Assembly (NCBI GenBank): GCA_038396585.1
Contig: CP121691.1
Location: forward strand, 2,852,001-2,916,000
Reading direction: 5' to 3'
Origin: Vallitaleaceae bacterium 9-2
GTDB taxonomy: Bacteria; Bacillota; Clostridia; Lachnospirales; Vallitaleaceae
Length of the DNA stretch: 64,000 bases
In this document: one piece after another, positions 1 through 64,000 of the stretch
Layout of the letters: the number at the start of each line of letters is the position of its first letter
Position numbering within the stretch: the stretch's first letter is position 1
Made by a program: the position numbers and the translations under genes
The notes under the pieces: generated by a model
What the model was told of the DNA's origin: nothing
Databases searched by the model: none
Seen by the model: only the letters and a program-made list of their open reading frames with translations

Positions 1-14
1 CCTATTTTATACAT
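1..14 (-). CDS. Possible start of the next gene (only four codons in window)
   Basis: On the minus strand an ATG at 12-14 is preceded by a good ribosome binding site (AAGAGGAG, about 21-28). It opens a frame reading M-Y-K-I before the window ends. It sits directly behind the sugar permease stop codon, so it could be the next gene of the same sugar operon. Nothing can be said about its product. Confidence 0.3.
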
Positions 15-18
15 ATAG

Positions 19-42
19 CTCCTCTTAATTCTCCTCTTAATT
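19..42. repeat. Tandem 12-bp repeat carrying two Shine-Dalgarno copies
   Basis: Two perfect copies of CTCCTCTTAATT lie end to end. Read on the minus strand each copy carries an AAGAGGAG-like Shine-Dalgarno sequence. The right-hand copy contains the permease stop codon (37-39) and the left-hand copy serves the putative start at 14. It is probably a small slippage duplication. Confidence 0.7.
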
Positions 43-1074
43 CTCTTCTTTTTTCTGCAACAATACAGCTCCAATTACAATCATACCTTTGAATGCTTCT
101 CTTAAAAACGGAGGCACACCCAGTAAGTTCAATAAATTATTCATTACTGCAATTATTAGCATACCAAGGACTGCGCCCATAACTGAGCCTTTACCACCCG
201 ACATAGATACACCACCGACAATAACTGCCGCGATGGCATCCATCTCATAGCCACTACCAGCATTGGCATAGTCCATAGACCCGATTCTAGACACCTGCAA
301 AATAGCTGTTACACCTACGAGCATACCAATCAAGGCATACACTTTTCGCTTAACTTTGCCTACATTAATCCCTGACAGTTTTGCTGTTCTCTCATTGGAA
401 CCAACCGCATAGACATATCGACCAAAAGCAGTTTTCTTCGATACAATATATAATATAATCGCGATAACCAGCCAATATATGATGGGCATAATCAATAGAT
501 TTCCCATTTTTAAACTTGCAATTTGCAAAAATCCGGTGGGTACTTTTGGTGAGTTCGTTTGCATAAAATGCTGAGTAACACTTCGTAAAATTTTCATCAT
601 CCCAAGCGTTGCTATAAATGGTGGCAACTTTCCTTTGGTTACCAAAACACCTGTCAACTGGCCTAATCCACACCCCATAGCAATAGCTACAACGATACCT
701 ATAATGTATAAAGGTACACCTGTGATTCCCGTTGATGCCAAAAGCGCATTCGGTCCATTATCAATAATCATCATAAGAACTGCACCGACAGCTACCATCG
801 TCGAGCCAACTGCCAAGTCGATTCCACCAGATATAATGACAAATGCCATTCCAAGGGCTACAATACCAACCCCTGCATTGTTTCTCAAAATGTTGATCCA
901 GTTATTAGCCCAGGTCGCAAACCATTCTCCAAAAGAATCAAATTCAAATCCCAGCGCGACTGTTTGCAAGATGACCATGACAAACAACGCAACACCTGTG
1001 CTAAACAGCGCGCTTTCCGTCCAGTTTTTCTTAAACCATGTTATAAAGTTGAACTTTACTTTTGTCTTTTCCAT
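37..1074 (-). CDS. Sugar ABC transporter permease (RbsC/MglC family)
   Basis: This is the membrane subunit of a ribose/galactose-type sugar importer, 345 residues long, which is normal for the RbsC family (BPD_transp_2). The protein is almost wholly hydrophobic with roughly eight to ten membrane segments. The cytoplasmic-loop motif GGVSMSGGKGSVMGAVLG, around residues 285-302, contacts the ATPase in this family. The start lies 20 bp behind the ATPase gene, so the two are co-transcribed with the binding protein further upstream. The sugar cannot be read from sequence. Confidence 0.9.
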   Translation of the reverse strand: MEKTKVKFNFITWFKKNWTESALFSTGVALFVMVILQTVALGFEFDSFGEWFATWANNWINILRNNAGVGIVALGMAFVIISGGIDLAVGSTMVAVGAVLMMIIDNGPNALLASTGITGVPLYIIGIVVAIAMGCGLGQLTGVLVTKGKLPPFIATLGMMKILRSVTQHFMQTNSPKVPTGFLQIASLKMGNLLIMPIIYWLVIAIILYIVSKKTAFGRYVYAVGSNERTAKLSGINVGKVKRKVYALIGMLVGVTAILQVSRIGSMDYANAGSGYEMDAIAAVIVGGVSMSGGKGSVMGAVLGMLIIAVMNNLLNLLGVPPFLREAFKGMIVIGAVLLQKKEEN

Positions 1075-1094
1075 CTGTATACCTTCCTATTCTC

Positions 1095-2576
1095 CTATTT
1101 GCCACCTGTTGCTAGACGCATAATCTTTTGTTCATTCATATCTTCTCCAGAGACTTCCCCTACAATCGCACCGTGATACATCACAAGACTTCGATCACAA
1201 ACCCTGATAATCTCCTGCGCTTCACTTGAAAGCACAATAATCCCAACACCTTGTCCTGCAAGTTTTAAGATAATATCATAGATTTCTTCCTTAGCACCTA
1301 CATCAACGCCTTGTGTCGGATTGTCCATAATCAAAATTTTAGGATTGGACGATAACCATTTTGCTAATACAATCTTTTGCTGATTTCCTCCAGATAGACT
1401 CGTAATCAAATCCAATTTTTTCTCCATCTTGATTTTTAGACTGTCTTTTTGTACGTCAAATTCAGTATTTTGCTTTTTTCGATCAATAAAAAAGCGTTTT
1501 TGCAAGCGTTTTAATGTAACAAGTGAACCATTTTCCAAAATGTTCATATCTTTTATGATGCCATTTTCTTTTCTGTTTCTTGGCACATATGCAATACCAA
1601 GATCTAGACCTTTTGTTGTTGAATCAATCTTCACCTGTTGATTATCGATATAGATGTCTCCTGTATACTTAGGTCGATCCCCAAAAACAGCTTGAAACAA
1701 CTCACTTCGTCCATCTCCCAGCAGTCCGGTTACACCTAGTATCTCACCTTGCCTTAAGTTTAAGGATATATCCCGAAAATGTGTGGCATCAGTAAGCCTC
1801 TCAAGCCTAAGAACCTCATTACCTATTTCCTTGTCTCGCTGCAGGCTTTCCGTTCGCACATCATGCCCTACCATATGCTTTGCCAAGTCATCGGTTGTGA
1901 CATCTTTTATCTCTCCTGTGGCAACCATGTTTCCATCTCTAAGTACAGTATACTTATTACATATTTCAACGACTTCTTTTAATTTGTGTGAGATAAAAAC
2001 CATGCCAACACCATGACTTTTTAATACATTCATCATTGCAAAGACCCTTTTGATTTCATGCTCCGTTAAGGATGTTGTCGGTTCATCCATGATGATAATC
2101 GACGCATTCATCATTAGTGCTCTTGCAATCTCTATGAATTGTTTATAGGAGGTATCTAAGTCTCGAACCATCTGTTCAGGGTTCAGTTCCAGTCCTATTT
2201 TTTCAAATATTTCCTTTGTTTTTTTTATCATTGTTTTTGCATCTAAAAAACCATATTTGTTTTTCAATTCTCGACCGATAAACATATTCTCAAAAATAGC
2301 TAGGTCATTGACAAGATTTAATTCCTGATGAATAAATGCAATTCCCGCTTCAAGAGAATCCACAGGATTTTTAAATTCTATCGGCTTCCCGTCGATGAGA
2401 ATCGTACCTGAATCACTGTTAATGACTCCGCCTAAAATATTCATGAGCGTTGATTTTCCGGCACCATTTTCTCCAAGCAATGCACATATTTCACCACCAC
2501 TTAGAGAGATATCCACACCTTTTAACACATTGTTTGCTCCAAATGATTTGTATATATTTTGCATTTCTAATTTCAT
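1095..2576 (-). CDS. Sugar ABC transporter ATP-binding protein (RbsA/MglA family)
   Basis: This is the double-ATPase subunit of the sugar importer, 493 residues. The first half has Walker A GENGAGKST (around residue 36) and Walker B ending IIMDEPTTSL. The second half has a degenerate Walker A (GLLGDGRSE), a good signature SGGNQQKIVLAKWL and IMDNPTQGVDVGAK. The usual catalytic Glu after the Walker B Asp of the second half is therefore Asn, and the first-half signature (LDTSYKQF) is poor. The first site thus has an intact Walker A and B with a weak signature, while the second has an intact signature with altered Walker motifs. The gene lies 72 bp after the binding-protein gene and 20 bp before the permease. 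Family assignment is firm; substrate is unknown. Confidence 0.92.
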   Translation of the reverse strand: MKLEMQNIYKSFGANNVLKGVDISLSGGEICALLGENGAGKSTLMNILGGVINSDSGTILIDGKPIEFKNPVDSLEAGIAFIHQELNLVNDLAIFENMFIGRELKNKYGFLDAKTMIKKTKEIFEKIGLELNPEQMVRDLDTSYKQFIEIARALMMNASIIIMDEPTTSLTEHEIKRVFAMMNVLKSHGVGMVFISHKLKEVVEICNKYTVLRDGNMVATGEIKDVTTDDLAKHMVGHDVRTESLQRDKEIGNEVLRLERLTDATHFRDISLNLRQGEILGVTGLLGDGRSELFQAVFGDRPKYTGDIYIDNQQVKIDSTTKGLDLGIAYVPRNRKENGIIKDMNILENGSLVTLKRLQKRFFIDRKKQNTEFDVQKDSLKIKMEKKLDLITSLSGGNQQKIVLAKWLSSNPKILIMDNPTQGVDVGAKEEIYDIILKLAGQGVGIIVLSSEAQEIIRVCDRSLVMYHGAIVGEVSGEDMNEQKIMRLATGGK

Positions 2577-2648
2577 ATTCCTTAATACCTTTCTTCTAAA
2601 AAAGGCTATGACATCGCCATAGCCCTCTTATTGTTTCGCCTTCTACTC

Positions 2649-3701
2649 TTAGTATGGAGAATTTTCGTCCAAATACTCTTGATAGTTATCTTTATCAACG
2701 ATGGTTGTAGGAATAATTTTTACTGGCTCAACGGTTTCCCCTTTTAATAGAGATACTGCCATATCTACCGCATCTTTAACCATTGCCGGGCTATAAAGTG
2801 CAGATTCAATCCAGATGTCGTCATTTTCAGGCATCATGTTAAAGTACTCTTGCGCTCCACCACCACCTGTAACAACTTTAATATCTGTGCGTCCTGATTC
2901 AGTAATCGCTTGAAGAACACCGATAGATGTCTCATCATCCATGGAATATACTGCATCAATTTTAGTATTTGCTGTTAAAATATCCGACATATCTTTTAAT
3001 CCATCTTCTCTAGTAAAAGCTGTCGCATAAGTAATTAGCTCCATATCCGGTGCAATCTCTGCCATTGTTTCTACGAATCCTTTTTCACGTAACTCAGATA
3101 CTGATCCAGCGGATGGAACGTTAAGTACAACAACCGTTCCTTCTGTTCCGATTTTATCAACGATGTATTTTGCTCCTTGAACACCCATGTCTTCATTATC
3201 TCCTGATACACGGTATACACCTTCTGTATCAATTGCGATGTCAAAGTTTACGACTTCAATCCCGCTATCAATAACTGACTGAATCGGTACTTCCATACCC
3301 TGCCATTGTGGAAACGCGACAATAGCCTCAGCTCCCCATGTTCTTAAGTCATCAAGTTGTGTTGTCATCTCTTCTGCATTGACCGATGTATAAAGCTTAT
3401 AATCAACTTCATCGGATAGCTCTTTACAACGTGCTTCTGCATTGTATGCTACAGCTGCAACCCAACCATGTGTTACTGCAGGTGCTAAGATACCAATTTT
3501 CATCTTTTCTTTTGCAGGTGCTTCTGGTTCTGTCTCCGTCTCAGTTTCAGTTTCCCCTTCTGGTTCTGTTGTTGTCTCTGTAACGGCTTCACCTGTGTCC
3601 CCTGTTCCCCCTGTTTCTTCTACTTCCTTTGATCCACATCCTGCCAGCATCGCTACTGCCATTGCCAATACAAGGATATACGCTAATACTTTCATTTTCA
3701 T
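2649..3701 (-). CDS. Sugar-binding lipoprotein of the ABC importer (RbsB-like, PBP1 fold)
   Basis: This is the extracytoplasmic solute receptor of the sugar importer, 350 residues. The N-terminus is a lipoprotein signal with lipobox LAGC (Cys around residue 22). A low-complexity Thr/Glu-rich linker (residues about 28-63) follows and presumably tethers the domain above the membrane. The rest is a periplasmic-binding-protein type 1 domain starting KMKIGILAP. The gene is first in the operon, behind the promoter at 3772-3800, and divergent from a LacI regulator, which fits inducible uptake of a sugar. Confidence 0.9.
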   Translation of the reverse strand: MKMKVLAYILVLAMAVAMLAGCGSKEVEETGGTGDTGEAVTETTTEPEGETETETETEPEAPAKEKMKIGILAPAVTHGWVAAVAYNAEARCKELSDEVDYKLYTSVNAEEMTTQLDDLRTWGAEAIVAFPQWQGMEVPIQSVIDSGIEVVNFDIAIDTEGVYRVSGDNEDMGVQGAKYIVDKIGTEGTVVVLNVPSAGSVSELREKGFVETMAEIAPDMELITYATAFTREDGLKDMSDILTANTKIDAVYSMDDETSIGVLQAITESGRTDIKVVTGGGGAQEYFNMMPENDDIWIESALYSPAMVKDAVDMAVSLLKGETVEPVKIIPTTIVDKDNYQEYLDENSPY

Positions 3702-3771
3702 CCTGCCTTCCTCCTATCTTCCACTTAATCTTTACTGTAAATTTTCTTTTTTTCTGAAACTTTACAATCAC

Positions 3772-3800
3772 ATCTTACTATTTTTATTAGGTTGTGTCAA
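3772..3800 (-). promoter_or_regulatory. Sigma-A promoter of the sugar ABC operon
   Basis: The minus strand has TTGACA, a 17-bp spacer and TAAGAT, about 70 bp upstream of the binding-protein start. The -35 box is perfect and the -10 box matches four of six. A TGTAAAGTTTCAG sequence just downstream resembles a LacI half-operator. Confidence 0.7.
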
Positions 3801-3879
3801 TTAAAATAATTTATATTATTTATTTTTGTGCATAATGTATATTGTTGTGTGTTGTGGATTTGTCATTTCTTTCTTTTTT

Positions 3880-3891
3880 TGTAAATTTACA
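3880..3891. promoter_or_regulatory. Candidate LacI operator palindrome
   Basis: TGTAAATTTACA is a perfect 12-bp palindrome in the divergent region, 29 bp before the -35 box of the lacI-type gene. LacI-family operators are palindromes of this size, and TGTAAA/TTTACA half-sites recur on both sides (3729-3770 and 3907-3925). Assignment to this regulator is inference. Confidence 0.4.
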
Positions 3892-3919
3892 TGTTTTTTT
3901 CATTCTTTTTACATTTTGC

Positions 3920-3949
3920 TTTACAATTAAAGGTTTTATTCGTTATAAT
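3920..3949 (+). promoter_or_regulatory. Sigma-A promoter of the LacI-type regulator gene
   Basis: TTTACA, an 18-bp spacer and a perfect TATAAT lie 34 bp before the regulator start codon. Confidence 0.65.
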
Positions 3950-3983
3950 GGGAATATCTACAATGCGTATAGGAGAATATGAA

Positions 3984-4988
3984 ATGGTTGAAAATAAAAT
4001 CACTATTGAAGACGTTGCCAAAAAGGCAAATGTATCTATAGCTACAGTATCTAGAGTTATCAATAATAAAAATAATGTCAAAGCAGAGACCAAGCAACGT
4101 GTTGTAGCCGTCATGGAAGAGTTGAATTTTTCTCCAAAAACACCGGCTACGCTTTCTGATGTCAACAGCAACATTATATTAATGTGCGTTCCGGACTTTG
4201 ATAATCCTTTTAATGGTCCTGTCATTGAGGGGATTCAAAAATCCGCACGTTCTGAAGGCTATCATGTACTCCTCATGCAAGATTTGAGCCACTATGCAGG
4301 CAGAATAAATTATGAGGAGATATTAAAAAATAATTCCATTGCTGGAATTATTATTTTCTGCTCTGTTCCAAATTCAAAGTTTTTAGAGGACTTGACCTTC
4401 CGTTGTCCTGTGGTCATGTGCTCTGAGCATGCCGAAAATTATAACGTGTCTTATGTGAACATCGATGATGTCAAGGCTTCAACTCAAGCCGTCAATTATC
4501 TAATTTCAACTGGTTGCAAAAAAATCGGATTGATTAATTGTAATATGAATTTTAAGTACGCAAGACACCGAGAAAAAGGATATCGCCAAGCTTTGACAGC
4601 TGCCGGACTTCCGATTAACCCTTCTTGGATTCTCCACCTGTCTTCTGTTACTTACAGTGTGGCTTATTCAAACATTCTTCACCTTTTAAGTCAACCTGAT
4701 CACCCGGATGCTTTTTTCGCTTGTTCTGACGTCTATGCTTTTGCTGCAATCAATGCTGCGAAAAAATTGGGCTTTAGGGTTCCAGAAGATATCTCCGTTG
4801 TCGGATTTGACAATGTATATCTATCAACCATGTCCGATCCGCCCATTACAACAATCGAACAGCCAAGCTACCAGCTCGGTCTCCAAGCGTGTGAATTGTT
4901 ATTAGAAAAAATCAAGTTTCCACAGGTGCCCAACAAACACATCATTTTGGAGACAGAACTCATCGTACGTGGATCAACCAAACTATAA
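3984..4988 (+). CDS. LacI-family transcriptional regulator
   Basis: This is a 334-residue regulator with an N-terminal LacI helix-turn-helix (TIEDVAKKANVSIATVSRVIN, residues about 5-25) followed by a sugar-binding PBP1 domain. The start is placed at 3984 because AGGAG at 3971-3975 sits 8 bp before it; longer in-frame starts lack a ribosome binding site. It is divergent from the sugar ABC operon, so it most likely represses or activates that operon in response to the transported sugar. The effector is unknown. Confidence 0.9.
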   Translation: MVENKITIEDVAKKANVSIATVSRVINNKNNVKAETKQRVVAVMEELNFSPKTPATLSDVNSNIILMCVPDFDNPFNGPVIEGIQKSARSEGYHVLLMQDLSHYAGRINYEEILKNNSIAGIIIFCSVPNSKFLEDLTFRCPVVMCSEHAENYNVSYVNIDDVKASTQAVNYLISTGCKKIGLINCNMNFKYARHREKGYRQALTAAGLPINPSWILHLSSVTYSVAYSNILHLLSQPDHPDAFFACSDVYAFAAINAAKKLGFRVPEDISVVGFDNVYLSTMSDPPITTIEQPSYQLGLQACELLLEKIKFPQVPNKHIILETELIVRGSTKL

Positions 4989-5020
4989 ATTATAGGTTGA
5001 ACAATTGTTTGTTGAACGCA

Positions 5021-5051
5021 AAAAACCTCGCTTGCAATCAAGCGAGGTTTT
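5021..5051. terminator. Bidirectional intrinsic terminator (regulator gene / tRNA-Ser)
   Basis: A 13-bp stem (5022-5034 with 5039-5051) closes a 4-nt CAAT loop and has A and T runs on both sides. It lies between the LacI gene on the plus strand and the tRNA gene on the minus strand and can stop both. Confidence 0.85.
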
Positions 5052-5075
5052 CTTATTGTTCTCATTATAATCAAA

Positions 5076-5163
5076 CGGAGAAGGAGGGATTTGAACCCCC
5101 GCACGGCGCAAGCCGCCTACCGCATTTCGAGTGCGGACCCTTCAGCCACTTGGGTACTTCTCC
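5076..5163 (-). tRNA. tRNA-Ser (anticodon CGA)
   Basis: The minus strand folds as a class II tRNA. The acceptor GGAGAAG pairs with CTTCTCC and is followed by discriminator G, as expected for serine. The anticodon stem CCGCA/TGCGG holds the loop CTCGAAA, giving anticodon CGA, which reads UCG. A long variable arm and the T-arm GGGGGTTCAAATCCC are present. The 3' CCA is not encoded. It lies 8 bp behind the GH13 stop codon, so it may be read from that operon or from a promoter inside the GH13 gene. Confidence 0.95.
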
Positions 5164-5171
5164 ATGAAGCA

Positions 5172-7304
5172 TTATTCATAATCATGTGAAAAATGCTTAC
5201 ATTTAAATATTTTAGCACTATTTTGCGTTAAGTCAACCTTTATTTTCCCTTTTTTTACATTATATTTTTGCGCCGCCGTTGAATGTCCCTCTCGCGTCGT
5301 TTCAATCACTTGCTGACAAACCGATGAATTACTCACTCCAATCTCCCAGACCGGAATCTCCACCGTCTTATCATGATTGTTGTTATTAATAACGACAACG
5401 ACCTGGTCATGATCGTCAAACCGTCCATAAGCGATTACATTATATTCTCCATATAAGAATTTTAATGATCCGGTTCGTAGCGCCGGAATCGCTTTTCGTA
5501 GACTAATCAATGAACGGTGTAGTGCAATAAGCTCCGTGTTTTCATTGCCCCACGGATAGGTTCTGCGATTATCCGGATCTGTCCATCCGGCAACCCCAGC
5601 TTCATCTCCATAATAAATCGTCGGCGCTCCAACCCATGTCATCTGAATTACAACCGCTTCTTTCATCACTGCAAAATCCACATTTGCATTGGCTGCCTCA
5701 GCACCCACGGTGTGTGTTCGCCCAACAGTACGATTGGTTCGAGTCAAGAACCGACTATGATCGTGGTTTGACAACTGGTTCATCGCCACTTGCAACGATT
5801 GAGTGTGAAACCTTGCCATATTATACTTCATCGCATCAAAAAACGAATGATGATTACCCAAAAGGTCTTCTCTAAATTCATCACTATGTTTTTGCATTCC
5901 TGTAAGGAACCAGCTTACCGGCTCCATAAAAGCATCATAATTCATCACCGTATCCCACTGATCTCCATGAATCAACCAATCCGACGGATCTCCATAATGC
6001 TCAGCAATAATAATCGCATCCGGTTTGACACTTTTAACTTCTCGCCTAAAGTCCTTCCAAAACTGGTGGTTAAACTCTTTACTATATCCTAAATCAGCTG
6101 CAACATCCAGACGCCATCCATCTGCATCATATGGCGGTGACATCCATTTTTTAGCAATATCCATTACATATTTATAGAGTTTTGGCGATCCTTCATAGTT
6201 AAGCTTAGGAAGTGTATCATGTCCCCACCATCCATCGTAATAGGGATTATCCGGCCATGCTTGTTTGTTGTGAAAGTGAAAAAAAGAATAATACGGACTG
6301 CTTTTTGCACCATATGCCCCAACAGGATAGTTGTGAGAATTTGCATAGAATTTTTCACGATCCATCCATTTATTAAAAGAGCCACAATGATTGAACACAC
6401 CATCTAAGATAACTTTCATATTACGCTGATGTGCCTCATGGACCAGATTGGCAAAAAGGTTATTACTTGCCTCCAGATTCACGGTTTCCGTTGTACGCGT
6501 AATGTATTTTTTTGCATCATTGTTGTCTTTATCAGCTTGATCAAGAACTTCTTGTGCATCCTTAATAACCACACCATAGTGCGGGTCGACATAGTCATAA
6601 TCTTGAGTATCATACTTATGGTTAGATGGAGATACAAAAATCGGGTTAAAATAAATCACATCCACTCCAAGCTCTTTGAGATAATCCAACTTTTCCAAGA
6701 CACCCTTTAAGTCTCCACCATAGAACTCACCCACTCCGTCTTGATCGGGTAGTTTATTCCAATCGGTTACTCGTCTGGCCGGTTTATTGATATACATATA
6801 TTCATTATCTACTACATCATTAGACGGATCTGAATTGTTGAATCGATCCACAAAGATTTGATACATGACTGCATTTTTTGCCCAATTAGGCGTCCGAAAT
6901 CCGGGCATGATTTTAAAATCAAAATAATGATCCGGTTCACGCATGATTCCTTTTTTATTGTAATATATTGTCAATCGACCTGTCGTCAACTTGAAAAAAT
7001 AAGTAAAGAGCTTTTCTCCCACTTTAAGTGTATATTCATAATAGTCAAAATACTCATCTGATGAGATAACGTCCATTGCATAACATTCGCCCTGATAGCA
7101 CACATATGCATGATCAAGATTATTCTTTGCTGCACGAAGGCGTATCACTACCGGAGAATTCATCGATGGTTCTGCCGGTATGCGATAATTTTCCGTTTCA
7201 TCAGAAAAGATGGCTTTTTCATCAAGAATCTGTTGTCGTGTTGAAAAATAGGTAAACATTTTTTGAGTACGATTCATTTGTTCAAATGGTATTTGAATAC
7301 TCAT
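5172..7304 (-). CDS. GH13 alpha-glucan hydrolase (neopullulanase/cyclomaltodextrinase-like)
   Basis: This 710-residue protein has no signal peptide, so it should act in the cytoplasm on imported maltodextrins. An N-terminal beta-sandwich (about residues 30-140) precedes the GH13 barrel, which begins WAKNAVMYQIFVDRF. The three catalytic acids are visible: Asp about 400 (DGWRLDVA), Glu about 435 (IIAEHYG) and Asp about 515 (LSNHDHSR). DGVFNHCG is conserved region I. The layout matches the neopullulanase/maltogenic amylase group, but exact specificity cannot be read. AAAGGAGGT precedes the start. Confidence 0.9.
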   Translation of the reverse strand: MSIQIPFEQMNRTQKMFTYFSTRQQILDEKAIFSDETENYRIPAEPSMNSPVVIRLRAAKNNLDHAYVCYQGECYAMDVISSDEYFDYYEYTLKVGEKLFTYFFKLTTGRLTIYYNKKGIMREPDHYFDFKIMPGFRTPNWAKNAVMYQIFVDRFNNSDPSNDVVDNEYMYINKPARRVTDWNKLPDQDGVGEFYGGDLKGVLEKLDYLKELGVDVIYFNPIFVSPSNHKYDTQDYDYVDPHYGVVIKDAQEVLDQADKDNNDAKKYITRTTETVNLEASNNLFANLVHEAHQRNMKVILDGVFNHCGSFNKWMDREKFYANSHNYPVGAYGAKSSPYYSFFHFHNKQAWPDNPYYDGWWGHDTLPKLNYEGSPKLYKYVMDIAKKWMSPPYDADGWRLDVAADLGYSKEFNHQFWKDFRREVKSVKPDAIIIAEHYGDPSDWLIHGDQWDTVMNYDAFMEPVSWFLTGMQKHSDEFREDLLGNHHSFFDAMKYNMARFHTQSLQVAMNQLSNHDHSRFLTRTNRTVGRTHTVGAEAANANVDFAVMKEAVVIQMTWVGAPTIYYGDEAGVAGWTDPDNRRTYPWGNENTELIALHRSLISLRKAIPALRTGSLKFLYGEYNVIAYGRFDDHDQVVVVINNNNHDKTVEIPVWEIGVSNSSVCQQVIETTREGHSTAAQKYNVKKGKIKVDLTQNSAKIFKCKHFSHDYE

Positions 7305-7343
7305 GATTTTACCTCCTTTGTCATCATTGTAAAGCTATACTTA

Positions 7344-7372
7344 ATTTTAAACTACTGCCCTTAAGAATGCAA
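7344..7372 (-). promoter_or_regulatory. Promoter of the GH13 gene
   Basis: The minus strand has TTGCAT, a 17-bp spacer and TAAAAT, about 40 bp upstream of the GH13 start. No clear catabolite-responsive element was seen beside it. Confidence 0.5.
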
Positions 7373-7407
7373 GCCAAAAGCTATAGTTGCGCTTCTTATA
7401 TTGCAAA

Positions 7408-7514
7408 TGAAAAAAGGACAGCTATCCGATCGCTGTCCTTTTAAGGAGAAGGTATTTGTTCTTATGGGGTGTAGCAAAAACTTAATATATATATTGTATT
7501 GGGGGGGTTTTACA
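7408..7514 (-). ncRNA. Candidate small RNA (or long 3' leader) in the 327-bp gap
   Basis: The gap 7305-7631 holds no convincing gene. On the minus strand an extended -10 box (TGCTATAAT, 7521-7529) precedes a run of seven C at the 5' end. A C-rich tract (CACCCC, CCUUCUCCUU) and a strong terminator with a U run follow. The predicted transcript is about 107 nt. C-rich unpaired stretches resemble Shine-Dalgarno-pairing small RNAs of Firmicutes, which is inference. The alternative is simply the 3' untranslated region of the helicase gene. Confidence 0.3.
7410..7442 (-). terminator. Intrinsic terminator, minus strand
   Basis: An 11-bp stem (AAAAGGACAGC, 7412-7422, with 7432-7442) closes a 9-nt loop and is followed on the minus strand by a run of U. 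It ends the transcript from the helicase gene or the candidate small RNA. Confidence 0.8.
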
Positions 7515-7631
7515 ATAATAATTATAGCAAGATTTGAAAAATAAGTGTGCATAAACATGTTTTTTTTTTGTCATTTTTCTTAGCCATTATGACGAAGGCC
7601 TATTTAAGAGTTTTTAATAATTATAGAATAA

Positions 7632-10019
7632 TCAACAAGTTCTTGTCCAAAATTCCTGAAGTTTTGATTTGAGCTCATTTTCATCAAAAACCGTCTCCAT
7701 ATGAGACCATTCCACGGGATATAGTTCTTGGTAACGCTTTGTCCTAAATCGCTTGTCAATTAACAAGACACTTCCTTGATCATTTTCCGTTCGTATGACT
7801 CGCCCTGCCGCTTGCAAGACTTTGTTCATTCCCGGATACGTATAAGCATAATCAAACCCTGATCCCATAGTTTGATTAAAATAATCTTTGATAATATCTT
7901 GCTCAAAACAGATCATCGGCAAACCCACTCCAACAATGACAGCGCCTAAAAGTTTTTCTCCTATGAGATCAATCCCTTCCCCAAACATGCCACCAAGCAC
8001 TGCAAATGCCACGTAACTCTTTTCTCCATTAGATGTAGAAAACCGATCAATAAAGGCTTCTTTATCCGCTTCCCGAAGATTTTTTTCCTGAATAGCGCAC
8101 TCCACTTGATGTCCATAGATATGCTCAAACACTTCATATGCCTTGTTCATGTATGTATACGATGGAAAATACACAAGGTAATTGCCATGGCGTTGTTGAA
8201 CAAATGCACCTATTTTTTGGATCAAAGAACCCATCGATTGATCTCTATCAGCATATTTTGTAGACAGGCGCCCATCCACCATAAGCTTAAGGTTTTCTTG
8301 CTTAAATGGCGAGAGCAAGTCAAGCCCAAAACTTTGTTCATCACCTCCAAGCAGGTAGCGATAATAAGGCATCGGCAATAAGGTTGCACTAAAATATACG
8401 ACTCCTTTCATTGTTAAAAGAATCTCGCGAAGATTTGTCCGGGGATCGACGCAAAACAGCTTCATTACTAATTCTTGGCCCTCTCTCAAGTAGTATGTCC
8501 GATAGTTAGGACCATACATTTCATATTTTTTGATAAAATCATAGGCCAAAAAATAAAACTCCAAAAGTTCATCCATATGTTCCCACTGTTTATGAAGCTT
8601 AAAGATTTTTTCGATACGATATATAATACCGCGTAAGTGCGTTTCTATAGATAGCGGAGCTTCCACTTCAACTCGCTGCTTTTGATCTAAAGCTTTCATC
8701 TCTTTGCGCATATCAATAAATACCTGATTGACTTTTGTAAAGTATAAATGTAGACGTTGGTCAAGTTCTTTGACTTTGCGCTTCATATCCATGACCTGAC
8801 TTTTTTTGATTTCGGCTGAGTACATACTTCGGCTACGATCGACTAAATTATGCGCTTCATCAATAAGTAAACTATATCGACCGGTTCCTTCCGCAAAAAA
8901 CCGCTTTAGCATAGCACTGGGATCAAATGCATAATTATAGTCACAGATAATAACTTGTGATAACGTCGCCAAATCTAAGGATAGCTCATAGGGACACAAT
9001 TGATACTGTTTGGCATAAGCTTCTATAACCTCTTTGCTATATCCATCCGCATCATGATATAGGGCTTTAATACCTTCGTTCACTCGGTCATAGTGGCCCT
9101 TGGCATAAGGACAATGTTCCGGGTTACAGTTGACTTCTTCATGTATACAAATTTTTTCTTTTGCAGTAATCACAACATACTTTAATACAAGACCCTTTTC
9201 TTTCATCTTTTCTAACGTTTCAACGGCCACCTTTTTTCCGATGGTCTTTGCCGTTAAGTAAAAAAGTTTATCCGTGCAGTCTTGCCCAAGGGCTTTGATA
9301 CCGGGAAACAAAGTTGCGATTGTCTTTCCTGTTCCTGTAGGCGCTCGACTAAATAAAATATTGGCCTCCATAATGGTTCGATAAACCCCTTTCATAAGCT
9401 TATCTTGACCGCTACGAACTGTATCAAATGGAAACTCAAATGCCTTTATGCTTTGGTGCATCCGGCGTTCATACGTATCCACCATTTTTGCATACGCACT
9501 GTAATGCGTTAACACTTCTGCAAAAAAATCTGCCAATTCACCAAACTGGATTTCTTGCTCAAACTGCTTATGCTGCATACTATCCAACTCAATATACGTC
9601 AATCGACACGCTATGCGATCACATGGATATTGCAATGCATACAGATAGGCATACACCTTCGCCTGAGCCCAATGCACGAGTTGTCCCTGTTCAATCTCGC
9701 TAAGCGCCCGTGTCGTCGATTTAATCTCATCAATAAGAATATGTGTCTCTTCATTTTCCTTGGTGAGGATAACCCCATCAATTCGACCACCTAGATGATA
9801 CATCACTTCATCTTTTTCAAAAGTATAACTTACAGATACCTCACTTTCGTAAGGTCCTTTTTCAGCTTCTGCCTTTTGAAATCGTTGGTGCGCCTTCGTA
9901 CCATCAACCATACGGCGATGGCTTAAACTTACCGAGGTAATATCACCTGAGCGAAACACCATCTCAACAAGTTCACGCACGGACACTTTATGTATATATC
10001 GTTCATTCTCTTTTTTCAT
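7632..10019 (-). CDS. DinG/XPD-type DEAH helicase with N-terminal PD-(D/E)XK nuclease domain
   Basis: This is a 795-residue superfamily 2 helicase, probably acting in DNA repair with 5'-3' polarity as in XPD/DinG. Residues 1-180 resemble a Cas4/RecB-like nuclease: GRIDGVI is followed by HILIDEIKST, giving D...ExK. The helicase has Walker A APTGTGKT (about residue 228), a four-Cys iron-sulfur site (CIHEEVNCNPEHCPY at about 290-305 and a fourth Cys near 340) and DEAH in LLIDEAHNL (about 385). The C-terminal motif VLQAAGRVIRTENDQG is motif VI. Similar fused proteins occur in Clostridia. It appears to be a single-gene unit. Confidence 0.85.
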   Translation of the reverse strand: MKKENERYIHKVSVRELVEMVFRSGDITSVSLSHRRMVDGTKAHQRFQKAEAEKGPYESEVSVSYTFEKDEVMYHLGGRIDGVILTKENEETHILIDEIKSTTRALSEIEQGQLVHWAQAKVYAYLYALQYPCDRIACRLTYIELDSMQHKQFEQEIQFGELADFFAEVLTHYSAYAKMVDTYERRMHQSIKAFEFPFDTVRSGQDKLMKGVYRTIMEANILFSRAPTGTGKTIATLFPGIKALGQDCTDKLFYLTAKTIGKKVAVETLEKMKEKGLVLKYVVITAKEKICIHEEVNCNPEHCPYAKGHYDRVNEGIKALYHDADGYSKEVIEAYAKQYQLCPYELSLDLATLSQVIICDYNYAFDPSAMLKRFFAEGTGRYSLLIDEAHNLVDRSRSMYSAEIKKSQVMDMKRKVKELDQRLHLYFTKVNQVFIDMRKEMKALDQKQRVEVEAPLSIETHLRGIIYRIEKIFKLHKQWEHMDELLEFYFLAYDFIKKYEMYGPNYRTYYLREGQELVMKLFCVDPRTNLREILLTMKGVVYFSATLLPMPYYRYLLGGDEQSFGLDLLSPFKQENLKLMVDGRLSTKYADRDQSMGSLIQKIGAFVQQRHGNYLVYFPSYTYMNKAYEVFEHIYGHQVECAIQEKNLREADKEAFIDRFSTSNGEKSYVAFAVLGGMFGEGIDLIGEKLLGAVIVGVGLPMICFEQDIIKDYFNQTMGSGFDYAYTYPGMNKVLQAAGRVIRTENDQGSVLLIDKRFRTKRYQELYPVEWSHMETVFDENELKSKLQEFWTRTC

Positions 10020-10153
10020 GACTGCCCCTTTTTTTTGCGTACATATGTTCTACCCCTATTATACAAGATAGCTTCACGAAAATAAAGCAAATAAAAGACA
10101 AACTGCGTAAAATATGATACACTATCGTTATCTTATTTTTTTGGAGGCGTTAC

Positions 10154-10576
10154 ATGGCAACAATTACCAAAGTTAGTATCATGATTTTTTTAATTATTCT
10201 AGGTATTTCCATGAGTTCAAACAATTATATTCACCGATTTATTGTGACCCATATTTTCTTTCATCAACCTTTAGCTACAAAGATGTTACGTCCTCTTGGT
10301 ATTATCATTGCTATTAGTTCTGTTTTATACATTACACCCTATCTGTATGTTGGTATATTATTGAATCTAGTTATTGCAATGTTTTTAATTTTTAATTACA
10401 TCCGAAGCCAAAGCGCTGTACGTAAGCATACCATCAGCCCAAGAGAAAAAGCCATCCAATCTTATCAAATGGAGATTTTGGCTAAGCGACAACATATTAA
10501 TCGGTTAAAATCAGATATAGCTAAACAAAATCGTAACAAAGAGCTAAAAACAACACTTACTGAAAAAAGCGACTAG
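10154..10576 (+). CDS. Small membrane protein of unknown function
   Basis: This 140-residue protein is not recognised. It has an N-terminal hydrophobic segment (about residues 7-22), a longer hydrophobic stretch forming one or two helices (about 47-83) and a basic, helical C-terminal tail (about 90-140) that is probably cytoplasmic. TTGGAGG sits 7 bp before the start. It is a lone plus-strand gene between two minus-strand units and ends inside a terminator stem shared with glcK. Confidence 0.7.
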   Translation: MATITKVSIMIFLIILGISMSSNNYIHRFIVTHIFFHQPLATKMLRPLGIIIAISSVLYITPYLYVGILLNLVIAMFLIFNYIRSQSAVRKHTISPREKAIQSYQMEILAKRQHINRLKSDIAKQNRNKELKTTLTEKSD

Positions 10577-10593
10577 AATATCTAGTCGCTTTT
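10565..10593. terminator. Bidirectional terminator between convergent genes
   Basis: A 12-bp stem (10565-10576 with 10582-10593) closes a 5-nt loop. The stop codon of the small membrane protein is the last codon of the left arm. The A and T flanks let it serve both that gene and glcK. Confidence 0.85.
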
Positions 10594-10604
10594 CAATAAT
10601 CTTT

Positions 10605-11564
10605 TTACTTGTCATACATTTTATACAGCATCGCTGCACCAATAATTCCTGCATCATTCCCTAACTCACACACAAGTAATTCTGTCTTAAGTGAATCTGC
10701 TCCACCATATATTTCTGTAAGGACTTTTTCTCTTAAAGGAACTAATAGGTTTTCTTTTTGTGCAGATACACCTCCACCAAGAGCAATGGCTTGTGGTTGG
10801 AAAATGTTAATTACATTCACTAAACCAACGGCTAAGTGGTGAATATACCAATCAATCACTTCTTGCGCAATTACATCTCCAGCTTGCGCCGCATCAAAAG
10901 GAATCTTTGCATTCATATTTTCCAGGTTTCCTTCTACAAGTGTGTTCAATGTTGACTCCGGGTGGGCTGCTGCAGCTTCTTTGGCTTTGCCAATTAAAGC
11001 TGTTGCTGAGGAAAAGGCCTCCCAACATCCACGGCGTCCACAACTACATGTTGCTCCGTTCATATCAATAACCATATGTCCAAGCTCTGCACCGCCATGG
11101 TAAGATCCTGTAATAATATTTTCCTGTACAATAATTCCACCACCGACGCCTGTACCCAACGTTACAGCAACAAAGTCTTTATATTTGCGTCCAACACCTG
11201 AGATAAACTCTCCATAAGCAGCTGCGTTGGCATCATTTTCAATATATACAGGGATATCAAAATACTTAACAAATTCTTCACGGATGGGTGTATTATTGAA
11301 CTTTAAATTATTCGCATAAACGATTAGCCCTTTTTCTGTATCCGGCGTTCCTGGACTTCCAATCCCGACAGAATGAACGTCTTCGGGCTTAATACCTTCA
11401 TCTTCAATCACTTTTAGTGCTAGCATCGCCATATCTTTAACGATAGCCGTATAATCCCGCTCACGTAATGTAGGCACTGAATCTTTTCGAATAATCGTGC
11501 CTTGTTCATCGACTAACGCCGCTGCAATATTTGTCCCACCTAAATCAATTCCAATATTATACAT
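10605..11564 (-). CDS. glcK: ROK-family glucokinase
   Basis: This 319-residue kinase phosphorylates glucose with ATP and feeds glycolysis. The phosphate-binding motif IGIDLGGTNIAAALV is at the N-terminus. The ROK zinc site CSCGRRGCWEAFSS lies near residues 175-190 and the sugar-binding ELGHM just before it. It is last in a run uvrC-hprK-glcK (9-bp gap to hprK), and AAGGAGG precedes the start. The coupling to HPr kinase fits a role in glucose sensing and use. Confidence 0.93.
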   Translation of the reverse strand: MYNIGIDLGGTNIAAALVDEQGTIIRKDSVPTLRERDYTAIVKDMAMLALKVIEDEGIKPEDVHSVGIGSPGTPDTEKGLIVYANNLKFNNTPIREEFVKYFDIPVYIENDANAAAYGEFISGVGRKYKDFVAVTLGTGVGGGIIVQENIITGSYHGGAELGHMVIDMNGATCSCGRRGCWEAFSSATALIGKAKEAAAAHPESTLNTLVEGNLENMNAKIPFDAAQAGDVIAQEVIDWYIHHLAVGLVNVINIFQPQAIALGGGVSAQKENLLVPLREKVLTEIYGGADSLKTELLVCELGNDAGIIGAAMLYKMYDK

Positions 11565-11573
11565 AAATCCTCC

Positions 11574-12551
11574 TTAGTTGTTTGTTCCTTTTTCTTCTAA
11601 ATTTTTGCGCTCTTGTGTACGTTTTGCCAAGTTATTGGTCACTCGATTATTCAGCTCAATCGCTGCATTATACCCCATCGCTTTTTGTCGATGGTTAATC
11701 GCCGCCGACTCTACAATAATCGCCAAGTTTCGCCCTGGACGAATGGGAATCGAATGTGACACGATTTGATTGCCAAGAATTTCCATGTATTCTTCATTTA
11801 AACCTAAGCGTTCATATTCCTTATCTGGATTCCAATCTTCCAGTCGTATCGCTAAATCTATGTTTTGACTTTCCTTAACCGACTCGACTCCAAAAAGGGT
11901 CTTGCAATCAACAATCCCCACTCCGCGCACTTCTATAAAGTGACGAATAATATCTGGACTTGTTCCTTGCAAAATATCATCATTAATTTTTTTAATTTCA
12001 ACAACATCATCTGCAACCAGACGGTGCCCCCGCTTAATCAACTCCAAAGCAGTCTCTGATTTTCCAATACCGCTTTCACCCGTAATAAAAACCCCTTCAC
12101 CATAGACATCTACAAGTACACCATGTAAAGAAATCCGTGGTGCAAGTTCTGTTTTTAAGTATTGGTTTAATTCTGAAGAAAAATATGAAGTTGGTCTGTG
12201 AGATTGTAATATCGGAACCCCCGTCTCATGTGCCACTTCATTGAGGTCATCCATTAGCTCCAAACTCCGTGACAAAATCAAGCACGGTATCTGACTTTTA
12301 AATAGGCGCTCAAGAATAGCACGACGTTCAGAGGCAAATAAGTTTTGTATATAGGTGTACTCCACTTTTCCAATGATCTGAACACGTTCAGAATCAAAAT
12401 AATCAAAAAAACCTGCAAGCTGTAATGCCGGTCGATTTAAGTCACTTTGATTGATGCGTATATCTTTGGTCGGTATTTCCGGCGTCAAATTCTTGAGTTT
12501 CATTTTTTTGATGATATCATCAAGACAGACATAATAATTTTCATGATCCAT
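11574..12551 (-). CDS. hprK: HPr kinase/phosphorylase
   Basis: This is the bifunctional enzyme that phosphorylates or dephosphorylates Ser46 of HPr and so controls carbon catabolite repression. It has 325 residues. The P-loop GESGIGKSE is near residues 156-164, and the family signature region EVRGVGIVDCKTLFG follows at about 205. A regulatory N-terminal domain is present. GGAGGG is 5 bp before the start. It lies between uvrC and glcK on one strand and supports a working PTS in this organism, consistent with the PTS operon at 26.8-32.9 kb. Confidence 0.95.
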   Translation of the reverse strand: MDHENYYVCLDDIIKKMKLKNLTPEIPTKDIRINQSDLNRPALQLAGFFDYFDSERVQIIGKVEYTYIQNLFASERRAILERLFKSQIPCLILSRSLELMDDLNEVAHETGVPILQSHRPTSYFSSELNQYLKTELAPRISLHGVLVDVYGEGVFITGESGIGKSETALELIKRGHRLVADDVVEIKKINDDILQGTSPDIIRHFIEVRGVGIVDCKTLFGVESVKESQNIDLAIRLEDWNPDKEYERLGLNEEYMEILGNQIVSHSIPIRPGRNLAIIVESAAINHRQKAMGYNAAIELNNRVTNNLAKRTQERKNLEEKGTNN

Positions 12552-12590
12552 GGTCGCCCTCCAGTTTGCTTTCCTGCATTTTATCTTACA

Positions 12591-14465
12591 CTATAGTATC
12601 ACATCTTTATGGAAAAATCTATAAACCGCTTCACTACTTTTTTGATTCATCCCATTCACTTGATTAAGCTCCTCTACTGAAGCTTCTTTTATTTTTTCAA
12701 TATTGCCAAAGGCACGCATTAGGTTTTTGCGTCGCGTAGGACCAATGCCCGCTATATCATCTAAAACCGACCTCACTTGTATCTTGGAATGGGTTTTACG
12801 GTGATAATCAATGGCAAAGCGATGGGCTTCATCTTGAATTCTTGCCACAAGTTTAAACGCTTCACTTCGCACGTTCAGCGCAATCTCTTGATTATTAAAG
12901 TATAATCCTCTTGTTTGATGCTTGTCATCCTTGACCATTCCGCAAACCGGAATGGCTAATCCTACTTCTGTCAGCACTTGAAGGGCAATATTAACCTGTC
13001 CTTTTCCTCCATCCATAAGGATAAGATCCGGTAGTTTTGTAAACTTACCTTGAGCGGCATCCAGGCCTTTTATCAACAGTTCCTTTTGTTCTTCCAGTGC
13101 ATGGGTAAACCGCCGGGACAGAACTTCATTCATTGAGGCATAGTCATCTGGTCCATTTCCATATTTAATTTTAAATTTACGGTAATCACTTTTTTTAGGT
13201 TTTCCCTGTTCAAAAACAACCATCGATCCCACCGTTGCCACGCCTTGATGGTTGGAGATATCATAAGCTTCAACTCGTACTATCGCCTCGTCCAGCCCGA
13301 TGGCTTGGCGCAGTTCTTCCATGGCTCCAATCGTCCGTTTTTGCTCTTTACGAAGACTGTCACCAAATTGCTCAAGGGTAATGGCCGCATTTTTTGCCGC
13401 GAGAGCTATCAGCTTGTTCTTGTCCCCTTTTTGCGGCACTCGAATATACACTTTTTGTCCTCGTTTATCCGATAACCAACGTTCAATGATATGAGCCTCA
13501 GTCAGATTGTTTTGCAAGATGAGCTCCTTGGGAATAAACGGCGTCCCCGAGTAGAATTGTTTAACAAAAGCTGTCATAATCTCCTCGCCATTTTGCTCCT
13601 CAATATTTTCCATGCGAAAATGCTCACGTCCAATAAGTTTACCATTGCGGACAAAATACACTTGAACCAACGCTTCTTGTTCATTTTTGGCAAAGGCTAT
13701 GACATCCTGATCATTTTGCGCCGATTTAACTATTTTTTGTTTTTCCATGATTGCCTTGATGGCACTGATATAGTCTCTTGCTTCTGCCGCCTTTTCAAAG
13801 TCAAGGCGCTCTGAAGCTTCGAGCATTTGCTCTTGTAGTTCATTCATCACCGGCAGGTAGTCCCCTTCAAGAAATTGAATGACACGTTCAATCTGCTTAC
13901 CATAATCCGGCGCACTAATATACCCCATGCACGGAGCGTCACATTGCTTGATATGGTAATTCAGACATGGACGCTCTTTTCCAATATCACGTGGCAACAC
14001 ACGATGACAGGTCCTTATCTTATACATCTTACGTACAAGGTCAATAATCTCCTTAGCTGCATAAGCATTGACATAGGGTCCATAGTACTTTGCCTTGTCT
14101 TTTTTCATTTCTCGTGTATAGATAATACGCGGAAAAGCTTCATCTACCGTCACTTTGATATACGGATATGTCTTATCATCTTTGAGCATTGTGTTATATT
14201 TGGGCCAATATTTTTTAATAAGATTACACTCAAGGATAAGTGCTTCTAGTTCAGAATCTGTCACAATATATTCAAACGAATGAATTAGTGAAACCATTCT
14301 TTTGATTTTATTTGAATGATTCGCTGACTGATGAAAATATTGACGCACACGATTTTTCAAAATCTTTGCTTTGCCGACATAGATGATATGATCATTTTTA
14401 TCTTTCATTAAGTACACACCGGGTTTATCCGGCAAGTTCTTTAGCGCTTCTTTTAAATCAAACAT
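12591..14465 (-). CDS. uvrC: UvrABC excinuclease subunit C
   Basis: This nucleotide-excision-repair nuclease makes both incisions around a lesion. It is 624 residues, normal for UvrC. An N-terminal GIY-YIG domain (GVYLMKDKNDHIIYVGKAK), a UVR motif, a central RNase H-like endonuclease domain (VEAYDISNHQG, LILMDGGKGQ) and a C-terminal helix-hairpin-helix pair (IAGIGPTRRKNLMRAFG) are all visible. It follows the LacZ-like gene by 22 bp. Confidence 0.95.
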   Translation of the reverse strand: MFDLKEALKNLPDKPGVYLMKDKNDHIIYVGKAKILKNRVRQYFHQSANHSNKIKRMVSLIHSFEYIVTDSELEALILECNLIKKYWPKYNTMLKDDKTYPYIKVTVDEAFPRIIYTREMKKDKAKYYGPYVNAYAAKEIIDLVRKMYKIRTCHRVLPRDIGKERPCLNYHIKQCDAPCMGYISAPDYGKQIERVIQFLEGDYLPVMNELQEQMLEASERLDFEKAAEARDYISAIKAIMEKQKIVKSAQNDQDVIAFAKNEQEALVQVYFVRNGKLIGREHFRMENIEEQNGEEIMTAFVKQFYSGTPFIPKELILQNNLTEAHIIERWLSDKRGQKVYIRVPQKGDKNKLIALAAKNAAITLEQFGDSLRKEQKRTIGAMEELRQAIGLDEAIVRVEAYDISNHQGVATVGSMVVFEQGKPKKSDYRKFKIKYGNGPDDYASMNEVLSRRFTHALEEQKELLIKGLDAAQGKFTKLPDLILMDGGKGQVNIALQVLTEVGLAIPVCGMVKDDKHQTRGLYFNNQEIALNVRSEAFKLVARIQDEAHRFAIDYHRKTHSKIQVRSVLDDIAGIGPTRRKNLMRAFGNIEKIKEASVEELNQVNGMNQKSSEAVYRFFHKDVIL

Positions 14466-14487
14466 GTATCCACCTTCACTTATTTTG

Positions 14488-16350
14488 CTATACTTCCATT
14501 TTTATCGTTGGCATCGTCCCTACAAATTCAAATTCGATATCTGTAAACTGATTTACATCTTTTTTTATTTTACAATGACATGTCGTTGAAGGGCTAACTT
14601 CAAATTCATAATCCCCGATGGTCATCCACTGAACATCACACCGCTTAATATCTACTCGCAATGCGTCTATGTCAAAAATCCCAAGGTATGCCCCTTCATT
14701 ATACTGTAGCGTATTATCATCGGGTCCTTTGCCAAAATATGAAATTGCATCTCCCGAATCATTAAGCCGTAAAAAAAGGTGTGTTGCTTTTAACGGCACT
14801 GTCTCTGAAGGCTTTATTTGCATAATAACTTCATTTTTACCATTCATCAAAAAGATGACTTCAAGACCACCTTTATAACCTTTGATTTTATAAGAACATA
14901 TAACTTCTGTTCCATTATCTACCGCATGCAATGTATACCCTTTAAATTGAAGTGCATGGGATTTTTCTTCTTCACCAATTCGACACTCCATTCTCAAGGG
15001 TTTTAGAAAAAGCTCTTTGGACCCTAGGGCAAAGTTAAGGATTTCTCCTGTCTGTCGACTAATATTACAACTAAACCGCTCTCCCTCTAAGAATAACTTT
15101 CGATGCTTTGCCTGAACACGCATTGGTAAACCCGAAGGCGCTATCTCCATCATTTTTTGGGATGTTCTTAATCGAAACTGTTCCATAGCAAAAATATAGC
15201 CTGCTTTTTCATAATCTGTATCCTGAGCCAACGTTGCAAATACATTCAAATCATATTGACAATTCATGTTAAAATCAATTGCACTCAAATCTAAACGCAG
15301 GCGATATTGGCTTTTCGGTTGAATATCTAAAGGTTCTTCTATATTTTTATATACACTGATTCCATCTTCTAAGACTTCATATCCCAACAAGAAACCCTGT
15401 GTATCTATATATGCATAGTGACTTTTTATAAGGATCTCCATTTGATCGAGATTGAGCTCAAACTGCAGACGCTGCTGCTCTTTTTTTATCACCCGAGTAA
15501 TTGGACGGCTTTGATTCAAAGAATTAAAAAGCCAGCCACTATCTTCTATCTGAGGTAGTCCTGATTCTTCGTAGTCCCTTGATTGTCTAAATCCCCGATT
15601 CCAAGGCATTATTGAAATATCTGGATACTCTCCAATATCAATACGGTTTTTCGAAGTAATCTCTTTGACCAAATAATAATCCGACTTTGTCATCAGCGGA
15701 GACACAATATAACGTTCAATACATGGATGGTTAGAATACAACCCATAGTACTCTTCAATCTGATAAATACTTTGAGGTTTTATCTCAACATAAGGCAAGA
15801 CATCAATGACTTTGATTCCATAGGTATCGCAAAGATTATAAAATGCTTCTTGCTTCTCCCAGGCACAATAATATATTTTTTGAATGTTTAATTGCTTCAT
15901 ACACATAATGTCATCAAAAGCACTTGAACCGCTTTCATGATAATACACAATCGCTTCTTGACGCTCTACAAATGGCTCTTGACCTGCAAATCCCATATAG
16001 GTCATATGACTATCTAATACTTCACCCAGTGCATTATATATTGTGACCTTAACATCATATCGCACCGGAGTCTCTGTCGACCATTCTATAGGGGCACTCA
16101 CAATCTCATGAATGTTAAAATGATTAATCTCTTGTTGGTCAAGCACCATATTTTCTTCCATAGTTTTAAAGCCCGCATCTTCATATGAAATCTCTATGCG
16201 CGCTTTGATTGGTATTTTTTCATTCCAATGATTTTCTATAAACATGCTAAAACTTGTTGTCCACTTTTTATCCTCAGAAACCTCATGGATGTTTTCATGT
16301 TGTCTTGTTTTAATGTTTATCCACTTAATGCGAATCTTTTTTTCTTCCAT
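14488..16350 (-). CDS. LacZ-like GH2 protein lacking the catalytic core (pseudo-enzyme)
   Basis: This 620-residue protein looks like a beta-galactosidase from which the catalytic part was removed. An Ig-like domain ends PIEWSTETPVRYDVKVTIYN, matching domain 2 of LacZ. It is followed by a barrel remnant (DDIMCMKQLNIQKIYYC, FYNLCDTYGIKVID). The proton donor (GNESG in LacZ) and nucleophile (CEYAHAMGNS) segments are absent. LacZ domain 4 and the C-terminal domain then resume, with YFGKGPDDNTLQYNEGAYLGIFD equivalent to the GLGPQENYPDR region. The N-terminal sugar-binding domain is missing as well. The frame is open throughout, so it is not a decayed gene. The start is placed at 16350 (GAGAGGTG upstream); the longer frame has no ribosome binding site. 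A sugar-binding or regulatory role is inference. Confidence 0.75.
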   Translation of the reverse strand: MEEKKIRIKWINIKTRQHENIHEVSEDKKWTTSFSMFIENHWNEKIPIKARIEISYEDAGFKTMEENMVLDQQEINHFNIHEIVSAPIEWSTETPVRYDVKVTIYNALGEVLDSHMTYMGFAGQEPFVERQEAIVYYHESGSSAFDDIMCMKQLNIQKIYYCAWEKQEAFYNLCDTYGIKVIDVLPYVEIKPQSIYQIEEYYGLYSNHPCIERYIVSPLMTKSDYYLVKEITSKNRIDIGEYPDISIMPWNRGFRQSRDYEESGLPQIEDSGWLFNSLNQSRPITRVIKKEQQRLQFELNLDQMEILIKSHYAYIDTQGFLLGYEVLEDGISVYKNIEEPLDIQPKSQYRLRLDLSAIDFNMNCQYDLNVFATLAQDTDYEKAGYIFAMEQFRLRTSQKMMEIAPSGLPMRVQAKHRKLFLEGERFSCNISRQTGEILNFALGSKELFLKPLRMECRIGEEEKSHALQFKGYTLHAVDNGTEVICSYKIKGYKGGLEVIFLMNGKNEVIMQIKPSETVPLKATHLFLRLNDSGDAISYFGKGPDDNTLQYNEGAYLGIFDIDALRVDIKRCDVQWMTIGDYEFEVSPSTTCHCKIKKDVNQFTDIEFEFVGTMPTIKMEV

Positions 16351-16411
16351 AGGGCACCTCTCATATATCACTATTCTTCTTCCATTATAATCGAAAACCC
16401 TCATAATAAAA

Positions 16412-16443
16412 AGACGTGTTTTTAGAAAACTAAAAACACGTCT
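16412..16443 (-). terminator. Intrinsic terminator of the PspC gene
   Basis: A 14-bp stem (16412-16425 with 16430-16443) closes an AAAA loop and has a U run on the minus-strand side. It overlaps the PspC-gene stop codon and separates it from the LacZ-like gene. Confidence 0.85.
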
Positions 16444-16870
16444 AACTTTGCTTAGGACTGACCAAGAGATATACACCCACAAGAATAATTCCTAACGACC
16501 AGATTGTACCTCGGTTCATCCAATCCAAAAACTGGTCCGCAAGCATTAAAACTCCAAGCCCAACAATCACAACACCGATGATTTGTTTAGTTTTTTTTTG
16601 CGTCGAGTGTTCATATTCGGGTGTATGCTCATCTTCCTGCGTCGCATCATGCCCTTCATATGTTGTTTGATCTTCGATATAATCGTAAGGTCTTTCCGGA
16701 ATAATAATGGCACATAAGATATACGCTAAAACTCCTGTTCCATAAGCGAAAACAAAAATTGCAAAACCTAATCGAACGATTGTAGGGTCTATATCAAAAT
16801 ATTCTGCAATTCCCGCACACACACCTGCTAGCATTTTATCCTGTCTTGAACGAAATAATTTTTTTGACAT
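16442..16870 (-). CDS. PspC-domain membrane protein
   Basis: This 142-residue protein starts with a PspC domain (KLFRSRQDKMLAGVCAGIAEYFDIDPTIVRL) ending in a membrane segment (about residues 32-58). An acidic linker (60-95) and two more hydrophobic segments (about 97-138) follow. PspC proteins are linked to envelope-stress responses. ATG at 16870 is chosen because AAGAGGTGA lies just before it and overlaps the in-frame GTG at 16879. It is divergent from the VanY gene. Confidence 0.85.
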   Translation of the reverse strand: MSKKLFRSRQDKMLAGVCAGIAEYFDIDPTIVRLGFAIFVFAYGTGVLAYILCAIIIPERPYDYIEDQTTYEGHDATQEDEHTPEYEHSTQKKTKQIIGVVIVGLGVLMLADQFLDWMNRGTIWSLGIILVGVYLLVSPKQS

Positions 16871-16959
16871 TGCCGTCACCTCTTTCTTAAAGTATATATT
16901 GATTATAACGAGTGAAGTTTATAGCCAGCTTCCAAAATGATTAAAGGTTCATTAAAATC

Positions 16960-16988
16960 TTGCTAATTTTCTCTTTTTCATCTACAAT
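16960..16988 (+). promoter_or_regulatory. Promoter of the VanY-type gene
   Basis: TTGCTA, a 17-bp spacer and TACAAT lie 30 bp before the start codon. Confidence 0.55.
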
Positions 16989-17018
16989 GTCTGTATTAGA
17001 TATCATTTGGAGGCTTTT

Positions 17019-18053
17019 ATGAAAAAAAATATATTATTGTCACTACTACTAGGTTCCACACTATTACTTGGTGCTTGCGAAGTTTCACCTATACAGAGCA
17101 ACAGTTCAAACCCTAACGCTCCCTTAGATGCTTCCACCACAAGCGAAAGCACCGTATCTCCCCCATCGTCATCTGATACTACCACTAATGACGTACCACT
17201 TGACACAGAGGCGATTACTGAGGCACCTGATGCATTCAACATTTTCGATGAAATCGATTGGACCAATCGAACCATCCTAGAAGTCTCATCAGATAATACA
17301 ACCGGTTATCACGATGCACTTGACCCTATTAATGTTGATCAACTAGGCTTAACCCCTGAGATGATTTTGGAAAACGAAGACTTACGTCCTCTCGTTCAAC
17401 ATCTAGTCAACAATAAATACAATTATACCTATGGAGCAATCGGGTATGTTCAAGATGCTGATAGCATCTATACGTTAAGTAATAAATTGAATCATCTGCC
17501 CGCCGACTATGTTCCTGCCGATCTCGTTGAACCTGATATTGATTTTTATTTTGCTGAGTTTCTCGAGAAAAAGCAATTGCGCTCTGAAGCTGCTATGCAT
17601 ATGGAAGAACTATTTTCCGCCGCTAAAGAAGATGGCTACACTATCCTTGGTGCTTCCGGTTATCGTTCCTATCGCACGCAAAAAGGGATTTATGAACGTA
17701 ATGTTGCCAACCGTGGACAAGAAGCTACGGATAAAGTCAGCGCCCGGCCAGGCCACAGCGAACATCAAACCGGACTAGCATTAGACGTAACACTTCATGC
17801 ACTAAATTATCGACTTGTCGATGAACTCGGTGAAATGAACGAAGGCATCTGGCTTAAAGACCACGCCCATGAATTTGGCTTTATCATTCGCTATTCTCAA
17901 GAAGACACCGCAATTACCGGATATAGTTATGAGCCTTGGCACTTACGTTATATCGGAAAAGACGTTGCCACTTTCATATATGAACATGACTTAACGGTTG
18001 AAGAATTATATATGTATATTGAATCACTTATTGAAGAAAACACCGGCTTATAA
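17019..18053 (+). CDS. D-alanyl-D-alanine carboxypeptidase lipoprotein (VanY family)
   Basis: This 344-residue peptidoglycan-trimming enzyme should remove the terminal D-Ala outside the cell. It has a lipoprotein signal with lipobox LLGAC, a Ser/Thr-rich linker, and a C-terminal zinc peptidase domain. That domain has the ligand motif SEHQTGLALD (around residues 248-257) and EPWHLRYIG (about 310). TTGGAGG is 6 bp before the start. There is no VanS/VanR pair nearby, so it is more likely general wall maturation than vancomycin resistance. Its C-terminus is encoded by the shared palindrome at 18032-18071. Confidence 0.9.
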   Translation: MKKNILLSLLLGSTLLLGACEVSPIQSNSSNPNAPLDASTTSESTVSPPSSSDTTTNDVPLDTEAITEAPDAFNIFDEIDWTNRTILEVSSDNTTGYHDALDPINVDQLGLTPEMILENEDLRPLVQHLVNNKYNYTYGAIGYVQDADSIYTLSNKLNHLPADYVPADLVEPDIDFYFAEFLEKKQLRSEAAMHMEELFSAAKEDGYTILGASGYRSYRTQKGIYERNVANRGQEATDKVSARPGHSEHQTGLALDVTLHALNYRLVDELGEMNEGIWLKDHAHEFGFIIRYSQEDTAITGYSYEPWHLRYIGKDVATFIYEHDLTVEELYMYIESLIEENTGL

Positions 18054-18071
18054 GCCGGTGTTTTCTTCAAG
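18032..18071. terminator. 40-bp perfect palindrome: bidirectional terminator overlapping two stop codons
   Basis: Positions 18032-18051 are the exact reverse complement of 18052-18071. The stop codons of the convergent VanY-type gene (18051-18053) and argC (18048-18050, reverse) sit at its centre. Both genes therefore end in the same residues, EENTGL. It should form a very stable hairpin on either strand. Confidence 0.9.
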
Positions 18072-18986
18072 TCCAAGCATAATATTCATATTTTGAATCG
18101 CTGCCCCTGATGCGCCTTTTCCCAAATTATCAAGACAGGCAATGCACTGCAACTGTGTATCATTGCCAAAGACAAAGATATCCAAATAATTGGTATAATT
18201 ATTCATCTGAATATTCATGCGATTTTCTATAAGCGACGCGTCATCATCTGCACAATGTACCCGAACATAATGCGCATCTTTATAATGTTCTTGTAATATA
18301 CTTGCACACATCTGTTTTGTCATCGTCTTTTTAAATGCATCAAGCGTCAGTGGAACAGTCACAGCCAGTCCCCGCTCAAAGTTGCCGACAATCGGCATAA
18401 AAATAGGGCGTTGCTTTAATCCTGCCTGCACCATAATCTCCGGAACATGTTTATGACTCAGATTCAATGCATACTGCATCGGTGCTTGATATGCCATATC
18501 TGTCGTTGTTTGATAGGTTTCAATCATTTGCTTGCCACCGCCTGAATACCCTGTCAATGAGAAGAAGGATAAACTTTTGTCAGCATCAAGTATTTTTGCT
18601 TGAATCAATGGATACAGAATAGAAATCGCCGCTGTTGCATGACATCCCGGATTGGAGAGACGCTTGCTTGTTCGAATCGCTTGACGATGTTCATCGGACA
18701 ACTCTGCAAAGCCATATGTCCACTCTGCATGGGTTCGGTGGGCTGTCGAAGCATCAATAACTTTTGTCATTGGGTTAGTTATCATGGCTACGCTTTCTTT
18801 AGCTGCCAAATCAGGCAAACATAAAAATACTATGTCTGCCTCATTGAGCAACGCTTTACGTGCTTCCAGATTATGACGTTCATGATAATCTATCTTTAAC
18901 AAACTGACATTGGGGTGGTTTTCTAAGCGCTCATTAACAAGAAGTCCTGTTGTACCATGTTGTCCATCAACATATACTTTATACAT
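18048..18986 (-). CDS. argC: N-acetyl-gamma-glutamyl-phosphate reductase (type 2)
   Basis: This arginine-biosynthesis enzyme reduces N-acetylglutamyl phosphate to the semialdehyde using NADPH. At 312 residues it fits the shorter type 2 form. The N-terminal nucleotide-binding region has VDGQHGTTGLLV, and the catalytic Cys lies in SNPGCHATAAI (about residue 115). No other arg genes are in the window. It overlaps the convergent VanY-type gene by 6 bp and has its own consensus promoter at 19043-19071. Confidence 0.92.
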   Translation of the reverse strand: MYKVYVDGQHGTTGLLVNERLENHPNVSLLKIDYHERHNLEARKALLNEADIVFLCLPDLAAKESVAMITNPMTKVIDASTAHRTHAEWTYGFAELSDEHRQAIRTSKRLSNPGCHATAAISILYPLIQAKILDADKSLSFFSLTGYSGGGKQMIETYQTTTDMAYQAPMQYALNLSHKHVPEIMVQAGLKQRPIFMPIVGNFERGLAVTVPLTLDAFKKTMTKQMCASILQEHYKDAHYVRVHCADDDASLIENRMNIQMNNYTNYLDIFVFGNDTQLQCIACLDNLGKGASGAAIQNMNIMLGLEENTGL

Positions 18987-19042
18987 TTGTATTCTCCTTT
19001 TCCACTATCGACTTTTCGTATTTTTATTCTCTTTTTTGAATT

Positions 19043-19071
19043 ATTATACACTTAATCGAATCCAATGTCAA
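19043..19071 (-). promoter_or_regulatory. Consensus sigma-A promoter of argC
   Basis: The minus strand has a perfect TTGACA, a 17-bp spacer and a perfect TATAAT, starting 9 bp past the stop of the kinase gene upstream. No ArgR box was clear. Confidence 0.8.
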
Positions 19072-19080
19072 TTCTAGGGT

Positions 19081-20688
19081 TTATCTATGGTTTTCTACTG
19101 CTGCACGTTCAATCGCCAATCCACTTTTATATGTTTCCATAAAGCGCTCAAAGCCTTCAACGTCTTCATCAGTTGCACTTAATGTCTCACCTTTTTGAGA
19201 TCCAAACACTCGCTCATCAAGATATTGTTCAAGTGTCTCACCCTCTTGCTTATTTTTCAAGTAAGCCGCTAATAGCGCAACGCCCCATGCACCACCTTCA
19301 CCTGCAGTCTCCATTACCGTTACCGGTGCATTAACTGCCGCCGATAGGAACCGTTGCCCCACACCTTTTGTTTTAAATAAGCCTCCATGTCCTAGAATCT
19401 TATCTAACTGAACCCCTTCCCCTTTTAACAAAATATCCAAGCCAATCTTTAATGCGCCTAATGAGGTATAAAGGTTTGCACGCATAAAATTAGCAAGATT
19501 AAAGTGGTTTTGTGAGGAACGAACAAATAGCGGTCGTCCTTCTTCAAAATGGGTCATATGCTCTCCTGAAAGATAACCATATGAAAGAAGTCCGCCTGCA
19601 TCAGCATCTCCTTCCAAAGCTTTTGTATACAGCGTCTTAAAGAGGGTCGTCTGATCAACTTCAACACCAAACGCCTTTAGAGTCTCATCAAATAAATTTA
19701 CCCATGCATTCAAATCTGATGTACAGTTGTTTGAATGTGCCATGGCTACAAGTTTTCCAGAAGGTGTTGCCACTAGGTCAATCTCTGAATAGACTTTTGA
19801 TAATTCTTTTTCAAGAACAATCATTGCAAATACGGACGTTCCTGCCGAGACATTACCTGTACGTGCGGCAACACTATTTGTCGCTACCATTCCTGTTCCT
19901 GCATCGCCTTCTGGCGGACACATGATAATACCTGGTTGAAGTAACCCTGTCGGATCAAGGAGCTTTGCCCCTTCCCGGGTTAAACTTCCTGCATCTTGTC
20001 CAGCAACTAAGGCCTTAGGTAAAATATCTTGAACTTTCCATGGCATATTATTGTCTGCTGCCAATGTATTAAATTGTTCAATCATACGCGCATGATAATC
20101 ATGGGTATTCAAATCAACAGGGAACATCCCTGCAACGTCTCCGATTCCAAGAACTTTTTCACCGGTTAGTTTCCAGTGCACATAACCTTCTAACGTTGTT
20201 AAATAGTTAATTCTTGATACATGCTCTTCCCCATTAAGAATCGCTTGATATAAATGCGCAATACTCCAGCGCTGAGGCACCGGATATTGAAATAAGTCTG
20301 TTAAGGCTTTTGAAGCTTCTCCTGTTATGTTATTGCGCCATGTGCGAAAAGGCACTAATTGTTGATCGTCTTGATCAAAGACAATATATCCATGCATCAT
20401 CGCACTGATACCAATAGCTCCGACTTTAGACAATTTCACCCCGAACTTATCTTCAACATCGGTCACCATCTTTTGATAACTATCTTGAACACCAACCCAT
20501 ACTTCTTCTAAATCATATGTCCAGACTCCATCAATAAGACTATTTTCCCAGTCATGACCACCAGATGCAATTGGTTGATGATTGTCATCAATAAGAACTG
20601 CCTTAATTCGTGTTGACCCTAATTCAATTCCTAATGCAGTCTTCCCGTCATTGATCATCTGAATAATTTGTTCTTTTTCCATAACCAT
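19081..20688 (-). CDS. FGGY-family carbohydrate kinase
   Basis: This 535-residue kinase belongs to the FGGY family (xylulokinase, ribulokinase, glycerol kinase). The phosphate-1 motif [17 protein letters not shown] is at the N-terminus. Adenosine-site motifs lie at [18 protein letters not shown] and [19 protein letters not shown]. The sugar substrate is not clear; xylulose or ribulose are guesses. The start at 20688 is chosen because TGGAGGG is 7 bp upstream, the first in-frame ATG lying inside that Shine-Dalgarno sequence. It is a single-gene unit with its own promoter. Confidence 0.85.
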
Positions 20689-20730
20689 GTTCAAACCCTC
20701 CATACGTTGATCATTTGATTTGTTTCTTTA

Positions 20731-20760
20731 ATAATAACTGATAAGTAGGCTCCAATGCAA
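20731..20760 (-). promoter_or_regulatory. Promoter of the FGGY kinase gene
   Basis: The minus strand has TTGCAT, an 18-bp spacer and TATTAT, about 45 bp before the start. Confidence 0.5.
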
Positions 20761-20782
20761 TAGAATATCGCAAATAAACACA

Positions 20783-20828
20783 GAAAGACAAAGAAAATAC
20801 CACATAACGGTTGTTTTCTTTGTCTTTC
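20783..20828 (-). terminator. Hairpin terminator after the 910-residue gene
   Basis: A 15-bp stem (20783-20797 with 20814-20828) closes a 16-nt loop just downstream of the large exported-protein gene. The U run is weak, so termination may be partial. Confidence 0.65.
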
Positions 20829-20845
20829 TCAATAGGTTTTCAATT

Positions 20846-23578
20846 TTATCGATAGGTTTGACTTGCACGTCGGCTTGAACTATAGATGGCTATATCGCCT
20901 AACTGATATGTCTCCATACCTTGACGCGTCTTAAAGCCCTCCTCTGTCCAACCATTGTTATATCCTAAGTAAGCACCCTTACCTTGTTTATGCATCACCA
21001 TCTTAAATCCTACAACAATATAACCATCATGCAAAAACGGGTCAGCTCCTAGATTGATATGTCCCAATCGGGTGATATCCGTTCCCTTCGGTAAAAAATA
21101 CGCCATGTTCGGCAAGTGGAACCTTCCCTTCCATTGTTGCACTGAACGCTTTTTCACCCCTTGATCCATTGACGTCGGTCCCCACGACGTATCTCCTATA
21201 AATATTCGATCCTTCGCCGTTAAAGTCACCTTGCCTTCAAAAGCTACCACTTGATCATATCGACTCACATAGACATCGACGGCTTGTCTTTGACTATAGT
21301 CTGCTACCCCATTACGTACAGGGACATAGGTATAATAAGGCTCAATCGAAAGCGTGTCTTCCGGATAGTACAAATCCCCGTTTGTCCTAACATCAAAGAC
21401 TATGGGATACCCCAGCATAATCCCTTCCTTGGGAGTTCCCACCCGCCTTGTATCCTTAGGTTTTATAGGTAGGTCTATGGCGCGATACGGTGCTTCCTTT
21501 GATACATGGTCTGTCCAATAATCATCCGGGCATGCTGTCACCTGAAAATCATAAAGCTTACTGGATAGCTTAAATGCCATGGATTCCACTGCCTTGTACT
21601 TTGTAATATCTCGATTCGCATAGTATTCATATGGATCTGTTAAGATATCTTGATGGTTGATGGGAATGGAGCGAAACATAATCTCCCCCTCCAACTCTCG
21701 CTCCCATGCCGGAATAAAGAACGTCGCTTCCAGGCTGTTAAAGTTCCCCCAGGTATTTTTAGGAAAGTACAGTCCATCATATCCGGTGCCCACATAGACG
21801 TCAAACGGAAATGCCACTTGCTTAACCTCAAAGTAGGCACTATAATCTCGGTCTCCATATCCTCGCGCCTCCATATGCTGCCCCTTCTTCGGATAATCGA
21901 TATGAAATCGTTCTCCGATAACCAGTTGGCGTGGCTCCGGATCATATGTCAGTTGCTGGGTTTGCTTACTGATTACATCAAGAACAGGATAGCAGACCAC
22001 TGGCGTATGCACCGTTACATCGTTGATCTGTTCAATCGCTTCCCTACGCCCATTGCTTTCTCGGGTATCAATGACTGTCTTATATACCAACTCACCTTCA
22101 GATGGCTTCAATCCATTCGACATAGTCGCCGGTATATGTAGTCCGCCTTGATACAGATCCTCCGTACTATTAAGTGATGCGGGTGGAATCGGTCGCGGAA
22201 CGGGTGTTTTTGTTTCATAAAGCCCATTATCCAGAAGTACTTCCCCATTAAAGGTTAAACCATCATTCTTGACACGTATCTTTCCCACCGCCGCCTCTGC
22301 TGTCGGACGGAAGTTTTCATTTGGAATCGATGGATAGGACCGTCGGCTTTTACTTCCCAATGTCTTTTGCGGAAGATTAATAACAATAGGGTCTGAGACC
22401 GGATCAATGATATGCTCCTGAAGTTCGCCGCCTCTTTCCATCACTACCTGAGGTGGCTTCACTGAGCTTTGAAGTGTATGTTGTCCTCCCGGCAAGGCTT
22501 CGTTGGTCACTATCCCTTGGTCAAGAGCAAACACACTTAGATTTTCAATCCGATAAAAATCATATGTCCTTGGAATCGCATAGGTTTTACTGCGTGTGGT
22601 CGTTCTTGATACGCGCCGTACTTCTCCCGTCTCCTTATCCTTAACCCCTTTTACCAGCTTATAACGTCGACTCACGGTCACAGAATAGTTCTTCGTTCCA
22701 TAGACATGTTGATAGTCTAAGGCGTGAAGATACTCCATCCCCTGTATCTGGACATAGAGAGGGTCTGATGCAGGTACTGCAACCGATGCATCAAAAGCTT
22801 CATTACCTCGTGGATCTGCCTGAATCACCGCCGTTGCCTGACTATCTAACTGTGATGAAGGAATGTCCACCCGGTCTTCTCCCTCTTCTTGGGTGATCTC
22901 CTCTATAACATCTTCCATCGCCCTTAGGTTGACGGTAATGTACCACTCTTCGGCGACACCATCTTTATTGGAGTCCCACTTATGCATATATTTGATGACA
23001 CCACTGCCTGTTGAAGATGCAGGAACAATAACGATGGCATTATCCAACCAACCACTCGGGTCCTCGGTTTCATCAAAGCGTGGACCGTATTCGGTTTCAA
23101 GAAAATAAAATATTTCATTTTCATAAAACGCCTGATCCTCGGGTGATGTGATATATTGATTGATATCTGTTTTCCAATCTGTATTTTCTTGCCAATCATA
23201 GGTATTGATGATTGCTGAGCCACTATGATCATCTGGATACTTTGGATTATTGATTAAGTATCCATCAGGATTATAACCGATATAACGGTACTCACCCACC
23301 TCACGGTTGTAGCTATTAGGTGAACCATCGGGCTCTTTCAACCCAGCCAAGCTAGAAGGAAATGTACCTACATTATTAACTACCAAAACTTCATATGCAT
23401 TCCATACATCTATATCAAAGGCTTCTATTGGTGCTATCCAATCAGGTTTTTGAAGCATTACCTCATCATATGCTCTTTGCATTTCACTAGGTACTTCTAC
23501 TGCTGTTACTTCCGATGATAGTACTCCATTAAGTAGCAACAAAAGAATTAAGACGGTGACTATACTATACTTTTTCAT
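20846..23578 (-). CDS. Large exported protein of unknown function
   Basis: This 910-residue protein is not recognised with certainty; it may belong to a DUF (possibly DUF5704) family of Firmicute surface proteins. A signal peptide (about residues 1-27, ending VTAVEV) is clear. The rest is beta-rich and acidic, with few Cys and no catalytic motif or wall anchor that I can see. A tract of basic residues (VSRTTTRSKTYAIPRTYDFYR) is near residue 325, and short modules such as TNGDLYYPEDTLSIEPYY look like Ig/jelly-roll strands. The start lies 9 bp behind the first SLH gene and its TAGGAGG overlaps that gene's stop, so the pair is one operon. A role in the cell surface layer is inferred from this neighbour only. 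Confidence 0.7.
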   Translation of the reverse strand: MKKYSIVTVLILLLLLNGVLSSEVTAVEVPSEMQRAYDEVMLQKPDWIAPIEAFDIDVWNAYEVLVVNNVGTFPSSLAGLKEPDGSPNSYNREVGEYRYIGYNPDGYLINNPKYPDDHSGSAIINTYDWQENTDWKTDINQYITSPEDQAFYENEIFYFLETEYGPRFDETEDPSGWLDNAIVIVPASSTGSGVIKYMHKWDSNKDGVAEEWYITVNLRAMEDVIEEITQEEGEDRVDIPSSQLDSQATAVIQADPRGNEAFDASVAVPASDPLYVQIQGMEYLHALDYQHVYGTKNYSVTVSRRYKLVKGVKDKETGEVRRVSRTTTRSKTYAIPRTYDFYRIENLSVFALDQGIVTNEALPGGQHTLQSSVKPPQVVMERGGELQEHIIDPVSDPIVINLPQKTLGSKSRRSYPSIPNENFRPTAEAAVGKIRVKNDGLTFNGEVLLDNGLYETKTPVPRPIPPASLNSTEDLYQGGLHIPATMSNGLKPSEGELVYKTVIDTRESNGRREAIEQINDVTVHTPVVCYPVLDVISKQTQQLTYDPEPRQLVIGERFHIDYPKKGQHMEARGYGDRDYSAYFEVKQVAFPFDVYVGTGYDGLYFPKNTWGNFNSLEATFFIPAWERELEGEIMFRSIPINHQDILTDPYEYYANRDITKYKAVESMAFKLSSKLYDFQVTACPDDYWTDHVSKEAPYRAIDLPIKPKDTRRVGTPKEGIMLGYPIVFDVRTNGDLYYPEDTLSIEPYYTYVPVRNGVADYSQRQAVDVYVSRYDQVVAFEGKVTLTAKDRIFIGDTSWGPTSMDQGVKKRSVQQWKGRFHLPNMAYFLPKGTDITRLGHINLGADPFLHDGYIVVGFKMVMHKQGKGAYLGYNNGWTEEGFKTRQGMETYQLGDIAIYSSSRRASQTYR

Positions 23579-23587
23579 TTCTACCTC

Positions 23588-24778
23588 CTACCGATAAATG
23601 ACGACATCAGTATATGGCATAATCTGGGTAATATTCTTCTCATAGGTATCAATAAAGTTTTGATCTCGATACCAAATATTAAAGTTCACCGCAATAGCTT
23701 GTTCATATTGTGTTTCTTCAAATGTAACGATTTCATGTAACCGCACTAAATATCTATCATTATCTAGGTAAAAGAAGGCTTCATCATGTTTTAGATATGT
23801 ATATTTATCTGTTTTTTGCGCCAAATAATCCACGACAATATCCACTTGATCTTGTGGCATTCGTCGTTGAAGTAGGCGTTCAAAACTTTCAATATGACCC
23901 TCTAACGGTCCATTTTCATCATATTCAAAAGCTCCTTTCGCATAATCTATGCTTTGTTGAGAAACAGAATTTGTTTCAACTTGATATTTAGTGGGAGAAT
24001 ATCCCATATTGCCTGTAATAAGACTCCAATCTTCTGCGGCATTCTCAGCATCACTTGCTGCCACAGGATCTACCCAGTTGGCACCTCCTAGAAGATGAGA
24101 TTCCATGCCTGAGTGTTGTTCGTTATACTGTTCTTCATAATCAAATGTAGGACGTGTGTCCGGGTCAATTAAGCGTACTACAACTGTACTGGCTTCTGCC
24201 CTTGTTAACACCCCTTGGGGTTTAAAAGTATGGTCAGGATAACCTGTGATGATCCCTAGCTTATACGTCTTCATAATATCTTTGTTGTATTTAAAAGAAA
24301 AATCTTCGGAGTCTGTGACCACTTGGAGCACCTGTGTCAAGTCGGTGAAGGTTTGTTCCCCTTCTAGGCGTTCTACCGCACGTATAATAATCATACACAT
24401 CTCTTCTCGTGTAATCACTTGTTTGAAGTTCACAGGTCCCAAATAAGAATCAAAGTCTTCTTCTTTGAGTATTCCAAGCTCCATCGCCTTATCGATATAG
24501 TTCTGCGCCCAGTAGCCTTCGCTATTACCTGGTTCTTCTCCTAGTGCACGCACCACCATGGTAATAAACTGGTCACGTGCCAACTTCGTCTGGGGACGAA
24601 AGGTTCCGTCTGGATAACCAACAATAATCCCTCGGTCATCTTCACTTAAGCGTTCAACTGCATTATAAAACCAGTCACTGGTATTCACATCCGTACTTCT
24701 TGCTCCATAAATGGGGGTAAAAAAAGACAACATGATTAAACATGTCAAGACATAAGTCGTTCCTTTTAACGTATTCAT
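23588..24778 (-). CDS. S-layer-homology protein, copy 1
   Basis: This 396-residue exported protein has a signal peptide (cleavage near YGARS, about residue 27). Three SLH domains span about residues 30-205: the first ends RDQFITMVVRALGE, the second TREEMCMIIIRAVE and the third TRAEASTVVVRL. These bind secondary wall polymer. The C-terminal half (about 210-396) is unknown. It is a tandem paralogue of the protein encoded at 24885-26078, with near-identical ends and a diverged segment (about residues 235-290). It is co-transcribed with the large exported protein downstream. Confidence 0.88.
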   Translation of the reverse strand: MNTLKGTTYVLTCLIMLSFFTPIYGARSTDVNTSDWFYNAVERLSEDDRGIIVGYPDGTFRPQTKLARDQFITMVVRALGEEPGNSEGYWAQNYIDKAMELGILKEEDFDSYLGPVNFKQVITREEMCMIIIRAVERLEGEQTFTDLTQVLQVVTDSEDFSFKYNKDIMKTYKLGIITGYPDHTFKPQGVLTRAEASTVVVRLIDPDTRPTFDYEEQYNEQHSGMESHLLGGANWVDPVAASDAENAAEDWSLITGNMGYSPTKYQVETNSVSQQSIDYAKGAFEYDENGPLEGHIESFERLLQRRMPQDQVDIVVDYLAQKTDKYTYLKHDEAFFYLDNDRYLVRLHEIVTFEETQYEQAIAVNFNIWYRDQNFIDTYEKNITQIMPYTDVVIYR

Positions 24779-24829
24779 AATTCTCTCCTCAATATTATAT
24801 TTTTTATTTTACTCCTACACTTCTCTATT

Positions 24830-24858
24830 AGATTACAGAAAATGTCATGTGCATGCAA
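24830..24858 (-). promoter_or_regulatory. Duplicated promoter region, copy 1
   Basis: TTGCAT, a 17-bp spacer and TAATCT occur about 52 bp upstream of SLH copy 1. The same arrangement, within a conserved block running to about 24876, precedes SLH copy 2. The -10 match is weak, so the box assignment is tentative, but conservation after duplication supports function. Confidence 0.45.
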
Positions 24859-24884
24859 TAGGACGATAGTCTTAAAGATTTACA

Positions 24885-26078
24885 CTATCGATAAATGATG
24901 ACATCAGTATAAGGCATAATCTGGGTAATATTCTTCTCATAGGTATCAATAAAGTTTTGATCCCGATACCAGATGTTAAAGTTTACTTCCATTGCTTGTT
25001 CATATTCTGTTCCTCTAAAAGCTAATACTTCATCCACTCGTACTAAATACCTATCATTATCTAGGTAAAAGAAGGCTTCATCATGTTTTAGATATGTGTA
25101 TTTATCTGTTTTTTGCGCCAAATACTCCATGACAATATCTACTTGATCTTGTGGCATTCGTCGTTGAAGTAGGCGTTCAAAGTCTTCTATGTGCCCTGCA
25201 TAGGGTTCATTTTCATCATACATTAAAATCCCCGATGCATAATCACTAGATTGTTGTGTTTTTACTCTATTTAATTCAAAAGAAGTTTTGCTTGGTAAAT
25301 AATCCATATCACTTGTAATCAGATCCCAATCCGCCTTGGCATTATCATAATTACTCGCTGCCACAGAATCTACCCAGTTGGCGCCTCCTAATAGATGAGA
25401 TTCCATGCCTGAGTGTTGTTCGTTGTACTGTTCTTCATAATCAAATGTAGGACGTGTGTCTGGGTCAATTAAGCGTACCACAACTGCACTGGCTTCTGCC
25501 CTTGTTAACACCCCTTGGGGTTTAAAGGTATGGTCAGGATAACCTGTGATGATTCCTAGCTTATACGTTTTCATAATATCTTTGTTGTATTTAAAAGAAA
25601 AATCTTCGGAGTCTGTGACCACTTGGAGCACCTGTGTCAAGTCGGTGAAGACCTGTTCCCCTTCTAAACGTTCTACAGCTCTTATAATAATCATACACAT
25701 CTCTTCTCGTGTAATCACTTGTTTAAAGTTCACAGGTCCCAAATAGGAATCAAAGTCTTCTGCTTTGAGTATTCCAAGCTCTATCGCCTTATCGATATAG
25801 TTCTGTGCCCAGTAACCTTCGCTATTACCTGGTTCTTCTCCTAGTGCACGCACCACCATGGTAATAAACTGGTCACGTGCCAATCTCATCTCGGGACGAA
25901 AGGTTCCGTCTGGATAACCGACAATAATCCCTCGGTCATCTTCACTCAAGCGTTCAACTGCATCATAAAACCAGTCACTGGTGTTCACATCCGTACTTCT
26001 TGCTCCATAAATGGGGGTAAAAAAAGACAACATGATTAAACATGTCAAGACATAAGCCATTCCTTTTAACGTATTCAT
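24885..26078 (-). CDS. S-layer-homology protein, copy 2
   Basis: This 397-residue paralogue of copy 1 has the same signal peptide, three SLH domains and C-terminal half. The start is set at 26078 because GAGGAGAG lies 6 bp upstream and aligns with copy 1; the longer frame adds 35 residues with no ribosome binding site. Differences between the copies cluster in the linker after the SLH domains (VDSVAASNYDNAKADW against VDPVAASDAENAAEDW, and the 50 residues following). The tandem arrangement, with duplicated upstream DNA, indicates a recent gene duplication. Confidence 0.88.
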   Translation of the reverse strand: MNTLKGMAYVLTCLIMLSFFTPIYGARSTDVNTSDWFYDAVERLSEDDRGIIVGYPDGTFRPEMRLARDQFITMVVRALGEEPGNSEGYWAQNYIDKAIELGILKAEDFDSYLGPVNFKQVITREEMCMIIIRAVERLEGEQVFTDLTQVLQVVTDSEDFSFKYNKDIMKTYKLGIITGYPDHTFKPQGVLTRAEASAVVVRLIDPDTRPTFDYEEQYNEQHSGMESHLLGGANWVDSVAASNYDNAKADWDLITSDMDYLPSKTSFELNRVKTQQSSDYASGILMYDENEPYAGHIEDFERLLQRRMPQDQVDIVMEYLAQKTDKYTYLKHDEAFFYLDNDRYLVRVDEVLAFRGTEYEQAMEVNFNIWYRDQNFIDTYEKNITQIMPYTDVIIYR

Positions 26079-26128
26079 AATTCTCTCCTCAATATTCCAT
26101 TTTAATTTTACTCTGAACCTCTCCATAT

Positions 26129-26157
26129 AGATTACAGAAAATATCATGTGCACGCAA
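26129..26157 (-). promoter_or_regulatory. Duplicated promoter region, copy 2
   Basis: TTGCGT, a 17-bp spacer and TAATCT lie at the same relative place as in copy 1. The flanking sequence (AGTCTTAAA near 26168-26176) is also shared. Confidence 0.45.
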
Positions 26158-26174
26158 TAAGACATTAGTCTTAA

Positions 26175-26202
26175 AAAAGCCAAGCCAGATGGCTTGACTT
26201 TT
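26175..26202 (-). terminator. Intrinsic terminator of the ferritin-like gene
   Basis: A 13-bp stem (26175-26187 with 26190-26202, one G-U pair in the minus-strand RNA) is followed by six U on that strand. Confidence 0.8.
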
Positions 26203-26239
26203 GGGGTCTATATAGTGTGACATTGGTCACAACCTTGTT

Positions 26240-26752
26240 CTATAATCTCAACTTTCTAATGTCCTCTTTTAATCGATGTAAATCTGCAAGAAAGTCTTCA
26301 ATGTCATGTTCATGCTCTAGTTCATCATTAAGAATCTGTGTTGCCATTTGATATGTAGAGTAATCCTTACCATCCGTATACTCAGCAATATCTTCATATC
26401 GCTGAATCGCACACCGTTCACCTTTTAGATTCTGCTCAAGGACAACTTCAATATATGGGTCTATCGGTTCTTCATAATCACACTTTGCAAATTCAACCCA
26501 CTTATTAGGGTTTAAAATCGGTGTCCCCCCTAGCTGGATAATACGTTCTACAATAAGCTCTGCATGTCCAAGTTCTTCATTGGCATGTAGCAAAAGCTCA
26601 GGCTCTACTTCACTACGCATCGGACCTTCTATCATGCGTGCTCCAATCCAATATTGATAATAAGCTAACCATTCTTCTGCAAGTGCTTCGTTCAACATCT
26701 GTATTAATTTGTCTACATCAAGTCTTGAAATTTCAACAGCTTTTTTTCCCAC
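26240..26752 (-). CDS. Ferritin-like di-iron protein (bacterioferritin type)
   Basis: This 170-residue protein is predicted to be a four-helix-bundle iron protein, for iron storage or peroxide detoxification. Metal-ligand motifs are in order: EEWLAYYQYW, ANEELGHAE, EQNLKGERCAIQRYEDIAE and DELEHEHDIEDFL. The start is a GTG at 26752, 6 bp after AGGAGGG; the ATG just upstream is in another frame and a TTG further up has no ribosome binding site. It has its own promoter, so it is probably separate from the PTS operon behind it. Confidence 0.85.
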   Translation of the reverse strand: MGKKAVEISRLDVDKLIQMLNEALAEEWLAYYQYWIGARMIEGPMRSEVEPELLLHANEELGHAELIVERIIQLGGTPILNPNKWVEFAKCDYEEPIDPYIEVVLEQNLKGERCAIQRYEDIAEYTDGKDYSTYQMATQILNDELEHEHDIEDFLADLHRLKEDIRKLRL

Positions 26753-26797
26753 TTTACACCCTCCTAAAAGCAATAAACATGAATAGTTTCTACTATT

Positions 26798-26827
26798 ATG
26801 TTAACTCTTTTTAAGAGATTTTGTCAA
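26798..26827 (-). promoter_or_regulatory. Promoter of the ferritin-like gene
   Basis: A perfect TTGACA begins a few bp after the EIIA stop codon, then an 18-bp spacer and TAACAT. The spacer holds a small CTCTT/AAGAG hairpin. Confidence 0.5.
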
Positions 26828-26830
26828 CTG

Positions 26831-27316
26831 CTATAATGCTTCTCCTCGTTGATATTTTCTATATTCCAGCTTCTCTAAAATCTCAGATACATCCACTTCA
26901 TTTGTAAACACAAGCATGTTAACAACATCAATACCTGCTGCTTCATATTCTGATAAGTCAATGGTTAACATTTTTTCACCTTTTTTGATTTTTTGCCCTT
27001 CACTAATATGGCACTGAATCCCTTTCCCTTTAAGCGACACAGTATCTAATCCAAAATGATATAGTATCTCAATGTTTCTCGGTCCGATTAATCCGATTGC
27101 ATGTTTAGTTGGAAAAACATTATTGATTTTCCCTGTGATAGGTGATACGACAGTGACAATTTTTTCATTTGGTACCATCGCAACCCCTTCTCCTAAAACC
27201 TTTTGTGAAAACATTGTATCCTTCACCTTATCAATAGGAATCAGTTCTCCTTGAATCGGTGCCACAAGTTCAATTTCTTTTTTTTGAGAGAAAAAACCTT
27301 TTAACATCTTTTTCAC
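26831..27316 (-). CDS. PTS EIIA component, glucose family
   Basis: This 161-residue phosphocarrier passes phosphate from HPr to the EIIB domain of its partner. The glucose-type EIIA fold is clear: APIQGELIPI, then His72 (TKHAIGL) and the phosphorylated His87 (LYHFGLDTV). Its start overlaps the sulfatase stop by 4 bp, so it is the last gene of the PTS operon and completes the EIIBC encoded at 28686-30050. Confidence 0.93.
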   Translation of the reverse strand: MKKMLKGFFSQKKEIELVAPIQGELIPIDKVKDTMFSQKVLGEGVAMVPNEKIVTVVSPITGKINNVFPTKHAIGLIGPRNIEILYHFGLDTVSLKGKGIQCHISEGQKIKKGEKMLTIDLSEYEAAGIDVVNMLVFTNEVDVSEILEKLEYRKYQRGEAL

Positions 27317-28683
27317 CTTTCTATATCTTCTATACTTCTAATTGATGGATAAATACACTGTTTTTTATTAACCTTATACTTTCCGACATACTCTTGCTTA
27401 TCCCACATCTTATCTTTTGATATAATCTGCCATTCATGAAGTTGTTGTTCCAATTCTTTTGCAATTTTTTCATACCTTTTTTTTCCGTATAGATTATTTT
27501 TTTCATACGGATCAAAATATAAATCATATAACTGCATTTGCTCCTTATTATGGTCTTGCCATCCAGATTCAATTAATAACGACTTTGCATCTGATTCGTC
27601 GCAATTGGAGAGATTATATTTTTTCCAGTTTGTATCCAAAAATTTTATTAAGCGATACCTTTGGGTTCGAATACTTCGTACCGGTTCATAAGAAGTATGA
27701 AAGTTTTGTTCGCAAAACACTTCTTTACGGTGCGTCTTTTTAGGACTGGATAATAATTCATAAAAACTTTTTCCTTCTAAATAATCTGGTGGCTCCAACT
27801 GAAGTATATCACATAGGGTTGGAAACCAATCGATTTGGGAAATCAGTGCATCGCTGATTATGCCATGCGTTTTTTTATGCTGCGGGCTTCTTAGCACAAA
27901 TGACACCTTGGTTCCAGCATCATTGAGATTCCCTTTAGCAAATGGATTAGCAAGTCCATGGTCAGTTGTATATAGAATAATCGTTTCTTCATATATTCCT
28001 TTTTCCTTTAAGGCTCGAATTACACGTGAAAAGTTTTCATCAAAACGATATAAGGATTCATGCAACTTTTGTGTGTCTCTTCTGTTGGTTTCGTTTGAAT
28101 GTAGAGTATGAGGTATATGAACGTTTTGATTTGCTGCGCTTTTACATTGGTTAATATCAGGATACTGTCTATGTGTTGAGAACAGTCCATAGGACAAAAA
28201 AAATGGTTGCTCATGAGAATAGTTACGAATAAACGCTTCTATGTTTTTTGCATTTTGCTCATCCCAATCCATATAAGCATTCCCATCATTTATTTCGCCA
28301 TCATATGAAGTGATATTTAATTCATATCCTAGGTGTTGAGCACTCTTATACGCTACTTCTTTAGGAAACCAAAATTGTTCTTCATGTTGAATCCCTGCCA
28401 ACACTGTCATATATCCATTTCTTTGCAAAAACCAAGCCAAATGCTCGGTTGGTCTGTCTAGAGAAAAGCCTCGATGCGCTAAACCAACCAAACCATTATT
28501 ATGCGGATATTGTCCTGTCATCATGGCTCCCCTGCTTGGGGAGCATGTTGGTGACACGCAAAAGACATTCTGACCAACAAATGCCTCTTGCGAAAATTGT
28601 TTTAATGCTTCTGTCGGAGCATCAATTCCATAAGCACTATTATATTGTCCTGTATCATGGGTATGAATCATTACAATATTCAT
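27313..28683 (-). CDS. Cytoplasmic S1-type sulfatase
   Basis: This 456-residue sulfatase has the formylglycine motif C-S-P-S-R at Cys47, followed by GAMMTGQYPHNNG. A second metal-site motif, TTDHGLANPFAKGN, is near residue 240. The first metal site reads HTHDTGQ, with a single Asp where many sulfatases have two. There is no signal peptide, so it should act inside the cell on an imported sugar. The C-terminal run SIRTQRYRLIKF...LYDLYFDPYEKNNL resembles sulfamidase (SGSH)-like sulfatases, which I recall rather than tested. An anaerobic sulfatase-maturing enzyme would be needed to make formylglycine from Cys; none is in the window. It is 2 bp from EIIBC and overlaps EIIA. Confidence 0.88.
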   Translation of the reverse strand: MNIVMIHTHDTGQYNSAYGIDAPTEALKQFSQEAFVGQNVFCVSPTCSPSRGAMMTGQYPHNNGLVGLAHRGFSLDRPTEHLAWFLQRNGYMTVLAGIQHEEQFWFPKEVAYKSAQHLGYELNITSYDGEINDGNAYMDWDEQNAKNIEAFIRNYSHEQPFFLSYGLFSTHRQYPDINQCKSAANQNVHIPHTLHSNETNRRDTQKLHESLYRFDENFSRVIRALKEKGIYEETIILYTTDHGLANPFAKGNLNDAGTKVSFVLRSPQHKKTHGIISDALISQIDWFPTLCDILQLEPPDYLEGKSFYELLSSPKKTHRKEVFCEQNFHTSYEPVRSIRTQRYRLIKFLDTNWKKYNLSNCDESDAKSLLIESGWQDHNKEQMQLYDLYFDPYEKNNLYGKKRYEKIAKELEQQLHEWQIISKDKMWDKQEYVGKYKVNKKQCIYPSIRSIEDIER

Positions 28684-28685
28684 GA

Positions 28686-30050
28686 TTATACTTTCTTCCT
28701 TCTAAGGTAGATGGTTGTCAGTACAAAAGGTACACTTAAGGTGATTAAGCTTTGTATAATATAAATGGTCAAATCACTACTATTGCCAATGTAATATAAC
28801 AATCCGGGTATTCCAGCGGTTCCCATACCAGGTGCTGCCAAGTGTGTGATTGCACCAAACATACCGCCAAGTCCACTTCCTAGCATTCCAAATAAAAACG
28901 GAATTCCATAGACAAGGGTCACCCCAAAAATTGCTGGTTCTGTTATCCCAAACATCGCGCCCACTGAAGCTGTCAATGCATTAGATTTAATCATTTTTTC
29001 ACGTGCAAAAACCGCAAAAGCCAATGCCGCACCCGCTTGTCCTAGAACTGATGCATTACGAATAGGTTGATACATATTCATTCCTGTCTCTTCTAAGAAG
29101 TTAATGTCAAGTATCCATAACCCATGATGCATCCCTGTAATAACTAACGGTTGTTGTAATGCGCCTGTTATGAATCCTCCGATTCCATAAGGGATAGTTA
29201 ATACAAATTCGTAAAACATGATTATAAGTTCTTCAGCATATTGTACCATTGGACCAATTCCAAACAAGATGACAAACAGTGTTATGGTAAATGTAAGTAT
29301 TGGTGTAAAAATCATATCGACTACATTGGGAACAATTTTACGCACTTTATCTTCCACAAAAGCTAGTATCCATCCTCCCACTACAGCAATAAGTATGGAT
29401 CCTTGATAACCTTTTAGAAAAAAATCAATCCCAAAAAGTTGAACATTGAGTGGTTCCGCCAACCCCCGTCCTACGGCACCACCACTAGGTAGGTTACTAG
29501 AAATCAACATCATCCCAAGGACAAATCCCATCGCTGGGTTTCCACCGAATTTTTTAGCAGATGACCATGCGACAAGCGCTGGAAGGACTGCAAATCCAGT
29601 GTCAATTAGTATCGCAAAAATTTTATACCATGCGCCATCCGTCGCCAGTATTCCCGCACTGGTAAAGTATGTTCGAACACCCATCAACAAACCACTTGCA
29701 ATGATAACTGGAATAATCGGTATAAAGATATCTCCAAAAATTCGACTTAATCTTTGAAAAAGATTACCACCTTTTTTTTCAATTTGCTCTTGCCCTTCAA
29801 CATCAAAAAACTGTCCTATAGCTTTATACACTTTATTGACAATTCCCGTTCCAAGTATGATTTGCAATTGCCCATTGCTATCATTAATTCCTTTGACAAA
29901 TTCAATCTGCTTAAGCATTTCTTCATCAACACGTTCACGTTCTTTTAAGTCTAAACGTAAGCGCGTCATACAATGTTGTATGGAACGAATATTGTCTTTG
30001 CCCCCTACAGCTTCAATAATTTTTCCCGCTACATCTGCATAATTGGCCAT
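28686..30050 (-). CDS. PTS EIIBC transporter, glucose/sucrose/trehalose family
   Basis: This 454-residue permease takes up a sugar and phosphorylates it. The EIIB domain (about 1-85) has the phosphorylated Cys27 in SIQHCMTRLRLDL. The EIIC domain (about 110-454) has about ten membrane segments and the motif GITEPAIFGVTLVYGIPF. The start at 30050 follows AAAGGAGG; the longer frame adds 20 residues without support. EIIA is supplied by the operon gene at 26831. Neighbouring GH4 and sulfatase genes suggest a phosphorylated disaccharide, perhaps sulfated. Confidence 0.92.
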   Translation of the reverse strand: MANYADVAGKIIEAVGGKDNIRSIQHCMTRLRLDLKERERVDEEMLKQIEFVKGINDSNGQLQIILGTGIVNKVYKAIGQFFDVEGQEQIEKKGGNLFQRLSRIFGDIFIPIIPVIIASGLLMGVRTYFTSAGILATDGAWYKIFAILIDTGFAVLPALVAWSSAKKFGGNPAMGFVLGMMLISSNLPSGGAVGRGLAEPLNVQLFGIDFFLKGYQGSILIAVVGGWILAFVEDKVRKIVPNVVDMIFTPILTFTITLFVILFGIGPMVQYAEELIIMFYEFVLTIPYGIGGFITGALQQPLVITGMHHGLWILDINFLEETGMNMYQPIRNASVLGQAGAALAFAVFAREKMIKSNALTASVGAMFGITEPAIFGVTLVYGIPFLFGMLGSGLGGMFGAITHLAAPGMGTAGIPGLLYYIGNSSDLTIYIIQSLITLSVPFVLTTIYLRRKKV

Positions 30051-30066
30051 ACCATAAATCCTCCTT

Positions 30067-31605
30067 TTATTTTTTAATCCAAATAGGTGATGTCCAAGCT
30101 GTATCACCATTTGTTTGAATTATTTTCACATAAAAATTATCTTCACTACGATAAATTTTATTGATCGGATATTGAATATTTCTCTTATAACTCTTTTCGC
30201 TATATGCTTTATGCATTAATATTTTGTATGCATTATGCCACCAAGCATCTTCTCTATAATAATCATCAAATCCAAAACGCTGTGATAAGAGCACTTGCGC
30301 CGTATCTAGTTCTGCTTCCAATACAGCTTGTTGCAACAAGGTTTTTATCGGTACACTATAGTGCTTATCATTAATGGTTATCTCCACATTATTTTCTATA
30401 TGGTCCTTTACTTCTATAATCAACGATTGGTTTTGAATATATGGTGTCAGGTAATTTTTTTGCCCTAACTTATTATTGCCATCGCTTCGTTTGACGGTAT
30501 GAAATCCACCAGTGATTTCACTTTTAGATTGTTGATTAACTGTTGAACCCGGAGATGTAAAACACTTTTCAACATCTATAATTTCACCTTTTGTCTTTAT
30601 TGAATATGTCCATTCTCTTTCAAAAATCTCCGAAAACACTCTTGTATCCGGTCCCCAACCACATTCAAGTTCAAACTTGAACTGTATTTGTCCTTCAAGA
30701 GACTTGGGCTGCACTTCTTCCCATGTAAATGTTTTTTCTTTATATCCATTACGATATATTTCTATACGATCTATTTCACTCGTTCCCACAACATTAACTT
30801 CTAATAGGTTGGTCGCTTCGCTTTGGATTTCTTCTCCCATTAGGTGTCCATTAATTCTAAAGTCGACATCTATTTTACTGCGGCTAACCCCATAGGTATG
30901 TCTTTTTTTTATGTTCTCAAATATACACTCTCGAGTATACTCTTGTGCATAGACTGCAAAAAATCCGTTGCCACTAATCGCTGGGTTTGTATGATTATCT
31001 CCACTCGCTATAACGCCTGTTTTTATTCCATTTTTCAAAGCATGGCGAAACGTTCCCTCCTCTCCTCGTGGCCCCATATGTATATGAACATTTAAGGGGA
31101 TTGATGCATTGCTTGCCTCTGAACTTCCGTGGGATGAATAGATTTCCATAATTGGAGAAAAAACCGCATCATGGGTTTCCCAATTTTTCCCTCGATGCCC
31201 ACTTTTATATCCCGTATGATGCGGAATACCAATGACCCGTTGATTTTTGAACGCTTCCTTTAACTGGAGATATGACAAAGGCATAAAGATATCGCCACTT
31301 TTTTCTTCAAAAAAGATATTATGATCACCATCCGAACCATTCCCTTGCCATTCATAAGCCGGATAAACAATAAAGTCACTTTCTTTATGTTGAATGTATT
31401 GATTGATTGTTTCCATATCTTGATTCATCTGTGTCTGCGAGAGCGTATCTTCAAATTTAAATCCATTTTTTTCATTAATAAAATATGGATAGTATACCGG
31501 CGCCCAAAAATCAAGCATTTCTCTTGCAAACATTTCCCATTGCATTAAATCCTTTAAATCTTTACTGTGAATATTTGTGTGAAAATCTGACCAATATGTC
31601 TTCAT
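30067..31605 (-). CDS. PHP-superfamily metal-dependent hydrolase
   Basis: This 512-residue protein has a PHP-type metal site: SDFHTNIHS at the N-terminus, YPAYEWQGNG, GDHNIF, IPHHTGYKSGH, EIYSSHGSSE and IASGDNHT. The C-terminal 200 residues look beta-rich. It resembles DUF3604/CehA-like proteins, hydrolases of phospho- or sulfo-esters, but the actual substrate is unknown. There is no signal peptide. The start at 31605 follows AAAGGAG, 11 bp behind the GH4 stop. In this operon it may remove a substituent from the phospho-sugar, which is inference. Confidence 0.75.
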   Translation of the reverse strand: MKTYWSDFHTNIHSKDLKDLMQWEMFAREMLDFWAPVYYPYFINEKNGFKFEDTLSQTQMNQDMETINQYIQHKESDFIVYPAYEWQGNGSDGDHNIFFEEKSGDIFMPLSYLQLKEAFKNQRVIGIPHHTGYKSGHRGKNWETHDAVFSPIMEIYSSHGSSEASNASIPLNVHIHMGPRGEEGTFRHALKNGIKTGVIASGDNHTNPAISGNGFFAVYAQEYTRECIFENIKKRHTYGVSRSKIDVDFRINGHLMGEEIQSEATNLLEVNVVGTSEIDRIEIYRNGYKEKTFTWEEVQPKSLEGQIQFKFELECGWGPDTRVFSEIFEREWTYSIKTKGEIIDVEKCFTSPGSTVNQQSKSEITGGFHTVKRSDGNNKLGQKNYLTPYIQNQSLIIEVKDHIENNVEITINDKHYSVPIKTLLQQAVLEAELDTAQVLLSQRFGFDDYYREDAWWHNAYKILMHKAYSEKSYKRNIQYPINKIYRSEDNFYVKIIQTNGDTAWTSPIWIKK

Positions 31606-31616
31606 AATCCGCTCCT

Positions 31617-32930
31617 TTACTTTAAGTTCGGCCAATAGCCCTGGTTCTTTATCTTTAACGCATCTAGAATTTGACGTGCAGTCGTCGCATCCCCGATTGT
31701 ACGATTTAATGTTAACGCTTGAAAAGCAGCTTGATCATCTTCATTGATAAATGCATCCACTGTTAATTTTTCGTATCCGTACTGAACTTCCATGAGTGCT
31801 TTTTGAAATGTTGGAATCTCCCCTACAAATAACGGCTCTATTCCTCTAGAACTTACAATACATGGAACTTCAATCATTGCTTCCTTTGAAAAATTTGAGA
31901 TGATGCCTTGATTTTTAACGATGAGTAAAAATTCTTTTTCTTCACTTCCTGTCAACGCTTTGGCTAGTTCTACAATATAGGTTCCATGTACGCCTTTTTC
32001 TAAACTACTTCCTTGCACCGTCTTATTCTTAATAATTTGTTGACATAATCTTTCCACACCTTTTAGTCGATGATCCATAACATAATTTGCTCGAGTATAT
32101 TTTGGATTCTCTTTTTTCACAACACTTTTTGGATATAAATAATATTGTAAATATGTGTTGGGTATAAACGCATCAAAATCCGATACCATCTGATGCAGCA
32201 TTTCAAACGTCTCTTGCCATCCACTATCTTGTGATAATTCTTCTGGCATAACCCTCGCCTCTCTAAGTCCGGCTCTAATTTCATCTAGTCGATCATTACC
32301 ATTCATATCATAAATATTAGTGAACCATCCAAAATGATTCAAACCAAAATATCGTGCTTTTAATTGATTTCTTTTTAGTCCCAACCGTTCTGCAAATCCA
32401 TCCATAATTGCAATAGGCATATCACATATATTAATCAATCGCTGATCGTTCGGGAAAAAGCGTTGTGTAGCTTCTGCAACAATAGCTGCCGGATTTGAGT
32501 AATTTAAGATCCAGGCATTAGGCGATAACTTTCGAATAGCTTGTACCAAATCAATGATGTCCCTTATTGATCGCAACCCATAGGCAAAACCACCTGCTCC
32601 ACAGGTTTCTTGTCCAACACATCCATAACTTAGTGGTACCTTTTCATCGTGTTCTCTCATCTCAAAGCCACCTGAACGAATTTGCATAAATACGAAGTCT
32701 ACTGACGCAAATGCTTCTTCTTTATCTGTTGTCATTTTTAGCTTTACGTCTGGCATCAACTCATAAAACATGACTTTTGCCGCCTCATATATATATTCCA
32801 TCTTTTTGGTTTCAATATCAAAAAGTCTTACTTCTGCAATTGGAAATTCATTATGATAATCACATAATGTTTTTATCATAGGTAGTGTATACGTGCTTCC
32901 TCCTCCACAGATTGTAATTATATTATCCAT
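31617..32930 (-). CDS. GH4 phospho-glycosidase, likely 6-phospho-alpha-glucosidase
   Basis: This 437-residue enzyme uses NAD+ and a divalent metal to split a phosphorylated disaccharide. The NAD site is ITICGGGSTYTLP at the N-terminus, with LNYSNPAAI near 145 and NHFGW around 198 (metal His). The specificity tetrad around residue 169 reads C-D-M-P. In the GH4 family CDMP marks 6-phospho-alpha-glucosidases (GlvA/MalH), while CNxP marks the beta type. It is the first gene of the PTS operon. The substrate is therefore probably an alpha-linked phospho-glucoside. Confidence 0.9.
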   Translation of the reverse strand: MDNIITICGGGSTYTLPMIKTLCDYHNEFPIAEVRLFDIETKKMEYIYEAAKVMFYELMPDVKLKMTTDKEEAFASVDFVFMQIRSGGFEMREHDEKVPLSYGCVGQETCGAGGFAYGLRSIRDIIDLVQAIRKLSPNAWILNYSNPAAIVAEATQRFFPNDQRLINICDMPIAIMDGFAERLGLKRNQLKARYFGLNHFGWFTNIYDMNGNDRLDEIRAGLREARVMPEELSQDSGWQETFEMLHQMVSDFDAFIPNTYLQYYLYPKSVVKKENPKYTRANYVMDHRLKGVERLCQQIIKNKTVQGSSLEKGVHGTYIVELAKALTGSEEKEFLLIVKNQGIISNFSKEAMIEVPCIVSSRGIEPLFVGEIPTFQKALMEVQYGYEKLTVDAFINEDDQAAFQALTLNRTIGDATTARQILDALKIKNQGYWPNLK

Positions 32931-32978
32931 ATATGCCTCCTTAATCTTTGTTTGGATTCACTCTTTTTTCTATCTGAA

Positions 32979-33007
32979 AGTATATACAACATATACATAT
33001 TTAACAA
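32979..33007 (-). promoter_or_regulatory. Promoter of the GH4-PTS-sulfatase operon, with embedded operator candidate
   Basis: The minus strand has TTGTTA, a 17-bp spacer and TATACT, about 49 bp before the GH4 start. An inverted repeat GTATAT-ACAAC-ATATAC (32980-32996) covers the -10 box and part of the spacer, where a repressor would block transcription. The divergent RpiR-type gene is the likely partner. Confidence 0.55.
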
Positions 33008-33060
33008 CACTTTGCGAAGACTAAGGAAAAAAGTAACAAAAGACGGAAATTAATTCTCGA

Positions 33061-33089
33061 TTGAATTGTTGATTCTTATTTGCTATAAT
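33061..33089 (+). promoter_or_regulatory. Promoter of the RpiR-type regulator gene
   Basis: TTGAAT, a 17-bp spacer and a perfect TATAAT lie about 55 bp before the start codon. Confidence 0.75.
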
Positions 33090-33144
33090 ACTTGTCATAG
33101 CATCTATTCACAGAACACAATTTAGATTTAGCGGAGGCGTTATT

Positions 33145-33957
33145 ATGGACACGATATATATGAAACTTACCCAAATGACCAAGGCTGACAACCTATCCTA
33201 TACAACGCTTGCAAAACATATACTTGAATCCGATAATCCCAAAAAGTTAAAACTCAAAACACTTCAGTTAAACTGTCACGTATCTAACGCTACTATTTTA
33301 CGATTTTGTAAAGCACTTGGTACCTCTGGATTTTCCGAGTTAAAATATCTGCTAGCTCAGGAACGGGAACAAAAAAAAGAGTGTTTAATCACTAAACACT
33401 CTGAACTATTTGAAATGTCAACAGAACACTTTGACAATATAGAGGCTTCTTTTATTGCTACAAGACGCCTTCTATCTCCTGATTTACTTGAAACGATTGT
33501 TGAAGTATTACATCAATCAAAGGTGATTAATATATACGCCCTCGGTGGTACATTTCTCGTTGCTCAAGATTTTGAGTTAAAACTTGATCGCATTGGAAAG
33601 TTTTGCAAATCTTATAATGATAAGAATTTACAGTTTTTTGCTTCTAAAAACTTAACTGAAAATGATTTAGCTATCGGAATTACTTATTCTGCCAAATCAA
33701 AAAGTGTTATTGACAGCTTAATTGTCGCAAAGGAACAAGGTGCCAAAACCCTCTTAATAACTTCAGAAAAAAACACGGAATTTGAACATTCGATTGATTT
33801 TATTGTCTATATTAATTCTACAGATCATATTAACCGCTTAGTTACAACAACCTCTCGTTTAACAATGCTTTACATAATTGATCTCATCTATTATCGGTAC
33901 ATTAAAAAAAATCAAACCTACATCGAAAAAAAATTAGCTCATAACAGCTATTTATAA
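33145..33957 (+). CDS. RpiR/MurR-family regulator with SIS domain
   Basis: This 270-residue regulator has an N-terminal RpiR helix-turn-helix (about 1-75, NCHVSNATILRFCKALGTSGF). A C-terminal SIS domain follows (about 110-250), of the kind that senses phospho-sugars (YALGGTFLVAQDFELKL, GITYSAKSKSVIDSLI). It is divergent from the PTS operon and is its probable regulator, with a phosphorylated sugar as inducer. GGAGG precedes the start. It overlaps the convergent XRE-TPR gene by 6 bp. Confidence 0.9.
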   Translation: MDTIYMKLTQMTKADNLSYTTLAKHILESDNPKKLKLKTLQLNCHVSNATILRFCKALGTSGFSELKYLLAQEREQKKECLITKHSELFEMSTEHFDNIEASFIATRRLLSPDLLETIVEVLHQSKVINIYALGGTFLVAQDFELKLDRIGKFCKSYNDKNLQFFASKNLTENDLAIGITYSAKSKSVIDSLIVAKEQGAKTLLITSEKNTEFEHSIDFIVYINSTDHINRLVTTTSRLTMLYIIDLIYYRYIKKNQTYIEKKLAHNSYL

Positions 33958-34884
33958 CTTTATTCGGCTGTCAAAAGCGCGTAACTCAGCTTTTAACGTC
34001 AATGGAATCTCTAATGCATCTATTATTTTATTAAAATGCTCGCATTCCTTAATTTGCTGATAATCAAAAAGACTATTGTGTAAAATGATTGCATAGCTTG
34101 CCTTAACAAAGAGCATTCTCGATTTTTCATAGTTTTGCATCTCAAAATATGCGAAGGCAGCATAGTAATACGGATAGTATATCCTATCGTACGAGTTAAT
34201 TGTCTCTTGATATCCCACTATCTTTTCCGTTTGTTCTATAATCTCTCTGTGCTTTTTTTCAAAATACAAAAGTTCTAATTGATAGATCATATAGCTGTGA
34301 AAGGGTTCTTGATATTTCTTAAACGTCCTTAAATCTTTTATCAAGGCATACCCTTCATTATAGTATTCTTGTGCCTGTTTTATTTTTCCAAGCTTAAGAT
34401 AACACATAGAGGTTAGTTTATATAATCTAGACAAAGTAATATCCATAATATTCAACTTTTGCTCTCCAAAATAAGATTCTTGAATATTATGGATTATTTG
34501 ATCGTAGCCATTATTTTCATAATATTGTGTTTCTAAATCAATTGCTATTATCTCATGACATAGAGGCTCCTTCGTATAGTCGTTGCACTCTTTTGCTTCT
34601 GATGTCATTTTAAATAGCGACTGTATATCTCCTCGTCGACGTTGAAATACAAATTGTTCCGAAAAAAACTTAACACTCGTTGGATCATCAAAGCCTAATA
34701 ATTCATAATATTCAAATAAATTAATCATTAGCTTCTGGTTAAACTTATTAACAATATCTACTGATGGGGTTCTTTGATCATTTTCGATCATATAGACATA
34801 CTTCTCCGAGCAAATATCTTGTGCTAGATTTTGCCTTGTCATCCCCATTTCTTGTCTTCTTTGTTGGATAATTTTTCCAATCAT
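33952..34884 (-). CDS. XRE-type regulator with TPR-like domain, paralogue A
   Basis: This 310-residue regulator has an N-terminal XRE helix-turn-helix (about 5-60, MTRQNLAQDICSEKYVYMIEND) and an all-helical C-terminal part of about 240 residues with TPR-like repeats. The layout is that of RNPP-type peptide sensors (PlcR, ComR). It is a paralogue of the equal-length protein at 42256-43188. The start is placed at 34884; the first ATG lies against the GGGGA ribosome site and is too close. The 15-bp motif at 34970 lies 85 bp upstream. Target and ligand are unknown. Confidence 0.8.
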   Translation of the reverse strand: MIGKIIQQRRQEMGMTRQNLAQDICSEKYVYMIENDQRTPSVDIVNKFNQKLMINLFEYYELLGFDDPTSVKFFSEQFVFQRRRGDIQSLFKMTSEAKECNDYTKEPLCHEIIAIDLETQYYENNGYDQIIHNIQESYFGEQKLNIMDITLSRLYKLTSMCYLKLGKIKQAQEYYNEGYALIKDLRTFKKYQEPFHSYMIYQLELLYFEKKHREIIEQTEKIVGYQETINSYDRIYYPYYYAAFAYFEMQNYEKSRMLFVKASYAIILHNSLFDYQQIKECEHFNKIIDALEIPLTLKAELRAFDSRIKL

Positions 34885-34969
34885 ATGAATCATTCCCCAC
34901 ACTAACACTACTGTCATTATTCATGAGTTAATTAAAGAAATAATATCACATTCACTTTTTTTATCCTAC

Positions 34970-34984
34970 GGAACAATTGTTACT
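34970..34984 (-). promoter_or_regulatory. Shared 15-bp palindromic motif, site 1 (before XRE-TPR A)
   Basis: Plus strand GGAACAATTGTTACT, with core AACAATTGTT a perfect palindrome. It lies 85 bp upstream of the regulator start. The same sequence occurs at 42218 and 44987 in the same orientation. A -10-like TATTAT follows about 24 bp downstream on the minus strand without a good -35 box, which fits an activator site. Confidence 0.65.
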
Positions 34985-34994
34985 ATATTATTAT

Positions 34995-35774
34995 CTAATA
35001 TGTATTCTCGACTATATATGACAAAGCATTTTTTTCCAATTCTTTTTTACCTGTTGTGACGTCATAGGTGATATCAACAGTTATCCACTGCTGAGTTTCT
35101 TTGATGTACACTTGATTCCATGCATGGTATTGATCAATATCATCTTTACGTCCCATGATAAGTTTTGTTGGAATTCCTTGACTTCTTAGCATTGATGCAT
35201 ATAAAGAAGCATAGTCATAACAAATCCCTTGTCCTGTAGCTATTGTCGTATCAATGTTTGGCAAGTAGCTTGGTGTAAGTTGATTTTCTTTATTATAGTC
35301 ATAAGCAACATTATCATAAATATAATCATAAATTATGCGTATTTTTTCTTGATCAGTTGTCGCCTCTTTTGTAAGTTCTTCGGCTTTTTTAATAGCTACA
35401 TCGTCCTTAGACCACTCGACTTTTTGGACTGATTGTAAATATAAGACTGTCGGATCTTCAAGTCGTAATGTAACTTTTTTTGTTTGAACCACTTTGTATT
35501 GATTCCCATTAATCTTTTTTAGTGCATATAACGTATACTCTCCATTACCATGTTGAAGCGGTAATTGTGTTAAGCCTTTTACTATGTAGTCGGTATTTTT
35601 ATTCTCTTTTGTTATACGTACTGCCATTGTACCGTCAACGGTCGCATTAACACTTACTACACCTTGGCTAAGTTTTGTAAAATCAAAGTATTCTGTTGAA
35701 GCATCAACTGGTAACATAAATAGTACAAACATTAATGTAATATATATAATGAAGTATTTCTTTTCTTTAAACAT
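34995..35774 (-). CDS. Exported transglutaminase-like protein
   Basis: This 259-residue protein has an N-terminal signal or anchor (residues about 6-26) and a C-terminal transglutaminase-like domain. The papain-type triad is visible: Cys about 185 in GQGICYDYASLYASML, His about 217 in QYHAWNQVYI and Asp about 233 in ITVDITYD. It may be a protease or crosslinker at the cell surface. Its 5' leader carries a c-di-GMP riboswitch and its own promoter, so unlike its neighbours it is controlled at RNA level. In other Clostridia such riboswitches control surface and adhesion genes. Confidence 0.87.
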   Translation of the reverse strand: MFKEKKYFIIYITLMFVLFMLPVDASTEYFDFTKLSQGVVSVNATVDGTMAVRITKENKNTDYIVKGLTQLPLQHGNGEYTLYALKKINGNQYKVVQTKKVTLRLEDPTVLYLQSVQKVEWSKDDVAIKKAEELTKEATTDQEKIRIIYDYIYDNVAYDYNKENQLTPSYLPNIDTTIATGQGICYDYASLYASMLRSQGIPTKLIMGRKDDIDQYHAWNQVYIKETQQWITVDITYDVTTGKKELEKNALSYIVENTY

Positions 35775-35784
35775 AAAATCTCTC

Positions 35785-35874
35785 CTTTCGGTAACTGGCT
35801 GCCATCTATAAAAAGGAAGGCCCTGTAGTTTTGCGTCCTTAACTTTCGTTAAGTTTGCCTTTATCGGTGGAAAG
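35785..35874 (-). ncRNA. Cyclic-di-GMP class I (GEMM-I) riboswitch
   Basis: The minus-strand leader matches the GEMM-I consensus in order: GGCAAAC, a CUUAAC-GAAA-GUUAAG tetraloop stem, GGACGCAAA, then CAGGGCCU and GAUGGCAGCCAGUUACCG. The base equivalent to G20 of the known Vc2 riboswitch is G, favouring c-di-GMP over cGAMP. P1 pairs CUUUC (35870-35874) with GAAAG (35785-35789), overlapping the Shine-Dalgarno AAAGGAGAG (35780-35788). Ligand binding would thus hide the ribosome site, predicting an off-switch. A GGUG/CACC hairpin could compete with P1. Confidence 0.92.
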
Positions 35875-35907
35875 CACCAATAAATCTATTATTAATATGA
35901 TATCTCT

Positions 35908-35936
35908 ATTATAGCTTGTTTTCAAGTAACTGTAAA
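35908..35936 (-). promoter_or_regulatory. Promoter of the riboswitch and transglutaminase gene
   Basis: TTTACA, a 17-bp spacer and a perfect TATAAT. The predicted transcript start, near 35901, is about 25 nt before the riboswitch. Confidence 0.75.
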
Positions 35937-35978
35937 GCTATGTGCGATGAACTTTTTGTGAACCTATTGGCTCATGGA

Positions 35979-36728
35979 CTATTCGATCCGTTTCCCTTTA
36001 ATGATCAATCGATGTGTTGGATTAATCATCGGTTCACATGTGATTAAGGTTATCTCTCCATCACTTTCATAAAAAGTGTCAAGTACATACATATCTTGAG
36101 GTTCAACATATAGCTTTTCCTCCACTTGATAGGTATAGCTCCCATCTTTTACTTGCAAAGAAATAAGATCATCTTTTTTCAGCTCGTCTAAACGATTAAA
36201 ATTTTTTCCAAACGTATGGCTTCGATGTCCAGCTATAATGTAGTGTTCTTGTACATCCTGATTTTCTATATCACTCTCTAAGCTTGCCAAGGAGATATTT
36301 AGGTTTTTTTCTGTTGCGCCTCTTAAAATTGGTAAATATAAGTCAATGGAATCGATTTCAAGCGCTCCCATCATATTATTTTTAATATATTCTTGACGCT
36401 TTTGTTGCCTTTGAGCTTCTTCTTCTTGTTGCTTTTCTAATTGCCTTTGAGCTTCTCTTTTTTCTTCTTGATTCAGGGCGTTAATCTCTTCTCGAAGCGC
36501 TTGCTCACTTTGTTGGTCAAGCGTCTCTTGTGTACTCCCTAATTCCTCTAGTTCTTCTTGTTCTAGCCCATCTTCCGTTGGACTCTGGTCTATAACACTC
36601 AATTGCTCTTGCCATAACAACAAAAGCTCTTTTTGTTGACGCATCTGCTGCCAATCTTCATATCTGGGATACATCAGAACAGCCAACCCACCAAGAATCA
36701 AAAATGTTGAGAATATTTTTAATTTCAT
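35979..36728 (-). CDS. Class D-like sortase
   Basis: This 249-residue transpeptidase should attach LPXTG proteins to the wall. It has an N-terminal membrane anchor (about 4-20), then a long Gln/Glu-rich charged stretch (about 45-115) predicted to be coiled coil, then the sortase domain. His about 166 (IAGHRSH), Cys about 230 (LITCEP) and Arg about 238 (THRLIIKG) form the active site. The charged insert is unusually long. It lies 51 bp behind the adhesin gene, whose LPATG signal is its likely substrate. Confidence 0.9.
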   Translation of the reverse strand: MKLKIFSTFLILGGLAVLMYPRYEDWQQMRQQKELLLLWQEQLSVIDQSPTEDGLEQEELEELGSTQETLDQQSEQALREEINALNQEEKREAQRQLEKQQEEEAQRQQKRQEYIKNNMMGALEIDSIDLYLPILRGATEKNLNISLASLESDIENQDVQEHYIIAGHRSHTFGKNFNRLDELKKDDLISLQVKDGSYTYQVEEKLYVEPQDMYVLDTFYESDGEITLITCEPMINPTHRLIIKGKRIE

Positions 36729-36745
36729 TATATTTCTCCTTATGA

Positions 36746-36772
36746 AAAGAGCAGAGATAATCTCTGCTCTTT
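36746..36772 (-). terminator. Hairpin between adhesin and sortase genes (attenuator)
   Basis: A 12-bp stem (36746-36757 with 36761-36772) closes a 3-nt loop just before the sortase ribosome site. There is no clear U run on the minus strand, so it may lower rather than stop sortase transcription, or stabilise the adhesin mRNA. Confidence 0.6.
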
Positions 36773-36779
36773 GGTTATC

Positions 36780-39700
36780 TTATTGTATACGTTTGCGAAG
36801 GAATAATCCAGACAAGATCATTATAAGTCCCATGAGGTTATATACACGTCGACTTTCTTCTCCCGTCGCCGGCAATTCTTCTCCAGCCCCTAAAGGAATT
36901 TCTACATTGATTTCAATAAGCTCTTCTGTTCCATCTTCATGAATAATGATGAAACTGTCTTTTCCTTCATATCCTGGATCCGGTGTATACTTCCAATTAC
37001 CTTCCGGATCAAATTCAACCGTTCCGTTTGTTGGCGGTGTTTTCACTTCAGGTATTGGTTTTGTCGGATCTGTTGGGTCCGTTGGGTCCGTCGGGTCTGT
37101 TGGGTCCGTTGGATCTGTCGGATCTGTTGGCTCCGTTGGATCTGTTGGGTCCGTTGGATCTATTGGCTCCGTCGGATCTGTTGGATCTGTTGGCTCCGTT
37201 GGATCTGTTGGCTCCGTTGGATCTATTGGCTCCGTCGGATCTGTTGGATCTGTTGGCTCCGTTGGTTTTGTCGGTCTACCAGGATTTGAGCGTCGTTGAT
37301 TTTCTAGCGTCATTGTATACGTTTGATTATTTTGTGTAACTTCAAAAGGATATTCCGTCTTATCTAGTACGTATCCACTTGGCGCTTCAATTTCTTGATA
37401 ATAATACACTCCATACTCAAGGTCATTAAATGCTACTTTTCCATCTTCCGATGTCTCACCTTGTGCAATAAGGGTTCCGTCTTGAGTATAAATCCCAATA
37501 ATTGCACCTGAAAGTGCTTTGAGCGTATTACGATCTACTTTTTGTATTTCGACATTTCCATGAATTCTTTCATTCACCACCGGGTCAACTTTTATAATTT
37601 TTTGACCCTGCGTAGCTATTGAGACTTCCCATGTCTGGCTTGAACCGATATAGCCAATAGGTGCTTTTGTTTCTTTGACAACATAATTGCCATGTCGAAC
37701 AAATTCAAAAACCACTTCTCCCTGAGCATTACTTTGGGCAACATATAATGGATTATTAAATTCTTGATCATTCACATCAAAAAGTGTAAACTCTGCACCT
37801 GCTAAAGGCTGTTGATTATTATCCACTTTTTTAAATTCTACGCTACCTTTTATCGGTTCATTTTCAACAATGAATCGCTGAATAGGTGCATTGTAGTCTT
37901 GGATTGTGACTTCTAGGACATCTGTATTAAGGTTGTAGCCAATTGGCGCTTCAACTTCTTTTAGCTGATACGTCCCATGGGCAATGTCTTTAAACACAAT
38001 TCGTCCTTGTTGGTCTGTCGGTTCTGAAACATATTTTTGTACACCATTTTGTTCTAATACAAACTTCGCTCCCGCAAGTTTATTTTGTGTATCTTGGTCA
38101 ACTTTGATAATTTCAATATCTCCAATAATCTTATGATTAACTACTGGTAAATCTGTTCGATCAATGTTTTGACCATCTTGTGTAATTGCAACTGCAATTT
38201 TTTCACTTGAAGGTTCATAGCCAACAGGTGCCAAGGTTTCTTGAACGTAATAATTTCCATATGCAATATCACTAAAAGTTACGATCCCACTTGCATCTGT
38301 TGTCTCTGTTAGCACGGGGACATCGTTCATATCAAAAAGCGTAAATTCAGCATCTGCTAGAGCTTGTCCTTGCTCATCAACCTTTTTCAAAGAAATTGTT
38401 CCTTTTTTGATGCGGTTAACTACATCTGCTAATTCAATCGTTTGACCATGATCTGTTTCTTCTACAGTCACATTAAGTACAACCGAGGATGCTATATAAC
38501 CCTCAGGTGCTTCTAATTCTTTCACAGTATATTGTCCATAGGCAACGTCTGTGAACAGAACTTGACCCATATCATTTGCAATAGCTTCTTGTACTAATAC
38601 TTCTGCTTGATTATATAGACCAAACTTCGCTCCACTTAAAGGCTTATTGCTATCATCTACTTTGGTTAACTGTATATTTCCTATTACACTTTGGTTTTCA
38701 ATTTCCTTTAGGTAGACCTGTTCTGTCGCTTCTTTTTCTACTAAAACAGGAATACGCGTTGAAGATAGCAAGTATCCTTCTGGTGCATTGACCTCTTCAA
38801 TATAATAGGTTCTGTCTAGTGGCAAGTTGATGATATGTACTTCTCCATCGGTTGTTTGGAATGTTGTATTTCCATATAAGTATTCAATATCATTAAAAAT
38901 GTACCACAGCTTAAACTCTGCTGGTGATTGAGTAATTGTCTGTCCATGTTCATCTTTTTTTACAAGATGAATCTCACCTCTATTTGGTACAACTTCTCCA
39001 CCTACAAATGAAAATTGTCGCGCGGATAGTTCTTGTGTTTCTACGGTTTGTTCTACAATTTTATCTCCTGAAAATGCAACGGTATTATTGACCATACCAT
39101 CGGCAGCGACAACCACCGTTGTATAGGTAACCTCATATATATGCTCTATGGCATTTAAAAAGTTGACCTTTAACGTCGTCGTTTTGTCGACTTGATTATA
39201 TGCACTGGAAAAAGTATATTCTGTCGTATCAACCACGTGTTTTTGACCGTTATCCACTCTATAAATTTCTAATGAATCCGGCTTATATGCCAATCCTGAA
39301 CTTAGTGTATCTTCAAATCCAGCATTATCAATGATAGACAAACTTTCATTGACCAAAATCTTCCAATCCAGTTCATCATCTGTATACACTTTTGTCTCAT
39401 TTGTCAGTGCTTCTTTATCAATAAATGCATCATACGAATCATAGCTTACTGATGTTTGATAGGTCCCTTTTTCCTGAACCCCTTCATTTACAACCGCTGT
39501 ATTCACATAGACGCCTTCTGATATCTCAGGCACACTTGTCAAGTATTCAATGACATATCGTTGTGTCACCGCATTATTAAACTCAAGTGTAAACGTCGTC
39601 TTATCTGTCGGATCCATAATAATCGTGTATTCACTTGCTGGAATTTCACCCAAAATGGTTGTTGTTCCATTACTAGCTACATCATAAGTATATACTCGAA

Positions 39701-42143
39701 TACTCGCCTCATCGATAACTCCGTCATAACCCAACGTATCCACAACTGAAATATCATTACCTAGATATTGGTTCAAATAGTTGATATAAACTTGCCATTG
39801 AAGTAATCGCTCGTTACCACTGTGCCAATCAGATACGATATTTTGATTCGCATCTAAACTTACTAAGCGTCCCTCTTTTTTTCCGCTATTCCATGAAGAG
39901 TCAATTACTTTTCGTGAAACTGATTTTGTCGTATCAATCACATAGTCACTCTGCGTTTTTCCACTAAATGCTGCTCGGTTAATATATGTTTGATCTGCAC
40001 TTGTATTGTCTTCTATTCCTTGTTCCGGATCATAAGTTGTCGTGTAAGTTATAGTTAAACTTTCATTGAGGTACTCTGAGGGTTCATTAACATCAATTAT
40101 AAGTTCGAGAACAAACCCTTTTTGATACCCTGTCACTCCATCTAAGGTATTTTCCGTTAATATATAGTCCACGCCTTCTACTAAAGGTGTACTTCCACGC
40201 TTAACATTGAGCGTACTCTCAAGAAGTTTTAGCCCTTTGTTTGGAAAAGTATCTGTAATTGTAAGCTCTTTTATCGGTTCCCGCTGAGGATTGACTTGAA
40301 TTTTCCAATCCATTGTTTTTGCATTGTAGTCTATGCCAACAAAAGATTTACTGTATGTATTTTGCGGAACTGTAATTGGATACGTAGTATCAACACCTGT
40401 TCCAACACCAGTGTCACCTTCTAATGTGGCGTCATTGACAAATTGATTCACTGAAAAATCTGTGATTGTTGTCGTATATTCAATCTTTCGATAGGTTTGA
40501 ATATTGCCTAAGTTTATCGTTACTGTAGTACCTGTTCCCGGGGTATCAACAACCAAAACATCTCCCGGAAGCATTGCTATAGCATCACCATTTTCATCAT
40601 ACACCTGAATATTTGCGCTATCTATCGACAATCCCTCTGGAATAATATCTGTAATAACCGCATTGTTGATGCTTTGATTTGCTTCATTAATATGCACTGT
40701 CCACTTTAACTGCTTATCTGTATACGTCACTTGTGAACGCCCTTCTTTACGCAAAATAGCATCTCGTTCGACCCAGACATCTGCTTGTGCCGTTCCTAGT
40801 TCTATCGTCCCATTTTTAAGGACTGCTGTATTTGTAAACAAGTTGTTTTGCAGATAGTTTCCACTGTTAATCAGTGCATAGTCAATTGATGTGTCAAATT
40901 GGATTCGGTAAGCTTCATTTGATGCAATCGCTCCTAGATTAATAGGAAAAGCGGTCGCTGTCTTGTCTGCTGACAATGTCGCTATCCAATTCTCTCCATC
41001 TTTAGACAAAGTATATATCTCAATTGATGATGCATCCACACTTAATCCAGCCGGAAGATTTTCTTCGATAATTGCTTCATCGATTGTTCCACCCGCTTTA
41101 TTAACGTCAATCATCCACTCAATTTTATCTTCGCCAATATATCTGCCGCTTTTTTCAATAAAATCACTTCGAAGTAATTGATCTACCGTTGCTTTTGCCG
41201 GCAGATTTTTCGTTCCATATGCCAACGTTGCAGCATTTTCAAACGCTGTTTTTGAGTAGTCGTCAATGATGGTTACGTATTCAACACGATAACCACTGTA
41301 AGGTAAAAGCGTATCAAACTCTATCTCAAAAGAAGATGCATCCACCGTTATAGCCGCCCCACTCGTCGCTAATGTTCCGACATTGGTCTGACCATTGTAT
41401 CCGACATTCAAATTATACACTTTGATTCCATCGTCACTTAGGTGAACCCCTGCCGGAAATAAGTCTGTAAGCGTAGCATTGCTAATCTGAGTTTCTTCAT
41501 TATTAAGTACTTCAATACTCCAAGTTATTTCTTTGGCATCTTTGTTCGCATCAGGTTCACCAAATTTTTCAATTGCCGTCACTTGCTGAACCGGTTTAAC
41601 TATAACTTGTAGGTTTTTGTTTGTTGCGTCTTGGAAAGGTATTCTTTGAATAACGTTATCACTGAACTTTGTCATATCAAACTCAAGTCCAAATCCTACG
41701 ACTCCATTTTGTACTGTTTGATCTTCAATGGCTTCATTAAACACAAAGGTTAATACACCACCAATCAAGCTATAGGTTCCGACTTTTGTTCCATCATTAA
41801 GTATGATATCTAGATTCTCCCAATCACGATCAAACATAAATGCATCTGGAACTGTAATTTGTGACCAATCGCCTGTTTTTGCATCTTTGTGCATTGTATC
41901 CCAAGAATATTCAAGATATACTTGTGTTCCATCAACCACTTCAATTACATCATTGTTTTGAATATCCTGACCGTCTTTGCCACCTAGCTTTAATGATTCA
42001 AATGTGAATATGTTTCCTAAATTCTGTCCTGTCCCTTGAGCATAAACTCCAGTCGAAAAAATAGGTGCCCATAATTGAACTATCATCATCATGATAATTA
42101 AATATGCACACCTACTTCTAGTTTGTCTTTTTATTGTCTGCAT
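36780..42143 (-). CDS. Giant LPXTG-anchored Cna/SpaA-type adhesin
   Basis: This 1787-residue surface protein has a signal peptide (about 1-34). It next has an N-terminal adhesin-like domain (about 40-190), six repeats of about 130-150 residues of collagen-binding Cna type, and six SpaA/Cna_B repeats (each near KVD...AGAKFTLYD...KEVEAPIGY) that probably form isopeptide bonds. A Thr/Pro/Asp/Glu low-complexity stalk, an Ig-like module and the sorting signal LPATG (about residue 1758) with hydrophobic tail and RKR end follow. The start at 42143 is chosen by the GAAGAGGTGG site. The motif at 42218 is 74 bp upstream. It is followed by its own sortase. Ligand unknown. Confidence 0.93.
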   Translation of the reverse strand: MQTIKRQTRSRCAYLIIMMMIVQLWAPIFSTGVYAQGTGQNLGNIFTFESLKLGGKDGQDIQNNDVIEVVDGTQVYLEYSWDTMHKDAKTGDWSQITVPDAFMFDRDWENLDIILNDGTKVGTYSLIGGVLTFVFNEAIEDQTVQNGVVGFGLEFDMTKFSDNVIQRIPFQDATNKNLQVIVKPVQQVTAIEKFGEPDANKDAKEITWSIEVLNNEETQISNATLTDLFPAGVHLSDDGIKVYNLNVGYNGQTNVGTLATSGAAITVDASSFEIEFDTLLPYSGYRVEYVTIIDDYSKTAFENAATLAYGTKNLPAKATVDQLLRSDFIEKSGRYIGEDKIEWMIDVNKAGGTIDEAIIEENLPAGLSVDASSIEIYTLSKDGENWIATLSADKTATAFPINLGAIASNEAYRIQFDTSIDYALINSGNYLQNNLFTNTAVLKNGTIELGTAQADVWVERDAILRKEGRSQVTYTDKQLKWTVHINEANQSINNAVITDIIPEGLSIDSANIQVYDENGDAIAMLPGDVLVVDTPGTGTTVTINLGNIQTYRKIEYTTTITDFSVNQFVNDATLEGDTGVGTGVDTTYPITVPQNTYSKSFVGIDYNAKTMDWKIQVNPQREPIKELTITDTFPNKGLKLLESTLNVKRGSTPLVEGVDYILTENTLDGVTGYQKGFVLELIIDVNEPSEYLNESLTITYTTTYDPEQGIEDNTSADQTYINRAAFSGKTQSDYVIDTTKSVSRKVIDSSWNSGKKEGRLVSLDANQNIVSDWHSGNERLLQWQVYINYLNQYLGNDISVVDTLGYDGVIDEASIRVYTYDVASNGTTTILGEIPASEYTIIMDPTDKTTFTLEFNNAVTQRYVIEYLTSVPEISEGVYVNTAVVNEGVQEKGTYQTSVSYDSYDAFIDKEALTNETKVYTDDELDWKILVNESLSIIDNAGFEDTLSSGLAYKPDSLEIYRVDNGQKHVVDTTEYTFSSAYNQVDKTTTLKVNFLNAIEHIYEVTYTTVVVAADGMVNNTVAFSGDKIVEQTVETQELSARQFSFVGGEVVPNRGEIHLVKKDEHGQTITQSPAEFKLWYIFNDIEYLYGNTTFQTTDGEVHIINLPLDRTYYIEEVNAPEGYLLSSTRIPVLVEKEATEQVYLKEIENQSVIGNIQLTKVDDSNKPLSGAKFGLYNQAEVLVQEAIANDMGQVLFTDVAYGQYTVKELEAPEGYIASSVVLNVTVEETDHGQTIELADVVNRIKKGTISLKKVDEQGQALADAEFTLFDMNDVPVLTETTDASGIVTFSDIAYGNYYVQETLAPVGYEPSSEKIAVAITQDGQNIDRTDLPVVNHKIIGDIEIIKVDQDTQNKLAGAKFVLEQNGVQKYVSEPTDQQGRIVFKDIAHGTYQLKEVEAPIGYNLNTDVLEVTIQDYNAPIQRFIVENEPIKGSVEFKKVDNNQQPLAGAEFTLFDVNDQEFNNPLYVAQSNAQGEVVFEFVRHGNYVVKETKAPIGYIGSSQTWEVSIATQGQKIIKVDPVVNERIHGNVEIQKVDRNTLKALSGAIIGIYTQDGTLIAQGETSEDGKVAFNDLEYGVYYYQEIEAPSGYVLDKTEYPFEVTQNNQTYTMTLENQRRSNPGRPTKPTEPTDPTDPTEPIDPTEPTDPTEPTDPTDPTEPIDPTDPTDPTEPTDPTDPTDPTDPTDPTDPTDPTKPIPEVKTPPTNGTVEFDPEGNWKYTPDPGYEGKDSFIIIHEDGTEELIEINVEIPLGAGEELPATGEESRRVYNLMGLIMILSGLFLRKRIQ
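37064..37276. repeat. 9-bp tandem repeats coding for a DPT/EPT stalk
   Basis: About two dozen 9-bp units of the type GGATCTGTT/GGCTCCGTT on the plus strand code for D-P-T and E-P-T/E-P-I steps of the wall-spanning stalk. Perfect and near-perfect longer units recur, so length is likely to vary between strains by slippage. Confidence 0.9.
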
Positions 42144-42217
42144 AGTTCCACCTCTTCTTTCCCATACAATAGGATATTGATAAAAAGATGGTATCATATT
42201 AATACAGATATTAACAT

Positions 42218-42232
42218 GGAACAATTGTTACT
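42218..42232 (-). promoter_or_regulatory. Shared 15-bp palindromic motif, site 2 (before the adhesin)
   Basis: Plus strand GGAACAATTGTTACT, identical to site 1, 74 bp before the adhesin start. A TATGAT -10 box lies about 19 bp further on the minus strand, again without a good -35 box. Confidence 0.65.
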
Positions 42233-42255
42233 TAATATTTATTACACTTAACATT

Positions 42256-43188
42256 CTATGACAATGGATACATTTTCAAAAAATCATCTCGTAATTCATC
42301 TGTTACTTGAGGTAAATTTATCAGGCTGTTAAACAAAGGATTCATTCGGAAAAAATACACGTCATTAGGAAAAGGAAAAATCAAAAGAAAATTAATGGTT
42401 TTTATTATCCATTGTTGACTTTCCTGTATGTTCTTTTTCTGGTAATAGCCACAGGCTAGATAAAAAAAGGTTTGATGTATATTCTCAAGATGATTCATGT
42501 AATATTGATATTTTTCCAGTCGGTGGCCAATATCAATGACTGTATCCGGTTTATTCAACGATAAATTTAATGTCAGTTGATTAATCATCGCTGCAACCGT
42601 CACTTGTGCATAACGACTTATACATGATTTGGGCTCAATCAATGCGCAGGCACGCTGGGACATATATCTTGATTGGGCATATTCTCCTACCATTTGATAG
42701 CAAATTGAAAGAAGCAGCTTAAAATTAATAATGCACAAATCATCCATATATTTTCGATCGACGGAATCAAGGATTGCTTTGATTTTTGCTATCCCCTCTT
42801 GAGGTTGCTCTTCATATAGTACGAGATAACTTAGTTCATTAAGGACAACCTCATATTTCCAAGGCAATGTATTAAAATCGGGAATCTTCTTAGCTTCCAG
42901 TGTCACTTCCATAAGTTCGACTTGATTATTGTTCTTACGGATGGCATTCATCTGCATCATGTATTCACGCACCCGAATCGGATCTAAACAATCCAAATAT
43001 TCATAATAAACAAAAAGATCAACGCCTAATCGATTACCAAGCAAACGAAGAATTTCTGTTGATGGAGAACGTTCTCCCTTTTCAATTAAATAAATATATT
43101 TATCTGTACAAATATTGTGGGCTAACTCTGAACGACTTAGCCCATTTTTTTCTCTATATTGCTGTACAACCTCTCCAATGTATCCCAT
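42256..43188 (-). CDS. XRE-type regulator with TPR-like domain, paralogue B
   Basis: This 310-residue paralogue of the protein at 33952-34884 has a closely similar N-terminus (GLSRSELAHNICTDKYIYLIEKGERSPS) and the same helical C-terminal layout. GAGGAGG precedes the start. It lies 30 bp behind the GGDEF gene, so both appear to be read from the promoter with motif site 3. It is upstream of the adhesin on the same strand. RNPP-like peptide sensing is inferred from domain order only. Confidence 0.82.
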   Translation of the reverse strand: MGYIGEVVQQYREKNGLSRSELAHNICTDKYIYLIEKGERSPSTEILRLLGNRLGVDLFVYYEYLDCLDPIRVREYMMQMNAIRKNNNQVELMEVTLEAKKIPDFNTLPWKYEVVLNELSYLVLYEEQPQEGIAKIKAILDSVDRKYMDDLCIINFKLLLSICYQMVGEYAQSRYMSQRACALIEPKSCISRYAQVTVAAMINQLTLNLSLNKPDTVIDIGHRLEKYQYYMNHLENIHQTFFYLACGYYQKKNIQESQQWIIKTINFLLIFPFPNDVYFFRMNPLFNSLINLPQVTDELRDDFLKMYPLS

Positions 43189-43218
43189 CGTTGCCTCCTC
43201 GTTGGCCTTTTTATAAAT

Positions 43219-44907
43219 CTATTTTGAAAACAATTCAAAAAACCGAAAATCATGTTTAATAATATGTCCGATGATGATTTCTTGAATGATATATTTGGCT
43301 AGATCTATTTGCTCTAACTCTCCTTTGTACATCGCTTCCATTAAATATTGCATGCTTTTCAGCAATTCTTTATGAATCTCCTTGTGCTCTTCAAGTTCAA
43401 TATACCTGTATTCATACAGCACTTTTTCTTCATTTGAAAAATGTTCTACCATATGTACACAAATTCTTTCAAGAAGCTGTGATGTTTTTTCAAAATTGTC
43501 TTCCATAAAACAGTTGACAATGAGTTCATTAGATAACGCAATTAATGAATTATGCTCATAATCGACTTCTTGATGTCCACTTCTAAAAAATGGCCCCCAC
43601 TCGATACTAATCGGCAATCCACCTTTATACATGAATACATTCTCATTGCTAATGACTTTATTGCGTCCTGTAAGTTTCGCTAAATACAGCGAATTATCTA
43701 CACGCTTAAATATGCTTTCTGCATCATCATCTGCCAACCACTGAGTTGCTCCAAAGCTTGCAGTAATTTGCTTGAAAGCATTCACTTGTATAGCTGCAAT
43801 ACTACTACGTAATTTTTCCGCAACAATCCCAGCTTCATATAACTCTGCTCCTGGTAAAAACACAGCAAATTCTTCTCCACCCCATCGACAAATTATATCG
43901 GTGTCTCTTAATTGGCCCTGGAGTGTTGTTGCTACTTGACACAACACTTTATCTCCTTCTAAGTGACCAAACTCATCATTAATCTCTTTAAAATGATCCA
44001 AATCCAATAAAATCATTGAAAATGTTTTGTTATCTCGACGCCCTTCGCGAATGCGCTCTTCCAAGAACTCAACAAAAAAACGACGATTGTATAAGTTGGT
44101 CAAACTGTCTCTAGTTGCAAGTTCATAAAGCTTTTTGGTGCTTTCACGCTTTTCTATACTCAACATTCGATTACGTACACAGGCGGTTAGTCTCAATAAA
44201 AACAACTTAAAATTAAAGGGTTTAATCAAGAAATCATCTGCCCCAATATTCATGCCATAAGGAATGGAAATCCCTTCACCATAAGTTGTGATAATAATAA
44301 TAATCGCATTTTTATTTTGTCGTCGAATATGGCGTATTAATTCTTGTCCTGTAAATTTTGGCATAACTAAGTCAAGCAAAAACAAATCATAGTCTGAAAT
44401 CTGCTTAAGCAAATCATTGGCTTCTTGATAATAGTCCGCATTATTCACTTGGCACCTTTCAAAATAGCTTCGTATAACCTCCAGTGAAAAACGACTATCA
44501 TCTATAACCGCTATCTTCATACTTTGTAAGTACTTTATAATCTCATATTCATTCAAAGAAAATAGAAAATACTGATATAATTCTTCTTCTACATTATCTG
44601 TGGTTTCTATAATTGCTGATACGCCCAAGTTGTAATAGTTGATTTTAACCTTAAAATCCATATCTTTTGTCAAAATAATACAAGAGGTTAAGTCAGTTAA
44701 TTGTGAACTTACTTCCCATACAATTTTTTCTGATACTGTTGTTATATGAGAATGTTCAATCAAAATAAGCGCTGCTTCGCACAATAACTCTTTTTGTTGT
44801 TCCCACAATATAATCGGTAATTTAATTAGCTCTACATCTAGTTTTTCTGCGATCGTCTCTCCAACAAAATCGTTTTCAATATTATGCGTTAAATATATGA
44901 CTTTCAT
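43219..44907 (-). CDS. REC-GGDEF-hemerythrin protein (predicted diguanylate cyclase)
   Basis: This 562-residue protein has a divergent receiver-like N-terminal region (about 1-120) and a true receiver (about 125-245, IDDSRFS, LDLVMP with the phospho-Asp, and IKPF). A GGDEF domain follows (about 270-430) with active site RWGGEEFAV. An inhibitory RxxD site (RDTD) lies five residues before it. The C-terminal bacteriohemerythrin domain (about 435-562) has its His ligands in VDYEHNSL, HMVEHFSNEE, EEHKEIHKELL and GHIIKHD, which suggests oxygen or iron sensing. The start is set at 44907 (AAGAAGAGG). It should supply c-di-GMP, the ligand of the nearby riboswitch. No partner kinase is seen. Confidence 0.9.
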   Translation of the reverse strand: MKVIYLTHNIENDFVGETIAEKLDVELIKLPIILWEQQKELLCEAALILIEHSHITTVSEKIVWEVSSQLTDLTSCIILTKDMDFKVKINYYNLGVSAIIETTDNVEEELYQYFLFSLNEYEIIKYLQSMKIAVIDDSRFSLEVIRSYFERCQVNNADYYQEANDLLKQISDYDLFLLDLVMPKFTGQELIRHIRRQNKNAIIIIITTYGEGISIPYGMNIGADDFLIKPFNFKLFLLRLTACVRNRMLSIEKRESTKKLYELATRDSLTNLYNRRFFVEFLEERIREGRRDNKTFSMILLDLDHFKEINDEFGHLEGDKVLCQVATTLQGQLRDTDIICRWGGEEFAVFLPGAELYEAGIVAEKLRSSIAAIQVNAFKQITASFGATQWLADDDAESIFKRVDNSLYLAKLTGRNKVISNENVFMYKGGLPISIEWGPFFRSGHQEVDYEHNSLIALSNELIVNCFMEDNFEKTSQLLERICVHMVEHFSNEEKVLYEYRYIELEEHKEIHKELLKSMQYLMEAMYKGELEQIDLAKYIIQEIIIGHIIKHDFRFFELFSK

Positions 44908-44986
44908 AATTCCTCTTCTTTCCTGTAACGATAACAATCCATAACCTCTCTCTATATTATATCGTACTCTCATCATAGATTTCTAT

Positions 44987-45001
44987 GGAACAACTGTTAC
45001 T
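44987..45001 (-). promoter_or_regulatory. Shared 15-bp palindromic motif, site 3 (before the GGDEF gene)
   Basis: Plus strand GGAACAACTGTTACT, one base different from sites 1 and 2, 79 bp upstream of the start. A perfect TATAAT lies about 25 bp further on the minus strand. Confidence 0.65.
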
Positions 45002-45113
45002 ATTCAAGATTGATTATTTAAATCATAAAGCTTTTGATTTTTATTGTCAAGTAATATAAGTTCTCCAATGCATCTTTGCTACAAATATGCCTATGCTCTA
45101 AATAATGGTATAT

Positions 45114-45830
45114 CTACTTTTTGGCAAGTATTATACAAGGAATCGATTGTTCAACGTCCAATGGGGTTTTCAAAAAATCTCCATACGCATCTATCGTATG
45201 AAAACCAACCTGTTTTAGCGCACTCAATAGTTCTTCATATCGAATAGGTAAAAGGTTTACACAATTATCAAATGTCTGTCCTTCTACCTTTAATACAGAT
45301 TGAAAGGCAATTTTATGCTCTGTGTGCAGATAACTATATTTTCTCTCAAAGGACAACCCCAATGCTTCGTCATATAGTGTTGGTAATCCTTCAATCTTTT
45401 GATCTAAAACACGGTCATAATTGATAATCTGAAACAATAAGCGTCCCTTGGGTTTTAATATTTCATAACACTGCCTAAAAAAGGTTTCAACCTCTTGATG
45501 GTTATCTAAATGTACAATGGAATTGCCTAAACAATAGATGAAATCAAAGTTCGTATGCAGGGTTTTAATATCAAGCATATTCATAACATGCGCATCTATA
45601 TTGCTCTCTCTTTGCTTAAGCATCTCAATCATTGTCTGATCAAGGTCAATAGCCGATACGTTATGCCCTCTTCTTTCAAGTTCCATAGCATAACTTCCTG
45701 TCGCACAGGCCACATCTAATATAGTTGAAGGCGTATATGGCACTTGTTCTTCCAACAATTTTAACTTTGCCTGTTGTAACGGAAAAATATTATCATAATA
45801 TTTTGCAATCTCATCATAGAATTTTGACAT
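45114..45830 (-). CDS. Class I SAM-dependent methyltransferase
   Basis: This 238-residue enzyme has the S-adenosylmethionine-binding motif ILDVACATGSYAMEL (about 37-51), an acidic post-motif (VSAIDLDQTMIEML) and FIYCLGNSIVHL. It looks like a small-molecule methyltransferase, but the substrate is unknown. AAGAGG precedes the start. An extended -10 (TGTTATAAT) lies upstream inside a 7-bp inverted repeat (45853-45891). It is a single gene. Confidence 0.85.
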   Translation of the reverse strand: MSKFYDEIAKYYDNIFPLQQAKLKLLEEQVPYTPSTILDVACATGSYAMELERRGHNVSAIDLDQTMIEMLKQRESNIDAHVMNMLDIKTLHTNFDFIYCLGNSIVHLDNHQEVETFFRQCYEILKPKGRLLFQIINYDRVLDQKIEGLPTLYDEALGLSFERKYSYLHTEHKIAFQSVLKVEGQTFDNCVNLLPIRYEELLSALKQVGFHTIDAYGDFLKTPLDVEQSIPCIILAKK

Positions 45831-45986
45831 AGTTTACCTCTTTTCTTACAATACATTCGCTATATACATTATAACATATATTATCGAATGTCTGTATCTA
45901 TTACCCCTTCTATTATTAACAGCAGTCCTTGACGCTTTCTGTTAAGTTTTAAAGCTGAAAGCTAAAGTAAGACTTTCCTGGAGATC

Positions 45987-46027
45987 AAAAAAAGACCAAG
46001 GCGATCTATACGACTTCCTTGGTCTTT
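45987..46027 (-). terminator. Intrinsic terminator of glmS
   Basis: An 11-bp stem (45991-46001 with 46017-46027) closes a 15-nt loop and is followed on the minus strand by a U run (45987-45993). Confidence 0.85.
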
Positions 46028-46035
46028 GACTTCTT

Positions 46036-47874
46036 CTATTCAACTGTTACTGATTTTGCAAGGTTTCTCGGTTTATCAACATCATGTCCTAATCCACATG
46101 AGATATAATATGCAAAAAGTTGTTGAGGGATATTAACAAGTAACGTAGTAAGCATCCAATGGGTCTTAGGAACCATAAACACATCATCTGCAACGTGTTC
46201 AGCCATTGTATTGCCTTCAAGGGCAATAGCAATAACATCTGCGCCTCGCGCTTTGACCTCTTTAATATTGCTAATTGTTTTTTCCATCAACTCTTCTTGC
46301 CCCAAAAGCCCCATCAAGACAGACCCCTTTTCAATTAATGCAATCGGACCATGTTTGAGTTCTCCTGCTTGATAGCTTTCTGCATGTAAATAGGCAATTT
46401 CTTTAATTTTTAATGCGCCTTCCAGTGAAGCTGCATAATCTAGACCTCTACCAATGTAAAATATATTCTTCATGCTTTTATGCTTTTGTGCTAATGCTTT
46501 AACCTCATCACTTCGGTCCAAAATATGTTGAACCTGGTCAGGTAGCTTAAGAAGAGCCGCTTTAAATTCATTAAACTCCTGATCACTTACCTTTCCTAAT
46601 ATCCTTCCCATACGCATGCATAATAGATACATGGCAATTAGTTGAGAAGAATATGCTTTTGTCGAAGCTACCGCAATCTCCGGTCCGGCACTTGTATATA
46701 ATACATCATGCGCTTCTCGTGATATCGTTGACCCAACAACATTGACAATGGCCATAACTCTAGCTCCCGCTTGTTTTGCCATTCGAAGCGCTGCTAAAGT
46801 ATCTGCTGTCTCCCCCGACTGGGACACAACAATCATTAACGTATTTTCATCAAGAATTGGATCTTTATATCTAAATTCCGATGCCACTTCTGCTACCACC
46901 GGAACACGTGCAATTTTTTCAATTAGTTCTTTTCCAATTATGCCTGCATAATACGCCGTACCACAAGCGACAATGTATATCTTATTCACTTTAGCTAGGA
47001 CTTCTTCGTCGATTTTGATCTGATCTAAAACAACCTCGACAGATTCATGAGACAATCGACCATTTAACGTGTCTTTAATCACTTTTGGCTGCTCAAAAAT
47101 CTCTTTTAGCATAAAATGATCATAGCCACTTTTTTCTGCAGCGTCAATATCCCAGGTTACCGTAAAAACTTCTTTTTTCAATTCACGTTTGCTTTCATCA
47201 AATATTTTTACTGAATCCTTGGTTAAAATAGCCGCTTCGCCATCTTCCAAAAAATACACATTCCGCGTATATTTTAAAAGTGCAGGAATATCCGATGCCA
47301 GGAAGTTTTCTTGCTCTCCTAGTCCGATTACTAACGGACTGTCTTTTCGAACTGCAATAATCTGGTCAGGGTTTTGATGTGAAATGACCCCTAACCCATA
47401 AGAGCCTTTTAAGTTTTTTGTCGCAGCCATAACTACCGAGAAAAAGTCTTCATGCACTTCTTGCTTTAAGGTATCTTCGATTAGATGAACGATAACTTCT
47501 GTATCAGTCTCTGAAGCAAACATATAGCCCTTCTTCTGAAGTTCATGTTTGATTTCTAAATAGTTTTCAATGATTCCATTATGAACAACTGCAATATCTG
47601 TTGCAGTATTCATATGGGGATGTGCATTGTCATAAGAAGGTTCCCCATGTGTTGCCCACCGTGTATGTCCAATTCCCATAGTTCCTGACAACGGTTGTGC
47701 TTCTAGACAGATTTCTAAATCTTTTAGTCGCCCTTTTGTTTTAACAAGTTCAATGGTTTCATCAAAAACAGCCACCCCTGCCGAATCATAGCCTCGATAT
47801 TCTAATGCTTTTAGTCCGTCGACTAGAAAAGGCGTGGCTTTTTTATTTCCGATATATCCAACAATTCCACACAT
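46036..47874 (-). CDS. glmS: Glutamine-fructose-6-phosphate aminotransferase
   Basis: This enzyme makes glucosamine-6-phosphate, the first step of UDP-GlcNAc synthesis for the cell wall. It has 612 residues. The catalytic Cys2 of the glutaminase domain (MCGIVGYIG) and two SIS sugar-isomerase domains (about 285-425 and 455-600; SQSGETADTLAAL, ESYQAGELKHGPIALIE) are present. It is 10 bp behind glmM, which leaves no room for a glmS ribozyme, so feedback must act elsewhere. Confidence 0.97.
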   Translation of the reverse strand: MCGIVGYIGNKKATPFLVDGLKALEYRGYDSAGVAVFDETIELVKTKGRLKDLEICLEAQPLSGTMGIGHTRWATHGEPSYDNAHPHMNTATDIAVVHNGIIENYLEIKHELQKKGYMFASETDTEVIVHLIEDTLKQEVHEDFFSVVMAATKNLKGSYGLGVISHQNPDQIIAVRKDSPLVIGLGEQENFLASDIPALLKYTRNVYFLEDGEAAILTKDSVKIFDESKRELKKEVFTVTWDIDAAEKSGYDHFMLKEIFEQPKVIKDTLNGRLSHESVEVVLDQIKIDEEVLAKVNKIYIVACGTAYYAGIIGKELIEKIARVPVVAEVASEFRYKDPILDENTLMIVVSQSGETADTLAALRMAKQAGARVMAIVNVVGSTISREAHDVLYTSAGPEIAVASTKAYSSQLIAMYLLCMRMGRILGKVSDQEFNEFKAALLKLPDQVQHILDRSDEVKALAQKHKSMKNIFYIGRGLDYAASLEGALKIKEIAYLHAESYQAGELKHGPIALIEKGSVLMGLLGQEELMEKTISNIKEVKARGADVIAIALEGNTMAEHVADDVFMVPKTHWMLTTLLVNIPQQLFAYYISCGLGHDVDKPRNLAKSVTVE

Positions 47875-47883
47875 AATAGGCTC

Positions 47884-49233
47884 CTAACTTAACAATTCTT
47901 CAATTAAAGTTGCAAGTGCATTTGCATCGCGCTGAAGTTCAGCTTTGTTCTTGCCTTCAATCATTACACGCACTAACGGCTCAGTTCCTGATGGACGTAT
48001 TAACACACGACCTTCTCCTGCAAATTTTTCTTCAAGTTGTTCAATTGCTTCTACAATGGTAGGGTTGTTTTGATATGCATATTTTTTTTCTGTCGTTACT
48101 TTGGCATTAACAAGCACTTGAGGTAATACATTCATAATGGATGCTAATTCAGACAGTTTTTTCCCTGTATCTTTAACGACCTCAAGAACATGTAGTGCCG
48201 TTAACAAGCCATCACCTGTGGTGTTTTCATCCAAGAAGATGATGTGTCCTGACTGTTCTCCGCCAATGTTATAATCTTCTTCTAGCATTCGCTCTAATAC
48301 ATAGCGATCCCCGACTTGAGTCTGAACAATATTTATGCCTTGCTCTTGTCCCATAAGGGTAAAGCCTAGGTTACTCATAACTGTTCCGACAATGGTATCT
48401 TTTTTTAATGTTCCTTTATTTTTCATATAATTTCCACAAATAGCCATGAGTTGATCACCATCAACTAATCGTCCATGCTCATCAACAGCCAAGCATCTAT
48501 CTGCATCTCCATCAAATGCAAATCCAATATCAGCTCCGACTTGGATAACATATGCCTTCAAGTCTTCCATATGTGTTGATCCACATGCTTTATTGATATT
48601 CGTTCCATCTGGCTCATTATGAATAATCACAACCTCAGCTCCTAGCTCTCTAAGCGCTTCAGGTGCTGAAACATAGGATGCGCCATTAGCACAATCTATG
48701 ACGACCTTCAAACCGTCAAATCGATGATTCACTTGTCGTTTTGCATAGCGAATATAATCATAGATACTTTCAAATCGATATTGCACACGCCCTATCCCTG
48801 TACCTATGGGTAATTCAATGCCTTCACAGTTATTATTGATAATCGCTTCGATCTCTTCTTCAAGGGCATCTGATAGTTTATACCCTGCACTATTAAAAAA
48901 CTTGATTCCATTATATTCCACCGGATTATGGGATGCGGAAATAACAACACCTGCATCTGCCTCATATTCTCGCGTCAAATATGCTACTGCCGGAGTTGGC
49001 ACCACTCCAATGGATATCGCATTGGCTCCAACCGAGCAAATCCCTGCAATCATAGCCGCCGTTAACATTTCGCCACTTAATCGTGTATCTCTTCCAATAA
49101 GGATTGTTGGCTTATGGCTCTTCTCCTTCGTTAATACGTAGGCACCTGCCTGTCCTAATCTATATGCTAAATCTACTGTGAGCTCTTTGTTCGCAACACC
49201 TCTAACGCCATCGGTTCCAAATAATATCCCCAT
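47884..49233 (-). CDS. glmM: Phosphoglucosamine mutase
   Basis: This enzyme converts glucosamine-6-phosphate to the 1-phosphate. It has 449 residues. The active-site serine is in [14 protein letters not shown] (about residue 100), the metal loop is DGDADR (about 240), and the sugar-phosphate site is near the C-terminus ([11 protein letters not shown]). It forms an operon with glmS and has its own promoter, separate from cdaA-cdaR by a terminator. Confidence 0.97.
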
Positions 49234-49266
49234 CTACGTTCTCCTTTCATTTTTTTCACAGGTTTA

Positions 49267-49294
49267 ATTATATCATGTACCAGCTAAACTGCAA
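49267..49294 (-). promoter_or_regulatory. Promoter of glmM-glmS
   Basis: TTGCAG, a 16-bp spacer and a perfect TATAAT preceded by TGA (extended -10). It lies about 34 bp before glmM. Confidence 0.7.
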
Positions 49295-49305
49295 TTTATT
49301 TAGGC

Positions 49306-49382
49306 GAAAAAAGAACATCAAATCTCCTATGGTATATACCACTTCTGTAATGGTACACATACACTTTCAAAAGATTTGATGT
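49306..49382 (-). terminator. Long hairpin terminator after cdaR
   Basis: An 11-bp outer stem (49315-49325 with 49372-49382) with an inner GGTATATACC hairpin is followed on the minus strand by a U run ending near 49306. Confidence 0.7.
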
Positions 49383-49402
49383 CTATTTATTGTTCACCTT
49401 AT

Positions 49403-50665
49403 CTACTCTAGTTGTTCCTCCGACTCTTCGTCAATAATCGGAGCTTCTGTTATGCTTCGTGTTAACTCAATTAATATACTTGGACGTTCAGAAACCAATT
49501 CAACGTTAGAAGGAATGAAGATATTTAACTCTACCTCATGAATCCCTTCCTCTAGGTTATCTACATTAAGGCTTGGAGAAATACGCTCTATCGTCACATT
49601 TTCAAGTTGAGACTGTAATCCTCTAAACGTCACCGCATACCCTGTTGTTTCTTCTACATAGGCAAATTGCATATCCTCAGGAAGTCGTCTAAGCGTTATG
49701 TCGCCTGAATTAATCTCAACTGTTTTTTCTAATATCGGTTCAACTTGGATTACAACCTCAACACTTTGAATGTCGTTATGAATATAAATACCTAAAGGCA
49801 ATAAATCCGCAACATTAGCTGTAACTGTTGTTGTCTGTGTCAATTGTGTCATTCCAATGTCCGCTATCGTTATGTTTTTGATTGCATCAATATCGTTTTC
49901 ATCGCCACGCACTCTAAGCTTGTCCTGACTCAACGATATGTCAACAACTTCATATCCTTCCGCAGCCAAATTATTTAAATCCGTTAATATATCAATTGAT
50001 TTCACTTTATCAATCGGAACTTGAATTTGTACTTGTGTTATACTCTTACTTAAGCCTCGAATGATATTATTGTTATCATCAATAATCTGAGGGGTACTAT
50101 ATAGTGTCACATCACGTACAACCCCTTCTATGTTGACCGGTACAAGCACGCTTTTAATGAGACCAATCTTAGATTCCGGTCCTTGTATTTCAATGTTATT
50201 CGGGGAGATAACCGGATCCAAGTATACGTAATTCTCACTTGGCTCTCCTTCCATATAGTATTGAATTTCCTTTTGTACCGTGATGATATTCTCTAAGTCA
50301 ACCATCATCACACTTGGCATTTTATCAATCACTGTAACACCATCTGGAACTTCTATTTGGATGTCTATCGCTCCCGTTATAGATTTTTTTTCTAAATCTG
50401 CATAGGCATGAACATCACGACTCGTCATCCGATCTACTACAGAACGCTTTCCACGAACACGAACCGATATTGTCTCGCCTTCTCTATATTCAATTGCTTT
50501 CATTTCAGATGTTATGGCTTCTTCATTAATCTTTTCCACAGATATATCACCAATGACTCGTGTTGTCAACGGATCTTCATAGTTAACCACAATGAGCCAA
50601 ATTAAAAATGCAAGAATGATTGAAAGCAGCTTCCACCCTAAGTTATTCGTTATCTTTTCTACCAA
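49403..50665 (-). CDS. cdaR: YbbR-domain protein CdaR, regulator of CdaA
   Basis: This 420-residue membrane-anchored protein has one N-terminal membrane segment (about 10-30) and a run of YbbR domains outside the cell. In Firmicutes CdaR binds and controls the diadenylate cyclase CdaA. The two genes overlap by 23 bp, so they are translationally coupled. An acidic tail ends the protein. Confidence 0.92.
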   Translation of the reverse strand: MVEKITNNLGWKLLSIILAFLIWLIVVNYEDPLTTRVIGDISVEKINEEAITSEMKAIEYREGETISVRVRGKRSVVDRMTSRDVHAYADLEKKSITGAIDIQIEVPDGVTVIDKMPSVMMVDLENIITVQKEIQYYMEGEPSENYVYLDPVISPNNIEIQGPESKIGLIKSVLVPVNIEGVVRDVTLYSTPQIIDDNNNIIRGLSKSITQVQIQVPIDKVKSIDILTDLNNLAAEGYEVVDISLSQDKLRVRGDENDIDAIKNITIADIGMTQLTQTTTVTANVADLLPLGIYIHNDIQSVEVVIQVEPILEKTVEINSGDITLRRLPEDMQFAYVEETTGYAVTFRGLQSQLENVTIERISPSLNVDNLEEGIHEVELNIFIPSNVELVSERPSILIELTRSITEAPIIDEESEEQLE

Positions 50666-51527
50666 CTTTAGGCCACCCCTTCCACAATTTAAAGGCTTTT
50701 TTCTCTGTTGAATTTAGGTATAGATGTAATAGTTTGTTTTTTAAATATTCTGCTTCAACTCCACGTACAAGATTTCCACCTAGAGCAGCAGATACTTTTC
50801 CGTTTTCCTCAGATACAATAATAACAATAGCGTCTGATACTTCGGATATCCCTAACCCGGCTCTATGTCTCGTCCCTAATTCTTTGCTTAAGGACTTGTT
50901 ATCTGATAGTGGCAAGTAGCATGTCGCCGCCTCAATTCGATTGCCACGAATAATAACCGCTCCATCATGTAGTGGTGTGTTATGTTCAAAAATATTCATA
51001 AGAATTTGTTTTGTCACATAAGCACCGATTTTTATCCCTGTTTTTTCATATTCATCCAACCGCTCTTTTTGTTCAATAACAATGAGGGCTCCTGTTTTCG
51101 CACTCGACATTTCAAAGACAGCTTTTACAATCTCTGAAATAATTGTCTCATCAAGCCCGCCTTCTTTATCTCTATTATCATCAAATGAAATGATTGAGTT
51201 TAAAAAGTTTTTACGCCCAAGCTGTTCAAGGGCACGTCGCAATTCAGGTTGAAACACGATAATCAGAGCTATAATACCTACATTTATAGTTTTGCTGAAA
51301 ATCCATAAAATCGTATTAAGCTCAAATATTGTTGCAATTGCCGATACCATCCCTAAGACAATAATGCCTTTGAACAATGTCCATGCACGTGTCCCTCGTA
51401 CCCAAAGCATCAGTTCATAGATAACAAATGCGATGATGAAAACTTCAATCAAGTCTTTGACTTTGATGGTCGGTAATTGATACATAAATTCATAAATTGC
51501 TTCAAGTAAATCTTTTATCGACGTCAT
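50643..51527 (-). CDS. cdaA: Diadenylate cyclase CdaA
   Basis: This enzyme makes c-di-AMP from two ATP at the membrane. It has 294 residues. About three N-terminal membrane segments (to residue 95) precede the DAC domain, whose DGAVIIRGN and RHRAGLGISE motifs bind and act on ATP. It precedes cdaR. The classical cdaA-cdaR-glmM gene order is kept. Confidence 0.95.
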   Translation of the reverse strand: MTSIKDLLEAIYEFMYQLPTIKVKDLIEVFIIAFVIYELMLWVRGTRAWTLFKGIIVLGMVSAIATIFELNTILWIFSKTINVGIIALIIVFQPELRRALEQLGRKNFLNSIISFDDNRDKEGGLDETIISEIVKAVFEMSSAKTGALIVIEQKERLDEYEKTGIKIGAYVTKQILMNIFEHNTPLHDGAVIIRGNRIEAATCYLPLSDNKSLSKELGTRHRAGLGISEVSDAIVIIVSEENGKVSAALGGNLVRGVEAEYLKNKLLHLYLNSTEKKAFKLWKGWPKVGRKDNE

Positions 51528-51558
51528 TGCGCCACCTCAATCAATCTTAAATCACTTC

Positions 51559-52491
51559 TTATAATCGTTTAATTTCTTTGTGCGTTCTTACGGCTTTAAC
51601 CTTTGGAATGGTCTTCACATAATAATAGTAATCATCATCTTCAAACTGAAGACTTTCAGCACTTTTATAATCCAAGCTAAACTTGAAGAATTGCATAACT
51701 CCAACAAGTCCTGCTGAAAGTATCGTTCCAAGGATTGGCCATACAAGTCCAAGCTGTGTGTTTAAAACTACATTACCAATACTATAGATAATAATATATG
51801 TTAATGCGCCTACACCAATTGTGATATACCAGATATAATCTATCTGTAATTTTTTTACAAAATACATAACCACAATAACTGCTGAAAATGCAAAAATCAT
51901 TAAAAGTAACCCTTTGTCATTTAATAATACATTGGACAAATAGCCATACATATCTAAAATAATATCTGGACTTTCAAACAATGTTGCACCGTCTACTCTT
52001 AAATCCATAAGTCCCGGAATATATTTTGTGAACTGATAGACCCCCAGTCCAACAGCAATAGGAATCAACGTTCCCGGTCCAAAGAACAATCCTGCGAATA
52101 AAGGCACAATATATACCATGTTGATACTGGCTAATAATGGTACAATAATAATAAAATAGCTATACTTTGGTTGTAAGCGACCAAAGAGCAAGTAAACCGC
52201 AATCATAAGTAATGTAACAATCAACATTACTTCCATCGACGCACTAAATAGTTGAATAGCGACTACAAAAATCAATAGTAATAAAAACCAGCTTCCAGGT
52301 AAAAAAGCCGCCATCAATGCCAATGCAATATTAATGGTAATCTTTGACAATGCAGGTGAATATGCCAAAAATGCGTTTAAGCGCATTAATATAATCAGTG
52401 CAACAATAAATTTTCCAACCAAATTAACGATAAAATCAAATCTCTTATATAAAGCTACCATAATAGCTTTAATTTCTAGTAAACGTGTCAT
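51559..52491 (-). CDS. Polytopic membrane protein upstream of cdaA
   Basis: This 310-residue protein has about eight hydrophobic segments and a short cytoplasmic tail with an acidic and tyrosine-rich run (LQFEDDDYYYYVKTIPKV), a pattern I recall in related genomes. Its function is unknown. The gene lies 31 bp before cdaA and 14 bp after the preceding gene, in the c-di-AMP operon. A transport or partner role for CdaA is only inference. Confidence 0.75.
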   Translation of the reverse strand: MTRLLEIKAIMVALYKRFDFIVNLVGKFIVALIILMRLNAFLAYSPALSKITINIALALMAAFLPGSWFLLLLIFVVAIQLFSASMEVMLIVTLLMIAVYLLFGRLQPKYSYFIIIVPLLASINMVYIVPLFAGLFFGPGTLIPIAVGLGVYQFTKYIPGLMDLRVDGATLFESPDIILDMYGYLSNVLLNDKGLLLMIFAFSAVIVVMYFVKKLQIDYIWYITIGVGALTYIIIYSIGNVVLNTQLGLVWPILGTILSAGLVGVMQFFKFSLDYKSAESLQFEDDDYYYYVKTIPKVKAVRTHKEIKRL

Positions 52492-52505
52492 CGTGCTCCT
52501 CCCGA

Positions 52506-52895
52506 CTACTTGCTTTTTGAAAACTGTTCTAAAGCTTTCAATTCTTTTTCATATTCTTTGACGCGCATGTATGCATCGTTATATTCATTGCGGTAGATTC
52601 TTCCACTAACGAATGCATAGACCACCATCGTAAATACCCATATTGCTAAATAGTTGATACCGACTCCGACAAAATCAAAATCCGTAAAAGTTGCCATATT
52701 TCCCAAAAATGCTACTGCAAAATCTGCCCCTAAAATGATGATGAGTGCAATCGTTACAAGAACGCAAGTTACAAATCCATTATAAGAAATATAATCATTC
52801 TTCAAGCGTTGCGTAATCTCCAAATCTTTCTTTCCTTGGTTCTTCTCATAGGAGGCTAGCTTTGTCATTAGTATAATTTTCTTTTCATTAACCAT
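52506..52895 (-). CDS. Small membrane protein, first gene of the cda operon
   Basis: This 129-residue protein has a charged N-terminus (about 1-40), two hydrophobic segments (about 43-63 and 75-97) and a charged helical tail. The start is set at 52895 (AAGAGGTAG upstream). It has a strong promoter just upstream and opens the operon to cdaA-cdaR. I do not recognise it. Confidence 0.7.
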   Translation of the reverse strand: MVNEKKIILMTKLASYEKNQGKKDLEITQRLKNDYISYNGFVTCVLVTIALIIILGADFAVAFLGNMATFTDFDFVGVGINYLAIWVFTMVVYAFVSGRIYRNEYNDAYMRVKEYEKELKALEQFSKSK

Positions 52896-52932
52896 GGAAC
52901 TACCTCTTTTCTTAGCGTTTTGCATCATTACC

Positions 52933-52960
52933 ATTATATCATATTTCTTCTCTTATACAA
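52933..52960 (-). promoter_or_regulatory. Promoter of the cdaA operon
   Basis: TTGTAT, a 16-bp spacer and perfect TATAAT with an extended TGA, about 38 bp before the first gene. Confidence 0.7.
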
Positions 52961-52998
52961 GAAAAAGCCCTACCAATAACATTACAATTTGATGACAG

Positions 52999-53055
52999 AA
53001 AAAAAGCCAAATGATATATCGATTTGCATCGAGGGGTAAATATATCATTTGGCTT
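52999..53055 (-). terminator. Intrinsic terminator of the MerR-type gene
   Basis: A 15-bp stem (53004-53018 with 53041-53055) closes a 22-nt loop and is followed on the minus strand by a U run. Confidence 0.8.
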
Positions 53056-53080
53056 ATGTACCTATTCATGTTTTTTAGCA

Positions 53081-53983
53081 TTAATAGATCTTTTCATTGT
53101 AGTGGAACAAGTACATTCGGTAGAGTCCTGCACCTTGCATGGCGATAAGGCTTACTGGAATAACCCACTCTTCAATGGCGGGTTCCATTGGCAAGAACAC
53201 CTTCCAAATCAATATGATATCAATAAAAATCAATGCAGGAACTAACCAATATTTATGCAAGAGCCATAAAATTTTTTTCCGTCCTTTAGGAATATCCTCA
53301 GATTGGACCTCTCGGTCTTTAGTGTAGCAGTGTACATGTGCAATAGGTATTCCACGGACACTATTATAATAACGTTCCGCTGTGTACTCCACACCATTTA
53401 GGGTAAATTCGGGGTACATCGATTCCTTGGTGATAACAATATCCACATTCTCTTTTTGCGCATACTCAAACAAGGCATCGGAAAAACCACGGGCATTTGT
53501 TATGGCTACGTTTGGCATAAAGGTAAAATCTCGCTCTTTATTGAGCTCACGTAATTGCTTGTAATCATGAACCCAAGAAGTAAAAAATCCAAATTTACTT
53601 CTATCTTCCATCTCTTCTAGGCACTGATCTACGTTAAGCGTCTGAATCTCTTTACTTCGCCCTTTTAGTTGATCACAAAATTGTATAGCCGCCTGCAATG
53701 CATTCGCCTTTTCTTCAAGACGAAGCTTTTGATTGGATAAAGCCTGTTCCAATGTCTGCTCATTTTCAAGTACTTCTTTAATCTCGTCTAAAGGCATATC
53801 CAACATCCGAAACATTTTAATGACTTTAATGGTCCAAATATCTTTTTCACCATATACTCTATAGCCGTTTTTTTCATTTCGCTCCGGTGAAAGCAATCCT
53901 TCTTTTTCATAAAAGCGAAGATTACGTTTAGATACATTGGTCATCTTTTCAACTTGATTAATATTTATTTTGTTTTCCATCAT
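53081..53983 (-). CDS. Membrane-anchored MerR-family regulator
   Basis: This 300-residue protein has a MerR DNA-binding domain at the N-terminus (about 1-70, ININQVEKMTNVSKRNLRFYEKEGLL) and a coiled-coil dimer helix. A central region of about 120 residues and two C-terminal membrane segments (about 247-268 and 275-292) follow. Ordinary MerR proteins are soluble, so this one appears to work from the membrane. The start at 53983 follows GGAGGTGG. Its promoter (54003-54033) has the long spacer typical of MerR-controlled promoters, suggesting autoregulation. Signal unknown. Confidence 0.85.
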   Translation of the reverse strand: MMENKININQVEKMTNVSKRNLRFYEKEGLLSPERNEKNGYRVYGEKDIWTIKVIKMFRMLDMPLDEIKEVLENEQTLEQALSNQKLRLEEKANALQAAIQFCDQLKGRSKEIQTLNVDQCLEEMEDRSKFGFFTSWVHDYKQLRELNKERDFTFMPNVAITNARGFSDALFEYAQKENVDIVITKESMYPEFTLNGVEYTAERYYNSVRGIPIAHVHCYTKDREVQSEDIPKGRKKILWLLHKYWLVPALIFIDIILIWKVFLPMEPAIEEWVIPVSLIAMQGAGLYRMYLFHYNEKIY

Positions 53984-54002
53984 TTTATCCACCTCCACTT
54001 AT

Positions 54003-54033
54003 AATATAAGGGTTACACCTCATAGAAGGTCAA
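54003..54033 (-). promoter_or_regulatory. MerR-type promoter with 19-bp spacer and dyad
   Basis: TTGACC, a 19-bp spacer and TATATT on the minus strand. The dyad ACCT-CATAGA-AGGT (54017-54030) lies in the spacer. Overlong spacers with a dyad are the hallmark of promoters twisted open by MerR regulators. Confidence 0.65.
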
Positions 54034-54065
54034 GCTTTTTTATATATTTTATCATAAAACCCAAA

Positions 54066-54100
54066 AAAAACCATGAAATACATACGCTTTCATGGTTTTT
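54066..54100. terminator. Terminator of lysS
   Basis: A 13-bp stem (54066-54078 with 54088-54100) closes a 9-nt loop, with A and T runs on both sides. Confidence 0.85.
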
Positions 54101-54125
54101 ATACATTATGTGTATTGATATTTTG

Positions 54126-55637
<1,512 letters not shown>

Positions 55638-55646
55638 TTATTTTAT

Positions 55647-56126
55647 TTATCTATGTATCTCTAATACTTTAAACTTTACTGTTCCACCTGTTTTTAAGTC
55701 AATCTCTACGATGTCGCCTTCTTTTGCCCCAAGTAATTTTGCCCCGACTGGCGATTCATTGGAAATCTTACCTTTTAAAGGATCCGCTTCGGTTGAGCCG
55801 ACAATGGCATAGTCAAGTTCTTCTTCAAATTCAAGGTCATACAAGCGAACCTTGCAACCAATACTTACCATACTCAAGTCAACTTCGTCTTCATCAATTA
55901 CTTCGGCATTTTTTAATATCTTCTCCAATTCAACAATACGTGCTTCAATCTCACCTTGTTCATCTTTTGCAGAGTCGTATTCGGCATTTTCGGATAAATC
56001 GCCTTGCGCTCTTGCTTCTTTAATTTTTTCTGCAATTTCTTTTCGCTTTACAAGTTTTAAGTGTTGTAACTCGTCTTCTAAAGCTTTTAACCCATTATAC
56101 GTCAGAATATTTTTCTTGTCTGGCAT
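55647..56126 (-). CDS. greA: Transcription elongation factor GreA
   Basis: This 159-residue factor helps stalled RNA polymerase by stimulating transcript cleavage. The N-terminal coiled coil holds the acidic tip motif ([20 protein letters not shown]), and a C-terminal FKBP-like domain follows. It lies between dusB and lysS, as in many Firmicutes, and has a consensus promoter of its own. Confidence 0.97.
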
Positions 56127-56154
56127 TTTTACTACACCTCGTCTTTCTTATAGG

Positions 56155-56170
56155 GGTGCGCATGCGCACC
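56155..56170. promoter_or_regulatory. GC-rich 16-bp perfect palindrome in the greA leader
   Basis: GGTGCGCATGCGCACC is an exact palindrome in otherwise AT-rich DNA. It lies about 26-41 nt into the predicted greA mRNA, 29 bp before the start codon. It would form a stable hairpin or could bind a dimeric protein. Confidence 0.6.
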
Positions 56171-56195
56171 AGCTACAATATGATATATTCGTAGT

Positions 56196-56224
56196 ATTAT
56201 AACTTAATCTACTCTCCTTGTCAA
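56196..56224 (-). promoter_or_regulatory. Perfect-consensus promoter of greA-lysS
   Basis: The minus strand has TTGACA, a 17-bp spacer and TATAAT, all matching consensus, between dusB and greA. Confidence 0.85.
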
Positions 56225-56244
56225 ACCCTTATATAAAAACAGCT

Positions 56245-57201
56245 TTAGGCGTTTTTGAGCTGTTCTAAAATCTCATGAACATCTGCTATACTTTCAACCC
56301 GATTAATACCTGCTCGAATTTTCGTTGCATTTTTTAACCCTTTGGTATACCACGCAATATGCTTACGCATCTCTCGCATAGCAATGTATTCTCCTTTATA
56401 TTCAATCAACATTTGACTGTGTCGCTGAATCATTTGAATGACAGCATCAATCGTTGGAGGTATATATGTGCTCCCATCGATTGCAGCACTTAGTTCAGCA
56501 AAAATCCATGGGTTTCCCATCGCCGCACGTCCAACCATCACACCATCACATTTTGAATGTTCTAGCATCGCTTTTAGCGAATCCCCATCAACAACATCTC
56601 CATTACCGATAATAGGAATCGAGACACTTGCCTTAGCTTGGGCAATAACATCCCAATTAGCTGTACCACTATAATATTGTTCTCTGGTTCGTCCATGAAT
56701 CGTTACCATAGAGGCACCTTCTGTCTCAGCAATTTTACAGACTTCCACTGCATTAATCTGTTCTGGCGAAAACCCAGAACGAATTTTTATGCTTATCGGT
56801 TTATCTACTGCATTAACCAGCGCCTTAACAATAGCACCAATTTTTTTAGGGTCTTTCATAAGTGCTGATCCTTCACCGTTGTTTACAACTTTTGGTACCG
56901 GACAGCCCATATTGACATCAAAACAATAAATACCATCATGGTCAATCCTTTTAGCCATCTCACTGAGAATATAAGGATCATTGCCAAAAAGCTGTACCCC
57001 TACTTGTTCTTCGTCTTGACCTATTTCTAAGATAAGCTTTGATTTTTGATTGCCATAGCTAATTGCTTTGGCGCTGACCATCTCTGTAAAGGTTAATTCA
57101 CACCCTTGTTCTTGACATAATTGACGATATACGCGATCCGTCACGCCAGCCATTGGTCCTAACAACAGACCTTTTTTTAACTCAATGTTTCCGATTTTCA
57201 T
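56245..57201 (-). CDS. dusB: tRNA-dihydrouridine synthase
   Basis: This 318-residue flavoenzyme reduces uridine to dihydrouridine in tRNA. It has an FMN-binding TIM barrel with GPMAGVTDRVYRQLC, the catalytic Cys in DVNMGCPVPKVV (about residue 100), SGFSPEQINAVEVC and IGNGDVVDGDSL. It is 8 bp behind coaX. Confidence 0.95.
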   Translation of the reverse strand: MKIGNIELKKGLLLGPMAGVTDRVYRQLCQEQGCELTFTEMVSAKAISYGNQKSKLILEIGQDEEQVGVQLFGNDPYILSEMAKRIDHDGIYCFDVNMGCPVPKVVNNGEGSALMKDPKKIGAIVKALVNAVDKPISIKIRSGFSPEQINAVEVCKIAETEGASMVTIHGRTREQYYSGTANWDVIAQAKASVSIPIIGNGDVVDGDSLKAMLEHSKCDGVMVGRAAMGNPWIFAELSAAIDGSTYIPPTIDAVIQMIQRHSQMLIEYKGEYIAMREMRKHIAWYTKGLKNATKIRAGINRVESIADVHEILEQLKNA

Positions 57202-57209
57202 GGATTCTC

Positions 57210-57980
57210 CTACTTTTTAGCATTCTTCTCATATATATACTTTAATCCTTTTAAGGTTAATTCACTATCATATATCAAGTCATCATCCATAGAATCAATG
57301 ATGATGCGTCCAAGGCCTCCCGTTGCCACGACTTTCATCTCCATATTCATCTCTTTTTGGATTTGTTCAATGATGTATTTTACTTGTCCAATATAGCCAT
57401 AAACTAATCCTGCCTGCATACTTGTAATCGTATTTTTTGCAAGAATACTAGACGGTTTTTTAATTTCCACTTCCGGAAGTTTGGCTGTCTTTTTCCATAA
57501 TGAATCTGCAATAATACGAATACCCGGCGACGTTATTGCTGCTTCAAACACACCTTTTTCTGTCACAACATCATAGGTAGTTGCTGTCCCAAAATCAATA
57601 ATAATAATTGGTCCACCATACTCTTTATACCCTGCAACAGCATCCACGATTCGATCCGAACCGACTTCAGATGGGTTGTCCGTATGAATGGATATACCTG
57701 TTTTTATCCCCGGTCCCACAATCATAGGCTCTTTGTTCAAATACTTGCGTATACCATTGGTAAATGAATACATAATATCAGGGACAACTGACGATATAAT
57801 AACATCTTTGACCTCACGGGCATAGATTTTGAATTCTTTAAGTACCGTCACAATAAAGACTCCATACTCATCGGATGTCTTTTCTGACTGTGTTCGCATA
57901 CGAAAACGCGCAACGAGTTCCTCTTCTTTAAATACTCCAAATGTAATGTTGGTATTTCCAACATCAATGACTAACAACAT
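57210..57980 (-). CDS. coaX: Type III pantothenate kinase
   Basis: This enzyme starts CoA synthesis by phosphorylating pantothenate. It has 256 residues. The ASKHA motif [39 protein letters not shown] and TGGLGRII are typical of type III. It is next to a probable pantothenate uptake gene. Confidence 0.95.
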
Positions 57981-58005
57981 GCTATCACTTCTTTCTATTT
58001 TTTTC

Positions 58006-58043
58006 TTAGAATAAGGAGAGTCAGATGACTCTCCTTATTCTAA
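58006..58043. other. 18-bp stem-loop between the ECF S-component gene and coaX
   Basis: An 18-bp perfect stem (58006-58023 with 58026-58043) has no U run on the minus strand. It lies 25 bp upstream of the coaX start codon. It may stabilise mRNA or attenuate between the two genes. Confidence 0.7.
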
Positions 58044-58065
58044 TTATACTTTACAGGTACTTCCT

Positions 58066-58677
58066 TTATTTTTTAATCAAGTTCGATTTATTGACCGCAA
58101 AATATGTCACCACAATCGCTGTTGTGATTACACCTGCAACAATAGCCTCTAACACTGCATTTGTTGTGATAATGGTAAAAAGCATTGCGCGAATGCCACC
58201 TGTTGTATCAATTCCATACATCTGCATCAAATCTTTTACATAAATAATGTAGAGCATAGAAAGTACTAAGATAGTATTGGTCATACTTCCAAAAATGCCG
58301 CCTACAGCCGCACTAATTGTTTGTCCGACTTTTTTGGACCCTGCAATTTTTTTTGTTAAGCTATAGGTATAGTAAGCGACAACACCTATGGCCATCCTTG
58401 GTAATACACTCACCAATGGATTAATAAATAGCGGGTCTAACGCTGTTACTGGCCGAGTCAACGCATTAAAAAGTGATATGATGCCCATAAAGGTTCCCAT
58501 TACTAAGCCGTATAAAGGACCTAAGACAATACCTGTGATAATGGTTGGCACATGAACAATTGTTGCACTAACACTTCCTAGGGGAACAAACCCTATGGGT
58601 GTCACCGACAAAATAAATGTAACGGCTAACATAACACCTAAAAAAGTGAGTCTCCTTGTTTCTGATCGAATATTCAT
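58066..58677 (-). CDS. ECF transporter S-component (likely pantothenate, PanT-like)
   Basis: This 203-residue membrane protein, with about six segments, is the substrate-binding subunit of an energy-coupling-factor vitamin importer. It needs the shared EcfAA'T module, which is not in the window. Its place beside coaX suggests pantothenate as substrate, which is inference. The start at 58677 follows AGGAGG. Confidence 0.82.
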   Translation of the reverse strand: MNIRSETRRLTFLGVMLAVTFILSVTPIGFVPLGSVSATIVHVPTIITGIVLGPLYGLVMGTFMGIISLFNALTRPVTALDPLFINPLVSVLPRMAIGVVAYYTYSLTKKIAGSKKVGQTISAAVGGIFGSMTNTILVLSMLYIIYVKDLMQMYGIDTTGGIRAMLFTIITTNAVLEAIVAGVITTAIVVTYFAVNKSNLIKK

Positions 58678-58736
58678 AATTTCCTCCTGTTCTCGTTCCA
58701 TAATGGATACAAGACATATTAATAAAGTACCTAATT

Positions 58737-58764
58737 ATTATAACAAAAATCTTAAAAAAAACAA
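58737..58764 (-). promoter_or_regulatory. Promoter of the ECF-coaX unit
   Basis: TTGTTT, a 16-bp spacer and TATAAT with extended TGT, overlapping the 3' end of the preceding gene. Confidence 0.6.
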
Positions 58765-59093
58765 TTGTAAAATTCTTGAAGTGCATCAAACAGTTCTTCT
58801 TTTTCAATGAGATACTGTTTGATTTTTAAATGGGAACCAATCTCATCGTGATACCCATCAAAATCTTTAACCTTTGATTTGATAAACAATTGTCCGTCAA
58901 CGTCAAATCCCATAATGAGCATACCGCCCACTTCTTCTGTATGCATAACCATCATAATTTGAATTTCTTTTTGAATGGCTTCAGGCAACGCATCAAAATC
59001 TTCGTTAAAATAATATAATTTGTCATAGCTATTGGATACAGCTAAAATAACCCCCTGATCATACTGCGCATTGTCCATAAAATATTCTTCCAT
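58752..59093 (-). CDS. Small conserved protein (DUF6145-like)
   Basis: This 113-residue acidic, soluble protein resembles DUF6145-type proteins from Lachnospirales, which I recall rather than tested. Motifs seen are ANSYDKLYYF-like (SNSYDKLYYFNEDFDALP), HTEEVGGMLI and DEIGSHL. The function is unknown. It is 15 bp behind birA, and the two genes are often adjacent in this group. Confidence 0.7.
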   Translation of the reverse strand: MEEYFMDNAQYDQGVILAVSNSYDKLYYFNEDFDALPEAIQKEIQIMMVMHTEEVGGMLIMGFDVDGQLFIKSKVKDFDGYHDEIGSHLKIKQYLIEKEELFDALQEFYNCFF

Positions 59094-59108
59094 TGTTATA
59101 CAACCTTT

Positions 59109-60098
59109 CTATACATACCCATAAATTCCTCGAACCGATACTTCGCCTGAATTGACTTTGATCGTCTCTCCTTGAGTATTTAATACTAACAGTTCACCAT
59201 ACTTTGTAATCCCTTTTCCTATTCCTGTAAAAGAATGGGATTGCCCTTCAATACGAATATCGCCTTTTACATTAAGGCAAAGCTGTTCATATTCTTCTTG
59301 CATAAATGCTAAGTCTTTTGTTTTTAAAAACATATCCATCGCCCCCATAAATTCTGAAGCAAATAACTGAATATACTCCAATCGATCGAATGTAAACTTT
59401 TTAGACGTACAAGCCAATGTCAACGATGTTGCTTTTTCTTGAAGTTCTGGTGGAAAACTCTCCTGAGATACATTCATGCCAACGCCAACAACTAAGTAGT
59501 TGATTGCATCAATCTCTGCACTCATTTCCGTTAATATTCCAGCCACTTTTTTTCCTTGAATCACAAGATCATTGGGCCATTTTATCCTTGCATCCACATC
59601 ATACAAACGATTAAGTGTCTTAGCAAGCGCCAGTCCGGCAATAAGTGTAACCATGGATGCTTCAGAAGGCATAATCTCAAGACGTAACAATAAGCTTACA
59701 TAGCATCCGCTATCTTTTGGTGATTGCCATGCTCTTCCTCGGCGTCCGCGTCCGGCTGTCTGTTCTCGGGCTACAAAGCATCCATTCCCTGATACTTGCT
59801 CTGCCTTACGTTTTGCTTCAAGGTTTGTCGAATCCAGGGACTCATCAAGCTGAACATAAGTAAATCCATAGGCTCTAAGGGCGTGTAGCAATTGACTTTT
59901 TGAAAGCAAATTCGGTTCTTTGATAAGTCGATACCCTTTATTGCTTACAGAATCAATCTGATAGCCTTCCTCCTTTAGCCGTTTGATATTTTTCCATATC
60001 GCTGTACGACTAATTCCGATGAGCTGACTCATCTTTTCCCCTGATATATATGTGCTTGCATTCATCAGCAAGTCAAGTATTTTATCTTTGTTTTTCAT
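59109..60098 (-). CDS. birA: Bifunctional biotin ligase and biotin repressor
   Basis: This 329-residue enzyme attaches biotin to carboxylases. The N-terminal winged helix-turn-helix (about 5-60, SQLIGISRTAIWKNIKRLKEEGY) shows it can also repress biotin genes. The ligase motif GRGRRGRAWQSP (about 113-124) and KWPNDLVIQGKKVAGIL follow, then a C-terminal SH3-like domain. It sits 6 bp after the amidase gene. Confidence 0.95.
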   Translation of the reverse strand: MKNKDKILDLLMNASTYISGEKMSQLIGISRTAIWKNIKRLKEEGYQIDSVSNKGYRLIKEPNLLSKSQLLHALRAYGFTYVQLDESLDSTNLEAKRKAEQVSGNGCFVAREQTAGRGRRGRAWQSPKDSGCYVSLLLRLEIMPSEASMVTLIAGLALAKTLNRLYDVDARIKWPNDLVIQGKKVAGILTEMSAEIDAINYLVVGVGMNVSQESFPPELQEKATSLTLACTSKKFTFDRLEYIQLFASEFMGAMDMFLKTKDLAFMQEEYEQLCLNVKGDIRIEGQSHSFTGIGKGITKYGELLVLNTQGETIKVNSGEVSVRGIYGYV

Positions 60099-60104
60099 AT
60101 CTTC

Positions 60105-62411
60105 TTACTTTCTTCCCGTTGGATAAAGGCGGAAGGTTTCTAGAATCGATAGTTCAATCCCTTTCGCTATTTCATCATAATAACTTTGGTCTGTCAGTAT
60201 TTTCAAATCTTCTGGATTACTCATATAGCCCATTTCTAAAATAACTGCGGGCATATTGGTTCCATTTAGGACATAAAGATTATCCCGTTGCTTAATTTTG
60301 TAATCCGGGAAAAGCGTATTTGCTGTGAAGGTGCGTTGAACCACCTCAGCCAGTTCAAAAGCATTTAATCCCGGTGTATCGCCTCCAGGTAAATACAACG
60401 TCTCCGTACCTCGGTATGAGGATTGCTTAAATGTGTTCGAATGAATACTTAAAAAGAAATCAGCTTCAACTTCATTGGCTAATACGCATCGTTGCTCAAG
60501 TGAAGGGCGAACGTCTGAAAGTCGCGTATAATAAACTTTGATATCCGGGTGTTGATCAAGGAGTTTTTTTAGTTCTAATGTAACACCAAGATTAATGTCC
60601 TTCTCATGATATTGACCTCCAGCTGCTAGCGCTCCCGGATCATTACCACCATGTCCTGCGTCGATGACGATGACTTTTTCATAGAGTTCTGTCGGCTTAT
60701 ACGCTTTAATGGCAATACCTTTTTCATCTTCTTGAACTCTAAATTCATAAATAGTCGCTGTTTTAATAGTCACTTCTGTATCTCCGGACGCGTTTAATTT
60801 CACACTAATATTATCAATAATACCGTCATTGACTTTGACTAAACCACTACCAAAGTGAGAGCGATAATCCCCAGGTATCGTTATGATATATTCTCGGTCT
60901 TGGTATCGATCGGTGTATTTGACTCCATCAACTTCTTCTATATCTTTTTCAATGATAACCGTTGGGACATCATCTGTACGATCATAAGCAATGTGTTCAT
61001 ATTCCGGCTCCATAATCTGCACACGTGTCGTCTGCCCATCTAGTTCTACAATCTCATAGTCCGGCTGACCATCAACATCCAAAACAATCCGTGTTGTTGT
61101 CGCATCAAACTGTGACGTTCGAATGTTGGTAACATATTGTCCCTCGGCATCAGCCTCTTGATATCCAAAAGGCGTTACAGTATTTGGAATGTCAAAGACA
61201 ATTCTTGATGGATTGCTTAAACGAAAAGCTTGAACACCTCGCGCATTAACTCCACCAATTTCAACAAAATCGCCCTTTTCATTTTGCCCTAGCGTAATAT
61301 TAGCAATGGAACTATTCATCGGTTTTACGTATATTTGATTTCGCTCCGGGTTTAAGCTTACAAAAAATTGATATCCTGATTCTTTTAAATCAAAAACAAT
61401 TTTTCCATACGCTGTACCGTCTTCATCCGTATGTCGCCCCATACGAATTTCATCGGCAATGGGATTACGCTGATAATCTATATTCATACTCGAGCGGTCA
61501 AAGTCCGCATTTTCCACTTCGAGTATATATTTGCCTTCCCACATATAATCTTGTATATCCGTAATTTTACCATCAACATTGATGGTAAAATATAATGCGT
61601 CCATATCAAAATCAACATCTTTAATATACGCGAGTGGATGTTTTTCTCTTTTAATGGTCTCAATCGTTTGTCCATCCTCATCACCTTTAAAGACAACAGG
61701 ATTATTCGACAAGTCTGTCGGCAACGGCCGTTTTGCATTATTCCCGTCAATACGGTCTACACTCTCTTCACCTAAATCACTAGGTTTTGAAGGTGTTAAT
61801 TCCTCGTCAATGGTCTCATCCTCATCAAGCACACCTTCGTTGTCTATCTGTCCATCATCAACACCGTCATTTGGTGCTTTTGTCGCAAATGTGCTAATCA
61901 GTGCTGTATAGGTCGTCGGATCCCAGTCCACATTAAAACCCAGATTTTCAGATACAAATCGAAGAGGAATCATTGTCTTGGCATTGTCCTTGCTTCGATC
62001 ACGAATAAGTTTTGCCGGCATGTCCAGGGGAATTTCTTCACCGTTCACCGTGGCAATGTTTGAATCAATCTTTAATTCGACGGTTGTATCTTCATATGTT
62101 ATCCGTATTTCTTGTGTCTTTGTATCCCACTTTACTTCGCCACCAATCGCCCGACTCTCAAATACTTCTCGAACCGGCACTAGCGTATGGGAAGTGGAGG
62201 AAGCAATATCGTTAAACAATATTGCCGGCATATCTCCTGTCTCTAAGCGTGTTCCATCAATGGATAATGTGACTAGGCGATTACGGTATTTGTAAATCTG
62301 TCCGTCAAATTCAAGAAACAAATTTTCTGCATAGTCCCCTGCGTCCACATATATAACTTGAGTACTCATAACAATAAGCATTACGAGCACTCCTATAATT
62401 CGATATTTCAT
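60105..62411 (-). CDS. N-acetylmuramoyl-L-alanine amidase with copper-amine-oxidase-like and AMIN domains
   Basis: This 768-residue exported enzyme cuts the stem peptide from wall glycan. It has a signal peptide (about 1-25). The N-terminal substrate-binding part includes a copper-amine-oxidase N-terminal-like domain (about 85-170, MIPLRFVSENLGFNVDWD). AMIN domains (about 265-480) bind the wall. The C-terminal Amidase_3 domain (about 585-760) has zinc ligands in VIDAGHGGNDPG, QYHEKDIN and SIHSN, with catalytic Glu in VILEMGYMSN. It is transcribed with the genes for Gx and birA. Confidence 0.93.
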   Translation of the reverse strand: MKYRIIGVLVMLIVMSTQVIYVDAGDYAENLFLEFDGQIYKYRNRLVTLSIDGTRLETGDMPAILFNDIASSTSHTLVPVREVFESRAIGGEVKWDTKTQEIRITYEDTTVELKIDSNIATVNGEEIPLDMPAKLIRDRSKDNAKTMIPLRFVSENLGFNVDWDPTTYTALISTFATKAPNDGVDDGQIDNEGVLDEDETIDEELTPSKPSDLGEESVDRIDGNNAKRPLPTDLSNNPVVFKGDEDGQTIETIKREKHPLAYIKDVDFDMDALYFTINVDGKITDIQDYMWEGKYILEVENADFDRSSMNIDYQRNPIADEIRMGRHTDEDGTAYGKIVFDLKESGYQFFVSLNPERNQIYVKPMNSSIANITLGQNEKGDFVEIGGVNARGVQAFRLSNPSRIVFDIPNTVTPFGYQEADAEGQYVTNIRTSQFDATTTRIVLDVDGQPDYEIVELDGQTTRVQIMEPEYEHIAYDRTDDVPTVIIEKDIEEVDGVKYTDRYQDREYIITIPGDYRSHFGSGLVKVNDGIIDNISVKLNASGDTEVTIKTATIYEFRVQEDEKGIAIKAYKPTELYEKVIVIDAGHGGNDPGALAAGGQYHEKDINLGVTLELKKLLDQHPDIKVYYTRLSDVRPSLEQRCVLANEVEADFFLSIHSNTFKQSSYRGTETLYLPGGDTPGLNAFELAEVVQRTFTANTLFPDYKIKQRDNLYVLNGTNMPAVILEMGYMSNPEDLKILTDQSYYDEIAKGIELSILETFRLYPTGRK

Positions 62412-62430
62412 AGAAATGTTCTCCTTAAGG

Positions 62431-62958
62431 TCAACTGTTAAATCTAAAAATAACTTTTACATGCTTGATGAAATACATCGATGTGATTCCTACAAAAATA
62501 CCCGTAAGAATACCTGCAACCATTAATATTGGCGCATAATATAATGCGATGGTTGTTCGTCCTGTAATAACGCTAAGCACAAGCAATTGACCTACATTAT
62601 GCAATACGCCTCCAAGAACACTAATTCCAATGGTACTCACATATTTTTTAAAAAAGTGATAAACAAACACCATGCCTAAACTACTTAATACACCACCTGC
62701 TAAACTATAAAAAAAGCTCATCATGCTTCCGATAATGAGCGCCGTTAATAAAATACGACTAATCACAATCAAGAACACTTCACTTTTTTTAAAGTACACT
62801 ACACAGGTTACTGTAATTATATTGGCGAGTCCTAGCTTCATGCCCGGTACATTATAGGGCAATGGAATGAAGCGCTCAAAATAGCTTAGTGCCATAGCTA
62901 AGCTAATAAGTAGCCCCATATAAACAATTTTTCTGGCTTTATTGTGAGATGACATCAA
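62431..62958 (-). CDS. Gx transporter-type membrane protein (Hpre_diP_synt_I family)
   Basis: This 175-residue polytopic membrane protein (about five to six segments) belongs to the Gx transporter family, also called heptaprenyl diphosphate synthase component I in older annotation. Motifs include LPYNVPGMKLGLANIITV and GGVLHNVGQLLV. It overlaps the NusG-II gene by 20 bp, as in related genomes. A role in transport is suggested but not proven. Confidence 0.88.
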   Translation of the reverse strand: MMSSHNKARKIVYMGLLISLAMALSYFERFIPLPYNVPGMKLGLANIITVTCVVYFKKSEVFLIVISRILLTALIIGSMMSFFYSLAGGVLSSLGMVFVYHFFKKYVSTIGISVLGGVLHNVGQLLVLSVITGRTTIALYYAPILMVAGILTGIFVGITSMYFIKHVKVIFRFNS

Positions 62959-63301
62959 TATCCCCTCCTTCGCCGATAATTTCTACTGTGAATCGGTTCG
63001 GAACGCATACAAGAGCCTCTCTAGCCTTTGTTGCATCTTTTGTGTTCACACAAATTTGGTCACGACAGTCTGCAGCAATAATGCTAGCACTGCCATCATG
63101 AATATGTAAATGGTTAAATCCATATTCCGTATGATATTCTTTATCGACCTCATCTTCTAGGTTAAAACGATCCACCACTTCGCCGTCAATACGTACTTCT
63201 ACGATTAGCACATCATCTTCACCTTGACGCCCATTATATGTATACACACTAATAATGCCTATAATGATGAGGGCAAAAATAACGAGGTCACCTTTTTTCA
63301 T
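62939..63301 (-). CDS. NusG domain II-containing protein
   Basis: This 120-residue protein has an N-terminal membrane segment (about 5-23) and an extracellular NusG domain II with the pattern GSASIIAADCRDQICVNTKDA and an ALVCVPNRF end. The paired Cys may bind a metal or cofactor. The function is unknown, although it is almost always found with a Gx transporter. It overlaps the hydrolase gene by 14 bp. Confidence 0.9.
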   Translation of the reverse strand: MKKGDLVIFALIIIGIISVYTYNGRQGEDDVLIVEVRIDGEVVDRFNLEDEVDKEYHTEYGFNHLHIHDGSASIIAADCRDQICVNTKDATKAREALVCVPNRFTVEIIGEGGDIDVISQ

Positions 63302-64000
63302 CCTGCTTCCCTTCTATTAAGTTCAATACAAGCTCATAAATTTCTTCTTTGTTAATCTCATTGAGAATTTCATGACGTGCATTTGCAACACTTTTTAAAT
63401 CCACATCATAACCTAAGCGTTTATACATATTATAAACACTCGTAACGCCTTCCATAAACTGTCCCACAGGGTCCATATCCCCTGAAATCAATGCAATAGG
63501 AATATGTGGAGTTTTTATGATATTCTCTTCATTTGAGACATAATCCAAGCCTTTGGCAAATTCTTTGTAAAACCGTGGTGAATATTGGTACCCGCATAAT
63601 GGACTGTTAATGTACCAGTCCACCACTTTTTTATCACGTGACAACCAATCAAATTCTGTAGCGGCAGGCTCAAAGGTTTTGTTCATTCTTCCAACAAACA
63701 AATAATCTAAAGCCTTATTGCGTATAGAGGGCGCAACCGCTTCGCATGCTGCACTTAAAATGGCTCCGGCTTTATTTTCCAATAAATGTGAGTGCACAGT
63801 TCCCATAATAATTGCTCGGTCCACTTCTTCGCCATAAACTGTCAGATAATAGCGTAGCAGTACTGATCCCATTGAGTGTCCCAACATAATATGAGCCGTC
63901 TCTGGTTCGTTAGATTTTATGAATTTTTGCACATGATGAATATCTTCAATCATGTCTTCCCATGTATCATTGGTGAAGATACCTACGCGTTCATTTCTTT
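63288..64000 (-). CDS. Alpha/beta hydrolase, lysophospholipase type (5' end outside window)
   Basis: The visible part, about 237 residues, has the nucleophile elbow GHSMG (Ser), then a cap region and a conserved Asp (ISGDMDPVG) and His (ANARHEILNE). The frame continues to the window edge, reading GIFTNDTWEDM before the first internal ATG at 63953, so that ATG is not the true start. It is first of the visible operon. The substrate is probably a lipid or ester, but unknown. Confidence 0.85.
   Translation of the reverse strand, partial: RNERVGIFTNDTWEDMIEDIHHVQKFIKSNEPETAHIMLGHSMGSVLLRYYLTVYGEEVDRAIIMGTVHSHLLENKAGAILSAACEAVAPSIRNKALDYLFVGRMNKTFEPAATEFDWLSRDKKVVDWYINSPLCGYQYSPRFYKEFAKGLDYVSNEENIIKTPHIPIALISGDMDPVGQFMEGVTSVYNMYKRLGYDVDLKSVANARHEILNEINKEEIYELVLNLIEGKQDEKR

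Follow-up and report, generated by a model that had tools for sequence, protein, structure and literature searches.

A c-di-GMP riboswitch and transglutaminase-fold protein beside a sortase-anchored adhesin in Vallitaleaceae bacterium 9-2: a possible stick-and-release module

What does c-di-GMP control at a locus where a riboswitch, a giant adhesin and a diguanylate cyclase gene lie close together? The window that we analysed is a 64,000-nt stretch of Vallitaleaceae bacterium 9-2 (CP121691.1, 2,852,001-2,916,000, forward strand). Gene calls, Pfam/NCBIfam domains and a covariance model recover what the initial annotation had listed for this locus, namely six genes and one c-di-GMP riboswitch, and all features given here with coordinates lie on the minus strand. 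The annotation had taken the six genes for one circuit that decides when the cell sticks. This reading survives in part: adhesin, sortase, riboswitch and an exported transglutaminase-fold protein (TGL) recur in other genomes, and the six-gene set does not recur as a unit.

The adhesin (36780..42143, 1787 aa) carries Big_8, six Collagen_bind and six SpaA domains, a Pro-Thr-Asp repeat, Big_9 and an LPATG anchor (Pfam/NCBIfam), and these adhesin domains together with an LPXTG-hydrophobic-positive tail make it an adhesin of the LPXTG type. Its start is most likely the ATG at 42143 and not the TTG at 42224, judging by eye from the ribosome site; the 1787-aa ORF is also found at L066, the window's locus in a 97%-identical genome. 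The LPATG sorting motif (36861..36875; Pfam and reading of the tail) is part of an anchor that alone, genome-wide, exceeds the Pfam cut-off. The sortase (35979..36728, 249 aa; PF04203, 83 bits) would fix this giant collagen-binding-type adhesin to the wall; it is the only one found genome-wide with its own sequence as query, and it matches the general model TIGR01076, class C being nearest at 123.9 bits against a cut-off of 160.

A covariance-model scan of the window shows no riboswitch before the adhesin. The aptamer (35786..35868) lies 3' of both adhesin and sortase and leads instead into TGL (34995..35774, 259 aa; PF01841, 86 bits), and we rejected the riboswitch as governor of the adhesin on this position, away from the start of the adhesin transcript. 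The location of the aptamer 3' of these two genes, together with a promoter-like TTTACA-17-TATAAT (35908..35936) ahead of it, makes separate transcription of TGL probable. That site, like TTGACA-17-TATGAT before the GGDEF gene (45022..45050), is a consensus match only, from a class that is not in excess in the region (56 found, 48.4 expected).

Which of these genes travel together? An aptamer is present in the leader at 77 of the 80 best TGL loci of a genome scan, with two or more at 52 of those 77, and before TGL at 18 of 20 loci of relatives. At the 28 TGL loci with full flanks, a sortase is found in 18, an LPXTG protein in 19, both in 16 and, with the filters used, neither in 7. By this comparison the recurring core is the riboswitch-TGL unit, often with a sortase and an LPXTG adhesin; the GGDEF and XRE genes stand outside it. 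Riboswitch, TGL, sortase and LPXTG protein recur side by side in other genomes; phmmer searches (E up to 1e-3 in one, 1e-4 in the others) of the ORFs of the relatives' loci and the 80 named loci returned XRE homologues at L066 only. Of the 80 named loci, 7 have a GGDEF gene with the signature motif in the flanks that were fetched. Conservation of the full six-gene set was rejected on the same loci. The XREb gene of L066 is broken, and at L078 of C. ultunense a REC-GGDEF gene lies immediately 5' of the adhesin gene.

The two regulators, XREa (33952..34917, 321 aa, XRE-TPR type) and XREb (42256..43188, 310 aa, XRE type), both match HTH_3; TPR models match XREa only, below their curated cut-offs in Pfam. 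They share 27% identity, and a genome search with XREb as query returns just these two proteins. The REC-GGDEF-hemerythrin protein (43219..44976, 585 aa), presumed to be encoded by the first gene of an operon, has a GGEEF signature with RxxD upstream, and its hemerythrin domain falls just short of the Pfam cut-off and above that of TIGR02481; a diguanylate cyclase of this kind presumably senses oxygen or redox. A palindromic box, GTAACAATTGTTCC, stands before XREa (34970..34983) and before the adhesin (42218..42231), its only two exact copies in 3.81 Mb, with one-mismatch copies before the GGDEF gene (GTAACAGTTGTTCC, 44987..45000) and upstream of an EAL-HDOD gene. Since the first two sites were found by eye, the independent evidence for the box is the GGDEF site and the genome-wide rarity. 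Being common to three promoters, the box lends in-silico support to a switching of the adhesin by the regulators. The local XRE proteins probably control transcription of the adhesin and GGDEF genes jointly, in which case they would be expected to bind it.

The box in three promoters of the island and upstream of the EAL-HDOD gene, and the gene order in C. ultunense, also speak for a six-gene circuit in which c-di-GMP from the local GGDEF protein raises the adhesin through riboswitch and XRE proteins. Against it stand the position of the riboswitch, away from the start of the adhesin transcript, and the finding of XRE genes at no searched locus of another species and of GGDEF genes at 7 of 80 loci. 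Moreover, the genome encodes 35 GGDEF domains, so the neighbouring GGDEF protein need not be the maker of the ligand that it had been taken for. We regard this circuit as the least probable of the readings considered here.

In which direction, then, does the riboswitch act? The aptamer scores 68.2 bits on the c-di-GMP-I-GGC model (RF03167), whose cut-off is 59. Among 25 aligned aptamers, double-sided changes are seen at 10 of 14 consensus pairs of the conserved helices, and the G before CAAA, a ligand-contact position that we take to be G20 of Vc2, is invariant; an A in its place goes with cGAMP. Covariance model, helices and ligand-contact G together identify a c-di-GMP-I riboswitch with predicted binding of c-di-GMP. 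The Shine-Dalgarno (SD) sequence of TGL, GGAGAG (35780..35785), abuts the 3' end of the aptamer, and an anti-SD CUUUCC (35869..35874) can pair with it and so extend P1. In the ligand-free form, the greater part of the anti-SD would sit in the loop of an anti-P1 hairpin, UUUAUUGGUG-CUUUC-CACCGAUAAA (35860..35884).

Comparison of the TGL leaders supports the extension of P1 by SD pairing. Pairing between 5' flank and SD side comes to -7.97 kcal/mol against -5.37 kcal/mol for swapped flanks (0/200 permutations; 76 leaders reduced to 70 unique ones, L076 dropped as having no start, relatedness ignored), and the SD-pairing flank shows compensatory changes. A U tract follows 46 of 47 unique distal aptamers, the P1 extension being the sole stem there. 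With the aptamer core enforced, mean SD:5'-flank pairing in the 76 leaders rises from 0.24 to 0.72. Static folding puts SD exposure lower in the bound than in the free form in 46 of 76 leaders (39 of 76 with an earlier, poor SD choice) and in 9 of the 11 of hairpin type, and does not separate the two forms overall or in the window leader. The latter is one of the two hairpin-type exceptions, with an exposure of 0.04 free and 0.25 bound, or 0.08 and 0.002 if the SD is taken as GGAG; with or without ligand, this SD is for the most part base-paired.

This hiding of the window SD already in the free-state folding, and the lack of a clear exposure difference over 76 leaders, would suit an ON switch for which P1-SD pairing is a mere by-product of aptamer architecture. 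Compensatory changes in the SD-pairing flank and the P1-based U-tract terminators of distal aptamers argue the other way, and we give the ON reading only a small chance. Judged from sequence comparison, the TGL switch is probably of the OFF type and would then repress TGL at high c-di-GMP in the cell. The aptamers found on the adhesin side in some other loci have a different design: 8 of 10 tested overlap an intrinsic terminator by 9-10 nt, as expected of ON switches (10 of 11 were tested; the eleventh, L141, was left out and has an OFF design by eye). ON designs are present at L081, L085, L086, L122, L127, L128 and L111. TGL and some neighbouring adhesins would therefore, by the design of their leaders, be under opposite c-di-GMP control.

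What could such an enzyme do to the adhesin? The triad C185-H217-D234 of TGL is invariant in 33 sequences. A Pfam scan to E 0.1 yields PF01841, PF04473, PF13471 and PF24656 only; it gives no match to BTLCP/DUF920, for which reason TGL is not filed as a LapG, and no metalloprotease family is among the Pfam and NCBIfam matches. The predicted model (pLDDT 91.6) resembles transglutaminases (TglA of S. pyogenes, Z 14.9; TG3, Z 11.6; the 'TGase' 4xz7), cysteine proteases (Legionella LapG, Z 11.9) and the pseudomurein endoisopeptidases PeiP and PeiW, in a comparison that barely took in the beta domain before residue 105. A literature search on TglA returned nothing. The best reading of TGL, in our view, is a secreted cysteine protease that would free the adhesin.

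Alternatively, TGL could act as a genuine transglutaminase, cross-linking or maturing the adhesin or the matrix, with the riboswitch tuning how far stiffening goes. PF01841 and the near matches to TglA and 4xz7 agree with this, as do six loci (L069, L070, L073, L076, L107 and L143) where an adhesin gene follows TGL in the same orientation and might share its transcript. However, an OFF switch, the polarity read from sequence, would time cross-linking to cells that are leaving surfaces, and adjoining adhesins can bear the opposite switch; we consider cross-linking unlikely.

The tails of the adhesins bear on the protease reading. In the window, an IPLG motif (36888..36899), four residues ahead of LPATG, is a candidate recognition or cut site for TGL. 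The pattern [VITANED]PxG occurs within 40 aa of LPXTG in all 28 LPXTG proteins of TGL loci and [VI]PxG in 22 of them, a pattern defined only after the tails had been looked at; the 28 include L066, which is the window locus as it occurs in the 97%-identical genome, two loci of B. panacihumi, L039 (TGL without aptamer) and an L130 protein 7 kb from TGL. Among 37 anchors scored from TGL-less genomes (40 loci given, 3 dropped), a slightly wider form is found in 4 and [VI]PxG in none, also when the rows are read for [VI]PxG in the wide sense; these genome samples were scored with a loose [VITANEDQP]PxG and a strict [VI]P[LSAQETK]G. When TGL-positive genomes are sampled more widely, just 4 of 23 anchors have [VI]PxG (of the 25 loci given, 2 yielded no anchor that could be parsed), as do 3 of 5 anchors with close TGLs, a subset chosen afterwards. 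The P-x-G beside LPXTG is perhaps where TGL recognizes or cuts its target.

A wall hydrolase or isopeptidase, cutting the peptidoglycan link of sortase products or remodelling the wall for motility, would leave this motif unexplained. It would account for the matches to PeiP and PeiW, for the sortase nearby and for the many loci that have TGL and no adjoining adhesin, and we judge it rather improbable.

Taking these observations together, we favour, at slightly better than even confidence, a c-di-GMP-controlled stick-and-release module in which TGL releases the adhesin. At high c-di-GMP the ligand would close the extended P1 over the TGL ribosome site, and because the ligand-bound P1 covers this site TGL would be made mainly at low c-di-GMP. 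It would then strip the cell surface of the adhesin, most probably through a cut beside the LPXTG anchor with P-x-G as the candidate site, and its removal would let the cells come off. The adhesin of some relatives would stand under its own c-di-GMP ON switch and hence under control opposite to that of TGL; in the window species, the box common to adhesin, XREa and the REC-GGDEF-hemerythrin gene would take the place of that switch. Points that weigh against this module are the fold, which cross-linking transglutaminases have as well, the static folding of the window leader, the OFF design at L141, the six loci with an adhesin gene 3' of TGL, the low count of [VI]PxG in the wider sample, the 7 loci with neither sortase nor LPXTG protein, the window adhesin having no riboswitch to itself, and the broken XREb of L066.

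How does this compare with known systems? The link between riboswitch and TGL is already in print, in the available passages of PMC12452182, as a statistical association: one table row pairs the tandem c-di-GMP-I riboswitches of Bacillota (94% double, 6% triple by genome statistics) with COG1305, 'transglutaminase-like enzymes, putative cysteine proteases'. This is the same riboswitch-gene pair; polarity and substrate are absent from those passages, and sortase and adhesi- have 0 occurrences in the main text. In PMC11651100 'transglutaminase' refers to a mouse gene only. In B. thuringiensis, according to the parts consulted of PMC4933901 and PMC4759541, Bc2 RNA-Cap and Bc3-5 RNA-cspABCDE are c-di-GMP-I ON switches of the terminator/antiterminator type for wall-anchored surface proteins, the same design as in the adhesin-side aptamers of TGL loci; 'transglut' has 0 occurrences in the two main texts.

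The one Gram-positive case of c-di-GMP-controlled release of wall-anchored adhesins that we found described is C. difficile ZmpI. As far as the sections of PMC4591827 and PMC6200980 used here go, c-di-GMP raises the sortase-anchored CD2831/CD3246 through a type II riboswitch and represses the secreted ZmpI (PPEP-1) through a type I riboswitch, and at low c-di-GMP ZmpI releases the adhesin by a cut directly upstream of the sorting motif. Both systems pair a sortase-anchored adhesin with a secreted enzyme that has a type I switch, and the opposite control predicted for TGL and some neighbouring adhesins resembles that of ZmpI and CD2831. ZmpI is a zinc metalloprotease, whereas TGL is a candidate transglutaminase-fold Cys enzyme with presumed cleavage; the TGL module is spread over Bacillota, its adhesin-side switches as found are mostly type I, and such switches are present in some other loci and not before the window adhesin. 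In P. fluorescens (PMC3032545, in the part used) LapG, a transglutaminase-like C-H-D cysteine protease, frees the giant adhesin LapA at low c-di-GMP. TGL likewise has a C-H-D triad in a transglutaminase fold, with the Z of 11.9 to Legionella LapG, but LapG belongs to DUF920/BTLCP and TGL matches Transglut_core, and in the Gram-negative LapG-LapA-LapD system, by the same part of that source, c-di-GMP acts on protein through LapD and not on synthesis via a riboswitch.

We tentatively propose, with somewhat less than even confidence, a widespread Gram-positive counterpart of LapG: a riboswitch-repressed family of secreted TGL proteases that cuts sortase-anchored adhesins at P-x-G when c-di-GMP falls, with an evolutionary origin independent of LapG/LapD and of PPEP-1, and with a private XRE box in the window species that also controls the hemerythrin-bearing diguanylate cyclase and the EAL-HDOD gene. 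The TGL family thereby gains a biochemical hypothesis, a cut at P-x-G next to LPXTG. If true, surface release by an opposing riboswitch pair would be a general strategy in Bacillota, and release would have been reached three times, by LapG/LapD, by ZmpI and by TGL, with differing regulation or chemistry.

The key unit of this locus is a c-di-GMP riboswitch in the leader of a transglutaminase-like exported protein gene (TGL; 34995-35774, minus strand), together with a sortase and an LPXTG adhesin. The six minus-strand genes of the initial annotation are present with the domains it gave them, in a genome that is one contig of 3.81 Mb. Downstream of both the adhesin gene and the sortase gene (35979-36728) comes the riboswitch, a c-di-GMP-I-GGC aptamer at 35868-35786 that scores 68.2 bits where the cut-off is 59. 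As its 3' end abuts the TGL ribosome site, 11 bases from the ATG, and a promoter-like site (a consensus match only) stands 5' of it, the aptamer appears to govern TGL and perhaps also XREa, the XRE-type regulator gene behind TGL (33952-34917). The adhesin is best read as starting at ATG 42143, with a product of 1787 aa, and carries the only LPXTG anchor above the Pfam cut-off in this genome, which holds 35 GGDEF domains and in which the window sortase as query found no second sortase. A hairpin resembling a terminator (36746-36772) separates the adhesin and sortase genes, so expression of the sortase may be weaker or may depend on a promoter of its own. A repeat of 9-nt period (37008-37304), prone to length variation, codes for the Pro-Thr-Asp/Glu stalk of the adhesin.

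TGL relatives were found in 35 of 41 genomes searched, the window's own counted, at E up to 1e-3, where the weakest are domain matches only, and 18 of the 20 relative loci examined with Rfam carry at least one c-di-GMP-I aptamer (exceptions L010 and L024). Scanning a single genome for each species gave 415 relatives, and the analysis continued with the best 80. In these best 80 of 415 loci, a covariance model derived from 25 aptamers placed an aptamer within 450 nt upstream of TGL in 77 (none in L093, L140 and L145) and at least two aptamers in 52, and the aptamer nearly always leads directly into the Shine-Dalgarno (SD) sequence. Within 6 kb of TGL a sortase is encoded in 46 of the 80 and an LPXTG protein in 25, many contigs ending early. 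Complete flanks on both sides were available for 28 loci: the riboswitch is present in 25, a sortase in 18, an LPXTG protein in 19, both proteins in 16 and neither in seven; all three riboswitch-less loci belong to these seven. Such loci occur in Tissierella, Brevibacillus, Anaerocolumna, Alkaliphilus, Paenibacillus, Neobacillus, Syntrophomonas and Anaerovirgula, among others. Many relatives of the window's family keep the order sortase-riboswitch-TGL with no adjoining adhesin, flanked by what we take, from first residues, to be purA-pth before the sortase and mfd after TGL. In L103 (3680-7504) and similar Paenibacillus loci an O-mannosyltransferase-like protein (PF16192/PF02366) is encoded upstream of this trio, and the sortase substrate may therefore be glycosylated there. 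TGL relatives for which no aptamer was found, in L057, L058, L061 and L039, adjoin genes that resemble those for pilus assembly; other surface structures may thus be served by this family.

Comparison of the leaders gives good, if not full, confidence that c-di-GMP lowers TGL expression (an OFF switch). The 5' flank contains a strand able to pair with the 3'-side SD (CUUUCC with GGAGAG in the window, typically GAUAAAGCUU with GGGGUUUUAUC in Paenibacillus). Over 70 unique leaders the mean flank pairing was -7.97 kcal/mol, compared with -5.37 for swapped flanks (sd 0.27; 0 of 200 permutations as good) and -3.50 for shuffled ones. Of the 47 unique cases among tandem leaders, 46 have a U tract after the upstream aptamer, and the extension of P1, the closing helix, is the sole stem there; its pairing is likewise stronger with its own partner than when swapped (-6.64 and -5.47; sd 0.16; 0 of 200). 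Both swap statistics still include the effect of relatedness. Ligand closes P1 in this riboswitch class, and both designs consequently predict that c-di-GMP lowers TGL. Enforcing the aptamer core raised the mean pairing of SD and 5' flank from 0.24 to 0.72 over 76 leaders, yet SD exposure fell in only 46 of the 76, since without ligand the SD is already masked by other pairings. Window-type leaders also carry an opposing hairpin, UUUAUUGGUG-CUUUC-CACCGAUAAA, that keeps the anti-SD in its loop; L111 and L119 show a compensated version of it. Exposure fell in nine of the 11 hairpin-type leaders, the exceptions being the window leader and one other. In the window, SD exposure is 0.04 free and 0.25 bound by one choice of SD, 0.08 and 0.002 for GGAG alone; under both definitions the SD is largely paired in the free and in the bound state.

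On the adhesin side there are signs of opposite control in several Bacillota. Eight loci (L081, L085, L086, L122, L123, L127, L128 and L111) have an adhesin with its own c-di-GMP-I aptamers beside TGL, ten in all, and in eight of the ten an intrinsic terminator begins within the final 9-10 nt of the aptamer; the L123 aptamer and the second of L111 lack this overlap. Such overlap would make ligand binding and termination mutually exclusive, an ON design, which is the logic shown for the Bacillus thuringiensis Bc2 RNA before a wall-anchored protein and proposed and tested for Bc3-5 (PMC4933901, PMC4759541). An eleventh aptamer, 430 nt before the adhesin ORF of L141, has by eye an OFF design. Class II c-di-GMP aptamers lie between sortase and surface-protein genes in L121 (2597-2680 and 3526-3609) and L130 (3611-3694); in these two Clostridium loci TGL itself is preceded by class I aptamers in tandem, so that each locus holds both classes. 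Rfam found no further riboswitch near the adhesins of the window, L068-L071, L073, L078, L079, L087, L101, L107, L124, L133 and L143. In L069, L070, L073, L076, L107 and L143 a same-strand adhesin gene downstream of TGL could share its transcript, and their single SD-type aptamer would affect TGL translation only. Opposite control is therefore supported by design in seven loci and is not general.

Other c-di-GMP riboswitches were observed. In the window's genome, two tandem c-di-GMP-I-GGC aptamers (G000:C1:1438278-1438527; L064 9278-9529) precede a gene whose exported 972-aa product carries a pectate lyase domain (PF09492), adjoining what look like polysaccharide genes, and a fourth aptamer (G000:C1:1282099-1282182; L063 9099-9184, minus strand) precedes a small exported-looking Lys/Pro-rich protein with no Pfam match. 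In Paenibacillus, c-di-GMP-I aptamers at L112 7965-8051 and L089 7116-7208 stand directly 5' of small proteins of Spo0E-like appearance; does c-di-GMP feed into sporulation control there?

The initial annotation read all six genes as one adhesion circuit. That interpretation is partly supported: its adhesin-sortase-riboswitch-TGL part recurs, and its regulator idea gains support from a shared box. The six-gene set is one species' version: XRE homologues were found in L066 alone, which matches the window's locus at 97% identity, and GGDEF genes with the signature motif flank 7 of 80 loci (L066, L068, L070, L076, L078, L111 and L121). The box, palindrome GTAACAATTGTTCC, occurs in exact form only twice in the genome, once ahead of XREa and once ahead of the adhesin gene (which ends at 36780), and a one-mismatch copy precedes the REC-GGDEF-hemerythrin gene (43219-44976). 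Three other one-mismatch copies lie upstream of an EAL-HDOD gene and, twice, within ORFs; the reversed control pattern gives two matches against six for the box. The EAL-HDOD copy is around L273 1501 (G000:C1:34370-34383), and the EAL match spans only the second half of the profile. This sharing favours one regulator, plausibly the XRE pair, for the adhesin and the local GGDEF gene, and is the best support for that idea. L066 retains the boxes, the adhesin copy with a mismatch. Its XREb (1917-2836; genome UBA4039, 97% identical; 42256-43188 in the window) is interrupted by a 26-nt deletion and does not have the stop of the window copy, either a true loss or an error of the metagenome assembly.

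A helix resembling a signal peptide, a small beta domain and a transglutaminase core make up the TGL structure model, which is of good quality (mean pLDDT 91.6); C185, H217 and D234 of the core are invariant in 33 sequences. The folds nearest to the core are Streptococcus pyogenes TglA (Z 14.9), putative cysteine protease 3isr (14.3), LapG and TGase 4xz7 (both 11.9), followed closely by human transglutaminases and pseudomurein endoisopeptidases. So mixed a set cannot tell protease from cross-linker, and regulation carries the argument: an enzyme made at low c-di-GMP, encoded beside a sortase and an anchored adhesin that several relatives would make at high c-di-GMP, fits a role in release of that adhesin. 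In each of the 28 LPXTG proteins found in TGL loci, the 40 residues that precede LPXTG include [VITANED]PxG, with V or I first in 22 (window anchor, as in L066: EIPLGAGEELPATG). Among 37 anchors from TGL-less genomes [VI]PxG was absent and the looser form occurred four times, each in an [AT]PxGY stretch. The motif could also serve the sortase, and in a broader TGL-positive sample only 4 of 23 anchors have [VI]PxG; several of the genomes sampled are members of the G025 group, and the TGL of G025 (L057) lacks an aptamer and lies beside pilus-like genes. As a candidate release site, its placement parallels that of the Clostridioides difficile ZmpI sites, which are limited to the residues immediately preceding the sorting motif (PMC4591827).

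In the literature on c-di-GMP/GEMM riboswitches, transglutaminase, sortase and LapG, none of the titles, abstract openings and passages covered describes the whole module; the riboswitch-TGL association appears as one table row (COG1305, Bacillota, c-di-GMP-I, 94% double and 6% triple; PMC12452182). TGL itself belongs to neither the ZmpI nor the LapG group, having no metalloprotease and no BTLCP family match, but the module would work like the C. difficile CD2831/ZmpI pair and LapA/LapG.
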